A program made the translations under genes and the position numbers. A stretch of 48,899 nucleotides of DNA, taken from NCBI RefSeq assembly GCF_016908635.1, contig NZ_JAFBEG010000020.1:1-48899 (forward strand). The letters run 5' to 3'. Positions 1 to 48,899 of this stretch are shown piece by piece. Under the pieces are notes generated by a model. The model saw nothing but the letters and a program-made list of their open reading frames with translations. It had not been told where the DNA came from and searched no databases. Source of the DNA: Sporohalobacter salinus (lineage in GTDB: Bacteria; Bacillota; Halanaerobiia; Halobacteroidales; Acetohalobiaceae). Position 1 is the first letter of the stretch. Each line of letters begins with the position of its first letter.

Positions 1-308
1 TCTTCTCCATAATCACTGGAAATAATAGCTTGTCCTGAAACAGGCACTTCCATCTTCAAGTTAAATGTTTTAGAATTACTAACATTAGATATATTATTTG
101 TCTTTGCTCCCTTAGAATTATATAAAGAAGATTTTCCATTCCAATTAGCCCCGGATTTCTTTTCTTTAAAGTAACTTTCATTTTCTTGCTGTTTTCTTTC
201 TTTTTCTTTTGATAATTGCTGTGAATCACTAATTTTATCATTAATATTAGCTGCCTGTTGATCAAAATCATGAGTATTTTCACTACTAATCTTAATTGAA
301 TCTACCAT
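1..308 (-). CDS. Hypothetical protein, N-terminal part (runs off window)
   Basis: This is the first 102 codons of a gene that leaves the window on the left. The ATG at 306-308 has a good ribosome-binding site (CCTCC on the plus strand, 316-320). The start is MVDSIKISSENTHDF. A hydrophilic stretch rich in Lys, Glu, Gln, Ser and Asn follows, with no signal peptide. The visible end (PVSGQAIISSDYG) faintly recalls the beginning of an M23/LytM peptidase domain, but that is only a guess. A consensus promoter at 499-527 probably drives it. Function not recognised. Confidence 0.75.
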   Translation of the reverse strand, partial: MVDSIKISSENTHDFDQQAANINDKISDSQQLSKEKERKQQENESYFKEKKSGANWNGKSSLYNSKGAKTNNISNVSNSKTFNLKMEVPVSGQAIISSDYGE

Positions 309-498
309 CTTTAATCCTCCTATTTCTATATGCTTTCTTTTTTTCCTCTTTTTATTGCTAGGTTAACTTTTATTTCCTTGTTTTAATACATTTTTCGTTT
401 AATTATCTCCTCCTTTCATTAAACTTCATATTAACTTTGATTAAATCAGTTTAAATATCTTCATTTTTAGGTTTTAATGCACTTATTTTCAATATTTT
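309..498 (-). other. Long untranslated leader with an orphan Shine-Dalgarno
   Basis: This is the transcribed leader, about 184 nt, between the promoter at 499-527 and the gene starting at 308. Around 408-416 it holds a strong ribosome-binding site (AAAGGAGGAG on the minus strand). No normal gene follows it, only tiny frames of six to seven codons ending near 385-400. It may be a leader peptide or a relic of a lost gene. No riboswitch fold was recognised. Confidence 0.35.
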
Positions 499-527
499 AG
501 TATAATATACACTTATCATTATATCAA
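499..527 (-). promoter_or_regulatory. Sigma-70-type promoter
   Basis: On the minus strand, TTGATA (522-527) and TATACT (499-504) are separated by exactly 17 bp, close to the vegetative consensus. It faces the partial gene at the left edge. Confidence 0.6.
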
Positions 528-632
528 TAATAATTTGGAATTTAATAATCAAACTTATAGAGAAGTTATAATTAAATTATTATCAATTCTGACTACTATA
601 ATTTTCGATTAGTCTTTAAATTATAATAAAAA

Positions 633-668
633 AATATAAAGTCCCGAAAAATTCCGAGACTTTATATT
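633..668 (-). terminator. Intrinsic terminator of the sulfate-assimilation operon
   Basis: On the minus strand, AATATAAAGTCTCG pairs with CGGGACTTTATATT (one G-U pair) around an eight-base loop. A run of T follows. It lies downstream of cysD and would end that operon. Confidence 0.75.
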
Positions 669-812
669 AATTAATTTACATAATATATTTGATATCAACT
701 AATAATCTACCAAAAATTATATTTTTACTATAATTTATATAGCAGATATTATTATATTGAAATCTTTATTTTTAGTCTGGATTTTGACTGTGTTCGTCTG
801 TGTCTAATTGTT

Positions 813-859
813 TTACATATAACCTTCCTTTCGTAGTTCCTCTAATCCTCATCCAGCCT
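813..859 (-). pseudogene. Decayed remnant of a second cysD C-terminus
   Basis: The minus strand at 813-848 encodes [11 protein letters not shown] then a stop, identical to the last 11 residues of the intact CysD at 925-1806. Most codons differ only at synonymous positions. Upstream, in a shifted frame (845-859), RLDED matches the acidic stretch before that tail in CysD. A stop and a frameshift break it. The synonymous divergence argues against a fresh duplication; it looks like the last piece of an older or foreign paralogue. Confidence 0.55.
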
Positions 860-924
860 AAAATCCAAGGCTGGCTGTGGTTAATGATATCATTATTCCT
901 TCAAGCAATTTAATTTACTAAATA

Positions 925-1806
925 TTACATATATCCCTCTTTGCGCAATTCTTCAAGGCCTCCGCCATCTTCTTCATCCTGTTTACGACCAGCCCGCTCA
1001 GCAATATTGGAAAATTTACCGCTTTCTAATTCGTCAATTATTTCTTGAGGGGTACTGGCTGTTGATTTTACTGGATCAGTACAAGGATTACAGCCTAATG
1101 ATCGATATCTAGTTCCATCTCCTTGATCAAAATAAAGTGACACCATCGGAATATTTTCCCGCTCAATATAACGCCAGACATCTACTTCTTTCCAATCTAA
1201 CAAAGGATGAATCCTTACATGAGTTCCCGGCGCAAAGTCTGTCTTATACTGGTTCCAAAACTCAGGTGGTTGATCCCCGAGATCCCAATCATTATTAGTA
1301 TCCCGCGGAGAAAAGTATCTCTCTTTAGAACGAGTACCTTCCTCATCAGCTCTAACGCCGACTATAACTCCTGTATACGGCTTTGGATTCTCTTCTAGTT
1401 CATATTTACCTGTATCATGATTCATTCTATATCTCGGCCAGGTACCATCTAAGGTATTTTTTAATGCTTCAGTCTTTAAATTCTTACAACATTCTAAACG
1501 AGTAGTATTTCCATTAGGAAATGTTTCATTATTTTTTAAAGCAGATTCATTCTGTCCATAAATCATATCTAACTCCCATTCTTTAGCTAATCTATCTCTA
1601 TGTTCAATCATTTCTGGAATTTTATAGTCAGTATCTATATGAACTAAAGGAAGCGGCACATGTCCAAAGAAGGCCTTTCTAGCCAACCATAATAATACAG
1701 TACTATCCTTACCAATCGACCATAACATAGATAAATTATTAAACTCACTATATGCTTCTCTAATAATATGAATACTCTTATTCTCTAATCGATCTATGTG
1801 ATCCAT
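925..1806 (-). CDS. cysD: Sulfate adenylyltransferase subunit 2 (ATP sulfurylase, PP-loop)
   Basis: 293 aa, full length for CysD. The family makes adenosine 5'-phosphosulfate (APS) from ATP and sulfate, normally with the GTPase subunit CysN. The PP-loop reads [20 protein letters not shown] (about residues 28-47), the CysD version of [43 protein letters not shown] and the tail [10 protein letters not shown] are typical of the family. It is the last gene of the operon, 32 bp after aprB, with SD AAGGAGG. No cysN or cysC follows; the next 600 bp hold only a terminator and a remnant, so any partner subunit must be encoded elsewhere. APS would pass to the AprBA-like reductase upstream. Confidence 0.88.
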
Positions 1807-1838
1807 GAATTAAATTTCCTCCTTAAAATGACTTGTCA

Positions 1839-2174
1839 CTATAAATTCAAATTAAACTGTAATTTATTTTGAACCTTAAACTCCTCCACCGAACCATCTA
1901 CCTTCTTTAAAGTCCAAACTATCTCTCCATCTAAAACTTCTGCTTTTAATGTAGCCCCTCTACCTCCTATCTCTGCCGGTAAATACATCTCAATTGCTTG
2001 ACGTGGACATTCTTTAACACAAGCAGCACAATCCCAACAATCTGCTTTCTCTCTAACAACTGCTTTATTTTTTTCATTTTTATATAGTAAATTACCAGGA
2101 CAAACCTGCATACAATATGGTTCTTCTTTATTACCACATCCATTACATAAGTCCTTATCAATCCTGATTGTCAT
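1839..2174 (-). CDS. aprB: Adenylylsulfate reductase beta subunit (ferredoxin-like)
   Basis: 111 aa. Two Cys-rich clusters are visible: CNGCGNKEEPYCMQVCP near residues 10-26 and CWDCAACVKECP near 47-58. This is the AprB pattern of two [4Fe-4S] clusters that carry electrons to the FAD of AprA. The C-terminal part (MYLPAEIGGRGATLKAE and on) matches the AprB tail that wraps the alpha subunit. The start at 2174 overlaps the end of aprA by 17 bp, with SD GGAGGTGG inside aprA, so translation is probably coupled. Clostridia use such Apr-like pairs for assimilation as well as dissimilation; the neighbours here point to assimilation. Confidence 0.85.
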   Translation of the reverse strand: MTIRIDKDLCNGCGNKEEPYCMQVCPGNLLYKNEKNKAVVREKADCWDCAACVKECPRQAIEMYLPAEIGGRGATLKAEVLDGEIVWTLKKVDGSVEEFKVQNKLQFNLNL

Positions 2175-3852
2175 CTAACTTATCCACCTCCCCAAATACT
2201 CGTTCAACAATTTCAATCTTATCTGAATCTTTATCATAAATAGAATTAACAAACTTACCCCAATTTTCACCATCCTTTTTAGGATAATCAACTCTCTGCT
2301 GATAACCCTTCCAACGCGTTTCCTTTCTATATAGTAAATGTTCGACTAAGACCTGAGCCACCCAGGTCCGATCAATCACTTCATGTAGCTTTAACAGTTG
2401 ATGCTTATCTTCAGCCTTTGCTTTACTTAAATCCTGCTTAAACCTTACCAGTAATCGCCGAGCCTGCAATAATTTCTTTTCATAAATCCGATAATCAGTA
2501 CTTAATCCTCCAGCATATTCATCCATTATCTTCTGTAATCGTTCTTCTAATTCTTGAGCTTCAAATCCAGTCTCATTTGCAAGCGGAGCAAAGACCCGTC
2601 TAAACTCCTTAGCTATCAAGTCCTGATTTAGTTTAGTAAATTCAACTTCTTCAATATATTCTAGAGCACTCAAACCAGCAATTTCTCCTTCTACCATACA
2701 GCCAGTAGCATACTTTTTCGGCGCTCCTCCGGCCACATCTCCTGCTGCATATAATCCTTCAAGCGTTGTCTTACGATTCACATCAATCCAATAACCTGAT
2801 TGGGAATGTCCTCCCACAATATAAGGTTCAGTGCCATATATCTCTATTGGTTCTTCCTGGGGTTCTCTCTCTTCATTAGCCCACTTTAGAACAATATCCG
2901 GCGACATATTTAGAAAGGATGTTTTTAACCTTTCCCCTTCTTTATCACTGAGATGAGTAGTATCTAAATAACAAGGACCATTCCCGGCTCGATTCTCTTC
3001 TACAGTAGCATATAACCTAAAAGATGTGGTATTCTGTTTATAATTCTGTTGATACTCTACTCCTTGCGCATTAACCTGTTTAGCATCAAAACCTTGAACT
3101 AATGTTCCCGTTGGTGCAATTACATCCTTAGTCCGTAAAGCAATAAACCGCATCTCAAAAGTAGTCATCTCTGCACCAGCTCTAATTCCCATTGCATAAC
3201 CAGCTCCAGTATTAAAGGGAGGATACCACATTTTGTGGCGGGCTTTCCCAGAATTATTAGGCCTATAAATCCCAGATGCACCACCAGTAGCAACAACAAC
3301 TGCTTTAGCCTGAATAATATAGAACTTATTCTCTCTAATAGAAAAACCAAAAGCACCACAAACTTTATCATCTACTACTATATAATTAGTAATATTAACT
3401 CTATTTAATACATCTACACCACTTCTCTCTACTACTTTAGCCATAATTGGTTTAATATGCTCTCCATTAATCTTAACACTACGGTCACCTTTAGGAACAT
3501 AATTACCTACTTCATCCTTTAAAAAAGGTACCCCCCAGTCTTCAAGCCTAACTGCAGCTTCATTTACCCCTTTAGCTATAGTATAAATTAAATCATCTCT
3601 AACTAAACCTTCAGAGTCCTCTTTAATATATTCAACAAAGCTTTCCGGTGTTACACCTGGATTTAAATAAGCATTAAGAGCACTAATTCCTGCTCCTAGA
3701 CAACCACTACGCTTAATATTAGCTTTATCTACAATTAATACATCTCTATTAGGCGCTTCTTCTTTAGCTCTGACTCCTGCATAACACCCAGCAGCTCCTC
3801 CCCCAATAATCAATATATCAGTTTTTAAGTTTACTATTTCAGTCTCTCCCAT
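2158..3852 (-). CDS. aprA: Adenylylsulfate reductase alpha subunit (FAD)
   Basis: 564 aa from ATG 3852, chosen over a GTG three codons upstream because AGGTGA lies five bases before it. The N-terminal FAD motif is DILIIGGGAAGCYAGVRAKE. The segment HKMWYPPFNTGAGYAMGIRA, then EMTTFEMRFIALRTKD, matches the AprA substrate region, keeping a Trp and an Arg equivalent to the APS-binding residues. The fumarate reductase/succinate dehydrogenase flavoprotein-type C-terminal helical domain is present. It reduces APS to sulfite plus AMP in the cytoplasm. The order DUF2061-aprA-aprB-cysD after a sulfite reductase shows an assimilatory sulfate pathway. Aspartate oxidase-type flavoproteins are an alternative family, but the aprB partner makes Apr far more likely. 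Confidence 0.87.
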   Translation of the reverse strand: MGETEIVNLKTDILIIGGGAAGCYAGVRAKEEAPNRDVLIVDKANIKRSGCLGAGISALNAYLNPGVTPESFVEYIKEDSEGLVRDDLIYTIAKGVNEAAVRLEDWGVPFLKDEVGNYVPKGDRSVKINGEHIKPIMAKVVERSGVDVLNRVNITNYIVVDDKVCGAFGFSIRENKFYIIQAKAVVVATGGASGIYRPNNSGKARHKMWYPPFNTGAGYAMGIRAGAEMTTFEMRFIALRTKDVIAPTGTLVQGFDAKQVNAQGVEYQQNYKQNTTSFRLYATVEENRAGNGPCYLDTTHLSDKEGERLKTSFLNMSPDIVLKWANEEREPQEEPIEIYGTEPYIVGGHSQSGYWIDVNRKTTLEGLYAAGDVAGGAPKKYATGCMVEGEIAGLSALEYIEEVEFTKLNQDLIAKEFRRVFAPLANETGFEAQELEERLQKIMDEYAGGLSTDYRIYEKKLLQARRLLVRFKQDLSKAKAEDKHQLLKLHEVIDRTWVAQVLVEHLLYRKETRWKGYQQRVDYPKKDGENWGKFVNSIYDKDSDKIEIVERVFGEVDKLDDNQD

Positions 3853-3916
3853 TGCAATCACCTAAACTTTTTTAATTTACTTTGTTAAATAGATTTACAT
3901 CTGCAAATGTAAACTA

Positions 3917-4111
3917 TTAACCGTTAACTGTTAACTCGTAATTATCCCAAGCAATTTCATGAAGATAATAAATTATCGATTTAGCAATGACTTCAATTGC
4001 AACTGCCGAACCTGCTAATTCCAACTGACCCGTTAAGAAATAAACTATCAATAATGTTGTTGTAGTAGCAATGATTCTCCAAGTAACAGTCTTACAGAGC
4101 TTTTCCTTCAT
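3917..4111 (-). CDS. DUF2061 small membrane protein
   Basis: 64 aa from ATG 4111 (SD GGGGGAG nine bases upstream; a GTG six codons earlier is less likely). The segment KTVTWRIIATTTTLLIVYFL and the YYLHEIAWD motif are typical of DUF2061, a two-helix membrane family. It often sits next to cysD, cysC or apr genes in bacteria. Its role in sulfate assimilation is unknown; help with sulfate entry is only a guess. The last residues (ELTVNG) come from a short GTTAAC repeat that ends the gene. Confidence 0.8.
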   Translation of the reverse strand: MKEKLCKTVTWRIIATTTTLLIVYFLTGQLELAGSAVAIEVIAKSIIYYLHEIAWDNYELTVNG

Positions 4112-4231
4112 CAAATACAACTCCCCCACTATTAAACCTGTGCTATCTTCTATTCTGAATAAATTAGTACTCTAACCATAGTATAAAATTAGAATTTTTT
4201 ATTTTATCATCAATTTTCAATTAGAAACAGT

Positions 4232-6577
4232 TTACTTGCCTTTTTTTACTGTTAAAATATAGTAGCCTTCTTCTGTCTGCTCTTGTTCTAGTATTTCATG
4301 CCCTTCTTCAGCTAAACTCTGCGGAACATTTTGAATTGGCTCTCCAGGATCAAGATAAATTTCTAACACTTCTCCTGCCTCTAAAGGAGAAATGGCTACT
4401 TTAGCTTTAACAAAATTCATCGGACATTTTACCCCTCGCAAATCTGCTAATTTAGTTTCTGCATCATTTTGACTACCAGCCTTATCATTATCTTCATTTT
4501 GCTGATCTAATTCATCTAAATCAAACTCTAATTTGGAATTTAAAGAATTAAATAACTCTTCTACTCGCTGAATTAATTCTTTAATTTCTTGTTGATAATC
4601 AACTAAACTATCAATGTCACCTAATTTATAATCAAAAGCAGCATCTAATAAATCAGCTTTAGACTTATCTACTAAATCTTTATCGATAAACTCGGATTTA
4701 AAAGATGATAAAATAACTCGATCTTTTTCAGTATCTATACCTCTCACTATCAATAAAGCTCGAGCAGCATTAACTATCGCTTGATATAATTCTTCATCAT
4801 CATTTTCTTGCCGACCAGTTTGATAATTATCATTAGCAGTATCAATATCGAGTTCAATAATATCCATTACTCCAGTTCCACATTCTCCTGGGCCGCGACC
4901 TGCTAAAGAAAAGTCTTCATTAGAACCCCAATCTTGATATATATTAGAATTTTGCTCATAACTAGGAATTTCAGTAAATTGTTTAGCTACCTTCACTACT
5001 TCTTCTCGGCCTCCTTGGGCCAAATAAGCATTAAAGTCTCCAGTATAATCAGCCTTTTCTGATAACTGCTGAGCCAATTCAACTAAGAAATCAGGGATTC
5101 TTTTAGCTGGTAAATCAATTACTTTCTCACCATATCTACTTTCATCTTCTGCAACATTACCACCAACTAATAAAGAATAATGTGGAACAAGCCGGTCATC
5201 AAATCTTTTTGCTTTTCCTTCAAAACCAATTTTACCAATCAGATGCTGTCCACAACAGTTAGGACAACCACTAATATAAATTTGTGGTAATAAACTCTGT
5301 AATTTTTTATCCAATTGAGACAGTTGATCTCTAACAGCCTCAGCTAAATTAGGAGATAAGCACAAACCTAAGCGGCAAGTTGACGCTCCTTTACATGCAA
5401 TCGGCATTGTAGCTACATTAGGTACTAATAGTTGTTCATTAACTCCCTTAATCTCAGCAATTAAATCATCCAAATTCTCAGCTTTAACTCCTCTAATTAA
5501 TAAACCTTGCTTATTGGTAGTTCTTAGAGAAATTTGTTCACTTGACAGCAAACTCAATAATTCCTCTAATTCTTGATAAGTAATATCTCCTTCTGGCGGT
5601 CTCAATTCTACAGAATAATAACCTGGTTTTGCTTCAGGATAAATATAATCAACCTCTAAATTTTGTTTTCTATCCTTTGCTCCTGACCTTGGTTCTTGAT
5701 AATAATAAATTTCCTCTGTATCAATTCCCTCTTCCAATACTTCTTTCAAATATTTTTTATATTTAGCCACAAATTCTTCGTCACCTAATCTTTTACGCAC
5801 AAATCTCAATCTAGCCTGATGTTTATTACTTCTATCACCATAATCATCAAAAAATCTTTTTATTGCTTCTGCTACATGAAACACTTTATCAGCAGCAATA
5901 AACTCTTCTAATAACAAAGCAATTTCAGGATCATTACCCATACCGCCAGCAGCATAAACTTTAAATCCTTGTCTCCCATCTTTTTCCTTAGCTATAAAAC
6001 CTAAATCATTAATTGTAGCTAAACCTTTATCTTGAGCAGTAGAAGAAAAAGCAATTTTATATTTACGCGGTAAATTAAAAGAAGAACGAGTTCTAATTAA
6101 ATATTCAGTTAAAGCCAAGGAATAAGGTGTTGTATCAAATTTTTCTTGCGGATTAACTCCAGCTCGAGGAGAATTCATAATATTTCTAACTGTATTACCA
6201 CCCCCGCCGCGAGGACTAAGACCTACTTCCAATAGTTTATACAAAATCTGAGGAGTATCTTCCATATTCACCTGATGAATTTGAATATCTTGTCTAGTGG
6301 TAAAATGTAAATATTCAGCTCCATATTCTCTACTTAGATCATTTAACACCTCAAGTTGCTCTTTAGTAATTACTCCTCCTGGTGCTCTAACTCTAATCAT
6401 ATATTTTTCTGCACCTTCAGTTTGACCTCGCTGCCCATAAACTCCCATCGGTACTCGATAGCCTTTAAATCTTACCGGGTCAAGATTACCATTTAAAAAA
6501 CGTTCTACTTCTTGCTCATACTTCTTAGTATCTTCTTTAATTGTCTCTGGAATTCTAAATTGCGGCCTATCTGCCAT
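4232..6577 (-). CDS. Sulfite reductase hemoprotein fused to a TusA-like domain
   Basis: 781 aa from ATG 6577 (SD GGAAGGTGAG). Residues 1 to about 570 form a nitrite/sulfite reductase. The siroheme-[4Fe-4S] ligands are ACKGASTC and GCPNCCGQH, and the N-terminal ferredoxin-like halves are complete. A helical segment of about 100 residues follows, then an Asp/Glu/Gln linker. The last 75 residues are a TusA-like domain with LRGVKCPMNFVKAK; its Cys is the likely sulfur carrier. Joining the sulfide producer to a sulfur carrier suggests that reduced sulfur is passed on as a persulfide rather than released. The ThiS, E1 and JAMM genes just upstream fit this. It could also reduce nitrite, but the apr/cysD context favours sulfite. 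Confidence 0.88.
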   Translation of the reverse strand: MADRPQFRIPETIKEDTKKYEQEVERFLNGNLDPVRFKGYRVPMGVYGQRGQTEGAEKYMIRVRAPGGVITKEQLEVLNDLSREYGAEYLHFTTRQDIQIHQVNMEDTPQILYKLLEVGLSPRGGGGNTVRNIMNSPRAGVNPQEKFDTTPYSLALTEYLIRTRSSFNLPRKYKIAFSSTAQDKGLATINDLGFIAKEKDGRQGFKVYAAGGMGNDPEIALLLEEFIAADKVFHVAEAIKRFFDDYGDRSNKHQARLRFVRKRLGDEEFVAKYKKYLKEVLEEGIDTEEIYYYQEPRSGAKDRKQNLEVDYIYPEAKPGYYSVELRPPEGDITYQELEELLSLLSSEQISLRTTNKQGLLIRGVKAENLDDLIAEIKGVNEQLLVPNVATMPIACKGASTCRLGLCLSPNLAEAVRDQLSQLDKKLQSLLPQIYISGCPNCCGQHLIGKIGFEGKAKRFDDRLVPHYSLLVGGNVAEDESRYGEKVIDLPAKRIPDFLVELAQQLSEKADYTGDFNAYLAQGGREEVVKVAKQFTEIPSYEQNSNIYQDWGSNEDFSLAGRGPGECGTGVMDIIELDIDTANDNYQTGRQENDDEELYQAIVNAARALLIVRGIDTEKDRVILSSFKSEFIDKDLVDKSKADLLDAAFDYKLGDIDSLVDYQQEIKELIQRVEELFNSLNSKLEFDLDELDQQNEDNDKAGSQNDAETKLADLRGVKCPMNFVKAKVAISPLEAGEVLEIYLDPGEPIQNVPQSLAEEGHEILEQEQTEEGYYILTVKKGK

Positions 6578-6724
6578 TAATCTCACCTTCCTTGGTTAAT
6601 TTCAGTTTACGGTTACAACCATAAAAACAAGCCCTCTATCCCCTTGGTGAATTCAATGGTTTGATCTTCAACTTTCCCTACAAGTCTTATCAGACTTTTC
6701 GTGTGAAAAAACATCCACCATCAA

Positions 6725-7147
6725 CTATACACTGTCAACTATTTCAAGCTCTATTTCTGTTACATGTTGTTGGTCCATGATTTCAAATGCCTTTAACACC
6801 GGCTCCTCATCCTTTAATGAAAGAATAAAATAAATCTTATCCTCGTCATAAGCCAATCTTTTATCTTCTTTTGAAGGTCTAGAAGGAGTATAAGGATGGG
6901 AATGATAATTACCAATCAATTCATAATCCTTAGCTCGAATTTCCTTGACCACAGCAAATTGTTCTTCTGGATTCATGGAAAAATGTTCTGCTGAATCATC
7001 AACATTAGTCATCGGAAACGCTTCGGTAATTTCTATTTCATCTTCCCTTTTTAAACCTGCCATTAAACCACAGGCTTCTTTAGGAAATTCATCTTCAGCT
7101 TGCTTTAAAATCTTATGATACTCCTGTTCAGATAGCTTGATAATCAT
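6725..7147 (-). CDS. JAMM/Mov34 (M67) metallopeptidase, Mec/HcyD-like
   Basis: 140 aa. The zinc motif HSHPYTPSRPSKED (HxH-x7-S-x2-D) is intact near residue 83, and the catalytic Glu lies in KEACGLM near residue 25. Known relatives process ubiquitin-like sulfur carriers. Mec+ of Mycobacterium releases cysteine from CysO. HcyD of Wolinella removes the residue that masks the diglycine of HcyS. The gene overlaps the E1 gene by 4 bp (ATGA), and the ThiS-like protein here ends GGGAND, so trimming that tail is the likely job. The coding end and following bases fall in a GTTGAC-type short repeat. Confidence 0.85.
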   Translation of the reverse strand: MIIKLSEQEYHKILKQAEDEFPKEACGLMAGLKREDEIEITEAFPMTNVDDSAEHFSMNPEEQFAVVKEIRAKDYELIGNYHSHPYTPSRPSKEDKRLAYDEDKIYFILSLKDEEPVLKAFEIMDQQHVTEIELEIVDSV

Positions 7148-7950
7148 AGTTCACAACCACCTTGTTCATAATCTATTAATTCAGTAATCTCTGGGTCTTC
7201 ACTACAAATTTTACAGCTATCTCGTTTATTAATATCAACTTTCCTAAAATCCATCTTTAATGCATCATAAGTCAATAATTTTCCTGTTAATAGTTCTCCT
7301 TTGCCCAGAATATACTTAATTGCTTCCGCAGCTTGAATAGTTCCAATCACACCGCCCATTACTCCAATAACTCCTGCCTCTTTACAAGACGGGACAACAT
7401 CAGGTTTTGGTGGCTCAGGAAAAGCACAACGATAACAAGCGGAATCTTCTTCAGGCACTACTGTCATAGTCTGACCGCTGAATTTAATAATTCCCGCATG
7501 AGAAAAAGGTTTATCTTCCATCACACAGGCATCATTGATTAAAAATTTAGCCGGAAAATTATCAGTACCATCAATAATAAAATCATAGTCTGCAATTACT
7601 TCTTTGATATTTTCAGAATATAAGTAATTAGGGTAAGTTTGTACCTTCACATCAGGATTCATACTATTTATCTTTTCTTTTGATGATTCTACTTTTAGTT
7701 TTCCTACATCAGAAGTATGATGTAATATTTGGCGTTGTAAATTAGATAATTCCACCTGATCGGCATCAACTAAGCCTATTTTACCTACTCCGGCTGCTGC
7801 TAAAAATTGAGCAGCCGGAGTACCTAAACCTCCAGTTCCAATAACAAGTACTGCTGAATCTAACAATTTCTGTTGACCTTCAACACCAACATCCTCTAAA
7901 ATAATATGTCTAGAGTACCTTTCCAGTTGTGCTTCAGTGAAATCAATCAT
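7144..7950 (-). CDS. ThiF/MoeB/HesA-type E1 enzyme (carrier adenylyltransferase)
   Basis: 268 aa, starting MIDFTEAQLERYSRHI at 7950. The start overlaps the last 8 bp of the ThiS gene, and SD GGCGGTGG lies in the GGG codons of that gene. The ATP loop is VLVIGTGGLGTPAAQFL. R/N/Q residues follow in LSNLQRQILH, and IDGTDNFPAKFLIND is the catalytic-site region. Two zinc Cys pairs are CYRC and CKIC. It adenylates the C-terminal Gly of a ThiS/MoaD-like carrier so a thiocarboxylate can form. No molybdopterin or thiamine genes are nearby, so sulfur transfer to cysteine is the likely role, as with HcyF or MoeZ. Confidence 0.88.
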   Translation of the reverse strand: MIDFTEAQLERYSRHIILEDVGVEGQQKLLDSAVLVIGTGGLGTPAAQFLAAAGVGKIGLVDADQVELSNLQRQILHHTSDVGKLKVESSKEKINSMNPDVKVQTYPNYLYSENIKEVIADYDFIIDGTDNFPAKFLINDACVMEDKPFSHAGIIKFSGQTMTVVPEEDSACYRCAFPEPPKPDVVPSCKEAGVIGVMGGVIGTIQAAEAIKYILGKGELLTGKLLTYDALKMDFRKVDINKRDSCKICSEDPEITELIDYEQGGCEL

Positions 7951-8155
7951 TAGCACCACCGCCCATAAAATATAGAAACTCCACTTCATCTCCTGAGTGT
8001 AAAACTTTCGTTTCAAACTGCTCTTTAGGCAAGATTTCTCCATTTAACTCTACCGAAACCATCTCCGGCATATCAACATCCTCTTTTTTTAACAATTCTA
8101 CTACTGTTATTTCCTCTTTTAATTCTACCGGTTTACCATTAACTTTGATTTGCAT
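7943..8155 (-). CDS. ThiS/MoaD-like sulfur carrier with a masked diglycine
   Basis: 70 aa, beta-grasp fold by sequence (IKVNGKPVELKEEITVVELL, then VSVELNGEIL, then SGDEVEFLYFMGGG). Functional ThiS, MoaD and CysO end in Gly-Gly. Here three residues, AND, follow GGG, so the carrier must be trimmed before it can be adenylated. The JAMM peptidase two genes downstream is the obvious processor, as HcyD is for HcyS. Start ATG 8155 with SD AGGGGGG. Placed between cysK1 and the E1 gene, it probably carries sulfide as a thiocarboxylate to the cysteine synthase. Confidence 0.87.
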   Translation of the reverse strand: MQIKVNGKPVELKEEITVVELLKKEDVDMPEMVSVELNGEILPKEQFETKVLHSGDEVEFLYFMGGGAND

Positions 8156-8203
8156 TATAGCCCCCCTACTAAATAGTGCTTATAACTGCTATACTAATTT
8201 ATT

Positions 8204-8220
8204 CCGATGAGTTTACTCGG
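8204..8220. promoter_or_regulatory. Rrf2-type operator-like palindrome before thiS
   Basis: CCGATGAGTTTACTCGG, with a GAGT-TT-ACTC core, resembles the cysK operators at 9210-9226 and 20489-20505 in length and in the TTTACT..GG half. It lies in the gap between cysK1 and thiS, so thiS may have its own regulated promoter (TATATT at 8224-8229 could be a -10). Weaker than the other two. Confidence 0.4.
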
Positions 8221-8260
8221 GATTAATATAAAAAAACACTATTCTTTTAACTAACTACTA

Positions 8261-9184
8261 TTACTCAGTTTCAAATAAAGACATACTTAAATATCTTTCA
8301 CCTGTATCTGGAGCTATAGTAAGAACTTGCTTATCTGATCCTAACTCTTTGGCTATCCTAATTGCTGCTGCTACTGCTGCTCCAGAAGAAATACCAGCTA
8401 AAATTCCTTCTTCAGCTGCCAACTGTCGGGCAGTTTCCATAGCCTCATCATTCGATATTTGAACTGTTTTATCCAATAATTCAACATTTAATACATCAGG
8501 AATAAAACCAGCACCAATTCCCTGAATTTTATGAGGACCAGGTTCGCCACCATTAATAACAGGTGAATCAATCGGTTCTACTGCAATTACTTTAACACTA
8601 TCAAGTTCTTCCTTTAAAACTTCTCCTACTCCTGTAATGGTTCCTCCGGTTCCAACTCCTGCTACAAAAGCATCTAAATTCCCACCCATAGCCTCTAAAA
8701 TCTCCTGGGCAGTAGTTTCACGATGAATTTGCGGATTAGCTGGATTAGCAAACTGCTGCGGCATAAAGTAGCTATCATTGTCAGCAACTAATTCTTCCGC
8801 TTTTTCTATAGCACCGGGCATTCCTTCACTACCAGGAGTTAAAACAATTTCTGCTCCATATGCACTAAGCAACTTTCTTCGTTCTTTACTCATAGAATCA
8901 GGCATAGTCAAAATCACATTATAACCTTTAGCTGCACCAATTAAAGCAAGCCCAATACCAGTATTACCACTGGTAGGTTCTATAATTGTACCACCAGATT
9001 CCAGTTTCCCTTCTTCTTCAGCAGTCTCTATCATATTTAATGCAATTCTATCTTTTACACTGCCACCTGGATTAAAGGACTCTAATTTTAAATAAATATC
9101 CGCACCATTTTCATCAATAATTCGATTTAATTTTACTATTGATGTATCTCCTACTAACTGAGCTATGTTACTTACTTTTTTCAT
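8261..9184 (-). CDS. cysK: Cysteine synthase A family (O-acetylserine sulfhydrylase), copy 1
   Basis: 307 aa from the second ATG (9184), which is seven bases after AGGGGG; the ATG at 9187 is also possible. PLP Lys in [11 protein letters not shown], phosphate loop GTGGTITG, substrate loop TSGNTGIG and tail [10 protein letters not shown] mark CysK. Family role: O-acetylserine plus sulfide gives cysteine. It is the first gene of the sulfate island, just before the ThiS carrier, so it may accept thiocarboxylate sulfur like CysM of Mycobacterium. A close paralogue (copy 2) lies at 19542-20468 under the same kind of operator. Confidence 0.9.
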
Positions 9185-9209
9185 CATAATTCCCCCTTGA
9201 ATTTTAATC

Positions 9210-9226
9210 CCTAGTAAATCACTAGG
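9210..9226. promoter_or_regulatory. Operator of cysK1, probably bound by the Rrf2/IscR-like protein
   Basis: CCTAGTAAATCACTAGG is a perfect 6-5-6 palindrome. The same 17-mer with one change (16/17) precedes cysK2, which is cotranscribed with an Rrf2-family regulator. It sits downstream of the -10 box and upstream of the ribosome-binding site, which suits repression. Confidence 0.65.
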
Positions 9227-9243
9227 TTTATATGATATTTATA

Positions 9244-9272
9244 ATGTTATCAGAAAAATCAAATTATATCAA
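9244..9272 (-). promoter_or_regulatory. Promoter of cysK1
   Basis: TTGATA (9267-9272) and TAACAT (9244-9249) on the minus strand, 17 bp apart, 17 bp upstream of the palindromic operator. The layout matches the cysK2 promoter. Confidence 0.5.
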
Positions 9273-9400
9273 GAAGAAATTTAATAATAATCTTTACAAT
9301 CTTGTAATCTAACCAGTTAAACCCTATTACTAGTAAAGACAAGATTAAATATAATCCAAATTGCTCTTCCTATATAACCTAATTAAATCACGAATGAATT

Positions 9401-9625
9401 TTAAATATAAAGCTTATCTAAAATATGGTAAATTGTTAATAAAAAAGCTATTACAAATACTAATACATGTAAAACTCTAAAAGTTTTATTAGGAACTCCA
9501 ACTTCAAAATATTTCTTTAACACTCCTGACAAGATGACAATACTATACAAAACTAATGTAATCCAACCAGGAGAAAATAAGACTCCATGAAACTGTGGTA
9601 TAATGTGTAGAAATCCTATCACCAT
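9401..9625 (-). CDS. Small membrane protein, unknown
   Basis: 74 aa from ATG 9625. The protein is almost entirely hydrophobic, with about two transmembrane helices (WITLVLYSIVILSGVLKKYF and LHVLVFVIAFLLTIYHIL) and a central PNKTFRVLH loop. The ribosome-binding site is weak (AGGA three bases before ATG), so the start is uncertain; the frame stays open for some codons upstream. It follows the acidic membrane protein at 9670 by 44 bp. Family not recognised. Confidence 0.5.
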   Translation of the reverse strand: MVIGFLHIIPQFHGVLFSPGWITLVLYSIVILSGVLKKYFEVGVPNKTFRVLHVLVFVIAFLLTIYHILDKLYI

Positions 9626-9669
9626 CAATCCTAAAATCCCTATGATACAGTGATAATTTAAAACTTGTA

Positions 9670-10059
9670 TTATATATTTACATTATCACTTCTCCTCCGC
9701 CAATAATAAAATATTACAGAAAATAAAAAGAAAATAAAACCAATAATCCCAGTAGTAATTATACCTATTCTAGTTAATTTAAATCCCTCTTCTACTTGAT
9801 TATCGTCCTCTTGAATATCTTTTTCCACTTTAGAATCTATATCTTTCTCTTCTTTTTCTTCAATCTCTTTATTCTCTTCTATCTCGCCGTGTTCTTCTTC
9901 ACCATGAACTATTAGCCTGCTATTTGACTTAACCAATTTTACCTTTGCTTCAACCTGATTAGTCAAAAAATTCCTAGTTCTTTGTTCATGAGCAAAAGTA
10001 GAAACTGAAATTCCTAATACTATTGTCATTACTAAAATAAAACTTAAGATTCTTTTCAT
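9670..10059 (-). CDS. Secreted/membrane-anchored acidic protein, unknown
   Basis: 129 aa from ATG 10059 (a GTG two codons upstream is the alternative). A signal peptide (MKRILSFILVMTIVLGISV, cleaved after TFA) is followed by a short basic stretch. Then come about 50 residues very rich in Glu, Lys and Asp, and a C-terminal helix (IGIITTGIIGFIFFLFSVIF) ending in YYWRRRSD. This is a type I membrane topology with an acidic extracytoplasmic domain. HGEEEHGE could bind metal, which would fit the copper neighbours, but that is only suggestive. Confidence 0.6.
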   Translation of the reverse strand: MKRILSFILVMTIVLGISVSTFAHEQRTRNFLTNQVEAKVKLVKSNSRLIVHGEEEHGEIEENKEIEEKEEKDIDSKVEKDIQEDDNQVEEGFKLTRIGIITTGIIGFIFFLFSVIFYYWRRRSDNVNI

Positions 10060-10100
10060 CTTCACTCACATAATATCCAATACATTCAATTTTAAACCAT

Positions 10101-10191
10101 TTAATCTTCATCAGTATAATTATGGTAAGCTTTCATCATAAATAAATGCATTAGCGGACATAATAACAGTACTAACCAACTTCAACCACAT
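10101..10191 (-). pseudogene. Frameshifted DUF2933-like small membrane protein
   Basis: A strong SD (GGAGGGAG) precedes ATG 10191, which opens MWLKLV and ends as a 23-codon frame. In the shifted frame the same bases read LVLLLCPLMHLFMMKAYHN then TDED and a stop at 10101-10103. CPLMHLFMMK is the hallmark of DUF2933 proteins, which commonly sit beside copper and YHS genes. Joining the two frames would give a normal DUF2933 protein of about 30 aa. An indel near codon 6 (or a sequencing error) breaks it. Confidence 0.6.
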
Positions 10192-10212
10192 AGTTACTCC
10201 CTCCAAAATAAT

Positions 10213-10335
10213 TTAATGACAACTATAATCATCATCGCTATTATCTCTATCCATAATTCCCATCTTCTTCCCAATTATATAAAAAACAACTACTCCAATC
10301 CCAATTAAGATAATTCCGGTTACTAACTGACTCAT
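10213..10335 (-). CDS. 40-aa single-pass membrane protein
   Basis: The ATG at 10335 has SD GGGGGA six bases upstream. The product begins MSQLVTGIILIGIGVVVFYI, a clear membrane helix, continues GKKMGIMDRDNSDDD, and ends YSCH. Its size, position between lgt-like and the DUF2933 remnant, and the Cys-His end suggest a small metal-related membrane peptide. No named family recognised. The frame is closed by a TAA at 10213-10215. Confidence 0.6.
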   Translation of the reverse strand: MSQLVTGIILIGIGVVVFYIIGKKMGIMDRDNSDDDYSCH

Positions 10336-10403
10336 TATATCCCCCTAAAAATTAATATTTATCAATAAATTTTATTATTTTAAATTACAAACACATTGAA
10401 AAC

Positions 10404-11234
10404 TTAATAGATACCATAATAAGTTATAATTGATAAAACCATACCTCCCATCAGTAATATATTATCTATTAGTTTTCCTTTGGCTTCTATTCTATTTGAT
10501 TGAAAATTATCAATATTAGATTCATTAATATAAACCATAGTAACTAAAGCACCGCAAATTATAACTAAGCTAGTAACATGAGCAATTGTAAACGGCTTGA
10601 TTACTATAGGATTAATCCTAAAGAATTCTACTATTCCTCTATTAAGTGAAAAACCAATCAAATAATATAAGAATAATTGCCCATTATACTTTATCTTATC
10701 TCTATAATTCCACAATAGTATAAATAAAATATAATTTAGCAACACTTCATATATCTGCACCGGATGTAATAATTGATTGTTAATCTTTACTCCCCAGAAA
10801 AAGTTCTTATCCATTGAAACTCCAAACACATCACAGCCAATCCTACCAATAGCTTGTCCTAAAATTATTGCTGGAACAAAGGTATCTGCTACTTCCCAAA
10901 AGAATAATTCTTTAAGTTTTATATAGACTATACTAAATAAAACAGCTGCTATTAATGCCCCCTGAATAGATAATCCCCCCTGGTGAATCATAAAAATATC
11001 ACTGAGATGCTTAAGATAATAACCTGGGTCAAAAACAAAAACATAATATAATCTTGCCCCAATTATTCCAACAATAATGTTATAAAAAGCTAAATTAAAG
11101 ATCTTATCTTGGTTTAATCTCTTTCTACCAGCTTCTTTATTTAAGATATAAAATCCAACCATTATTCCTAATGCCACAAATGTACCAAATAAACTCACTG
11201 ATACAGGTCCTAATTTGAATAATATAGTCTGCAT
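10404..11234 (-). CDS. Prolipoprotein diacylglyceryl transferase paralogue in the copper cluster
   Basis: 276 aa, about seven membrane helices, Lgt length. Lgt landmarks: GARLYYVFVF, HQGGLSIQGALI (the HGGL region), HPVQIYE and RGIVEFFR. Lgt normally carries the signature GRxGNFxNxE. Here it reads GRIGCDVFG, so the conserved Asn and Glu are missing. The residues after GRIGC resemble Lgt-like paralogues found with copper genes rather than housekeeping Lgt. It lies 29 bp after the YHS gene and downstream of a CsoR-type site. It may modify a specific lipoprotein or have another lipid-linked task; activity as Lgt should not be assumed. Confidence 0.75.
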   Translation of the reverse strand: MQTILFKLGPVSVSLFGTFVALGIMVGFYILNKEAGRKRLNQDKIFNLAFYNIIVGIIGARLYYVFVFDPGYYLKHLSDIFMIHQGGLSIQGALIAAVLFSIVYIKLKELFFWEVADTFVPAIILGQAIGRIGCDVFGVSMDKNFFWGVKINNQLLHPVQIYEVLLNYILFILLWNYRDKIKYNGQLFLYYLIGFSLNRGIVEFFRINPIVIKPFTIAHVTSLVIICGALVTMVYINESNIDNFQSNRIEAKGKLIDNILLMGGMVLSIITYYGIY

Positions 11235-11263
11235 TCTATTTACTCCTTAATAAAATCAAATTA

Positions 11264-11563
11264 TTATTTATCGTCATCAACTACAAAGTTTCTAGCACAT
11301 TCTTCACTACAAAAATAATATATCTCTCCACTAGTTCTTCTAATAATGGAATTATTCTTTTCAATATGCATTCCACAAACAGGATCATAAACCATCTCGA
11401 CTACTTCATTACTATTACTACTTTTATTATTCTCTTCATTACCGGTTCCTTGGCTATGTTGCCCAGCAGTACTAGAACCATGATGTCCTCCACAGCAGCC
11501 TCCGCCCTTGTGCATTATCCAAAACATAATTCCAAAAAACAGCACATATCCTACCGTTCCCAT
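11264..11563 (-). CDS. YHS-domain membrane-anchored metal-binding protein
   Basis: 99 aa. An N-terminal helix (GYVLFFGIMFWIMHKG) is followed by the metal-binding patch GGCCGGHHG. A flexible Ser/Asn/Gly linker comes next, and then a C-terminal YHS domain: VYDPVCGMHIEKNN, with FCSEECARNF completing the Cys set. YHS domains bind heavy metals and are common in copper-handling proteins. The start has SD GGGGAG. It is the first gene after the CsoR-type operator at 11592-11608, followed by the Lgt paralogue, so copper induction is likely. Confidence 0.82.
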   Translation of the reverse strand: MGTVGYVLFFGIMFWIMHKGGGCCGGHHGSSTAGQHSQGTGNEENNKSSNSNEVVEMVYDPVCGMHIEKNNSIIRRTSGEIYYFCSEECARNFVVDDDK

Positions 11564-11591
11564 CAGCCTCTCCCCTTTTTTAGTTTATACA

Positions 11592-11608
11592 GTACCCCTG
11601 CAGGGTAT
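11592..11608. promoter_or_regulatory. CsoR-type copper operator before the YHS-lgt operon
   Basis: GTACCC-CTGCA-GGGTAT, arms of five to six bases around a 5-bp spacer. This is the same design as the operator of copA (15368-15384) and the known CsoR form TACCC-N-GGGTA. TATAAA just downstream on the minus strand may be the -10, which would put the site between -35 and -10. No csoR gene is in the window. Confidence 0.6.
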
Positions 11609-11628
11609 ATTGGTGATAAAAAAAGATA

Positions 11629-11859
11629 TTATTCAGTCTGTAAAAATTTTCTTCTCTCCTTAAATTCTCCTTTACTAATTTTTCCTTCAGCAAATTCCCT
11701 CTTCAAAATATATAGTGCATCATCTTGTTGGTTAGATTTAGATGATAATAATTTAACTAATAAATAAATTCCCCCTCCTAATAAAATCCAATGAAAAAGA
11801 ATAAGTCCCCAACTTTGCCAATCATTTAAACCATAAAGCTCTGAACAATAAGTCCACAT
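11629..11859 (-). CDS. SHOCT-domain small membrane protein
   Basis: 76 aa. One membrane helix (WGLILFHWILLGGGIYLLVKL) is followed by a C-terminal SHOCT motif: ALYILKREFAEGKISKGEF then KERRKFL. SHOCT domains are short oligomerisation/tethering motifs, often found in copper gene clusters of Firmicutes. A perfect SD (AAGGAGG) precedes ATG 11859. The gene before it (11887) has the same architecture, so the two are a tandem pair after the Spy-like gene. Confidence 0.75.
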   Translation of the reverse strand: MWTYCSELYGLNDWQSWGLILFHWILLGGGIYLLVKLLSSKSNQQDDALYILKREFAEGKISKGEFKERRKFLQTE

Positions 11860-11886
11860 TATACTTCCTCCTTTTTTTATTAATCA

Positions 11887-12132
11887 TTAATCTTTCAATT
11901 CAGCTTTAATTTCTTGAAATTCTTCTTTACTTATCTCACCTTTAGCATATCTTTTTCTAGCAATCTCTATCGGGGTTTCTTTAGCTTCAAGCTGCTGTTT
12001 ATTAGTTAAAAAGTCACTTTTATTTTTCACCAAGTAAATAAATAGCCCAATAATAACTAACCAAAATAATCCCATCATCAACATTCCTCCTCCAAAAAAT
12101 CCTCTCATTCCATAACTCCAACCATGCATCAT
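11887..12132 (-). CDS. SHOCT-domain small membrane protein, Met/Gly-rich N-terminus
   Basis: 81 aa. The N-terminus MMHGWSYGMRGFFGGGMLMM is rich in Met, Gly and aromatic residues and could bind Cu(I). It is followed by a membrane helix (LFWLVIIGLFIYLV) and a SHOCT motif (ARKRYAKGEISKEEFQEIKA). SD AAGGAG before the double ATG. It belongs to the copA-copZ-spy transcription unit. Confidence 0.72.
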   Translation of the reverse strand: MMHGWSYGMRGFFGGGMLMMGLFWLVIIGLFIYLVKNKSDFLTNKQQLEAKETPIEIARKRYAKGEISKEEFQEIKAELKD

Positions 12133-12164
12133 ACTATCAACTCCTTATCCGTTTATCAGCAGTA

Positions 12165-12200
12165 GCAGTATGTAGTTGATAATTATTAACTACATACTGC
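12165..12200. repeat. 13-bp inverted repeat (hairpin) between spy-like and SHOCT genes
   Basis: GCAGTATGTAGTT and AACTACATACTGC flank a 10-base loop. No T run follows on either strand, so it is more likely an mRNA-processing or stability hairpin, or a small repeat, than a terminator. Confidence 0.5.
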
Positions 12201-12213
12201 ACTATTTAAAGCT

Positions 12214-12717
12214 TTACCATCCCATCATTCCATGTTCATACATCATTCTATGACCGTTCATATGACCTCCATGATGTCCAAAACTGCCATTCCCTCCAAA
12301 CATCATATGTCCAAATCCCATAAAGCCATTATCTTCCATTCTTTCTAACTGATTAGCAGTTAAGATTTGTCTTAAATCCAAATACATCTCAGTCCTTAGT
12401 TCAAATAAATTATCTTGTAGTTGATTAATTTTATTCTGCATTTTGATTATCTTTGCTCGAGTACTATCCTTATCAAAATATAAATCTCTTAATTTATAAT
12501 TCTGTTCTCTTAAATCATCAATAATATTATCTACTTTCTCATAATATTTATTCTCTATATCTTCCATTTTATTCAATTGATCTGCTGATAAGTTCAACTC
12601 ATCTCGATAATAATCTTCACCGCCATTATTTCCATATCCACCGCCATGAGCAAAAGCCAAAACTGAAACACCTACAACTAATATCATAATTAACCCTAAA
12701 CTTAATGACTTTTTCAT
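12214..12717 (-). CDS. Spy/CpxP-like periplasmic protein (LTxxQ type)
   Basis: 167 aa. Signal peptide MKKSLSLGLIMILVVGVSVLAFA, then GGGYGNNGGEDYY. A helical core carries the two LTxxQ-like motifs of the Spy/CpxP fold (LNLSADQLNKMEDIE and ILTANQLERMED). The C-terminus is rich in His, Met and Gly (HHGGHMNGHRMMYEHGMM), a likely copper-binding tail. Spy-family proteins act as periplasmic chaperones or metal-stress sensors, so this assumes a diderm envelope. The SD lies in the last codons of copZ, two bases before, so translation is coupled. Confidence 0.82.
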   Translation of the reverse strand: MKKSLSLGLIMILVVGVSVLAFAHGGGYGNNGGEDYYRDELNLSADQLNKMEDIENKYYEKVDNIIDDLREQNYKLRDLYFDKDSTRAKIIKMQNKINQLQDNLFELRTEMYLDLRQILTANQLERMEDNGFMGFGHMMFGGNGSFGHHGGHMNGHRMMYEHGMMGW

Positions 12718-12719
12718 TA

Positions 12720-12941
12720 TTAATCACCGCCCTTATTTACTTTATATGGACCCGCATCTTCAATCGCTTCCTTTAAACCATCCTTTTGTACTTTAGAATC
12801 ATCAAACTTAACTGTTACTGACTCCGCATCTAAATCCACCTCAGCAGATTCAACTCCTGCTGAATCAGTTAATGCTTTCTCCACCGAGTTCTTACAATGA
12901 CTACAAGACATTCCTTCTACATCAATACTCAATTTCTTCAT
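12720..12941 (-). CDS. copZ: CopZ-like copper chaperone (HMA domain)
   Basis: 73 aa from ATG 12941 (SD GGAGG eight bases upstream). A single heavy-metal-associated domain: KKLSIDVEGMSCSHCKNSVE with the MxCxxC copper site, then ALTDSAGVESAEVDLDAESV and VKFD, and a Tyr near the end (GPYKVNKGG). It would deliver Cu(I) to CopA, encoded just upstream (79 bp gap), in the same operon. Confidence 0.88.
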   Translation of the reverse strand: MKKLSIDVEGMSCSHCKNSVEKALTDSAGVESAEVDLDAESVTVKFDDSKVQKDGLKEAIEDAGPYKVNKGGD

Positions 12942-13020
12942 AAATAAATCCTCCTTTATTATCAATTGTAAATTATAATTAACAAATATTTATTATTTAA
13001 TTTAGCATAACCTCTATTAC

Positions 13021-15294
13021 TTATTCTTCTAAATATCTCGGTTGTACATCAACACCTCGCAATAGATTTGCATTAGTAACTACACTAATAGAACTAGTTG
13101 CCATTGCTGCCTCGGCTATGATTGGATGTAATAAACCCAAAATTGCTATTGGAATAGCAATCGTATTATAGATAAAGGCCCAGAATAGATTCTGTTTAAT
13201 CTTTCTAAATGTAGCGCGGGATAATTTAATAGCTGTAATTACAGACGATAAATCCCCTCTTACTAGAGTAACATCAGAAGATTCAATGGCAATATCTGTC
13301 CCTGTTCCAATGGCAATTCCTACATTAGCTTGGGTTAAAGCTGGAGCATCATTAATTCCATCTCCTACCATAGCAATTGTCCCAAATTTATCCTGTAACT
13401 TCATAATCTCATCTACCTTACCATCAGGTAAGACTTCGGCTACTACATGGTCAATTCCTACCTGATCAGCAATTGCTTTAGCAGTTCGTTTATTATCTCC
13501 AGTAATCATTGCAGTTTCTAATCCTAAATCTCTTAACTCAGCAATTGCCTGTTTAGAATCTTCTTTTAACGGATCTGCTACTGCTATAATTCCAGCTAAC
13601 TGATTACCTACCCCTATTAACATAGCAGTTTTAGCTTCTTTTTCCAACTCTTTCATCTCATCTTCTACTTGTGACACATCCATTTCTTTTTCGTTCATTA
13701 ACCTTCTACTACCTACAAATACTTGCCTATCACCAACCTCAGCCTGCACGCCTTTTCCTGTGATTGCTTCAAAATCTGATATTTCTTCTATTTCCACCTC
13801 TTCTTTTTCAGCCTTTCTTACTATCGCTTCTCCTAATGGATGTTCAGAACCAGCTTCTACGCTAGCAGCTAACTGTAATAATTCCCCTTCGTTAAATTCA
13901 TCATTAGGCACTAAATCAGTTACTGCCGGATGACCTTCAGTTATGGTACCAGTCTTATCAAAAACAATGGTATGCACCTCTTTTAATGTCTGAATTGCTT
14001 CTCCTTTTCTAATTAAAACACCATTTTCAGCTCCCATACCAGTACCAACCATTAGAGCAGTTGGAGTCGCTAAACCTAAAGCACAGGGACAAGCAATTAC
14101 TAAAACAGCTACTGTAGCAAAAATAGCTCCAGTAATTAACCCTAAATTCGGATTAACCCAAGGCAAATACGCTGCTGCCCAAGTGGTAACTTCCCTTAAA
14201 GCAGTTGGAAATAGCAACCACAATACAAAAGTTAAAGCAGCTATAATTAATACTGTTGGAACAAAAATACTAGTTATTCTATCGGCAAATTCTTGAATCG
14301 GCACCTTGGTCCCTTGGGCTTCTTCAACCATCTTAATAACTTGAGATAGAAAAGTATCTTTCCCAACTTTAGTAGCCTCAACTTTAATTAAACCTCGCTG
14401 ATTAATCGTAGCTCCAATCACTTCGTCACCTACTGTCTTTTTTACCGGCATTGACTCTCCGGTAGCCATTGATTCATCTATAGCACTCTCTCCTTCAACA
14501 ATTTCTCCATCAGTAGGAACCTTTTCTCCCGGTTTAACAATCATTATGTCTCCGACTTCTACTTCATCAATCGGAATTTCTACTTCTTCTCCCTTGCGTA
14601 CTACTATAGCAGTTTTAGCCTCTAATTCTAATAATTTCTTAATTGCTTCAGAAGCCCTACCTTTAGCCTTAGTTTCAATATAACGTCCAGTTAAATGAAA
14701 AGTCATAATCATTCCTGCCACTCCGGCATAACTAGCAATTGGAGTAAAAAAGCTAGCCGGTCCAGTTATAAAGGCTGCTCCAGTTCCCATAGCAATTAAA
14801 ACATCCATATTGGCACTACCATGGGATATAGCCTTATAAGCAGTATAATAAGTATTTCGTCCAACCCATAATAAAATAGGCATTGCTAAAGCAATCATTC
14901 CCAATTGATATATCATTTCATTTGGCCAAGCAATTCCCAAAAACATTTCTGGGATCATCCACAAAATAATTGGAATTGTCAATCCCCAACTCCACAACAT
15001 TTTATTTTTTGCTTCCTCTACTTTTTTGGCATCTTTATCTAGTTCATTAGTTTCTTCCTGCTCATCATCTTCAATAACCTCATATCCAGTATCTTCTACT
15101 ATATTCACTAAGTCTTCAACATTAACTTGTTCCGATTTATATTTCACTATAGCCTTCTCAGTAGCAAAATTAACTGTAGCCTCAGTTACTCCCTCCACAT
15201 CATTTAAAGCCTGTTCTACACGTTGAGCACAAGCAGCACAAGTCATATCAGCTATCTTTAAGGTGTTTTTATTTAATCCTTGAGTATCTGACAT
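13021..15294 (-). CDS. copA: Cu(I)-exporting P1B-type ATPase
   Basis: 757 aa. One N-terminal HMA domain ([16 protein letters not shown]), an acidic linker, and eight membrane helices with the CPC copper motif ([19 protein letters not shown]). Phosphorylation site DKTGTIT, TGES in the actuator domain, [10 protein letters not shown] in the nucleotide domain, and [10 protein letters not shown]. The last membrane helices show the N and MxxSS pattern of P1B-1 pumps ([16 protein letters not shown]). It is the first gene of the copper operon, with a consensus promoter and a perfect palindromic CsoR-type operator upstream (15368-15426). Confidence 0.93.
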
Positions 15295-15367
15295 TACTAT
15301 CCCCCCTCTTAACTTATATTATTATAATAAACTTATTCGTAATTACTATACTCTAAAGCTAACCCGC

Positions 15368-15384
15368 ATACCCCCTCTGGGTAT
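15368..15384. promoter_or_regulatory. CsoR-type copper operator of copA
   Basis: ATACCC-CCTCT-GGGTAT, a perfect 6-5-6 palindrome, lies 13 bp downstream of the -10 box of the copA promoter. This suits a repressor released by Cu(I), as known for CsoR. Confidence 0.7.
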
Positions 15385-15397
15385 TGGCTTGTATGTA

Positions 15398-15426
15398 AAT
15401 ATACCATATTATAACTATCCTGTCAA
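15398..15426 (-). promoter_or_regulatory. Promoter of the copA operon
   Basis: A perfect -35 (TTGACA, 15421-15426 on the minus strand) and TATATT (15398-15403) are exactly 17 bp apart. Confidence 0.75.
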
Positions 15427-15437
15427 GCAAATAAAAA

Positions 15438-15466
15438 AAGCTCAGGAAGAAGTTCTCCCTGAGCTT
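15438..15466 (-). terminator. Terminator of the feo operon
   Basis: AAGCTCAGG and CCTGAGCTT form a 9-bp stem, followed on the minus strand by seven T. It lies five bases after the zinc-ribbon gene and just upstream of the copA promoter. Confidence 0.85.
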
Positions 15467-15470
15467 CAAA

Positions 15471-15614
15471 TTAATTAAGACTACATCCGTTACATTCTGA
15501 ACATTTTTTAAGTAATACTTTATTACATCGCGGACATCTCAATACTTCTTTATCAGTTACTTCATATCCACACTGTGGGCAAACCCGGGCTTCTTTATCA
15601 GTATCACATTTCAT
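15471..15614 (-). CDS. 47-aa zinc-ribbon protein at the end of the feo operon
   Basis: ATG 15614 has SD GGGGGA. The product has cysteine pairs VCPQCGYEVTD, LRCPRCNKVLL and KKCSECNGCSLN, a small zinc ribbon of the rubredoxin/rubrerythrin type. It follows feoB by 28 bp and ends at a strong terminator, so it is the third gene of feoAB. Cys-rich small proteins often end feo operons (FeoC or the FeoB-associated Cys-rich protein), but this one is soluble. Role unknown. Confidence 0.75.
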   Translation of the reverse strand: MKCDTDKEARVCPQCGYEVTDKEVLRCPRCNKVLLKKCSECNGCSLN

Positions 15615-15642
15615 TTTATCCCCCACTTATAAACAATTAATA

Positions 15643-17481
15643 TTACAATATTTTAGCTACAATTCCACCAACAACAAAAGCAGTAATCCAACTTCCAAAC
15701 CAGATAGCTATCGATTCTTTCCAGCTTCTTTCTTTAATCATAATCATCATTGCTGCAATACAGGGGACAAATAAAGTAATAGTAATTAATGAAACTACTG
15801 TTTGAACTGGAGTCATTGCTAAATCAGTTAATCCTGCAGCTCCAAAATCACGGCGAACAATTCCCATAATGAAGGCAGTAGCCGCCTCTTTTGGTAATTC
15901 TAGCCAACCTACAGTGATTGGAGCCACTAATTCTTGAATTGCTTTCAATATACCAAATTCCTGCATTACTGTTACTAATACTGCTCCTACTACAAAGATT
16001 GGTCCTGCTTCTTTAATAAAAGACTTAGATTTAATATAAGTCTTTCGCAGTACATTACTAAACTTCGGCCATCTAAGCGGAGGTAAATCTATTAGTAAAT
16101 CAGTAGACTTACCAGGCATTACTCGATTTAAAAAGGTTCCACTAAGTATATAAACTAAAGCAATAGTGGCTATATAAATTATAAAATACTTAATCCCCAA
16201 AGGAGCAATCAAACCTACAATTACTCCCAACTGAGCTGAACATGGAATAGCTAATCCTAATAAAAAGACAGCAATAATCCGCTCTCGTTTAGAACCTAGC
16301 AACCGAGTAGTAATAGTAGCCATTGTTACACAGCCAAAACCTAATAACATAGGAATAATAGCTCGCCCATTCATCCCTAATGAGGTAAGTACTCTATCAA
16401 CTAACGCAGCAATCCTAGGTAAATAACCTGAATCTTCTAATAAAGATAAAAATAAATGAAACCCAATTACTAATGGAAGTAATAAACCAAAAGTATATGT
16501 TACAGCCATTGTTAATATCCCAAATTCACCAATTAATAATTTACCTAGTAAAGAATCAACAGCTACTAAATTTTTAATAATACTTCTAATAAATGGTTCA
16601 TAAGTACCAGCAAATAAAGTCCCTTCCGTAAAACCAACCACTGTCTGGGCTACAAAAACCCCAATAAACTCATATAAAGCATATAAAGCTACCAATAGCA
16701 TCGGAATTCCCGTTATCGGTCTAACCATCCAACGGCCCAATTTAGTCTTAAAACTAACATCTTCTGTAGCTTGATTAATAACTTTTTCAGTAATTTCATT
16801 TACTCTTCTACGCCGCTGCTGATAAATTTCTTCTTTCTTATCTGCAGGTTCTAAATTATTTCTGGCAGATACATGAATATCTCCTTCTAGATTTAGTAAT
16901 CCCTCGCGACGATTAAGGGCCATTTCACTTAATTCAGTTTCTACTTCTTCGGATAAACTTGCCTCTCCCTTTTGAGCAGTATCAATAGCTTCTTTAACTT
17001 CTTCTAGCCCTTTTCCTTCAGGAGCTACGGTAGGAATAACTGGTACTCCCAGCTCCTCACTTAACTTGCTAACATCAATATCTAAGCCATTTTGTTGAGC
17101 TTCATCCATCATATTTAATGCTATTACTACCGGAATATCCATATCTATAATCTGCTGCGTTAAAAATAAGTCCCGCTCCAAATGTACAGCATCTACAACA
17201 TTAACTACTATATCTGCCGATAAAATTACATCTCGAGCTACTCTTTCTTCATCATTAAACGATGATACTCCATACACTCCTGGGGTATCAAGTACTACTT
17301 TATCTTTGCATTTTCCAGAACTGATATCCAAAGTAGTTCCGGGATAATTGGATACATCCACATAAGTTCCTGTAAAATCATTAAAGAAAATAGACTTACC
17401 TACATTTGGATTCCCTACTAGTACAACTTTATCTGCTTCTTCTGGTATATCGATTTGATGGATAATATCACAACAATCCAT
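15643..17481 (-). CDS. feoB: Ferrous iron transporter B
   Basis: 612 aa, a compact FeoB. N-terminal G domain: GNPNVGKSIFF (G1), NYPGTT (switch), DTPGVYG (G3) and NMMDE (G4), then the GDI helical region to about residue 230. The membrane part has two Gate motifs (LGFGCVTMATITTRLLGSK and the FIMGIVRRDFGAAG region). It is shorter than enterobacterial FeoB but normal for Clostridia-like forms. It starts 2 bp after feoA. Fur boxes lie before feoA, so expression is likely iron-repressed. Confidence 0.93.
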   Translation of the reverse strand: MDCCDIIHQIDIPEEADKVVLVGNPNVGKSIFFNDFTGTYVDVSNYPGTTLDISSGKCKDKVVLDTPGVYGVSSFNDEERVARDVILSADIVVNVVDAVHLERDLFLTQQIIDMDIPVVIALNMMDEAQQNGLDIDVSKLSEELGVPVIPTVAPEGKGLEEVKEAIDTAQKGEASLSEEVETELSEMALNRREGLLNLEGDIHVSARNNLEPADKKEEIYQQRRRRVNEITEKVINQATEDVSFKTKLGRWMVRPITGIPMLLVALYALYEFIGVFVAQTVVGFTEGTLFAGTYEPFIRSIIKNLVAVDSLLGKLLIGEFGILTMAVTYTFGLLLPLVIGFHLFLSLLEDSGYLPRIAALVDRVLTSLGMNGRAIIPMLLGFGCVTMATITTRLLGSKRERIIAVFLLGLAIPCSAQLGVIVGLIAPLGIKYFIIYIATIALVYILSGTFLNRVMPGKSTDLLIDLPPLRWPKFSNVLRKTYIKSKSFIKEAGPIFVVGAVLVTVMQEFGILKAIQELVAPITVGWLELPKEAATAFIMGIVRRDFGAAGLTDLAMTPVQTVVSLITITLFVPCIAAMMIMIKERSWKESIAIWFGSWITAFVVGGIVAKIL

Positions 17482-17483
17482 AC

Positions 17484-17717
17484 TTATTTATCCTCTCTTC
17501 CTTGTAATTTAATTCTTATCTGTTCTGCTAAATTTCTTCCTACAGCTATTTCTTGTAAATTTCTAGTTACAACAACTGGTCCTCCAGGTACTTTTTCCGC
17601 ACAAGAAACTTCAGATCCTTCCGAAATTCCAAACCTCAATGCCTGAGCTCGTATATTTTCCTCAGGAATAGTAGTAATCTGAAATTCATCTCCTCGTTTA
17701 ACATCAGCTAAAGTCAT
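17484..17717 (-). CDS. feoA: FeoA, SH3-like accessory protein
   Basis: 77 aa from ATG 17717 (SD AAGGGG; the TTG three codons earlier sits on the SD and is rejected). MTLADVKRGDEFQITTIPEE, then LRFGISEGSEVSCAEKVPGG and a beta-rich end with RNLAEQIRIKL: the FeoA SH3-like fold. It supports FeoB at the inner face of the membrane. Confidence 0.9.
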   Translation of the reverse strand: MTLADVKRGDEFQITTIPEENIRAQALRFGISEGSEVSCAEKVPGGPVVVTRNLQEIAVGRNLAEQIRIKLQGREDK

Positions 17718-17740
17718 TACTATCAACCCCTTTTAATTAT

Positions 17741-17769
17741 TATTTAAATAAAACGAAAATCATTCTCAA
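17741..17769 (-). promoter_or_regulatory. Promoter of feoAB
   Basis: TTGAGA (17764-17769) and TAAATA (17741-17746) on the minus strand, 17 bp apart. The Fur box at 17754-17768 covers the -35 and spacer. Confidence 0.5.
17754..17768. promoter_or_regulatory. Fur box in the feoA promoter
   Basis: CGAAAATCATTCTCA resembles the 7-1-7 Fur consensus TGATAATNATTATCA. It overlaps the predicted -35, which suits iron repression. Confidence 0.6.
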
Positions 17770-17856
17770 CATGTTGCAAAAAAATTTAACTTTCTAACTG
17801 AAATTATTAAACATATTATTTAATTTAAATTCTTAATATTACCATATATTTTTATA

Positions 17857-17871
17857 TGATAATGGTTTTCA
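17857..17871. promoter_or_regulatory. Second Fur box upstream of feoA
   Basis: TGATAATGGTTTTCA matches the 7-1-7 Fur consensus with two changes. It lies 88 bp from the first box, in the otherwise empty AT-rich gap between feoA and the end of mnmA. Confidence 0.55.
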
Positions 17872-17945
17872 TCTTCATTTATATAATAACAGTAATAATT
17901 CCTTTTGTCAAGACTTTATCAATTAAAATATTATTAACTCTTTTT

Positions 17946-19025
17946 TTATTCTTTAATTACCCCTCCACCTACTACTATATCTTCATTATAAAATACCGCA
18001 GACTGCCCGGGAGTAATTGCCCGCTGAGGTTCTTCAAAAACTACTTTAACTGTATTTTTATCTACTGGATATAAGGTAGCTTCAGCTGAAGGAGAATTAT
18101 ATCTTATTTTAGCCTGCACTTTCTTCGATTCAGTTAACTTCTCAATTGAAATCCAGTTTATTTTTTCTACAATTAATTCTTCTTTAAATACATCTTCATT
18201 ATCCCCTACAATCAAAGCGTTCCGATCTGAATCCATATCTACTACATACCACTTTTTATTACTTTCTAATCCTAATCCTCTACGCTGACCAATTGTATAA
18301 AATGGTAAACCTCTATGTTTTCCTAGCTTATTTCCTTCTAAATCAAGTATCGGTCCTGATTCAATAATTTCTGGATAATTTTCCTTCAAAAATCTTCGAT
18401 AATTATCATCAGGAATAAAACAAATCTCCTGACTTTCAGGTTTATCATGAACTCTTAGATTATAATCTTTTGCTAAATCTCTTGTCTTTGATTTGGTGTG
18501 GTCTGATAAAGGAAACATGGTATGTTCTAATTGCTCCTGGGTCAAATTATACAACATATATGTCTGATCTTTATCCAAATCAGCAGCTCTCTTCAATAAA
18601 TATCTTCCAGTATCATTTTGAATTATTTTTGCATAATGTCCGGTAGCCATATAATACGCTCCTAGCTCTTTAGCTTTATTTAAAAATGCACTAAATTTAA
18701 TTACTTTATTACAAACTACACAGGGATTTGGCGTTCGAGCTTGAGAATATTCTTCTTTAAAATTTTTAATTACTGTTCTTTTAAATAAATCCTCAAAATT
18801 AACTACATAAAAAGGAATATCTAATTTATAGGCTACGCTTCGAGCATCTTCTACAGCTGAAAGAGAACAACAACTATTTTCATTATCAACAGGCGTTTCT
18901 TCTGAAGGCCAAATTTTCATTGTAATACCTATAACCTCATATCCTTTTTCCTTCAATATTGCTGCAGCTAAAGAACTATCTACCCCCCCGCTCATTGCCA
19001 CTACTACTCTATTTTGATTCAACAT
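17946..19025 (-). CDS. mnmA: tRNA 2-thiouridine(34) synthase MnmA
   Basis: 359 aa. PP-loop VAMSGGVDSSLAAAIL at the N-terminus, first catalytic Cys in NPCVVCNK (about residue 101), second in ESQEICFIPDDNYR (about 200). The C-terminal PUA-like/beta-barrel ends AVFYNEDIVVGGGVI, all standard for MnmA. It adds sulfur to U34 of tRNA-Lys, -Glu and -Gln, normally taking it from IscS/Tus proteins. Here it follows cysK2 and an IscR-like gene in one operon, with no iscS between them. Confidence 0.93.
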   Translation of the reverse strand: MLNQNRVVVAMSGGVDSSLAAAILKEKGYEVIGITMKIWPSEETPVDNENSCCSLSAVEDARSVAYKLDIPFYVVNFEDLFKRTVIKNFKEEYSQARTPNPCVVCNKVIKFSAFLNKAKELGAYYMATGHYAKIIQNDTGRYLLKRAADLDKDQTYMLYNLTQEQLEHTMFPLSDHTKSKTRDLAKDYNLRVHDKPESQEICFIPDDNYRRFLKENYPEIIESGPILDLEGNKLGKHRGLPFYTIGQRRGLGLESNKKWYVVDMDSDRNALIVGDNEDVFKEELIVEKINWISIEKLTESKKVQAKIRYNSPSAEATLYPVDKNTVKVVFEEPQRAITPGQSAVFYNEDIVVGGGVIKE

Positions 19026-19079
19026 TCTTCCTGCCTCCTATCTTTAAACCTAAATTTATACTCTTTAGTTTATCAACTA

Positions 19080-19526
19080 TTAAATATAATACATATTCCT
19101 ATGCTTATTATCATTTTTAACCTTAACCACTTTCTGTTGTAAATCTTCTAACGTAAATGAATCTAATATACCATCTATTTCTTGTTTAATCTCTTGCCAA
19201 ATTAACTCAATTACACAGTCATTTTTAAATTCACAACTCTCTCCTTCTACACAATCAGCAAAGGCAACTGGACCTTCCAAAGCCCTAATAATATCTCCAA
19301 TAGATATCTTATCCGGCGATTTAGCCAATAAATATCCGCCATAAGCTCCGCGAACACTCTTTACTAATCCGTCATTCTTTAAAACTGCAATCAACTGTTC
19401 CAGATAATTTTCAGATATCTTCTGTCTCTCAGCAATTTCCTTAAGAGGAATTGGGCCTTCCCCTTGTTGAAGAACCAAATCGAACATAGCCCGCACCCCA
19501 TATCTTCCTTTAGTGGAGAGCTTCAT
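19080..19526 (-). CDS. Rrf2-family regulator, IscR-like (Fe-S cysteines present)
   Basis: 148 aa from ATG 19526 (SD GAGGTGG eight bases before; a GTG four codons earlier is the alternative). Winged-helix start MKLSTKGRYGVRAMFDLVLQ and recognition region ISENYLEQLIAVLKNDGLVK. Near residues 91-103 it has CVEGESCEFKNDC, three Cys spaced x5 and x5, exactly the [2Fe-2S] ligand pattern of IscR; Bacillus CymR lacks it. It lies 15 bp after cysK2 and 54 bp before mnmA. The palindromes before cysK1, cysK2 and thiS are its likely targets, linking cysteine supply to Fe-S status. Whether to call it IscR or CymR cannot be settled here. Confidence 0.85.
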   Translation of the reverse strand: MKLSTKGRYGVRAMFDLVLQQGEGPIPLKEIAERQKISENYLEQLIAVLKNDGLVKSVRGAYGGYLLAKSPDKISIGDIIRALEGPVAFADCVEGESCEFKNDCVIELIWQEIKQEIDGILDSFTLEDLQQKVVKVKNDNKHRNMYYI

Positions 19527-19541
19527 TTTTAATCCCACCTC

Positions 19542-20468
19542 TTATTCTTCATTTTCAAATAGTGTAGTACTTAAATATCTTTCTCCAGTATCGGGAGCAA
19601 TTGCTACTACTCGCTTATCTGAGTCCAAACGTTTAGCTACTTTGGTAGCTGCCGCTACTGCCGCTCCAGAAGAAATTCCTACAAAAATTCCTTCTTCAGT
19701 AGCTAACTTTCTAGCTGTAACTTCAGCTTCTTTATTTTCAATTGTAATTACTTCATCTAATATGTCTGTATTTAATACTTCAGGAACAAAACCAGCGCCA
19801 ATACCCTGAATTTTATGAGGACCAGGTTCTCCTCCGGTCAAAACTGGAGAATCAGCTGGTTCTACAGCCACAATCTCTACATCATCAACTTCTGACTTCA
19901 AAATTTCACCTATCCCAGTTATTGTACCTCCTGTTCCAACACCTGCTATAATAGCATCTACCTTTCCATTTGTGGCTTCTAAAATTTCTTGAGCAGTAGT
20001 CTGTCTATGAACTTCAGGATTAGCTGGATTATCAAATTGCTGAGGCATGAAATAATCATCATTCTCAGCTACTAATTTTTCTGCTTGTTCAATTGCTCCT
20101 AGCATACCATCCTCACCAGAAGTAAGTTCTAATTTAGCTCCTAAAGCAGATAATAGCTCTTTTCGTTCATCGCTCATTGTATCAGGCATAGTCAAAATAA
20201 CTTCATATCCTTTAGCTACTCCAACTAAAGCTAAGCCAATTCCTGTATTCCCGCTAGTAGGTTCAACAATTGTTCCGCCAGGTTTAAGTTCTCCTTTTTC
20301 TTCAGCAGCTTCTATCATATTAAGTGCTATTCTATCCTTAACACTACTACCAGGATTAAAAGCTTCTAACTTTACTACTACTTCTGCTGTCTCTTTAGGC
20401 ACAACTTTATTTAACTTAACCATCGGTGTCTGACCAATTAATTCAGTTATATTATTAGCAATTTCCAT
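19542..20468 (-). CDS. cysK: Cysteine synthase A family, copy 2
   Basis: 308 aa from ATG 20468 (SD GGAGG seven bases upstream; a longer frame would run into the operator). PLP Lys in [29 protein letters not shown] and [18 protein letters not shown]. It is very similar along its whole length to cysK1 at 8261-9184. First gene of cysK2-iscR-like-mnmA, the place where iscS often sits in other Firmicutes. Probable O-acetylserine sulfhydrylase for free sulfide, while copy 1 may serve the carrier-protein route; that division is inference. Confidence 0.9.
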   Translation of the reverse strand: MEIANNITELIGQTPMVKLNKVVPKETAEVVVKLEAFNPGSSVKDRIALNMIEAAEEKGELKPGGTIVEPTSGNTGIGLALVGVAKGYEVILTMPDTMSDERKELLSALGAKLELTSGEDGMLGAIEQAEKLVAENDDYFMPQQFDNPANPEVHRQTTAQEILEATNGKVDAIIAGVGTGGTITGIGEILKSEVDDVEIVAVEPADSPVLTGGEPGPHKIQGIGAGFVPEVLNTDILDEVITIENKEAEVTARKLATEEGIFVGISSGAAVAAATKVAKRLDSDKRVVAIAPDTGERYLSTTLFENEE

Positions 20469-20488
20469 TTGTATTCCTCCTATTAAAA

Positions 20489-20505
20489 CCAAGTGATTTA
20501 CTAGG
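20489..20505. promoter_or_regulatory. Operator of cysK2-iscR-mnmA (autoregulatory candidate)
   Basis: CCAAGTGATTTACTAGG; its reverse complement differs from the cysK1 operator by one base of 17. It lies 15 bp downstream of the -10. Since the operon encodes an Rrf2 regulator, autoregulation is likely. Confidence 0.65.
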
Positions 20506-20520
20506 CTTTATTACATTAAA

Positions 20521-20549
20521 AGTGTACCACATTTTTATTTTTCTGTCAA
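20521..20549 (-). promoter_or_regulatory. Promoter of cysK2-iscR-mnmA
   Basis: Perfect TTGACA (20544-20549) and TACACT (20521-20526) on the minus strand with a 17-bp spacer. Confidence 0.75.
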
Positions 20550-20583
20550 TATATAATAGCAACTTCAAATTAGCTTATTTAAT

Positions 20584-23181
20584 CTAAATTTCCAGCCCAT
20601 AATATGCCTTGCTGTAAATATCTTCCAACTCTGAAACTAAAGGTTTCCTTGGATTTGCTATAGTAGCTTGATCACTATAAGCAATCCTTGCCATTTCTTC
20701 GATTTTGCTTTCAAACTCTTGTTTATCAATTCCTAGATCAGCAATACTTAATGGCAAATTTAAAGTTACCATTAAATTTTTAATTTCTTGAGTTAAATTA
20801 TTTATTCCCTCTTCTAAATTATCTGCTTTTAATCCTAATTCTTTAGCAAGTTGATTATATCTTTCTCCTGCTTGATGATAAGAATAATTTGGATAATGAG
20901 CAAACTTTGTCGGCGCTTGAGCATTATATTTAATCACATGCGGTAATAATAATGCATTAGCCAATCCATGTGAAATTTCAAATTTACTACCTAAAATATG
21001 AGCTAAACTATGATTAATCCCTAAAAAAGCATTAGTAAAGGACATTCCAGCAATACAAGCAGCGTTATGCATTTTTGCTCTGGCTGTTTTATCTTCTGTC
21101 CCATTTTTGTAAGCTCTAGGCAAATAATCGAAAACTAGTTTAATCGCTTGTAATGCCAGTGGATCAGTATAATCAGAGGCCATTACTGATACATAAGCTT
21201 CAATCCCATGAGTTAAGACATCTAATCCAGTATAAGCTGTCATTTCTGGCGGCAAAGACATTGCTAACTTTGAATCTACAATTGCTAAATCAGGAGTTAA
21301 TTCGTAAGAAACCAATGGATACTTGACGTGATTTTCTTTGTCAGTAATTACAGTAAAGGAAGTTATTTCCGAACCTGAACCACTAGTAGTAGGAATAGCT
21401 ACAAATTTAGCTTTGTCTCCTAATCTAGGAAACTTATAAGCTCGTTTTTTAATATCCATAAATCGTAGTTTTAAATCTCTAAAATCAATTTCTGGATGCT
21501 CATAGAATAACCTCATCCCTTTGGCAGCATCTATAGGAGAACCGCCACCGAGGGCAATAATAATATCTGCTTCATAATCCTCTAAAACTTCTTTTCCCTC
21601 CATTACTGTTTTTACTGATGGATCAGGTTCTACTTCAGAAAAGACTTTATAATCTATCTGGGCTTGTTCTAAATATTTTGCTACCTGCTCAACGTAACCT
21701 AATTCTTCCATAACTTCATCAGTAATAATTACAGCTTTTTCCCCTTCTAGATTACTCAACTGGGATAAAGAACCTGAATTAAAATAAATCTCTTGAGGTA
21801 ATTTAATCCACTCTCTTTCTACTTTCCTATCAGTCAATCTTTTAACATTATATAATTGATCAACGGTTACATTAGCTGTAGTAGAATTTCCACCAAAAGT
21901 CCCACAACCTAAAGTCATAGATGGAGATAAATGGTTATAAATGTCCCCTACGGCTCCAAAGGTTGATGGATTATTAACTAACAGTCTACCAGTTTTCACC
22001 TTATCTCTAAATTCATCAATTACTTGCTGCTGACTAGAATGTAAAACAGCAGTATGACCTAGTCCATCAAAATTAACTACTTCAATTATTTTTTCAATTC
22101 CCTCTTTATAATCCGAAACTTCTTGCATTCCTAAAATAGGACTTAACTTTTCTCTTGACAATGGATAACCAGCTCCAATCCCCTGCAAAGGAACTAATAA
22201 TAACACCGTATCGGTTGGAACTTCTATCCCTGCCATCTCAGCAATTTTAGTAGCACTTTGACCTACAACTTCAGGGTTCATAGCTTTAGTTTCCGGATCA
22301 ATTGCTACTTTTTCCAATTTTTCAGTCTCGGTTTCATCTAAGATATAAGTGTGATAATTTGCAAATAACTCCTTTACATTAGCACTTACTTCTTTATCTA
22401 TTAATAAAGTCTGCTCCGAAGCACATACAGTACCATTATCAAAAGTTTTACTGGTTATAATATCATGCACTGCTTGCTTTAAGTTAGCTGATTTTTCTAT
22501 ATAGGCTGGCACATTACCAGGGCCAACTCCAATCGCTGGCGTTCCTGAACTATAAGCTGCCTTAACCATACTTCCTCCTCCAGTAGCTAATATCAACGAT
22601 ACATCACTATGTTTCATTAGCTTCTCAGTTCTTTCTTCTGAACATGGCTCAATCCATTGAATACAAGCTTCAGGAGCCCCAGCTTCTATAGCTGCATTAC
22701 GCATTATTCGCGCTGTTTCCTTACTAGACTCAAAAGCCTGAGGATGAAAGCTAAAAATAATGGGATTTCCTGCTTTTAAAGCAATTAATGCCTTAAATAA
22801 AGTAGTAGAAGTAGGATTAGTAGCTGGAATCAAAGCTGCAATCACTCCCACTGGTTCAGCTACTTCTATAATTCCGGTAGTTGAATCTTTGTTTATAATC
22901 CCCTTGGCTTTTTTATCTTTAATATCATGGTACACATTTTCCGTAGCAAATAAGTTTTTAGTTATTTTATCTTCGTAAACTCCCATCTCCGTTTCTTCCA
23001 CTGCTAACTCAGCTAACTGAATATGATTATCTACACCTGCTAAAGCCATCTCTTTTACAATCTGATCAAGCTCTTGTTGAGACAGCTCATCCAATTGACC
23101 AGCAGCTTCTACAGCTTTACCTACCAAAGTAGAAATCTGTTCTTCTGGTTGACGAGGAATTCTTACTATTGGTTGTGTAAT
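20584..23181 (-). CDS. adhE: Bifunctional acetaldehyde-CoA/alcohol dehydrogenase AdhE
   Basis: 865 aa if translation starts at the ATT at 23179-23181. This is the only start with a good ribosome-binding site (AAGGAGG, eight bases upstream), and there is no in-frame ATG. The alternative TTG at 23127 has none. The N-terminal aldehyde dehydrogenase has its catalytic Cys in NGTVCASEQ; GGGSMVKAAYSSGTPAIGVG binds cofactor. The C-terminal iron alcohol dehydrogenase starts near residue 460, with GGGSPIDAAKGM, HGIEAYVS, HSLAHILG and HGLANALLLPHV for metal binding. It turns acetyl-CoA into ethanol with two NADH and forms spirosomes in relatives. It appears monocistronic. Confidence 0.93.
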   Translation of the reverse strand: MTQPIVRIPRQPEEQISTLVGKAVEAAGQLDELSQQELDQIVKEMALAGVDNHIQLAELAVEETEMGVYEDKITKNLFATENVYHDIKDKKAKGIINKDSTTGIIEVAEPVGVIAALIPATNPTSTTLFKALIALKAGNPIIFSFHPQAFESSKETARIMRNAAIEAGAPEACIQWIEPCSEERTEKLMKHSDVSLILATGGGSMVKAAYSSGTPAIGVGPGNVPAYIEKSANLKQAVHDIITSKTFDNGTVCASEQTLLIDKEVSANVKELFANYHTYILDETETEKLEKVAIDPETKAMNPEVVGQSATKIAEMAGIEVPTDTVLLLVPLQGIGAGYPLSREKLSPILGMQEVSDYKEGIEKIIEVVNFDGLGHTAVLHSSQQQVIDEFRDKVKTGRLLVNNPSTFGAVGDIYNHLSPSMTLGCGTFGGNSTTANVTVDQLYNVKRLTDRKVEREWIKLPQEIYFNSGSLSQLSNLEGEKAVIITDEVMEELGYVEQVAKYLEQAQIDYKVFSEVEPDPSVKTVMEGKEVLEDYEADIIIALGGGSPIDAAKGMRLFYEHPEIDFRDLKLRFMDIKKRAYKFPRLGDKAKFVAIPTTSGSGSEITSFTVITDKENHVKYPLVSYELTPDLAIVDSKLAMSLPPEMTAYTGLDVLTHGIEAYVSVMASDYTDPLALQAIKLVFDYLPRAYKNGTEDKTARAKMHNAACIAGMSFTNAFLGINHSLAHILGSKFEISHGLANALLLPHVIKYNAQAPTKFAHYPNYSYHQAGERYNQLAKELGLKADNLEEGINNLTQEIKNLMVTLNLPLSIADLGIDKQEFESKIEEMARIAYSDQATIANPRKPLVSELEDIYSKAYYGLEI

Positions 23182-23301
23182 TTTGATCTCCTCCTTATAG
23201 TCTTAACTTTATTATTATTTATTTGTAGCCCTAATAAACTAAAATAATCTGGAAAAATGAATATATATTAAACGGTTAAACCAAAATATTCTTAAGAGGA
23301 T

Positions 23302-23619
23302 GTGATAACCATCTCAAATTTAAAAGAATTATTAACAAATATAAATGAAAGAAATGCAGATGGCTTCTGTTTTGAAGTGAGACATAAAATTTTAGAAATT
23401 CCCAGGGATTTATACTTAGAAACACTATCAGACCATAAACAGCCATTCTCAGAAGAAGCAGCCCAATATATAGTAGAAGAATACTTAGATTGGAAAGATG
23501 AACAAGGATTATTAGGAATGATTCGAATTGATGATAGACAAGAAGAAAATCAAATTGAATTAGATGCTGCTGTTAGATATCTCATATCTTGTGAATCAAG
23601 CACTTGTAAAAAACGTTAG
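23302..23619 (+). CDS. Unknown 105-aa protein
   Basis: An intact frame running away from adhE. The start is unclear. GTG at 23302 sits only one or two bases after AAGAGGA. The in-frame ATA and ATC a few codons on have better spacing; no in-frame ATG is near. The protein is soluble and acidic, has FCFEVRHKILEIPRDLYLE and QYIVEEYLDWKDEQGL, and ends with two Cys (SCESSTCKKR). No family recognised. It lies upstream of the oleate hydratase gene but is separated from it by about 200 bp with a promoter-like leader. Confidence 0.55.
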   Translation: MITISNLKELLTNINERNADGFCFEVRHKILEIPRDLYLETLSDHKQPFSEEAAQYIVEEYLDWKDEQGLLGMIRIDDRQEENQIELDAAVRYLISCESSTCKKR

Positions 23620-23684
23620 TGAAAATTTTACTACAATCATTCATAAATTACTTCCTCTAAAAGGTTTTAATCTACTTTTTATGA

Positions 23685-23776
23685 ATTAAGTTATATTCCT
23701 TTGTTTTCTTTACTAAAATGCATATTTAAACTTATCTATTGAATAATATGGAAAAAGAACATAAAAGGAGAGCTTA
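23685..23776 (+). repeat. 92-bp duplicated promoter/leader, copy 1 (before oleate hydratase)
   Basis: It aligns without gaps to 25473-25564 with six mismatches (86/92). It contains TTTACT-N17-TTATCT as a possible promoter and ends with an SD (AAAAGGAGA). In copy 2 the corresponding SD leads into the ATG of the CooS-like gene. Here the ATG is lost, and translation uses a second SD (AAAGGAGG) 40 bp further on. So the leader was copied and its gene replaced. Confidence 0.85.
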
Positions 23777-23816
23777 TAAATAAAAACAAACTATTAAAAT
23801 ACAAAGGAGGAAAAAT

Positions 23817-25415
23817 ATGAAAAAAGAAATCGATGTTAGTGAACGAGAAGCTTATTTTGTTGGGGGCGGTATAGCATCATTAGCTGGAGCTGCCTTTTTG
23901 ATTCGCGATGGAAAAATGCCAGCAGAAAATATTCATATCCTAGAGAAATTGGATGTCCTTGGCGGGGCTATGGATGGAGCTGGAAATCCAGAAGATGGGT
24001 ATGTAATTCGGGGGGGAAGAATGTATACCCAATTTGCGGATAGGCCAGCTTATGAATGTATGCGAGATCTATTCCGGTCAGTACCTTCTCTAGATGACCC
24101 AGAAATCTCGGTACTAGAAAAAACTCGTGAATTCAATAAAGGTATGAGTACAAACGCAGTAACAAGACTGGTAGGAGAAGACGGCGAGAGAATAAACGCA
24201 GCCTTATACCAGTTAACCGACCAACACCGTTTAGCCCTGACTCGTTTATTCCTGACTCCGGAACCAGAGTTGGGCAATAAAAAAATTAAAGATTACTTTT
24301 CCGAATCCTTTTTTGATACGAATTTCTGGTATTTATGGGCTACAGTTTTTGCTTTTCAACCCTGGCACAGTGTTGCCGAAATGAGACGTTATATGAATAG
24401 ATTTATGCAGGAGTTTGAGAGACTCCATAATCTCGGCGGAATAGATAGAACTAAATATAACCAATATGATTCTCAGATATTACCACTCCAAAAATGGCTC
24501 CAAGATAAGGGAGTAAACTTTAAAACAAGATGTATAGTTAAAGATATGGATATTAGTACTAATAAGCAGAGCAAAACTGTTGAAACAATCTATTACACAT
24601 TAGCTGGGGACAAGAAAGAAATTAATATTGATCCAACAGATCTGGTTTTTGTCACTAATGGTTCCATGACCGATGGTTCAGACCTGGGTTCAATGACTGA
24701 AGCACCACAGTTAAATGAAAAAGGAGCTTCTTTTGAGTTATGGAAAAATATAGCTGAGGGCAATCCCGAGTTTGGTAATCCAGCTAAGTTTTCTGATCAT
24801 ATTGAGAAAACAAAATGGGAATCTTTCACCGTAACCCTAAAAAACAAGGAACTCTTTGATCACATTATAGAATTTACCGAAGAAGAACCAGGGAATGGTT
24901 TAACTACATTTGTTAATTCTAGCTGGTTAATGTCAACAGTTGTTGCCGAACAGCCTCACTTCAAAAATCAACCTGATGACGTGAAAATCTTCTGGGGTTA
25001 CGGCTTATACCCGGAAGAAAAAGGAGATTATGTTGATAAAAAAATGGAAGATTGTACTGGAGAAGAAATCCTTAAAGAACTTTGTTATCACTTGCAATGT
25101 ACAGATAAACTTCCTTCTATCCTAGAAGATGTAAATTGTATTCCCTGCATGATGCCCTTTATCACTGCTCACTTTATGCCTAGAAAAATTGGAGACCGGC
25201 CTCGAGTTGTACCGAAAACATCTAATAATTTAGCATTTCTCGGACAATATGCTGAACTCCCAAATGATGTAGTATTTACGGTAGAATATTCAATAAGATC
25301 TGCTCAAACAGCTGTTTATAATTTACTTGCCCTCAATAAAAAAGTACCTCCTATAAATGAATATCAATTTGATATCCGGGTATTACTTAGTTCACTCCTC
25401 CATTCCTATAAATAA
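23817..25415 (+). CDS. Oleate hydratase family (MCRA) FAD protein, RGGRM type
   Basis: 532 aa. N-terminal FAD motif YFVGGGIASLAGAAFLIRDG, then the family segment VIRGGRMYTQFADRPAYECM (about 63-82) and FAFQPWHSVAEMRRYMNRFM. Also QPWHS, FVTNGSMTDGSDLGSMTEAP and the C-terminal AFLGQYAELPNDVVFTVEYS. The family adds water to cis-9 unsaturated fatty acids, giving 10-hydroxy acids. Most members have RGGREM, whose Glu activates water. Here Met 69 takes that place, as I recall for the monomeric Rhodococcus enzyme, so activity is possible but not certain. Membrane fatty-acid detoxification or stress is the usual role. The shared leader suggests co-expression with the CooS-like gene. Confidence 0.88.
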   Translation: MKKEIDVSEREAYFVGGGIASLAGAAFLIRDGKMPAENIHILEKLDVLGGAMDGAGNPEDGYVIRGGRMYTQFADRPAYECMRDLFRSVPSLDDPEISVLEKTREFNKGMSTNAVTRLVGEDGERINAALYQLTDQHRLALTRLFLTPEPELGNKKIKDYFSESFFDTNFWYLWATVFAFQPWHSVAEMRRYMNRFMQEFERLHNLGGIDRTKYNQYDSQILPLQKWLQDKGVNFKTRCIVKDMDISTNKQSKTVETIYYTLAGDKKEINIDPTDLVFVTNGSMTDGSDLGSMTEAPQLNEKGASFELWKNIAEGNPEFGNPAKFSDHIEKTKWESFTVTLKNKELFDHIIEFTEEEPGNGLTTFVNSSWLMSTVVAEQPHFKNQPDDVKIFWGYGLYPEEKGDYVDKKMEDCTGEEILKELCYHLQCTDKLPSILEDVNCIPCMMPFITAHFMPRKIGDRPRVVPKTSNNLAFLGQYAELPNDVVFTVEYSIRSAQTAVYNLLALNKKVPPINEYQFDIRVLLSSLLHSYK

Positions 25416-25472
25416 AAATAAGTAATATAGCGACCCAAACTGAATCTTACTGCTTCCATAAAAAAGAAATAG

Positions 25473-25564
25473 ATTAAGTTATATTCCTTTCTTTTCTTTA
25501 CTAAAATGTATATTTAAACTTATCTATCAAATAATATGGAAAAAGAACATAAAAGGAGGACTTA
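25473..25564 (+). repeat. 92-bp duplicated promoter/leader, copy 2 (before the CooS-like gene)
   Basis: This is the partner of 23685-23776. TTTACT (25497-25502) and TTATCT (25520-25525) are 17 bp apart; the end is an SD (AAAAGGAGG) placed correctly for ATG 25567. Confidence 0.85.
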
Positions 25565-25566
25565 CA

Positions 25567-27489
25567 ATGGCAGATGCAATACCTGGAATTGAAGAACTAA
25601 CAGGTGGAAAAGTAAGTATTCACGAAACAGTTCAAGAAATGTATGAGAAAATTCATGAAGCTGGATTAAGTAATGTCTTTGATCGTTTTGATCCACAGGA
25701 AAAAATACGATGCGGTTTCTGTAGTGATGGAGTCAGTTGCCAGTTATGTACTAATGGTCCATGCCGTATCTCTGAAAAAGTCGGAGCTGAACTGGGTGAC
25801 TGTGGAATAGATCCTGATGCAATGGCCATGCGAGATATGTTACTAAGAAATATTATGGGATCTGGGACATATGCTCACCATGCCTACAATGCTTTTAGAA
25901 CCTTAAAATCAACTGGAGAAGGAAAAACACCTTTTAGTATTACTGATGAAGAAAAATTAAATTGGATGGCCGACTCTCTCGGTATTGATACCAATCAAAA
26001 GAAAGAAGATATTGCTATTCAACTAGGAGACACTTTAATAGATCAATTAAGCAGTAACTATGACGAACCTCCTCAAATAGTAGAAGTCTTTGCTCCAGAA
26101 CCTAGAAAGAAAGTCTGGAAAGACTTAGCTATCTACCCAGTTGGATTGATGCATGAAATTAAAGACGCTACTGCTAGTTGCTTAACTAATGTTGATGGAG
26201 ATCATTTCTCAATGGCTCGCAAAGCCTTACGAGCTGGAATTGCTACTATTTATGGTGCTCAGTTAGGTTTAGAAATGGTTCAAGATATTTTATTTGGAAC
26301 TCCAACACCTCATGAAGTTGATACTGACATGGGAATCTTAGATCCTGATTACGTTAATATTATGTTTAATGGTCACGAACCATGGACTGCAGTAGCTACC
26401 CTTTATGCTGCTCAAGATCCTAAAGTACAGCAAAAAGCTAAAGAAGCTGGTGCTAAAGGAGTTAGAGTAATTGGATCTATTGAAACTGGACAAGAGTTGC
26501 TACAACGTTTCGAAATAGATGATGTTTTTAGAGGATTAATTGGTAACTGGTTAGCTATCGAACCTGTTTTAGCTACTGGAGCAGTTGATATCTTTGCTAT
26601 GGACGAAAACTGTTCTCCTCCAAACTTAAAACCTTACGAAGAAGAATATCAGGTTAAATTAGTTTCTGTAAATGATTTAGTCAGAATCCCTGGAGTAGAT
26701 GAAAATTATGATTATAAACCAACTGAAGTAGGAAATACAGCTCAAAAACTAATCGATATGGGAATTGAAAACTTTAAACAACGACAAAAAAATATCACAC
26801 CTCACGTTCCACAACGAATTCAAAAAGCAGTCTCTGGTTTTTCCACTGAAGCAGTACTAAGTGCACTAGGTGGTAAATTAGATCCCTTAGTTGATGTAAT
26901 TAAAGAAGGAAACATTAAAGGAGTTGTAGGACTTATTAACTGTACGACCCTAGCTAATGGTCCTCACGATTATATGACTGTCAATCTCGCTAAAGAACTA
27001 GTTAAACGAGATATCTTAATTGTGAGCGGAGGATGTGGAAACCATGGTTTAGAAGTAGCTGGACTAGCCGCTCCAGATGCTGCCAAAAAATATGCTGGCG
27101 AAGGGCTAAAAGCAGTCTGTAATCAACTTAATATTCCACCAGTTCTTAGTTTTGGTACCTGTACAGATACAGGTAGAATTTCAATGTTAGTAACGGAATT
27201 AGCTAATTTCTTAGAAGTTGATACAGCTCAATTACCTGTCGCTGTTACTGCTCCTCAATATCTAGAACAAAAAGCTACAATTGATGCTATGTTCTCTTTA
27301 GCTTATGGATTATACACTCACTTATCTCCTACTCCGCCAGTTGCTGGAGGAGAAAATCTAGTTAACCTACTAACCGATGAATTAGAAGATCTCACCGGCG
27401 GAAAAGTTGCTTTAGGTAATAACCCTCAAAAAGCAGCTGATGGAATTGAAGAACATATCATTAAAAAGCGAAAAGGATTAGGTATTTAA
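25567..27489 (+). CDS. CooS-family protein with a Cys-to-Glu active site (CooS-V-like)
   Basis: 640 aa, full CODH length and fold. B-cluster Cys 58, 61, 66 and 79 are present; the D-cluster pair is C49-x2-C52 instead of the usual C-x7-C. Of the C-cluster ligands, His 270 (NGHEP), Cys 349, 459 (INCTTLANG), 490 (SGGCGNHG) and 532 (GTCTDTGRI) remain, as does Lys 569. But the GICCTGNE motif of true CODHs reads GSIETGQE: the Cys that binds the unique iron is Glu 306. CooS-V of Carboxydothermus lacks this Cys, has a [4Fe-3S-nO] hybrid cluster, reacts with hydroxylamine, and does not oxidise CO (from memory of published work). Hcp proteins also use a Glu ligand. There is no cooF or acs gene nearby, but two hcp genes are. 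A role in hydroxylamine/NO chemistry is therefore more likely than CO metabolism. Confidence 0.85.
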   Translation: MADAIPGIEELTGGKVSIHETVQEMYEKIHEAGLSNVFDRFDPQEKIRCGFCSDGVSCQLCTNGPCRISEKVGAELGDCGIDPDAMAMRDMLLRNIMGSGTYAHHAYNAFRTLKSTGEGKTPFSITDEEKLNWMADSLGIDTNQKKEDIAIQLGDTLIDQLSSNYDEPPQIVEVFAPEPRKKVWKDLAIYPVGLMHEIKDATASCLTNVDGDHFSMARKALRAGIATIYGAQLGLEMVQDILFGTPTPHEVDTDMGILDPDYVNIMFNGHEPWTAVATLYAAQDPKVQQKAKEAGAKGVRVIGSIETGQELLQRFEIDDVFRGLIGNWLAIEPVLATGAVDIFAMDENCSPPNLKPYEEEYQVKLVSVNDLVRIPGVDENYDYKPTEVGNTAQKLIDMGIENFKQRQKNITPHVPQRIQKAVSGFSTEAVLSALGGKLDPLVDVIKEGNIKGVVGLINCTTLANGPHDYMTVNLAKELVKRDILIVSGGCGNHGLEVAGLAAPDAAKKYAGEGLKAVCNQLNIPPVLSFGTCTDTGRISMLVTELANFLEVDTAQLPVAVTAPQYLEQKATIDAMFSLAYGLYTHLSPTPPVAGGENLVNLLTDELEDLTGGKVALGNNPQKAADGIEEHIIKKRKGLGI

Positions 27490-27494
27490 AAAAT

Positions 27495-27614
27495 ATACCT
27501 CAAGAACCATCAGCTATTATAGTCACCATTGTAGCTCACTTTGTCTATGGTTTAGCTTTTGCTTTCTTTACTCAACTTTTCTTCAAATCAAAAAATAATA
27601 ATTATAATCTTTAA
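27495..27614 (+). pseudogene. C-terminal remnant of a membrane protein
   Basis: Right after the CooS-like stop, one frame stays open for 39 codons with no start: PQEPSAIIVTIVAHFVYGLA then FAFFTQLFFKSKNNN and a stop. It reads like the last membrane helix and basic tail of a larger protein whose front is gone. Function unknown. Confidence 0.4.
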
Positions 27615-27623
27615 CTAAATAAT

Positions 27624-27653
27624 TATAAGAGCAGGAATCTCCCTGCTCTTATA
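27624..27653. terminator. Bidirectional terminator-like hairpin between converging genes
   Basis: TATAAGAGCAGG and CCTGCTCTTATA form a 12-bp stem with a 6-base loop. It separates the plus-strand CooS-like gene from the minus-strand asr operon. The T runs are weak on both sides. Confidence 0.65.
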
Positions 27654-27662
27654 TAATATAGA

Positions 27663-27734
27663 TTAATCAATCATCATTTCTTCCAGCTCTTCTTCTACAG
27701 TAGTATTTAGTTTAATATTAAATTTATTCTCCAA
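27663..27734 (-). pseudogene. Remnant of a third hcp gene (C-terminus only)
   Basis: Just after the end of asrC, overlapping its last 11 bp, the minus strand reads FNIKLNTTVEEELEEMM then ID and a stop. The intact Hcp2 ends [18 protein letters not shown], so this is clearly the same C-terminus. No start or body remains. The junction lies exactly at the asrC stop, suggesting that a deletion or recombination joined asrC to the tail of an hcp gene. Confidence 0.7.
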
Positions 27735-28722
27735 TTTTAACAAACGAAATATTCTTATCATTTTGATAACCACCGAATTGGATATGTTTAGCTACCTGAC
27801 ACTCCGAATTAAGCTCTACTCCAGTTAATATTTTTTCCTTAAACATAGGATACCCAGTCCGATCAACAATATAGCCAACATGTTCTTTAGCTAAGCTATC
27901 ATCAATATACTTCTCAATGTAATCATAAACATTAGTTACTATCTGCACCACTACTTCTTCAGTAGCCCATTTTAAAAATGGTTTAGCTAACCTAGGATTT
28001 TTCTTTCCTGTGCGGCCCATAATCACTACTTTATAATATTTATTTCCCCGTTCCCAGGCATTCGTAGGACACTGTAAAATACATTCTCCACAGCCGATAC
28101 AGCGGTCTTCATCGCGTTTAACTCTTTCTTGTTGATAGGAAAGTGCTCCTGTTACTCGCTGATTACAGTTATTCACGCAGGCTTGACATCCAATACAACG
28201 CTTTTGCTGGTAGATTGGCTCTACCATACCTAAAATACCAAAATCCTGCAAATGACCTTTTATACAATCATTAGGACAGCCTGATAGTGCTATTTTGACA
28301 TGATAATCATTCGGAAAAATATTTTTCTCTATTTTTTGGGCTAACCTTGTAGTATCATAATTAGCACAACGACAAACTCTATTTCCAATACAAGCTGAAA
28401 CATTACGAGTTCCGGCAGCAGGATAACCTTCTTTGCTATCTTCAATTTCAACTCCGATATTCTTTTCCATTCCTTCTAAGATAGGCTCAATTTTACGATT
28501 AACTTCGTCTATCTTCTCAAAGGGAATGCCCGGCACTTCAAATCCCTGTCTAGTTGTTAAGTGAACAGTTCCATTCCCATACTCATCAGCAATTTCTTTA
28601 ATTAGTTCAAAATATTCAGTCTTAATATGCCCACCAGGAACTCTGATTCGCAGCGCAGTAATTTCTCTATCTTTAGTAATTCGATAAGCATTTTTAGTTA
28701 TTTTTTTAGTATCAAAAGACAT
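27724..28722 (-). CDS. asrC: Anaerobic sulfite reductase subunit C (siroheme)
   Basis: 332 aa. Siroheme/[4Fe-4S] ligands ACIGNRVCRC and SGCPNDCIKGH, then an inserted ferredoxin with CIGCQACVNNC and CIGCGECILQCP. N-terminal RIPGGHIKTEYFELI and TTRQGFEVPGIP match the sulfite/nitrite reductase half-domain. It reduces sulfite to sulfide with electrons from AsrB/AsrA. It is the last gene of channel-asrA-asrB-asrC; the asr genes overlap or lie 13 bp apart. An hcp remnant touches its 3' end. Confidence 0.92.
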   Translation of the reverse strand: MSFDTKKITKNAYRITKDREITALRIRVPGGHIKTEYFELIKEIADEYGNGTVHLTTRQGFEVPGIPFEKIDEVNRKIEPILEGMEKNIGVEIEDSKEGYPAAGTRNVSACIGNRVCRCANYDTTRLAQKIEKNIFPNDYHVKIALSGCPNDCIKGHLQDFGILGMVEPIYQQKRCIGCQACVNNCNQRVTGALSYQQERVKRDEDRCIGCGECILQCPTNAWERGNKYYKVVIMGRTGKKNPRLAKPFLKWATEEVVVQIVTNVYDYIEKYIDDSLAKEHVGYIVDRTGYPMFKEKILTGVELNSECQVAKHIQFGGYQNDKNISFVKIGE

Positions 28723-28735
28723 AGTTTCACCCTCC

Positions 28736-29542
28736 TTAATCTTTCAAATCTTTTATTTCAGCATAATTATAAACAGGTCCATCAACACAAACATAATTAT
28801 CTTCAATTTTACAGTGCCCACATTTACCTAATCCACAATGCATCTTTCTTTCATAAGACACCCAAATTTTGTCATCAGGAACATTTAGCTTCTTAAATTC
28901 TTTAATCGTATGTTTCATCATTAGTGGCGGCCCAACTACTATTACTTCCGTATTTTCAACATCTGATAAATTAACTTTAGGAATATGCTCGGTAATTAAT
29001 CCTACACACTCACCCCAGACACCACAAGTCTGATCAACAGTAATTAGTACTTCAAGTTTTTCTTTCCATCGGTCGATATCCCGCTCAAACAATAAGCTAT
29101 CCGGATCTTTAAAGCCCATTAGCAATTCAAAATCATTCACTTCAGTAGGATGATCATAAAAATAATTAATTACACTTCTCACCGGAGCCAATCCTGTACC
29201 TCCAGCTGCTATAATTAAATTTCTATGTTTGAATTCCTCTAATGAAAAGCCATTACCATAAGGCCCGCGCAAATAAAGTTTATCGCCTATACCTAATTCA
29301 TGAATCTTATCAGTTAAGTCACCAACTCTTCTAATTGTTAACTCTAACCAGTCCGTTCCAAAGTCACTAACTGAAATCGGAGCTTCTCCAAAACCGGGAA
29401 TCGAAACTTCTAAAAACTGACCACAATTAAGATCCATATTTGCCGCCAATCGAAAAGTATATTCAACATCTGTTTCTTGTTTAATATCTATTATTTCTGC
29501 TGATTGGGCTCGATAAGGGTTATCTTCCACATTAACAGCCAC
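28736..29542 (-). CDS. asrB: Anaerobic sulfite reductase subunit B (FAD/NAD-binding)
   Basis: 268 aa, GTG start overlapping the asrA stop by one base (TAGTG). It is a ferredoxin-NADP reductase-type module: FAD part with LRGPYGNGFSLEE, NAD part LIIAAGGTGLAPVRSVINYF, and a C-terminal [2Fe-2S] motif (KMHCGLGKCGHCKIEDNYVC) as in dihydroorotate dehydrogenase electron-transfer subunits. It passes NADH electrons towards AsrC. Confidence 0.92.
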   Translation of the reverse strand: MAVNVEDNPYRAQSAEIIDIKQETDVEYTFRLAANMDLNCGQFLEVSIPGFGEAPISVSDFGTDWLELTIRRVGDLTDKIHELGIGDKLYLRGPYGNGFSLEEFKHRNLIIAAGGTGLAPVRSVINYFYDHPTEVNDFELLMGFKDPDSLLFERDIDRWKEKLEVLITVDQTCGVWGECVGLITEHIPKVNLSDVENTEVIVVGPPLMMKHTIKEFKKLNVPDDKIWVSYERKMHCGLGKCGHCKIEDNYVCVDGPVYNYAEIKDLKD

Positions 29543-30561
29543 TATTCTCCCTCCTCAATGATCTGATTTAGTTTATTAATACAATTAGAAAAAGAAATAT
29601 ACTCAGGACAAATATCATCACAACGTCCACAACCTACACACATATCAAAACCAAATCGTTCATTAAAATCATAAATTTTATGCATTGTTTTATACCGCAT
29701 TCGATCACCGTATTCATCTCTAAAATTATGCCCACCGGCCATTTCAGTAAATCCATCAATATGACATCCAGCCCACATTCGCTGTCGTTCACCACAATTT
29801 GAATTTTCCTCATAGACTATATCTTTGACGGTAAAACAGCTACAAGTTGGGCAAGCAGTGTTACATCTACCACAAGCTATACAGCGACGCGTATAATCAG
29901 TCCATAACTGATGTTCAAACAAATCATTAGTTATCTCTTCTTTAGGTGGCAAGTTAACTTCAGTTTCATCTTCTTCTTTAAATTGAGGATTAAATTCGAT
30001 TTCAGATCCCAATTCCTGGATTAAGTGTTCTAGATCAGGATCAGTAACCTCACACTCAAGCTCATCTTCCTCAAATCTTAAAAAAGCAGTATATTCTTCA
30101 GGCTCCACTCGATTACTATCCATAGTCACACAAAAACAAGAATCAAACCCTGTTGTACACTCTAAGACAAAAAACTTTACTTTATCTCGTAAACGCTGAT
30201 AATAAATATCCTCTTCTGGTCCATTCTCCAGAAATATTTCATCTAATCGTTTAACTGCATTACGGTCACAGGGGCGTAAAAAGATAATAATTGATTCTTC
30301 ATCCACCTGCGGTATTTGTTGTTGGTCTTCTGTAAAGTAAAACATAGTTTGACGGATCGGAAAAATTATTTCCTTTGGTGAAAATTTAGTTTTAGTAGTT
30401 AACTCAAGATCATTTAAATCAGCTACTTGATCATAAACAACTAAGTCATTAGCCGAGAAGGTTCCTTTTTTCTCTTTGCAAGTTGGACCATAAACTTTAT
30501 TATCTTCTTGTAATTTGTGTAATAATTCAGAAAAATCATGTTTACTTAACCTATATCCCAT
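29542..30561 (-). CDS. asrA: Anaerobic sulfite reductase subunit A (ferredoxin-like)
   Basis: 339 aa. C-terminal half with two [4Fe-4S] motifs: CIACGRCNTACPTCSCF and CVGCGRCDDICPEYI. The N-terminal half is the HdrA/Hyb-like domain of AsrA (IFPIRQTMFYFTEDQQ, FLRPCDRNAVKRLDEIF, FFVLECTTGFDSCFC). It links AsrB to AsrC. SD GGAGGGAG; 28 bp after the channel gene. Expression is probably from the CRP/FNR-type promoter at 31432-31474. Confidence 0.92.
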   Translation of the reverse strand: MGYRLSKHDFSELLHKLQEDNKVYGPTCKEKKGTFSANDLVVYDQVADLNDLELTTKTKFSPKEIIFPIRQTMFYFTEDQQQIPQVDEESIIIFLRPCDRNAVKRLDEIFLENGPEEDIYYQRLRDKVKFFVLECTTGFDSCFCVTMDSNRVEPEEYTAFLRFEEDELECEVTDPDLEHLIQELGSEIEFNPQFKEEDETEVNLPPKEEITNDLFEHQLWTDYTRRCIACGRCNTACPTCSCFTVKDIVYEENSNCGERQRMWAGCHIDGFTEMAGGHNFRDEYGDRMRYKTMHKIYDFNERFGFDMCVGCGRCDDICPEYISFSNCINKLNQIIEEGE

Positions 30562-30589
30562 CTTCTTGCTCCCTCCTTATAGTTTAAAA

Positions 30590-31393
30590 CTAAGCCGATT
30601 TACTTACTTCTTGATTATTAGTTACTACATTAGTTGAAGCATACCAGTACAAAGCTCCAATTAATAATCCACCACCAATTATATTACCAGCTGTAACTGA
30701 AACTAAATTTCTAACATAACCGACAATTGTTATAGTTTCGGGATGAGGAATCATCAACCCCATTCCTAACAAACTCATATTAGCAATACTATGTTCAAAA
30801 CCGCTGCCGATAAAGGCAAATAAACACCAAAAAATCAAAATTAGTTTAGCAACTTCATTTTTAGCTTTAATTGCCATCCAGACTGCTAAACAAACTAACA
30901 TATTACATAAAATACCGCGGAAGAATAGTTGGCCTAAAGGAGCATTCATTTTAGCAGCGCTAACACTTATTATGAAGTCAGCAGTAGGCGCTTTAGAAAT
31001 CAGACCTGTTTTAATAACTAACCAGGCTATTGCCAATGACCCCACCAAATTTCCTATATAACACCAGAACCATAATTTTAACAAATTAAAAATACTTATT
31101 TCTCCATCCAGCCAGCCAACCATCATTACCAGATTATTGCCAGTAAATAATTCAGAACCAGCAAAAATAACTAGGGTTAAAGCAACTCCAAAAGAAGTCC
31201 CCATTACTAATTTAACTAATGGAGAACCTGCTTTTACTAACGGAGCCCCAATAGAAAAGATCAAGATAGTTCCCAACCCTACAAAAACACCAGCAAACAT
31301 TGATAATACAAAATACTTACCTAAATTTTGATTCATAAAATCAACTTTTTTCTGAGCTGAATTGACTACCTTATTAATATTTGTTCTAAACAA
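30590..31393 (-). CDS. FNT-family channel, probably hydrosulfide (HSC-type)
   Basis: 267 aa with six membrane helices in the formate/nitrite transporter pattern (LGTILIFSIGAPLVKAGSP, AGSELFTGNNLVMM, CYIGNLVGSLAIAW, FRGILCNMLVCLAVWM, GSGFEHSIANMSLLGMGLM, NIIGGGLLIGALYWY). FNT proteins export formate, nitrite or HS-. The gene leads the asrABC operon, the same arrangement as the known hydrosulfide channel of Clostridioides difficile. Removing the sulfide made by AsrABC is therefore the best guess. NirC-type nitrite transport is an alternative, given the hcp neighbours. Confidence 0.85.
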   Translation of the reverse strand: MFRTNINKVVNSAQKKVDFMNQNLGKYFVLSMFAGVFVGLGTILIFSIGAPLVKAGSPLVKLVMGTSFGVALTLVIFAGSELFTGNNLVMMVGWLDGEISIFNLLKLWFWCYIGNLVGSLAIAWLVIKTGLISKAPTADFIISVSAAKMNAPLGQLFFRGILCNMLVCLAVWMAIKAKNEVAKLILIFWCLFAFIGSGFEHSIANMSLLGMGLMIPHPETITIVGYVRNLVSVTAGNIIGGGLLIGALYWYASTNVVTNNQEVSKSA

Positions 31394-31431
31394 TTTAACT
31401 CCTCCTTTTTGTGAATTTATGAACTATATAT

Positions 31432-31474
31432 ATGATATCAGATTACTTTCTAAACTTCTGTGATAAAACTCACA
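31432..31474 (-). promoter_or_regulatory. CRP/FNR (HcpR-like) site and promoter of the channel-asr operon
   Basis: TGTGATAAAACTCACA (31459-31474) is a perfect TGTGA-N6-TCACA palindrome. TATCAT (31432-31437) on the minus strand is the -10; the centres are 32 bp apart, the class II activator position. HcpR sites in anaerobes have this form. Confidence 0.75.
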
Positions 31475-31529
31475 GCTGAAAAATTATTTGAAATAGAAAA
31501 TTTAAGTAATTATAAATTAAAATTAACTG

Positions 31530-31572
31530 TGTGACTTCTTTCACAGAATTATAATTTAACCTATAGTATTAT
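31530..31572 (+). promoter_or_regulatory. CRP/FNR (HcpR-like) site and promoter of hcp1
   Basis: TGTGACTTCTTTCACA (31530-31545) is a second perfect palindrome, followed by TATTAT (31567-31572) as the -10. Centre to centre is again 32 bp. The site therefore serves hcp1, divergent from the asr operon. Confidence 0.75.
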
Positions 31573-31616
31573 TGATTTAGCATAAAAAAAATTAGAATAG
31601 ATAAGGAGGAATAATT

Positions 31617-32951
31617 ATGTTTGGATGGTTTAGTAACGATGAAAATGAAGTAGAAAATCCTGATATGTTTTGTTATCAATGCGAACAGACTTTAGAAGGA
31701 GGGTGCACAAAGTTTGGTGTCTGTGGTAAAGATCCTAATTTAGCTAGCTTACAAGATACAATTATCTTTGGCTTAAAAGGAGTAGCGGCTTATGCTACTC
31801 ACGCTAGAGAATTAGGTTATACAAGTGATAAAGTAAATCAAATCACTCAAGAAGCCCTATATACTACTTTGACTAATTCTAACTTTAATTTAGAAGAACA
31901 CATTGAAATGGCCCTAAAAGTAGGAGAAGCTACTACTGAAGTAATGGACTTATTAGATCAAGCTCATACAGAAAATTTAGGTATTCCTGAACCCGTTGAA
32001 GTTACCCAAAATAAAGTAGAAGGACATTCTATTGTAGTTACAGGACATAATTTATATGCTTTAAAAGAATTATTAAAACAAACAGAAGGTAAAGGAATTA
32101 ATATTTATACTCATTCCGAAATGTTACCTGCTCATGGATATCCCGAATTAAATAAATACGATCATCTGAAGGGGAATATTGGTAAAGCCTGGTATGATCA
32201 ACGCCAATTATTTGCTGATTTTCCAGGAGCTATTTTGGGAACTACTAACTGCTTAATGCCGATTAAAGGAGATTATGAAGACCGCTTCTTCACTCATGGA
32301 ACTGCTGGCTTAAAAGGAGCACAAAAAATTGAAAATGATGACTTCACTCCTTTAATTGAAAAAGCCTTAGAATTACCAGCAGCTAATCTAGATTCAGACG
32401 AAACTCTAACTACCGGTTTTCACCACCAAACTGTATTGAACATTGCTCCAGAAATTGTGGAGGCTGTAAAGGACGGCAAAATTAGTAGGTTTTTTGTAAT
32501 TGCCGGCTGCGATGCTCCAACTCAAGGAAGAGACTATTATCGAGAATTAGCTAAATCAATTCCTGAAGATGGAGTTATTTTAACTACTTCTTGCGGTAAG
32601 TTTAGATTTAATGATCTTGATTACGGCACTGTTCCCGGCACGGATATCCCGCGCTACATTGATTTAGGTCAATGTAATAATTCAGGATCAGCAGTTAAAA
32701 TTGCTCTTGCTTTAGCAGAAGCCTTTGACTGTGAAATAAATGAACTACCGCTTAGCATCGTTTTATCTTGGTTTGAACAAAAGGCAGTAGCCATTTTATT
32801 AGGATTATTTAATTTAGGCATTCAAGATATCTACGTTGGTCCTACAGTTCCTGAATTCCTATCAGAAACTGTCGTTGAAGTTCTTCAAGATAACTTTAAT
32901 TTACAAACTACTGGTGATCCGCAAGAAGATCTACAACAAATGCTAGACTAA
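31617..32951 (+). CDS. hcp: Hydroxylamine reductase/NO reductase, hybrid-cluster protein (short form)
   Basis: 444 aa, about 100 shorter than Hcp2 here. It lacks one N-terminal helical domain, like the short archaeal/thermophile class. N-terminal [4Fe-4S] Cys: CYQCEQTLEGGC then FGVC (C-x2-C-x7-C-x5-C, residues 19-36). Hybrid-cluster ligands: His 144 (TGHNL), Glu 168 (HSEMLPAHGYP), Cys 212 (TTNCLMP), GCDAP, TTSCGKF, LGQCNNSG and FEQKA. Hcp reduces NO or hydroxylamine and is also a protein S-nitrosylase in E. coli. It has its own FNR-like promoter and a strong terminator. Confidence 0.92.
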   Translation: MFGWFSNDENEVENPDMFCYQCEQTLEGGCTKFGVCGKDPNLASLQDTIIFGLKGVAAYATHARELGYTSDKVNQITQEALYTTLTNSNFNLEEHIEMALKVGEATTEVMDLLDQAHTENLGIPEPVEVTQNKVEGHSIVVTGHNLYALKELLKQTEGKGINIYTHSEMLPAHGYPELNKYDHLKGNIGKAWYDQRQLFADFPGAILGTTNCLMPIKGDYEDRFFTHGTAGLKGAQKIENDDFTPLIEKALELPAANLDSDETLTTGFHHQTVLNIAPEIVEAVKDGKISRFFVIAGCDAPTQGRDYYRELAKSIPEDGVILTTSCGKFRFNDLDYGTVPGTDIPRYIDLGQCNNSGSAVKIALALAEAFDCEINELPLSIVLSWFEQKAVAILLGLFNLGIQDIYVGPTVPEFLSETVVEVLQDNFNLQTTGDPQEDLQQMLD

Positions 32952-32968
32952 AAACTGATATCTCCTTT

Positions 32969-33006
32969 AACTAAAGACCTCCTGCAGTTGCAGGAGGTCT
33001 TTAGTT
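32969..33006. terminator. Strong bidirectional terminator
   Basis: A long stem, AACTAAAGACCTCCTGCA with its complement, and a very short loop. It lies between the hcp1 stop (plus) and the DUF1450 stop (minus) and can serve both. Confidence 0.8.
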
Positions 33007-33224
33007 TACAATTGATTTTCTATTTTTTTGTATAATTCATCTGGTGACCCGGCATCTACAAATTCATCATTAACAACTGCAAATGGCCCTACAGCACAAT
33101 CACCACAGTATCCAAGACAGGGCAGCACCTCCACTGTTGCTTCAGTAAAGTTATCTTCTATTTTATTTTTTACTTCTTCTACTCCTTGAGCAAAATTATT
33201 TTCACAAAAGTTTACTTCTGACAT
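33006..33224 (-). CDS. DUF1450 family protein (YuzB-like)
   Basis: 72 aa. Cysteines in FCENN and VEVLPCLGYCGDCAVGPFA (C-x2-C-x2-C) and the ending AVVNDEFVDAGSPDELYKKI match DUF1450/YuzB, a thioredoxin-like ferredoxin-related family, possibly [2Fe-2S]. It lies 20 bp after the NADH oxidoreductase gene, so the pair may form a short electron route. Role not known. Confidence 0.8.
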   Translation of the reverse strand: MSEVNFCENNFAQGVEEVKNKIEDNFTEATVEVLPCLGYCGDCAVGPFAVVNDEFVDAGSPDELYKKIENQL

Positions 33225-33244
33225 TTACTAATCACTCCTACTAA

Positions 33245-34459
33245 TTATTTATTCTTTATTGTTTCTAAAAATTGTTCAACTGATACATTCTGACAGTCAA
33301 TTGAGCTTACATCAATTTCTTCCTCAATTGCCTTCTTTAACACTGGGGTTTTTCTAATATCCCCGATTACAACTGCCCCTATCACTACATTATTCTTAAT
33401 AAATATTTTACTATAAGTTCCTGCTTCCTTATTCTCCTCAGCCAAATAATTAGTTGCTTGCTTCTGATCTACATTACCCATGGCAAATAAATCAAGATCA
33501 AAAGCTCTTAAAGTAACAACCGGAATTACATGATCATAATTTTCTTCCTGGCCAGCTAAATTATAACCTGCCACTTTACCTTGGTTAATTGCCAAATTCC
33601 AGAGTCCATAAATCCGACCATTAAATTCAACTACATCACCGGCAGCATAGATATCGGAACTGCTAGTTTCCATCTTTTGATTAACAATAATTCCCTGATT
33701 ACGATCAAGGTCAGTATTTTTTACTAAATCTAAATTCGGTTCAATCCCAGTTGAATAAATTACTAAATCGCAGTTTCCCTGCTCTCCAGCACTTGTTTGA
33801 TAACCTTCAACTCGGTCGTTCCCCGTTAATTTACTAATTTCTGTAGCTAAGTGAATTTTTATACCTGCTTCTTCCACCCTCTGTTTTAACATTTCAGCTG
33901 CTGTTTGATCTAACTCTTTAGGCATTAACCGAGAATTAATCTCCACAATTTCTACTTCTTTACCCGCTCGTGATAAAATCCAAGCTATTTCTAACCCTTG
34001 AATTCCGCCGCCAATAATTAAAACTTGTTCACTTTGCTGAGCATAATCGTGTATTTGTTGAGCATCAACCAAATTTCTGAGCGTAAAAACTCCTTCTTTA
34101 TCTATTCCTTCAATAGGAGGAATTAAATTATCAGCTCCGGTAGTTAATAATAATTTTTTATAATCTACTTTTGTTTGATCATCTAAAATAACTTGATGTT
34201 GATCTGGATTAACATCAACAACTTCTGAATCTAATTGCAGATCAACATTATTTTCCTGATACCACTTTTCAGCTTGCAGTGATACATTATCCTCAGCTAG
34301 ATTACCCAATAATTCTTTTGATAATTTAATTCGATTATAAGGGTGAAACTTTTCTTTACTATATAATATTATTTGGGTTGCTTGGTCATTTTCTCTAATT
34401 GCTTTAATCGCATTAATAGCTGCTATTCCACCACCTACTACAATAATCGGTTTATCCAT
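33245..34459 (-). CDS. FAD-dependent NADH oxidoreductase (rubredoxin reductase/NirB-like)
   Basis: 404 aa from ATG 34459 (SD GGGGAGA; a GTG six bases upstream is possible). FAD motif IIVVGGGIAAINAIKAIREN, NAD motif VLIIGGGIQGLEIAWILSRA, FAD-phosphate region DIYAAGDVVEF, and the family signature YNRIKLSKELLG. It resembles NADH:rubredoxin oxidoreductase and the front part of NirB. Between hcp1 and hcp2, it is a good candidate donor for Hcp (the job of Hcr in E. coli) through rubredoxin or the DUF1450 partner. That link is inferred from position. Confidence 0.85.
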   Translation of the reverse strand: MDKPIIVVGGGIAAINAIKAIRENDQATQIILYSKEKFHPYNRIKLSKELLGNLAEDNVSLQAEKWYQENNVDLQLDSEVVDVNPDQHQVILDDQTKVDYKKLLLTTGADNLIPPIEGIDKEGVFTLRNLVDAQQIHDYAQQSEQVLIIGGGIQGLEIAWILSRAGKEVEIVEINSRLMPKELDQTAAEMLKQRVEEAGIKIHLATEISKLTGNDRVEGYQTSAGEQGNCDLVIYSTGIEPNLDLVKNTDLDRNQGIIVNQKMETSSSDIYAAGDVVEFNGRIYGLWNLAINQGKVAGYNLAGQEENYDHVIPVVTLRAFDLDLFAMGNVDQKQATNYLAEENKEAGTYSKIFIKNNVVIGAVVIGDIRKTPVLKKAIEEEIDVSSIDCQNVSVEQFLETIKNK

Positions 34460-34555
34460 TCTCACAATCTCCCCTTTAGAAAATCCAAAGCTTTCTTTAG
34501 TTATTAAATAATATAACACAGTGCTCGTTTAAATATTCTCTCCAAAAAAATAAAA

Positions 34556-34582
34556 GCCTCAGGATTTTAAAACCCTGAGACC
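34556..34582 (-). terminator. Terminator of the methyltransferase-hcp2 operon
   Basis: CTCAGG and CCTGAG with flanking pairs form a stem, followed on the minus strand by TTTTATTTTTTT. It lies about 55 bp after the hcp2 stop. Confidence 0.65.
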
Positions 34583-34636
34583 TACAGTAGAGAATCTACA
34601 TTAACACCTTGGAACAAAGTAGAGAAAGTTAATTAA

Positions 34637-36295
34637 CTATGCTAACATCTTCTCCATATCTTCTTTTACAGTAGTATTTGGCTGAATATTAAATTGGTCA
34701 ACTAACACATCTAATACATTTTCCGAAACAAATGCTGGTAATTTAGGCCCTAGGTGAATATCTTGAACTCCTAGAGAAAGCAGCGCCAATAAGACTAAAA
34801 CTGCTTTTTGTTCGTACCAGGCAATGTTATAGGAAATAGGTAGTTCATTAATATCATCAACGTCAAATGCACCAGCTAGTTTCTGAGCAATTGCTACTAA
34901 CGAATATGAGTCATTGCATTGACCGGCATCTAATACCCGTGGAATACCGCCAATATCACCTAGATCAAGTTTATTATATCTATATTTAGCACAACCAGCA
35001 GTTAGAATTACTGTATCTTCTGGTAGTTCTTTAGCAAATTCAGTATAGTAATCTCGATCAGCATGACGTCCGTCACAACCACCCATGACAAAGAACTGAC
35101 TAATATCTCCATTTTTAACTGCTTCTACTACTTTATCTGCTACTCCAGAAACTGCATTACGAGCAAAACCGCCCATAATTGTACCTGTCTCTAATTCTTC
35201 TGGCGCTTCACATTGTTTGGCATGTTCAATAACTGAAGAGAAGTCTTTAGACTGATCATTAACTCGATCGCCAATATGATCCATACCTTCAAAACCAACT
35301 ACTCCTGTAGTATAAACTCTATCTTTATAAGAATCTTTCGGTGGTACTAAACAATTAGTAGTCATTAGAATTGGTCCGTTAAATTTCTCAAATTCTTCTT
35401 TCTGCTTCCACCAAGAACCGCCATAGTTACCAGCAAAATGATCATATTCTTTAAAGGCAGGATAAGACTGAGCTGGAAGCATTTCTCCATGGGTATAAAC
35501 ATCTACCCCTGTACCTTTTGTCTGCTCTAGCAGTTCTTCTAAATCTCTTAAGTCGTGACCGCTCACTAAAATTCCTGGATTATCTCTAGTACCTAGCTCT
35601 ACTTCAGTTGGTTCAGGATGACCGTAATTTTCAGTATTAGCCTTATCTAATAGTGCCATAGTATCGACACCCAATTCACCGCACTTCATTACTAAACCTA
35701 CTAAGTCATCAACAGTTAGGCTATCATCAGTAATAGCAACTAATGCTTCCTTCATGAAGGAGAAAATTTCATCTTTTTTCTCGCCCAGTACATAAGCATG
35801 ATCAGCATAAGCAGCAATTCCTTTTAAACCATAAGTTAATAACTCACGTAAGGAATTAATATCTTCATTATCAGTTGTAGGAATTCCTACTTCTTCTGAT
35901 TTTTGATAAATTTCATCTTTGCTATCAGCTGTCCAAGTAGCCATCTCCGGAACTTCTGCGTCTAAATCTGCTTCACTACCATCATATTCAGCTAGTAGCT
36001 TATCTTTTAGATCAGCTCTTACCTCAAAAGCTTCTTCAATAAATTCTACGAAATCGTCTTCAGCAAAGTTAACATTAGTCACTGTCGCAAATAAACTTTC
36101 CATAATGAATTCATCAGCTTTTTCATCCTGAACCCCTAGGGCTTCAGCTTTAGCTCCATAGACTGAAATTCCTTTTAATAAGTAAATTAATAAGTCTTGT
36201 AAGTTAGCCACAGTATCAGTTTTTCCACAGACACCTCTAATTGTACACCCTTCTCCTTTAGCCGTTTCTTCACATTGATAACAAAGCATTGACAT
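34637..36295 (-). CDS. hcp: Hydroxylamine reductase/NO reductase, hybrid-cluster protein (full length)
   Basis: 552 aa, class I size. N-terminal Cys [13 protein letters not shown] then IRGVC (C-x2-C-x8-C-x5-C). Hybrid-cluster ligands: His 247 (VSGHDLRD), Glu 271 (THGEMLPA), Cys in [40 protein letters not shown] and YEQKAV. It is second in an operon with a methyltransferase (21 bp gap) and shares its FNR-like promoter. The strain therefore carries two different Hcp forms plus the tail of a third. Division of labour unknown. Confidence 0.93.
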
Positions 36296-36316
36296 AATCT
36301 AGCCCCTCCTGTAGTG

Positions 36317-37042
36317 TTATTTTATTGCTACTGCTATTAGGGGAAATGAATTATAAGCCTTGTAATCATTATAATTAAAATCACCGTATAAGTTCACTTC
36401 TGCAAATCCTATAGCATTTAACATTTCTCTCAATTGACCAGATTTTAATGGATATAATAAAACGGAATTTTCAAATTGACCTTGGGGAGTAATTAATTTT
36501 GTTTTAAAATTAACCTTTTCATCTTCTAATGCATAGTTTCTAACTAATTTAACCTGTTTTTCTTCATTATTAATAGTAGGTAAACTGGTTATATTCTTCG
36601 TTAATATCCGATCATAATTTACTATTTGAATAATTAACTTTCCCTTATTTTTAAGAAGACTATAAGCTTGATTCAATACATCTTTAATTTCCTGTTCGTT
36701 TTCTAAATGAACTAATGAATTCCCAATACAATAAATTAAATTAAAATTTTGTTGCTTATAAATATTAGTTAAATTTTTCATATCTTCTACTTTAAATTTT
36801 ACATCTAACTCTTTATCTTTTATTTTATTTAATGCTTGATTAATCATAGCTTTACTTAAATCTAATCCTCGAACTGAATAACCTTTTTTACCAAGGGCAA
36901 TTGCATAATTTCCCGTTCCAGTTGCTACATCTAATATCTGGCCTTTGTCTTTTACATTATCAACTAGAAACTCTACTTTATTATTCTTAGTTTGAAAAAT
37001 ATTGTCATAATAATCACTAAATTCTTTATAAAAATTCATCAT
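36317..37042 (-). CDS. Class I SAM-dependent methyltransferase
   Basis: 241 aa (or 240 from the second ATG at 37039; SD GGAGGGG). SAM-binding motif I ILDVATGTGNYAIALGKKG, acidic loop VRGLDLSKAMINQAL, and NLIYCIGNSLVHLENEQEI. The N-terminus FYKEFSDYYDNIF is typical of small-molecule methyltransferases of the Methyltransf_11/25 type. Substrate unknown. Being first in the operon with hcp2 and under a CRP/FNR site suggests a stress-linked function, which is unusual for this family. Confidence 0.8.
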   Translation of the reverse strand: MMNFYKEFSDYYDNIFQTKNNKVEFLVDNVKDKGQILDVATGTGNYAIALGKKGYSVRGLDLSKAMINQALNKIKDKELDVKFKVEDMKNLTNIYKQQNFNLIYCIGNSLVHLENEQEIKDVLNQAYSLLKNKGKLIIQIVNYDRILTKNITSLPTINNEEKQVKLVRNYALEDEKVNFKTKLITPQGQFENSVLLYPLKSGQLREMLNAIGFAEVNLYGDFNYNDYKAYNSFPLIAVAIK

Positions 37043-37099
37043 TTCCCCTCCTTTCTAACTAATTAAAATAGCAAGTAACTTTTATTTATTACATTTATA

Positions 37100-37142
37100 A
37101 GTATAACTACTTTTAAAGAGGACTAATATGATATATATCACA
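37100..37142 (-). promoter_or_regulatory. CRP/FNR (HcpR-like) site and promoter of methyltransferase-hcp2
   Basis: TATGATATATATCACA (37127-37142) matches TGTGA-N6-TCACA with one change. TATACT (37100-37105) on the minus strand is the -10; centres are 32 bp apart, as at the asr and hcp1 promoters. Confidence 0.7.
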
Positions 37143-37376
37143 TATATTGCTTCTTTTGGGTAAATATTTTAATCTGCTACTGGATAAAATATTATTTATC
37201 CCCATTTTAATTCCTCTATTACATTATTTATACATAATAAAACTTTTCTCCTGTAATTTTTGCCAAATTATTAAAAATGATTCCTGATTTATCTTAGAAA
37301 AATTATATATTCTAAATAATTTTTAAAAAACTTATATTAATCCTTAAATTAACATTTAATTTAAACAGCTATTATC
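37143..37376. other. AT-rich gap without a gene
   Basis: About 230 bp between the hcp2 promoter and the end of fixX. No convincing frame with a ribosome-binding site, and no clear terminator or repeat, was found. Confidence 0.5.
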
Positions 37377-37670
37377 TTAACTCTGGTAATTAACCCCATA
37401 ACCTCCTTTAGGAAAGCTCCAGGAAATATTATTATATGGACAGCCATAAGGACAAGCTAAACATTCTACACATCTAGTATAATCAACCTTAATCCTATTC
37501 TGTTCTCCATCCCAAGAAAAAACTCGAGTAGGACAATAATAAGTACAGGGCTTATTTTCACATTTTTCTAAACAGATCTCTGCATCCTTTATATAAATAT
37601 GAGAATTATCATCTACTTTGATTGATACAGAATCTAAGGGTGTCTCTTTATCTTTAGTAAAATTAGAAAT
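37377..37670 (-). CDS. fixX: FixX-like ferredoxin, probably started at ATT
   Basis: 97 aa. VDDNSHIYIKDAEICLEKCE, then CTYYCPTRVF, YTRCVECLACPYGCPYNNI and WSFPKGGYGVNYQ are standard FixX, a ferredoxin partner of FixC. No in-frame ATG exists. The best start is ATT at 37668-37670, which overlaps the fixC stop as TAATT (the usual TAATG with one base changed) and sits seven bases after GGGGGG. A TTG at 37685 would lie inside the SD. Electron transfer between FixC and quinone or other partners is the family role. Confidence 0.85.
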   Translation of the reverse strand: MSNFTKDKETPLDSVSIKVDDNSHIYIKDAEICLEKCENKPCTYYCPTRVFSWDGEQNRIKVDYTRCVECLACPYGCPYNNISWSFPKGGYGVNYQS

Positions 37671-38980
37671 TAGAAATCCCCCCAATTTCTAAGTCCATGA
37701 TAAAGATCCGAAACTATCTTATCAGTAGACTGCATGTTAAAAAAGTCTTTCTTGATCTTTTTCATTTTGTCATTTTTTGATTGTAATCCTACCTTGAAGA
37801 AACGATAGGCAGCATCATTAGTTGCCTTAGTCAATAAAAAGTCAGCATCAGAATGATTCTGATAATATTTTTTTCTGTTTTTCCGATCTTTTATGTTCTC
37901 CATAAAGAAACTATTTTTAATTCGCTTTTCATATCCTTTAAGAATTTTACTACTATAATCCTGGGCAGCTCTAGCCTGTGCTATTATTTCAGCCGCATAA
38001 AGCCCTGTTAACATAGCTAAGTCAGCACCTCGACGTCCAGTAATCATCATAGCAGCATCCCCCGCTACTAAAACTCCATCCCCATAAAGTTGAGGAAGGT
38101 TTTTATAACCCCCTTTAGGAATAGTATGGGCCTTATAAGCTATTGACTCGGCCCCTTCAATTAATCTATTAATTAAAGGGTGTTCTTTAAAACGACTAAG
38201 TAACTGATAGGGACTCACCCCTTTATTGGTAATTTGATTTAAATAGCCTCCTACAATTATTGAAATAGATTCTTGATTAGTCCAAATTCCTCCTTTACCA
38301 ATAATTCCCGAAACAGGATAACCAAGCATGCCAATATTAGCTCCTTCGCCTGGTTCTAGATTAAAACGAGACTCAATAGTCTCTGCCGGCAAGCCTAACT
38401 CTTCTTTTACATAAAGAAATAAACTAGAAGGTTTTATTTCATCCCTTAGTCCTGCCTCTTGCGTTAAGGCAGCACTAGCTCCTTCTGCTAAGAGAACAAC
38501 ATCGGCATGAATAATCTCTCCACTATCCAATTCTACTCCAGAAACTTTCTTATTAAGTAAACCAGTCTTTTCATATACTAAATCTTCAACCAAAGTACTT
38601 GTCATTAGGTAAGCCCCTGCTTTAACCGCCTGATCAGCAAGCCAAGGATCAAACCTATTTCTAATGACTGAAAATTTATTATAAGGAGACTTATTAAATT
38701 CCAAACCAGTAAATCCAGTCTTAACTGCTGAAGTCTTATCCATTAACCATAACTCCTCAGTAACTATAGCTCTTTCTAATGGAGCCTCTTTCCAAAATTC
38801 AGGAATAACTTCAGCTGCTGGTTTGCGAGATAAGCTACCACCAAACATATTTTTACTACCTGGCTTCTCTCCTCTTTCAATTAAAGCAACAGATAAATTG
38901 TTCTGAGCCAACGAAATAGCTGCAGCAGAACCAGCTGGACCTGCTCCTACAACTACTGCATCATAGCGATCATTTCCCAT
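37670..38980 (-). CDS. fixC: FixC-like electron-transfer flavoprotein:quinone oxidoreductase
   Basis: 436 aa. FAD motif YDAVVVGAGPAGSAAAISLA, ERGEKPGSKNMFGGSLSRK, and the C-terminal FAD site LYGDGVLVAGDAAMM are all FixC/ETF-QO. The family works with FixAB (ETF) in electron bifurcation or beta-oxidation-type routes, or in carnitine pathways. Only fixC and fixX are present; neither fixA nor fixB lies before fixC, where a DUF1540 gene is found. The pair could therefore serve distant FixAB or another donor. Confidence 0.85.
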   Translation of the reverse strand: MGNDRYDAVVVGAGPAGSAAAISLAQNNLSVALIERGEKPGSKNMFGGSLSRKPAAEVIPEFWKEAPLERAIVTEELWLMDKTSAVKTGFTGLEFNKSPYNKFSVIRNRFDPWLADQAVKAGAYLMTSTLVEDLVYEKTGLLNKKVSGVELDSGEIIHADVVLLAEGASAALTQEAGLRDEIKPSSLFLYVKEELGLPAETIESRFNLEPGEGANIGMLGYPVSGIIGKGGIWTNQESISIIVGGYLNQITNKGVSPYQLLSRFKEHPLINRLIEGAESIAYKAHTIPKGGYKNLPQLYGDGVLVAGDAAMMITGRRGADLAMLTGLYAAEIIAQARAAQDYSSKILKGYEKRIKNSFFMENIKDRKNRKKYYQNHSDADFLLTKATNDAAYRFFKVGLQSKNDKMKKIKKDFFNMQSTDKIVSDLYHGLRNWGDF

Positions 38981-39010
38981 TCTTTTCTCTCCTTTTTAAA
39001 CCAATAGTAA

Positions 39011-39038
39011 ATTATCCCCTGTATTAACAGGGGATAAT
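39011..39038. terminator. Terminator-like hairpin after the DUF1540 gene
   Basis: ATTATCCCCTG and CAGGGGATAAT form an 11-bp stem with a 6-base loop, directly after the DUF1540 stop and before fixC. The T run is short, so termination may be partial. Confidence 0.6.
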
Positions 39039-39047
39039 AAAAAGTTA

Positions 39048-39209
39048 CTATGATCTAGCTTCAAAAGTATGACAATTAGTTCCTTCTGAATTAGGGGCAT
39101 TAGTCCCTCCACCATCTACACTAACTTCAATATCACTAGCAGTACAATATTGACTATCCCAATGAGTACAATTACTTACTCTACATTTAATACTTTCATT
39201 CTTCTCCAT
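39048..39209 (-). CDS. DUF1540-type Cys-rich small protein
   Basis: 53 aa, missed by size cut-offs. ATG 39209 has SD GGAGGTG. SIKCRVSNCTHWDSQYCTAS, then DIEVSVDGG and EGTNCHTFEARS give the C-x5-C-x7-C pattern and the end Cys of DUF1540, a small family common in Clostridia, probably metal-binding. Followed by a hairpin. Function unknown. Confidence 0.75.
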   Translation of the reverse strand: MEKNESIKCRVSNCTHWDSQYCTASDIEVSVDGGGTNAPNSEGTNCHTFEARS

Positions 39210-39337
39210 CCATCTTCACCTCCATTTTAATTTCAATTACAGTTATATTATTATTTAAAACTGTAATTCATATTCCAGAAATAAAATGTATCATTTAAAT
39301 TTAATTTCATCTTATGTATTTTTATCCATAAGTCTTT

Positions 39338-40021
39338 TTAATAATTTTCTGGATTCAATTTTGCTTGTTTTAAAGCTTGCCTCAAAGCTTGATTATAAGC
39401 ATTTATACTATAAGTAGCCCCAGAAATTGCATCTACATGTACAGATTGATTTTTAACTGCTAGTTTAGGAAAAATTTTATAAGCCTTGATAGCCGGTTGA
39501 TGGGGATAACCTTTTGTTTTATCCAAAGCTAAATTATCTTTTTTAGTTTTAGCAGGAATAATTTCAACGTCTTTAATTTTTTCTTTATTAATCACTGTTT
39601 TTAATAATACATAACCATGATCTTCATAATCTTTACTTATACCATAATAAGTATCACCCTTATATTCATCTTTAGCTATACTTAAAGCTTTCTTAACTGC
39701 TTTAACATAATTATGATAACTATGAGTAGCCCCAGCAATAGTATCGACATCAACAGATTGTTTTTTAATTACCTGTTTAGGAAATTTTTTAAATAATTTA
39801 ACTGCTGGAGGATGAGGATATTCTCCCTTTTTCTTTATTGGATTTAAAATCTCTACATTAGTAATTTTTTCTTTATTAACTTGAACTTTAATCACTACAT
39901 CACCATGTTTATTAGGAATATACCCAATATAAGTACCTGGCTTATATCTGTTATTTTTAGCCAAACCAATTTGAAACACTAAAATTAACAATACTAAGGC
40001 GACAATCAAAACTTTTTTCAT
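39338..40021 (-). CDS. Secreted protein with two FMN-binding domains
   Basis: 227 aa from ATG 40021. Signal peptide MKKVLIVALVLLILVFQIGLA. Two FMN-binding repeats follow, each with GY.PH.PA and a flavinylation-type motif: DTIAGATHSYHNYVKAV (about 85-101) and DAISGATYSINAYNQAL (about 203-219). Relatives (RnfG, NqrC, NosR, extracellular reductases) bind FMN covalently through the Thr. It is the last gene of the iron-uptake operon, where Campylobacter has thioredoxin-like proteins. It may carry out extracytoplasmic iron reduction, which is inference. Confidence 0.8.
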   Translation of the reverse strand: MKKVLIVALVLLILVFQIGLAKNNRYKPGTYIGYIPNKHGDVVIKVQVNKEKITNVEILNPIKKKGEYPHPPAVKLFKKFPKQVIKKQSVDVDTIAGATHSYHNYVKAVKKALSIAKDEYKGDTYYGISKDYEDHGYVLLKTVINKEKIKDVEIIPAKTKKDNLALDKTKGYPHQPAIKAYKIFPKLAVKNQSVHVDAISGATYSINAYNQALRQALKQAKLNPENY

Positions 40022-40071
40022 GCTAACTTCCCCTTCCATTTTCTTTAAGTTTCAATTCAAACTTCATTGTA

Positions 40072-40719
40072 CTACATTAACCTACCATGATCCAAATTAA
40101 TCTGCCGCTGAGCTAACTCTCCTACTTTAGGGTCATGTGTAACCATTAAAATACTATGTCCTTGTTTATGTAATTCAGTAAATAAGTCTAGTACTATATT
40201 CTCATTCTCTTTATCTAAATTACCAGTCGGCTCATCTGCTAAGATTAATTTAGGATAATTAATTAAGGCTCTAGCCACACAGACTCTTTGCTGTTCCCCA
40301 CCTGATAATTCCTTAGGTAAATGATCTGCTCTATGCTCTAGACCAACTTTAGTTAGGGCTTCTCTAGCCTCTTCTTCATCAGCCATACTATGATAGTATT
40401 GAGCTGTCATTACATTCTCTACTGCTGTCAAATAAGGAACCAAGTGAAATTGTTGAAAAACTAACCCAATCTTTTCTCGCCGCACAGTAGTCAATTCTTT
40501 CTTATCTAATTTTGAAATATCAATGCCATCAATCTTCACCTGACCTTTAGAAGGAGTATCCATACAACCAATTAAATTTAACATAGTACTCTTTCCTGAA
40601 CCAGAAGGTCCCATAATAGATAACCATTCTCCTGCTTCAATTTCTAAACTAACATTATCTAAAGCATGCACATCACCATCATATATTTTAGACACATTTT
40701 CTAATTGAATTAAGCTCAT
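40072..40719 (-). CDS. ABC transporter ATPase (MacB/LolD type) of the iron operon
   Basis: 215 aa. Walker A GPSGSGKST, Q-loop FQQFHLV, signature LSGGEQQRV, Walker B LILADEPTGNLD, and H-loop MVTHD. It resembles LolD/MacB ATPases that power FtsX-type permeases; the two permeases lie just upstream. It corresponds in order to Cj1663 of the Campylobacter p19 locus. Confidence 0.92.
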   Translation of the reverse strand: MSLIQLENVSKIYDGDVHALDNVSLEIEAGEWLSIMGPSGSGKSTMLNLIGCMDTPSKGQVKIDGIDISKLDKKELTTVRREKIGLVFQQFHLVPYLTAVENVMTAQYYHSMADEEEAREALTKVGLEHRADHLPKELSGGEQQRVCVARALINYPKLILADEPTGNLDKENENIVLDLFTELHKQGHSILMVTHDPKVGELAQRQINLDHGRLM

Positions 40720-40739
40720 AATTTCAACCTCCTTAATAA

Positions 40740-41903
40740 CTATTCTCCTTTTAAAGTAACTGCTGGATCAATGTTAATAACTCTTTGTACTGGCAGAGCA
40801 GAAGCAAAACAAGAAACTAAAATAGATAATATAAACGAAATAGGAATAATCATTGGTCTAAAGGAAATATAAGAATCAAAAACACTTTTCCCAATAGCTT
40901 GAGCTCCTAGAAATCCTAACCCGTAACCTACCAAGCCACCAATACCACCTAAAATGGCAGCTTCAGTTAAAAATTCCATACTTACTTGTTTATTTTCAGC
41001 GCCTAAGGCCTTCTTTAAAGCAATCTCTTCTTTTCTTTCTGTAACTATAGTCATCATAGTAGTTGACACGCAAAGTAAAGTTGAGGCTAAAATAATCATA
41101 ACTACTAAATACATTAATGACTTAATCTTATTTAAAATCTTACCTTCAGAACTAGCAATCTTTTTAATTGATTCTAATTTAACATTAGTCAATTCTTTAT
41201 TTAATGCTGTCACTTTCTGGTCCAAACTTTTCCCCTTAGTTAAAATACTAAAATAAGCAGTACTAACCTGATTTGACTTAGCAAACACTTCTTGAGCTAC
41301 TGGTAAGTTAACAAAAACCCGGTTATCTGCTTTAGCACCAGTCTCTACTATAGCAGTAACAATAAGTTCTTTCTCCCCCCACATCTTATCTGTAATAATC
41401 TTAATCTTATCTCCTATCCCATAATTTAACTTATTAGCTACTTCCTTCCCAATAACTACTTCATCAGCTATACTATGATCTAAAGGCAATTCACCTGTTA
41501 TCTTCCAGTAAGGATTCACCTTCTTTATCTGGTCAAACCAGGTTCCTACTAACACCACTGGTTTAGTACTTTTATAAACAACTTGTTTAGCCTTAACTTT
41601 AGCTATTCCGTAAAGATTAGGCCTATAACCTACTAATTCTGTATCATTAAATTTACTAACTACCTTATTTAAGTCTTGTTCACTAATTTCTTTCTGTTTT
41701 TGCTTACTAGGCTTTACAATTAAGTTTGCTCCATAATTTCTTAGCTCCTGACTCATCTTAATATTAATATCATAGTAAACATTAAATAAAGCTGAAATTA
41801 CACTAATTCCAACTACTATAGCAAAAAAGGCTATAGCAACTCTTGATTTTCTTTCTTTAAAAGACTTACCAACAATCCGTAAAAACATCTTTAGCTTCCG
41901 CAT
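40740..41903 (-). CDS. FtsX/MacB-type ABC permease, second subunit
   Basis: 387 aa from ATG 41903 (SD GGAGGG). An N-terminal helix (VAIAFFAIVVGISVISALF), a large periplasmic MacB_PCD domain, and three C-terminal helices (YLVVMIILASTLLCVSTTMM with TERKEEIALKKALGAENKQV, then FLTEAAILGGIGGLVGYGLG). It is paired with the next gene upstream and the ATPase. It does not look like an importer; such units probably drive a mechanical or reductive step in iron release. Confidence 0.88.
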   Translation of the reverse strand: MRKLKMFLRIVGKSFKERKSRVAIAFFAIVVGISVISALFNVYYDINIKMSQELRNYGANLIVKPSKQKQKEISEQDLNKVVSKFNDTELVGYRPNLYGIAKVKAKQVVYKSTKPVVLVGTWFDQIKKVNPYWKITGELPLDHSIADEVVIGKEVANKLNYGIGDKIKIITDKMWGEKELIVTAIVETGAKADNRVFVNLPVAQEVFAKSNQVSTAYFSILTKGKSLDQKVTALNKELTNVKLESIKKIASSEGKILNKIKSLMYLVVMIILASTLLCVSTTMMTIVTERKEEIALKKALGAENKQVSMEFLTEAAILGGIGGLVGYGLGFLGAQAIGKSVFDSYISFRPMIIPISFILSILVSCFASALPVQRVINIDPAVTLKGE

Positions 41904-41918
41904 CAAAGCCCTCCTTTC

Positions 41919-43211
41919 TTAACCATGTAATACTTCAGCTGGTTCTAACTTTAGTGCTATTCGCAATGGTGAGACACTACCTAGTAAAGCTATAATAATA
42001 GATAAAGCTAAAATTATAGGTAATACAAATAAATTAATAGCAATTGCAGTACCAAAAACTTGCTGCCCAATTAAATTAGCAAATCCAATACCTAAACTAT
42101 AACCTAGTCCTCCGCCTAATAAACCAACTAAAGCAATCTCAATTACAAATAAAGCTATAACTGATAAATCACTAGCTCCAATTGCTTTTAATAAACCGAT
42201 TTCTTTCTTTCGCTCTAACACCTTAGTAGTCATAATACTAGAAATCCCAAGAGCTGAACTAATCAAAGCTGCTACAGTAACTAACAGCATTAGCAATTGA
42301 ATTTTGCTTAAGATTATTCCTTCCGACTTTGAAATTTGACGAACTTCTTCGGCCACAACTCCTGGAATAGATTCTTCAATCTGATAAGCAATAGAACTAA
42401 CATAAGCTGTACAATACCAAGTCTCAAACTCTTTATTTGATAAAGAATCAGGATCTGCTTTTGCTTTCCTGGCCAGATCATTGACAGGAGTTGTTAAAGC
42501 ACTAACTTCTACTCTATCCACCTTATCTTTTAAATTAACTGTTTGTTGTAAAAAATCAAGTGGTAAATAAACTTTTCCTTCTGCTGCTCCTCCACTATCA
42601 ATTATTCCAGCTATCTTTATCTTTTTACTAACTAACTGTTTATCTAAATTGAATTTCACTTCTAATCTATCACCAGGAGCTAAATCTAAGTTCTCTGCTA
42701 CTTCCTCACCAATCATAGCTAAATTTTTGTTCTTACCATTTTCAATCCACTCACCATCTATATCCCACCAAGACTTTAAATTTTTGATTCCAAAATTAAA
42801 TTTTTCTCCAGTAGGAATCCTAATCTGATCATTAAACCAAGTACCAACTACTGGAACTTGTCTTTTTTCTATTTTCCCATTAACTTTTAAATACGGAGCT
42901 AAATTTACAATATTATGACGCCAAAATATAGTCTTAATCTTCGCAACACTATCTTCAGCAATATATTTTTTCCCCTTCGTAAGTGAATTAAAACTAATCC
43001 CATCTATCTCTACTGGTAAATTTTCAGATTCAGGCTTAACAATAATATTAGAACCATAAGACTTTAACTCTTGATTCATTTTATCTCCAATATCTAGCGA
43101 AACACTTAACATTGCCGTAGCTAAAGAAGCTCCAAAAGTAATAGCTATAATAGCTAATAACTTTGATTTTAAACCTTTAGTAAAACCTTTCCTTAAAATT
43201 CTAAATAACAT
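41919..43211 (-). CDS. FtsX/MacB-type ABC permease, first subunit
   Basis: 430 aa, same architecture as the following permease: LLAIIAITFGASLATAMLSV, a large periplasmic domain, and three helices at the C-terminus with LERKKEIGLLKAIGASDLSV. SD AGGAGGTG. It corresponds to Cj1661 in the Campylobacter p19 locus. Confidence 0.88.
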   Translation of the reverse strand: MLFRILRKGFTKGLKSKLLAIIAITFGASLATAMLSVSLDIGDKMNQELKSYGSNIIVKPESENLPVEIDGISFNSLTKGKKYIAEDSVAKIKTIFWRHNIVNLAPYLKVNGKIEKRQVPVVGTWFNDQIRIPTGEKFNFGIKNLKSWWDIDGEWIENGKNKNLAMIGEEVAENLDLAPGDRLEVKFNLDKQLVSKKIKIAGIIDSGGAAEGKVYLPLDFLQQTVNLKDKVDRVEVSALTTPVNDLARKAKADPDSLSNKEFETWYCTAYVSSIAYQIEESIPGVVAEEVRQISKSEGIILSKIQLLMLLVTVAALISSALGISSIMTTKVLERKKEIGLLKAIGASDLSVIALFVIEIALVGLLGGGLGYSLGIGFANLIGQQVFGTAIAINLFVLPIILALSIIIALLGSVSPLRIALKLEPAEVLHG

Positions 43212-43222
43212 CTTTTCACCTC

Positions 43223-44503
43223 CTATTTAAATATCTCTTTTCTTTTCACTAACTCATCAACTTCTATCTGAATACTATTTTTATCAGTAGAATACTCCAT
43301 AGGAATTGGATTACATCCTCCTGGAAAGCCAATAGTCATCTTATTCATTACTACATCACATCTTTTACAAATAACTTTATTCTCACGTTGATAATAACCT
43401 GCTGCTCCACAAATTTCGCAAGCATCATAAACTACTCCATAAGCATCTTCAGCCTTCTTAATTAAGAAGAATTCAATTACTGTTCCATCTTCAGTCTGAT
43501 ATGAGTATCTATGTAATTTACCATCAGCTAAATCCGCTTTTTTAATTGAAAATTGTCCATTACTCGGCTCTAATTTGACAGCTGGTGTTAACTTAACAGA
43601 CTGATTAGCATATATATAATTAACACCTAACAATAAAATCAAAAAACTAACCATAAAAACTCCCGCTTTAGCCCATCGCTCTTTATTTCTAAATTTAGCC
43701 TTTACTTTTCTTAACTGGGCTGGGTTTAATCCTTCAGTGGTAGTTAGATCTTTCTTTCTAAAAGCATTAATTAACAGCTGAATTACTATTACTGCTAATA
43801 GAAGGTAAAAGAAATAATCAATATTATTATAAAAAGGAGCCAATTTAGAAATTAATTCAGGAGTAACCTCAATTATATCTTTGATCATTAATCCATAAAA
43901 ACTTAAAATACCTAAGCGCAATAGATTAACAATATATGTTAAAATCGCTAAGTTTCTACTTTGCTTTACAGTCATTTTCTTATGAGCTTTAATTAACACA
44001 ACAGTAAAACCAACAGCTAATACAATTCCTAATACTCCACCAACATACTTTAATAATAATTCTGTATTAAAACCAGTAGTTAACATACTATCAACAGTTA
44101 TTCTAGTCGGAAATAACAATAATTCAGTTTCAAATTTAATACCTAAATACAAACCAAAAATAAAAATAATAACCTTAGATAAAAAAGAACTACTTCTAGA
44201 TAACTTATCCTCTGTATTCGAAATGCTTTGATAGATAACCTTTTGTCTCCAAATCCAACCAATCATTATCACAGTTAATATAAACCCAGTAAAGGATAAT
44301 AAGGTTTTCAGTTCTTTTTCAATTCTTAAATTAACCATTGAATAAGCCAATAAAATACTAAATAATAAAGCTAATCCTAAGCTACCATATCCATACAAAC
44401 TAAGTTTCTTCTGTTTAGTTTTATATATAAATCCAAACAACACTCCACTTAAAATTGCTAACTCAAGACCATACTTGAGTGTCATAATCAATGTTTCTAG
44501 CAT
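43223..44503 (-). CDS. DUF2318 Fe-S/membrane protein of the iron operon
   Basis: 426 aa. About nine membrane helices, then an extracytoplasmic C-terminal DUF2318 domain with CEICGAAGYYQRENKVICKR, then CDVVMNKMTIGFPGGCNPIP. The pairs of Cys suggest a metal or Fe-S site. It corresponds to Cj1660 of Campylobacter and to the DUF2318 member of fet loci. Position after p19 suggests it handles iron delivered by that protein. A hairpin at 44534-44561 separates it from p19. Confidence 0.85.
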   Translation of the reverse strand: MLETLIMTLKYGLELAILSGVLFGFIYKTKQKKLSLYGYGSLGLALLFSILLAYSMVNLRIEKELKTLLSFTGFILTVIMIGWIWRQKVIYQSISNTEDKLSRSSSFLSKVIIFIFGLYLGIKFETELLLFPTRITVDSMLTTGFNTELLLKYVGGVLGIVLAVGFTVVLIKAHKKMTVKQSRNLAILTYIVNLLRLGILSFYGLMIKDIIEVTPELISKLAPFYNNIDYFFYLLLAVIVIQLLINAFRKKDLTTTEGLNPAQLRKVKAKFRNKERWAKAGVFMVSFLILLLGVNYIYANQSVKLTPAVKLEPSNGQFSIKKADLADGKLHRYSYQTEDGTVIEFFLIKKAEDAYGVVYDACEICGAAGYYQRENKVICKRCDVVMNKMTIGFPGGCNPIPMEYSTDKNSIQIEVDELVKRKEIFK

Positions 44504-44533
44504 TCTTACACCTCCTAGACTAAATGTTTAAGC

Positions 44534-44561
44534 CTCCAGATAGATAAAACTCTACCTGGAG
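44534..44561 (-). other. Intercistronic hairpin between p19 and the DUF2318 gene
   Basis: CTCCAGATAGA pairs with TCTACCTGGAG (one G-U/A-C mismatch) around six bases. No T run follows, so it may set mRNA ratios rather than stop transcription. Confidence 0.45.
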
Positions 44562-44589
44562 ACTTCAAATAATTATCTTTAACTATACT

Positions 44590-45135
44590 TTATACATTAC
44601 CTTTATAAGTAAATTCCCACTGAACTTTAATAGGCTTCTTCCAAAATCTTTTTTGAATACCTGTTTCTTTGTCCACATGTTGTAAGAAATCTTGTTCAGC
44701 TGGAGAGTGAATAATATAGGTTAATCTATAGTTACCAATTCCCATCATCTTTACGTTAGACCCATAGTGAGGTCCATCACTAGCTACCATCGGCATGAAG
44801 CTTCCTTCTTGTACTTCCCCAGTATCTAAATTCTTTAGCTTATAATCTACTGTCAAATAAGGAATCCAGGACCCAAAAGAAAAACCATAAGGATTGTTCG
44901 CTACTGCATGAATATCTGCTTCAATATGAATATCAGATAAATTCTCATCTATACCAGCTTTACTTTCTGGTTCCATTGGTACAGACTGGAAGTAAACTGC
45001 CGCTACCTTCATATGCTTAACTATTTTTTCTTCTCCAATTGGATACTCCTTAAAAGCATATGTATTAACTGACATTCCAACTAATAAAGTCATCACCATC
45101 ATTACCGTAATTAATGTTTTCTTGTTCTTTAGCAT
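44590..45135 (-). CDS. P19/Tp34-family periplasmic iron (copper)-binding protein
   Basis: 181 aa. Signal peptide MLKNKKTLITVMMVMTLLVGMSV, then a mature part beginning FKEYPIGEEKIVKHMKVAAV. YFQSVPMEPES, DIHIEADIHAVANNPYGFSF, SFMPMVASDGPHYGSNVKM and YIIHSP contain the Met, Glu, Asp and His ligands of the family (FetP, P19, Tp34). These proteins bind copper and iron and work with Ftr1-type permeases. It follows the permease gene by 48 bp. SD AAGGAGG. Confidence 0.9.
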   Translation of the reverse strand: MLKNKKTLITVMMVMTLLVGMSVNTYAFKEYPIGEEKIVKHMKVAAVYFQSVPMEPESKAGIDENLSDIHIEADIHAVANNPYGFSFGSWIPYLTVDYKLKNLDTGEVQEGSFMPMVASDGPHYGSNVKMMGIGNYRLTYIIHSPAEQDFLQHVDKETGIQKRFWKKPIKVQWEFTYKGNV

Positions 45136-45183
45136 ATTAATTCCTCCTTATAGAATTGAATTTTAATCTAAGTTCATTAAAAT

Positions 45184-46398
45184 TTATGAACTTAATTTAG
45201 CTCCCTGGTTATTATCATTACCTAAAAAATAATAACCAAGAGCAATAATTGCCAATACTATCAAAATACCTTGTAAGGCTAATGACTGCCAAGTAGGATA
45301 AATTCCTAACCAACTAATAGTCGGTATACCTTCAATCTTAGTTAAGCCAACAGCTCCAGCTTCTTGTAACTCTTTTATTCCATCGCCAGCAAATACAAAA
45401 GCTAAATAATACATTAAAGCACTTGTTCCAATAAAGAAAGGTTTTAAAGGTAATTTTAAACTACCTTTTCTAATCACTAAATAAATAACCGCTAAAGCTA
45501 AGCAACCAACTAAGAATCCTAAGCCAATCATACCATAATTACTCTTATCTGTTTTAGCAACCAAAGCTTGATAAAATAAAACTGTTTCTGCTCCTTCACG
45601 ATAAACTGCTAAAAATACTGCTGACCATAAAGCCCAACTATTACCTGTAGTTAAAGAATCTTTTACTTTACCCTTAATATATTCTTCCCATTTTTTACTT
45701 TCCACCTTGCTTATTAGCCAATAACTAACTGAGAATAAAACTATCATTGCTAACAACATAGTAATTCCTTCTAATAATTCTCGGCCCATACCGCTAATGT
45801 GAAAAACATACTTAATTAAAACAGCTGTTAAAATACTAGCCCCAATTGCTAATAAACTACTATTATACACTGTTTTTACTTTTTGTTGATTACCAGACTT
45901 AATTAAATAGGCTATAATAGCACTAATAATTAATATTGCTTCAAATCCTTCCCTAACTATAATCAACAATGAATAAACAAACTTACTTAATGGACTATTA
46001 TTTTCTCTCGGAGCAACTTTGTCTAATTTCTTAGCATATGTATTTAACTCTTTTAATAATTTATTAGCCATTTCTTCAACTTGCTGCTGTGAAGCACCTT
46101 GACCCATTAATTTTTTTAGTTGAGTAAACATATATTCGGCTTTAAAAGCATTTTTTCCACCTATATTCTGTTGAATAGCTTGTTCCATCTCTTTTGTTTC
46201 AAAAGGACCAAAATAAGCATTAGTTACACTTTCTTTAGCTTCTTTTACCTTACCAGCTTGATACTGTTTTAAAGCCTGATTAATTCTTGTTTCAATATCA
46301 TCAGTTATATCTTGCCAAGAAGCAGCAAAACCTACAGTAGTAGACCCTACTATAAAAGTAACCACTAAAATCAAAATTAATAATTTTTTTCGATTCAC
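45184..46398 (-). CDS. FTR1-family iron permease
   Basis: 404 aa. GTG start at 46398 (SD GGGGAGGT four bases before); the earlier ATG at 46443 has no SD and lies in a promoter region. Signal/helix KLLILILVVTFIVGSTTVGF, a helical extracytoplasmic domain, and seven membrane helices carrying two REGxE iron-binding motifs, REGFEAILI and YREGAETVLF. It transports iron in Ftr1/EfeU fashion, together with P19. It is the first gene of a six- to seven-gene operon and is preceded by a consensus promoter and two Fur boxes. Confidence 0.92.
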   Translation of the reverse strand: MNRKKLLILILVVTFIVGSTTVGFAASWQDITDDIETRINQALKQYQAGKVKEAKESVTNAYFGPFETKEMEQAIQQNIGGKNAFKAEYMFTQLKKLMGQGASQQQVEEMANKLLKELNTYAKKLDKVAPRENNSPLSKFVYSLLIIVREGFEAILIISAIIAYLIKSGNQQKVKTVYNSSLLAIGASILTAVLIKYVFHISGMGRELLEGITMLLAMIVLFSVSYWLISKVESKKWEEYIKGKVKDSLTTGNSWALWSAVFLAVYREGAETVLFYQALVAKTDKSNYGMIGLGFLVGCLALAVIYLVIRKGSLKLPLKPFFIGTSALMYYLAFVFAGDGIKELQEAGAVGLTKIEGIPTISWLGIYPTWQSLALQGILIVLAIIALGYYFLGNDNNQGAKLSS

Positions 46399-46493
46399 TA
46401 TTACCTCCCCTTCCTTAAAGATTTTGAATTTCATTCTCAACAATTAGCAAAAATTAAAACCAACATCTCATTCCTTCTCCTAACTTGTTAAAA

Positions 46494-46508
46494 TGAAAAT
46501 CATTATCA
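46494..46508. promoter_or_regulatory. Fur box before the p19/Ftr1 operon (proximal)
   Basis: TGAAAATCATTATCA, 14 of 15 positions of the 7-1-7 Fur consensus. About 95 bp upstream of the GTG start. Confidence 0.75.
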
Positions 46509-46574
46509 TCCAATTATAAAAAATAAACTCCTCCTCGAATATAAGAATTATTAACATATTACTACAAAAATCAC

Positions 46575-46589
46575 TGAGAACGCTTATCA
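46575..46589. promoter_or_regulatory. Fur box near the transcription start of the p19/Ftr1 operon
   Basis: TGAGAACGCTTATCA, a less perfect 7-1-7 site, lies 11 bp downstream of the -10 box, as expected for a repressor. Confidence 0.55.
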
Positions 46590-46600
46590 TTTACAACATA

Positions 46601-46629
46601 ATAGTACCATACTCATTTTATCATGTCAA
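46601..46629 (-). promoter_or_regulatory. Promoter of the p19/Ftr1 iron operon
   Basis: Perfect TTGACA (46624-46629) and TACTAT (46601-46606) on the minus strand, 17 bp apart. Confidence 0.75.
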
Positions 46630-46673
46630 GAAATTTTATAGTAAACTTAGAATTTTTTATTTAACTAAAATAG

Positions 46674-46699
46674 AAAAGTGCCCTATTAAAGGCACTTTT
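46674..46699. terminator. Bidirectional terminator after nfu
   Basis: AAAAGTGCC and GGCACTTTT with an 8-base loop; T-rich on both strands. It ends the AhpD-hemerythrin-nfu operon. Confidence 0.75.
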
Positions 46700-46703
46700 T
46701 TTA

Positions 46704-46925
46704 CTAAACAGCTTGTACCTCTTTTACTTGTGGCACTTCTTCTTTTAATCTTTTCTCAATTCCATTTTTTAATGTCATTTCTGACATAGGGCAGCCAGCA
46801 CATGCCCCCTGTAGTTCAACTTTTACAATCCCATCGTCTGTCACTTCAACTAATTTTACATCTCCTCCATCAGCCTGTAGTGATGGTCTAACTTGATCTA
46901 GTACTTCCTTTACATCTTCTTTCAT
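46704..46925 (-). CDS. NifU C-terminal domain (Nfu-type Fe-S carrier)
   Basis: 73 aa. [20 protein letters not shown], then [20 protein letters not shown] with the CxxC that holds an Fe-S cluster between two subunits, and a family-type end. Nfu proteins deliver clusters to apo-proteins. Here it ends an operon with hemerythrin and an AhpD-like protein under the HcpR-like promoter, so repair of NO- or oxygen-damaged clusters is a fair guess. Confidence 0.92.
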
Positions 46926-46941
46926 TATTAATTCCCCCTAT

Positions 46942-47508
46942 TTATAAATTAATATTTTCTACTTTACTTTTCAACTCATTAATTAAATTAAGATATTTTT
47001 CCTGAATCCCTTTTTCCTGAGCATTTGTTTCTACTTCTATAGCTCTTTCTTCTAATTCAGTTAAATCTTTTGAACTTAACTTTTCTTGACCATAACTATA
47101 GATAATATTATCTTCTTTATAAATATGTCCATCAAGTAAATCAGCATAAGCTATTGAATTGGCTATCACATCTATTCGAGCATTCTCCTCACCATCTTTT
47201 ACCTTATCGAGAGCTGTCTCTAAATTATTGATAAAATATCTTCCCAAATCATGTTCAGAAAACATAGCTTCAACTGGATTTTTTTCTAAATCATCATCCA
47301 AACTTTTAGATATCATATCAAATAAAATATCCTCTTCCTTTCCATGATGATGCTCGTCAGCATAATTTCTGACAAAATCAATTACATCAGTAAAAGCTTT
47401 ATAATCAACATTACCAGTATTAAAAACTTTAATACATAACTTGCGTATCACAACTAATACTTTCTTTATATTTTTATGTTCTTCCTTTAATAATTCTATT
47501 GGCTCCAT
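46942..47508 (-). CDS. Hemerythrin-domain protein
   Basis: 188 aa. Iron ligands visible: EEHKNIKKVL near residue 10, DEHHHGKEEDILF near 52-64, EHDLGRYF near 85, and DGHIYKEDNIIY near 127-138. This is the HHE four-helix bundle, with Glu and several His for a di-iron site. Such proteins bind O2 or NO or repair iron centres (RIC/YtfE type). It starts 2 bp after the AhpD-like gene stop, and nfu follows, consistent with NO/oxygen defence. Confidence 0.9.
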   Translation of the reverse strand: MEPIELLKEEHKNIKKVLVVIRKLCIKVFNTGNVDYKAFTDVIDFVRNYADEHHHGKEEDILFDMISKSLDDDLEKNPVEAMFSEHDLGRYFINNLETALDKVKDGEENARIDVIANSIAYADLLDGHIYKEDNIIYSYGQEKLSSKDLTELEERAIEVETNAQEKGIQEKYLNLINELKSKVENINL

Positions 47509-47510
47509 AC

Positions 47511-47906
47511 CTATTCCCCCTTATTTTCCTTTCTGTCAAATAATTTATTCATAAAAGATATAATTGGGGCTATATTTACTAATGTAGGAGTTCCTTTTAG
47601 CCAAACTACTTGTCTTAATACTTCAATTACTTCTTCTTTAGAGGCTCCCTCTTTAACTGCTTTCTTCAACTCTAATTTAGCTCTAGCTTCATGATCATCA
47701 AAGATTGCAGTAGATAAAGCAATTAAATATTTATACTTTAAAGAAATTACTTCATCACGCCAGACAATATCATGATAATCAGAAATTATCTTTTGAAAAT
47801 CATCACCTAATTCTTCTCCACTCATTATTCCTGGAGGAATAAAACCTAATTCTTCTTTAAACTTCTCCTTCATTTCCTTTTTATCAAATTCCTGTTCTGT
47901 AGTCAT
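47511..47906 (-). CDS. Carboxymuconolactone decarboxylase/AhpD-like protein without CxxC
   Basis: 131 aa. The helical CMD core is recognisable (LKYKYLIALSTAIFDDHEAR, then AVKEGASKEEVIEVLRQVVW). In AhpD and related peroxidases a CxxC before the His is required; here the segment reads AIFDDHEARAK with no Cys. It therefore cannot work as a thiol peroxidase and may have another role. First gene of the operon; a class II CRP/FNR promoter (TATAAT at 47963-47968) is just upstream. Confidence 0.8.
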   Translation of the reverse strand: MTTEQEFDKKEMKEKFKEELGFIPPGIMSGEELGDDFQKIISDYHDIVWRDEVISLKYKYLIALSTAIFDDHEARAKLELKKAVKEGASKEEVIEVLRQVVWLKGTPTLVNIAPIISFMNKLFDRKENKGE

Positions 47907-47962
47907 AAATTAACCCCTCCTTAAGGAATATATTATTAGTCTATCTCACTTTCGGTATTTAT

Positions 47963-48032
47963 ATTATATCCCCTACCTGGTAAAATTTATATGATAAATA
48001 TCACATTTATCCAAAATATCTATTATTAAATT
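47963..48032. promoter_or_regulatory. CRP/FNR (HcpR-like) site between two divergent promoters
   Basis: TATGATAAATATCACA (47990-48005) matches TGTGA-N6-TCACA with one change. Minus strand: TATAAT (47963-47968) lies with its centre 32 bp away, driving the AhpD-like operon. Plus strand: TAAATT (48027-48032) lies at the same distance on the other side, possibly driving rubrerythrin; this second -10 is weaker. Confidence 0.65.
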
Positions 48033-48092
48033 TATGCATATCCAAAATAAATTTAGTCAAAAATAATTCCTAAATCGTAAGGAGGAATTCAA

Positions 48093-48650
48093 ATGACAAA
48101 CAATGAAATCACAGCAGAAAACCTAAGATCAGCTTTTGGTGGAGAAAGTCAAGCATATCAACGATATAAAATTTGGGGCAGTAAAGCAAAAGAAGATGGA
48201 TTCCCTAAAGTAGAAGTATTATTCAACGCAATTGCTTATGCAGAAGAAGTACATGCCAACAACCACTTTACAGCTCACGCTAATATTGAAGGGGATTTCC
48301 TGGTAGCATCAAGTGCTGGCTTCGGTCTGGGATCTACTGTAGAAAATTTAACTGGAGCTATCGCAGGAGAAAATTTTGAAATTGAACAAATGTATCCTAG
48401 TTATCATTTAGTTGCTCAAAATCAAGAAGAAACAGAAGCTGCTAAGTCTTTTTATTACGCTTTAGAAGCTGAAAAAATCCATTCTCAATTATATACTGAA
48501 GCCAAAAAAGCAGTAGAAGCAGGTAATGATTATGAATTAGACTATATCAGCGTCTGTGAAAACTGTGGACATACTGTCAAAGATGATACCCCAGAAGAAT
48601 GTCCTATTTGTGGAGCTAAAAAAGCAAAGTTTAAGGAATTTCGACAATAA
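48093..48650 (+). CDS. rbr: Rubrerythrin
   Basis: 185 aa. A ferritin-like domain with Glu/His ligands (LRSAFGGESQAYQRYKIW, then AYAEEVHANNHF, EQMYPSY and YALEAEKIHSQLY), then a rubredoxin-like end: CENCGHTVKD and ECPICGAKKAKF. It reduces hydrogen peroxide to water in anaerobes, with electrons from NADH through rubredoxin. SD AAGGAGG. A hairpin follows the stop. Confidence 0.93.
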   Translation: MTNNEITAENLRSAFGGESQAYQRYKIWGSKAKEDGFPKVEVLFNAIAYAEEVHANNHFTAHANIEGDFLVASSAGFGLGSTVENLTGAIAGENFEIEQMYPSYHLVAQNQEETEAAKSFYYALEAEKIHSQLYTEAKKAVEAGNDYELDYISVCENCGHTVKDDTPEECPICGAKKAKFKEFRQ

Positions 48651-48653
48651 AAT

Positions 48654-48699
48654 AAGCCACTCCTTTAAGAGAATAATTCTCTATAATTAGAAGTGGCTT
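48654..48699 (+). terminator. Hairpin after rubrerythrin
   Basis: Outer arms AAGCCACT and AGTGGCTT enclose a second hairpin, AGAGAATAATTCTCT. The T run is weak. It lies between converging rbr and fhs. Confidence 0.55.
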
Positions 48700-48734
48700 G
48701 GTTATCTCAATCTAGCTAATTATCTACTCTATAT

Positions 48735-48899
48735 TTAGAATAACCCAGTAATATTACCGTCAGCATCAACATCTATCTCCTCAGCTGATGGTACTTTCGG
48801 TAATCCAGGCATTGTCATTACTGAACCAGTTAATGCAACTAAGAAACCAGCTCCTGCGGATACATTAATTTCTCTAACTGTAACTTCAAAATCGGTTGG
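48735..48899 (-). CDS. fhs: Formate-tetrahydrofolate ligase, C-terminal end (runs off window)
   Basis: The last 54 codons of a gene that enters from the right: [20 protein letters not shown], then [20 protein letters not shown] and [12 protein letters not shown]. This is the characteristic end of formyl-tetrahydrofolate synthetase (SAGAGF and MTMPGLPK are conserved). It activates formate in the methyl branch of the Wood-Ljungdahl pathway and in purine synthesis, so it supports but does not prove an acetogen. Confidence 0.85.

Follow-up and report, generated by a model that had tools for sequence, protein, structure and literature searches.

Structural group D-1 and CooS-V of Carboxydothermus hydrogenoformans

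Structural group D-1 of Ni-CODH clade D was described in 2019 and is defined by a Cys to Glu change occurring with a type III D-cluster, whose motif, C-x2-C, reflects a change of Gly41 to Cys41 (PMC6344411). In this group the acid-base His is a Tyr, and an Hcp-like function was suggested for it (PMC6344411). CooS-V of Carboxydothermus hydrogenoformans was characterised in 2022, with crystal structures 7B7Q, 7B7T, 7B95, 7B97 and 7B9A in the PDB (PMC9311411). CooS-V has no Ni, its [4Fe-2S-S*-2O-2(H2O)] cluster converts to [4Fe-3S] on reduction, and a persulfide gates its channel (PMC9311411). The enzyme catalysed neither CO oxidation nor CO2 reduction, and NO reduction was not detected; hydroxylamine was turned over with a kcat of 0.13 per second and a catalytic efficiency of 20 per M per s, which is below that of the R. 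rubrum CODH (PMC9311411). The C295E variant of CODH-II is reported to have lost both Ni and CO oxidation (PMC9311411; PMC6344411). Glu295 of CooS-V was reported as not aligning with the Glu ligand of Hcp (PMC10502027), and for this reason we regard the likeness to Hcp as convergent in detail.

For clade D, a 2026 study found that 64% of the genes stand alone with no pattern, that co-occurrence of CODH and HCP in genomes is highest for this clade, and proposed a redox-sensing or regulatory role (PMC13056359). In C. autoethanogenum, the solitary cooS2, assigned to clade D in PMC13056359, was dispensable, and neither cooS gene restored CO oxidation once acsA was lost (PMC4895105).

Identity and predicted metal ligands of the window protein

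We analysed a stretch of 48,899 nucleotides from Sporohalobacter salinus, hereafter the window, which carries a cooS gene (Table 1). AGGAGG sits just 5' of its ATG, and the opposite strand of the gene has no comparable open reading frame. The protein scored 848 bits against the NCBIfam model CO_DH_cata (TIGR01702; cut-off 478) and 481 bits against Pfam Prismane. The NCBIfam hydroxylamine reductase models gave 42 bits, below their cut-offs of 361 and 367. When all PDB sequences were searched with phmmer, the top match was 7b7q, which is CooS-V (E 2.5e-274; 915 bits over residues 15-640), and the next CODH scored 400 bits. The CooS-V and CODH-II sequences used for comparison were both taken from genome G105, a single contig of 2,401,520 bases with five cooS genes, of which one is split. 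The 7b7q stretches that we compared are present in the G105 locus, so the comparison was made with the characterised protein itself. In the alignment, the window protein was 62.6% identical to CooS-V and 31.6% identical to CODH-II.

Table 1. Positions of the cooS gene, its predicted cluster sites and neighbouring genes in the window.
Feature	Position	Strand	Basis or remark
cooS gene, CooS-V type (structural group D-1), 640 aa	25567..27489	+	ATG start; profiles, alignment, tree
D-cluster C49-x2-C52, predicted intersubunit [2Fe-2S] site, codons 49-52 (= CooS-V C38, C41)	25711..25722	+	alignment; cluster type from PMC9311411
B-cluster C58-x2-C61-x4-C66-x12-C79, [4Fe-4S], codons 58-79	25738..25803	+	alignment; PMC9311411
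His ligand, codon 270 (= CooS-V H259)	26374..26376	+	alignment
GSIETGQE, residues 303-310; E306 at Cys295 of CODH-II (= CooS-V E295)	26473..26496	+	alignment
N348-C349 (= CooS-V N337-C338)	26608..26613	+	alignment
Cys ligand, codon 459 (= CooS-V C449)	26941..26943	+	alignment
Cys ligand, codon 490 (= CooS-V C480)	27034..27036	+	alignment
Cys codon 532 (= CooS-V C521, persulfide carrier in oxidised CooS-V)	27160..27162	+	alignment; PMC9311411
Glu ligand, codon 567 (= CooS-V E556; Hcp E494)	27265..27267	+	alignment; PMC9311411
Oleate hydratase gene	23817-25415	+	151 bp upstream of cooS, in line
FNT-family channel	30590-31393	-	adjoins asrABC, also in G052
Short, class III-like Hcp	31617-32951	+	best matches 7e0l and 7wsx
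Class I Hcp	34637-36295	-	

The hybrid-cluster ligands of CooS-V were all matched one to one in the window protein, namely H270, E306, C349, C459, C490, C532 and E567, and C58, C61, C66 and C79 corresponded to the B-cluster residues C47, C50, C55 and C68. A preliminary description of the gene had named a CODH fold with H270, C349, C459, C490 and C532 in place, and residues and numbering proved exact: they align with H261, C333, C446, C476 and C526 of CODH-II. It had also proposed that Glu 306 in GSIETGQE replaces a Cys and that the D-cluster motif is altered to C-x2-C. Both hold, as E306 falls at C295 of CODH-II with no alternative Cys at the lost ligand position, and C52 takes the place of a Gly in CODH-II. 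In addition, Y102 aligned with the acid-base H93 of CODH-II and E567 with H561, and the counterpart of Lys563 is kept as K569. All aligned Glu-type sequences but one share these active-site residues, so that chance is not an issue.

These comparisons place the protein among the described systems. The features that define group D-1 are all present (Cys295 to Glu with the other C-cluster ligands kept, C-x2-C, and Tyr at His93), and we found no difference from that group (PMC6344411). CooS-V, whose published description mentioned in the preliminary account is real (PMC9311411), is matched over its full length and in every hybrid-, B- and D-cluster ligand. The two differ at residue 104, which is His in the window protein and Tyr93 in CooS-V, and in host, since the window comes from a group of halophilic anaerobes (the nearest loci with a name are Natroniella, Halanaerobiales). 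With CODH-II and other Ni,Fe-CODHs the protein shares the fold, five of six C-cluster ligands and the B-cluster, but it lacks the complete set of five Cys and one His because E306 replaces one Cys, and it further differs by Gly to Cys in the D-cluster region, His93 to Tyr, His561 to Glu and an identity of only about 32%. With Hcp of classes I-III it shares a distant fold kinship and, by homology with CooS-V, the hybrid-cluster ligand set. E567 corresponds to Glu494 of Hcp, and the CooS-V counterpart of E306 is reported not to align with the Hcp Glu ligand (PMC10502027). Unlike Hcp, the window protein is of the CODH dimer type with a D-cluster and has this Glu ligand at a non-equivalent place, and the cluster potentials of CooS-V are about 300 mV lower (PMC9311411; PMC10502027).

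An AlphaFold2 model built from a seven-sequence alignment (mean pLDDT 72, pTM 0.78) replaced a discarded single-sequence model (pLDDT 36), and its best fold match was again 7b7q (TM 0.89, no metals being placed by AlphaFold). Confidence was low at residues 37-80, and as a result the N-terminal cluster sites rest on the alignment. The alignment and the structure prediction, both suggested in the preliminary description as checks, agreed with its reading of a probable hybrid-cluster enzyme.

The window protein is an ortholog of C. hydrogenoformans CooS-V, and we conclude, with a probability of about 0.9, that it is a CooS-V-type hybrid-cluster protein. The window gene is an ordinary member of a group already solved and described; the original finding is correct, and it is not new. 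By analogy with the C. hydrogenoformans protein, from which we infer its cluster make-up, redox cycle and CO inactivity, the window CooS should neither bind Ni nor turn over CO. A true CODH that uses a Glu ligand and still binds Ni would explain the CODH fold and the retained K569. This is highly improbable, however, because CooS-V has identical ligands and neither Ni nor CO activity (PMC9311411), the C295E change cost CODH-II both, His93 of CODH-II is Tyr102 here, and cooC is not nearby.

Descent and distribution of the Glu-type genes

The tree comprised 90 family members, with Glu-type sequences drawn from the phylum and a distant root of two Hcp sequences. Its alignment left out the Glu/Cys column as well as two columns of the D-cluster. 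All 51 Glu-type sequences (51/51) fell on one side of a single branch (SH-aLRT 100), and the Cys/Glu trait needs a single change on the tree. This clade holds both the window protein and CooS-V, so the window protein joins the CooS-V clade even with the trait column removed. Within it, the window protein falls together with the G052, G055 and G054 proteins (92, 88 and 84% identity). The closest Cys-type sequences carry the motifs GSMCTGQE and GHVCEGQQ, and the Glu-type clade is nested among CooS-type proteins. The nesting is in line with a CODH scaffold having given rise to the Glu-type group, which is the view of PMC9311411; the reverse direction of descent is argued for in PMC10502027, and the tree does not settle the direction.

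Two points raised horizontal transfer of the window cooS: the 92% identity to G052, a genome of another family, and a genome of the same genus (G001) without such a gene. We do not claim transfer, because MnmA orders the other genomes similarly.

The window genome has one further CODH, of the Cys type (C1:134899-136767), beside a ferredoxin-like gene, a FAD oxidoreductase and an Rrf2-type regulator. A further CODH is also found with CooS-V. Elsewhere, the CooS-V-type gene was the only match to the CODH profile (E 1e-30) in 14 of the 53 genomes having such a gene, most of them drafts in which single absences can be assembly gaps, less so for the two single-contig genomes, G052 and G412. The other twelve are G034, G279, G431, G352, G409, G371, G059, G106, G144, G327, G163 and G181, and 10 of the 14, those in the alignment, were verified to carry the full ligand set. 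Occurrence as the only CODH in 14/53 genomes departs from a statement in PMC9311411. G409 and G371 also had no Hcp match, and G054, which has a Glu-type gene, had no hcp match at E 1e-60.

Two members of the family are deviant. In genome G239 (contig C21; L091:9033-10910, minus strand), an intact CooS-V ortholog that shares its syntenic position with its family relatives has lost all four active-site Cys (to Ser, Gly, Ser and Ser) and has Asp at the place of Glu 567, while it keeps the B- and D-cluster Cys, the His and the Glu at 306. It sits on a long branch, has new Cys where 305 and 488 would be, and is possibly a cluster-free or re-wired member. In a metagenome assembly, a CooS-V-type gene runs in two frames (L008:9764-11890, plus strand), by either a frameshift or an assembly error.

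Gene neighbourhood and possible functions

The window cooS has oleate hydratase on its 5' side and is otherwise surrounded by asrCBA, an FNT-family transporter, the short Hcp, a FAD oxidoreductase and the class I Hcp. The FNT-family protein probably conducts nitrite, sulfite or hydrosulfide. The short Hcp best matched 7e0l and 7wsx, two structures of a hydroxylamine reductase of 506 aa that we equate with the class III protein of PMC10502027. Both hcp genes fit within 5 kb, and three kinds of hybrid-cluster scaffold fall inside 11 kb. As the preliminary description had it, the gene lies beside asr and two hcp genes, with cooF, cooC and acs absent from its immediate surroundings. The latter absence recalls CooS-V; the asr and hcp neighbours set the window apart from it. 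Genes of true Ni,Fe-CODHs usually have cooF, cooC or acs as companions, although this does not strictly define them.

The preliminary description took this context to mean recruitment to nitrogen-oxide or hydroxylamine chemistry. We surveyed 51 other Glu-type loci, up to about 9-10 kb either side (some end early at contig ends, and one has a broken frame), and found hcp near cooS in 0/51 and a clear asr operon in none; oleate hydratase was not found beside the other Glu-type genes examined. The neighbours vary by lineage, with no conservation across the phylum. In G052, the closest relative, the hcp genes are at 424 and 788 kb and cooS is at 1,246 kb, with an FNT-asrABC block about 14 kb from cooS. 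The Natroniella locus and the window have an adhE neighbour in common, and conservation stops there, likewise in G052. Further, hcp occurs in 51/59 genomes of the class, with or without CooS-V. In the upstream regions of Glu-type genes, neither scans for Rex-, FNR/HcpR-, CRP- and PerR-like sites nor a crude count of dyads, made on about 50 of these regions, gave anything above shuffles. Since the neighbourhood is not conserved, hcp is near-universal and no shared operator was found, we conclude that the context is poor evidence for a nitrogen-oxide role, and this part of the preliminary description is not supported.

We weighed what such a protein could do. Detoxification of hydroxylamine or NO jointly with the neighbouring Hcp proteins and sulfite reductase would account for a class I Hcp, a class III-like Hcp and asrABC-FNT all within 9 kb, for the slow hydroxylamine reduction by CooS-V (PMC9311411) and for clade D having the highest CODH-HCP co-occurrence (PMC13056359). 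Yet hcp is missing from every other surveyed locus and lies hundreds of kb away in the closest relative, no upstream motif is common to the Glu-type genes, the gene is present in the three genomes above that gave no hcp match, and CooS-V is less efficient with hydroxylamine than the R. rubrum CODH, with no NO reduction detected (PMC9311411). We consider joint detoxification quite unlikely.

A second possibility is that the protein is no metabolic enzyme and serves as a redox sensor or a regulator, with the redox-driven cluster change as the signal, as proposed for clade D (PMC13056359). The very slow turnover with a large, reversible cluster rearrangement (PMC9311411), the mostly solitary genes (our survey; PMC13056359) and the open reading frame kept intact in G239 despite the loss of all four active-site Cys are consistent with sensing. 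Against it, there is neither a signalling domain nor a conserved partner gene, the ligands are strictly kept in all aligned Glu-type sequences but one, as expected of a catalyst, and the Cys-less case is a single genome. A sensor thus seems doubtful.

We lean towards the window CooS working as a low-potential reductase, by analogy with one enzyme, CooS-V, which turns over hydroxylamine slowly and for which no NO reduction was detected (PMC9311411); hydroxylamine is a poor stand-in for the natural substrate of the CooS-V type. The window protein would be a homodimer, each subunit with a [4Fe-4S] B-cluster, bridged by a [2Fe-2S] cluster held by C49 and C52 of both subunits. An Fe-S-O hybrid cluster, held by the ligands given above, would replace the Ni,Fe C-cluster. 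By homology, electrons entering via the D- and B-clusters would convert the hybrid cluster to [4Fe-3S], and entry of the C532 persulfide sulfur into that cluster would open the active-site channel. A small oxidised molecule would then be reduced, returning the cluster to its oxidised, closed form.

For the group, we suggest very tentatively that CooS-V-type proteins are stand-alone low-potential reductases, apart from both CO metabolism and Hcp, because no other member of the CODH/Hcp superfamily was detected in G409 and G371, and the cluster Cys have been dropped in at least one lineage that kept the protein. The group is still annotated as CO dehydrogenase in databases, so CO metabolism of the host should not be predicted from the window gene. 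Our comparisons bring the function of CooS-V into sharper focus as a question on which the neighbourhood is silent; its role is most cleanly probed in genomes where the CooS-V type occurs without another CODH or an Hcp.
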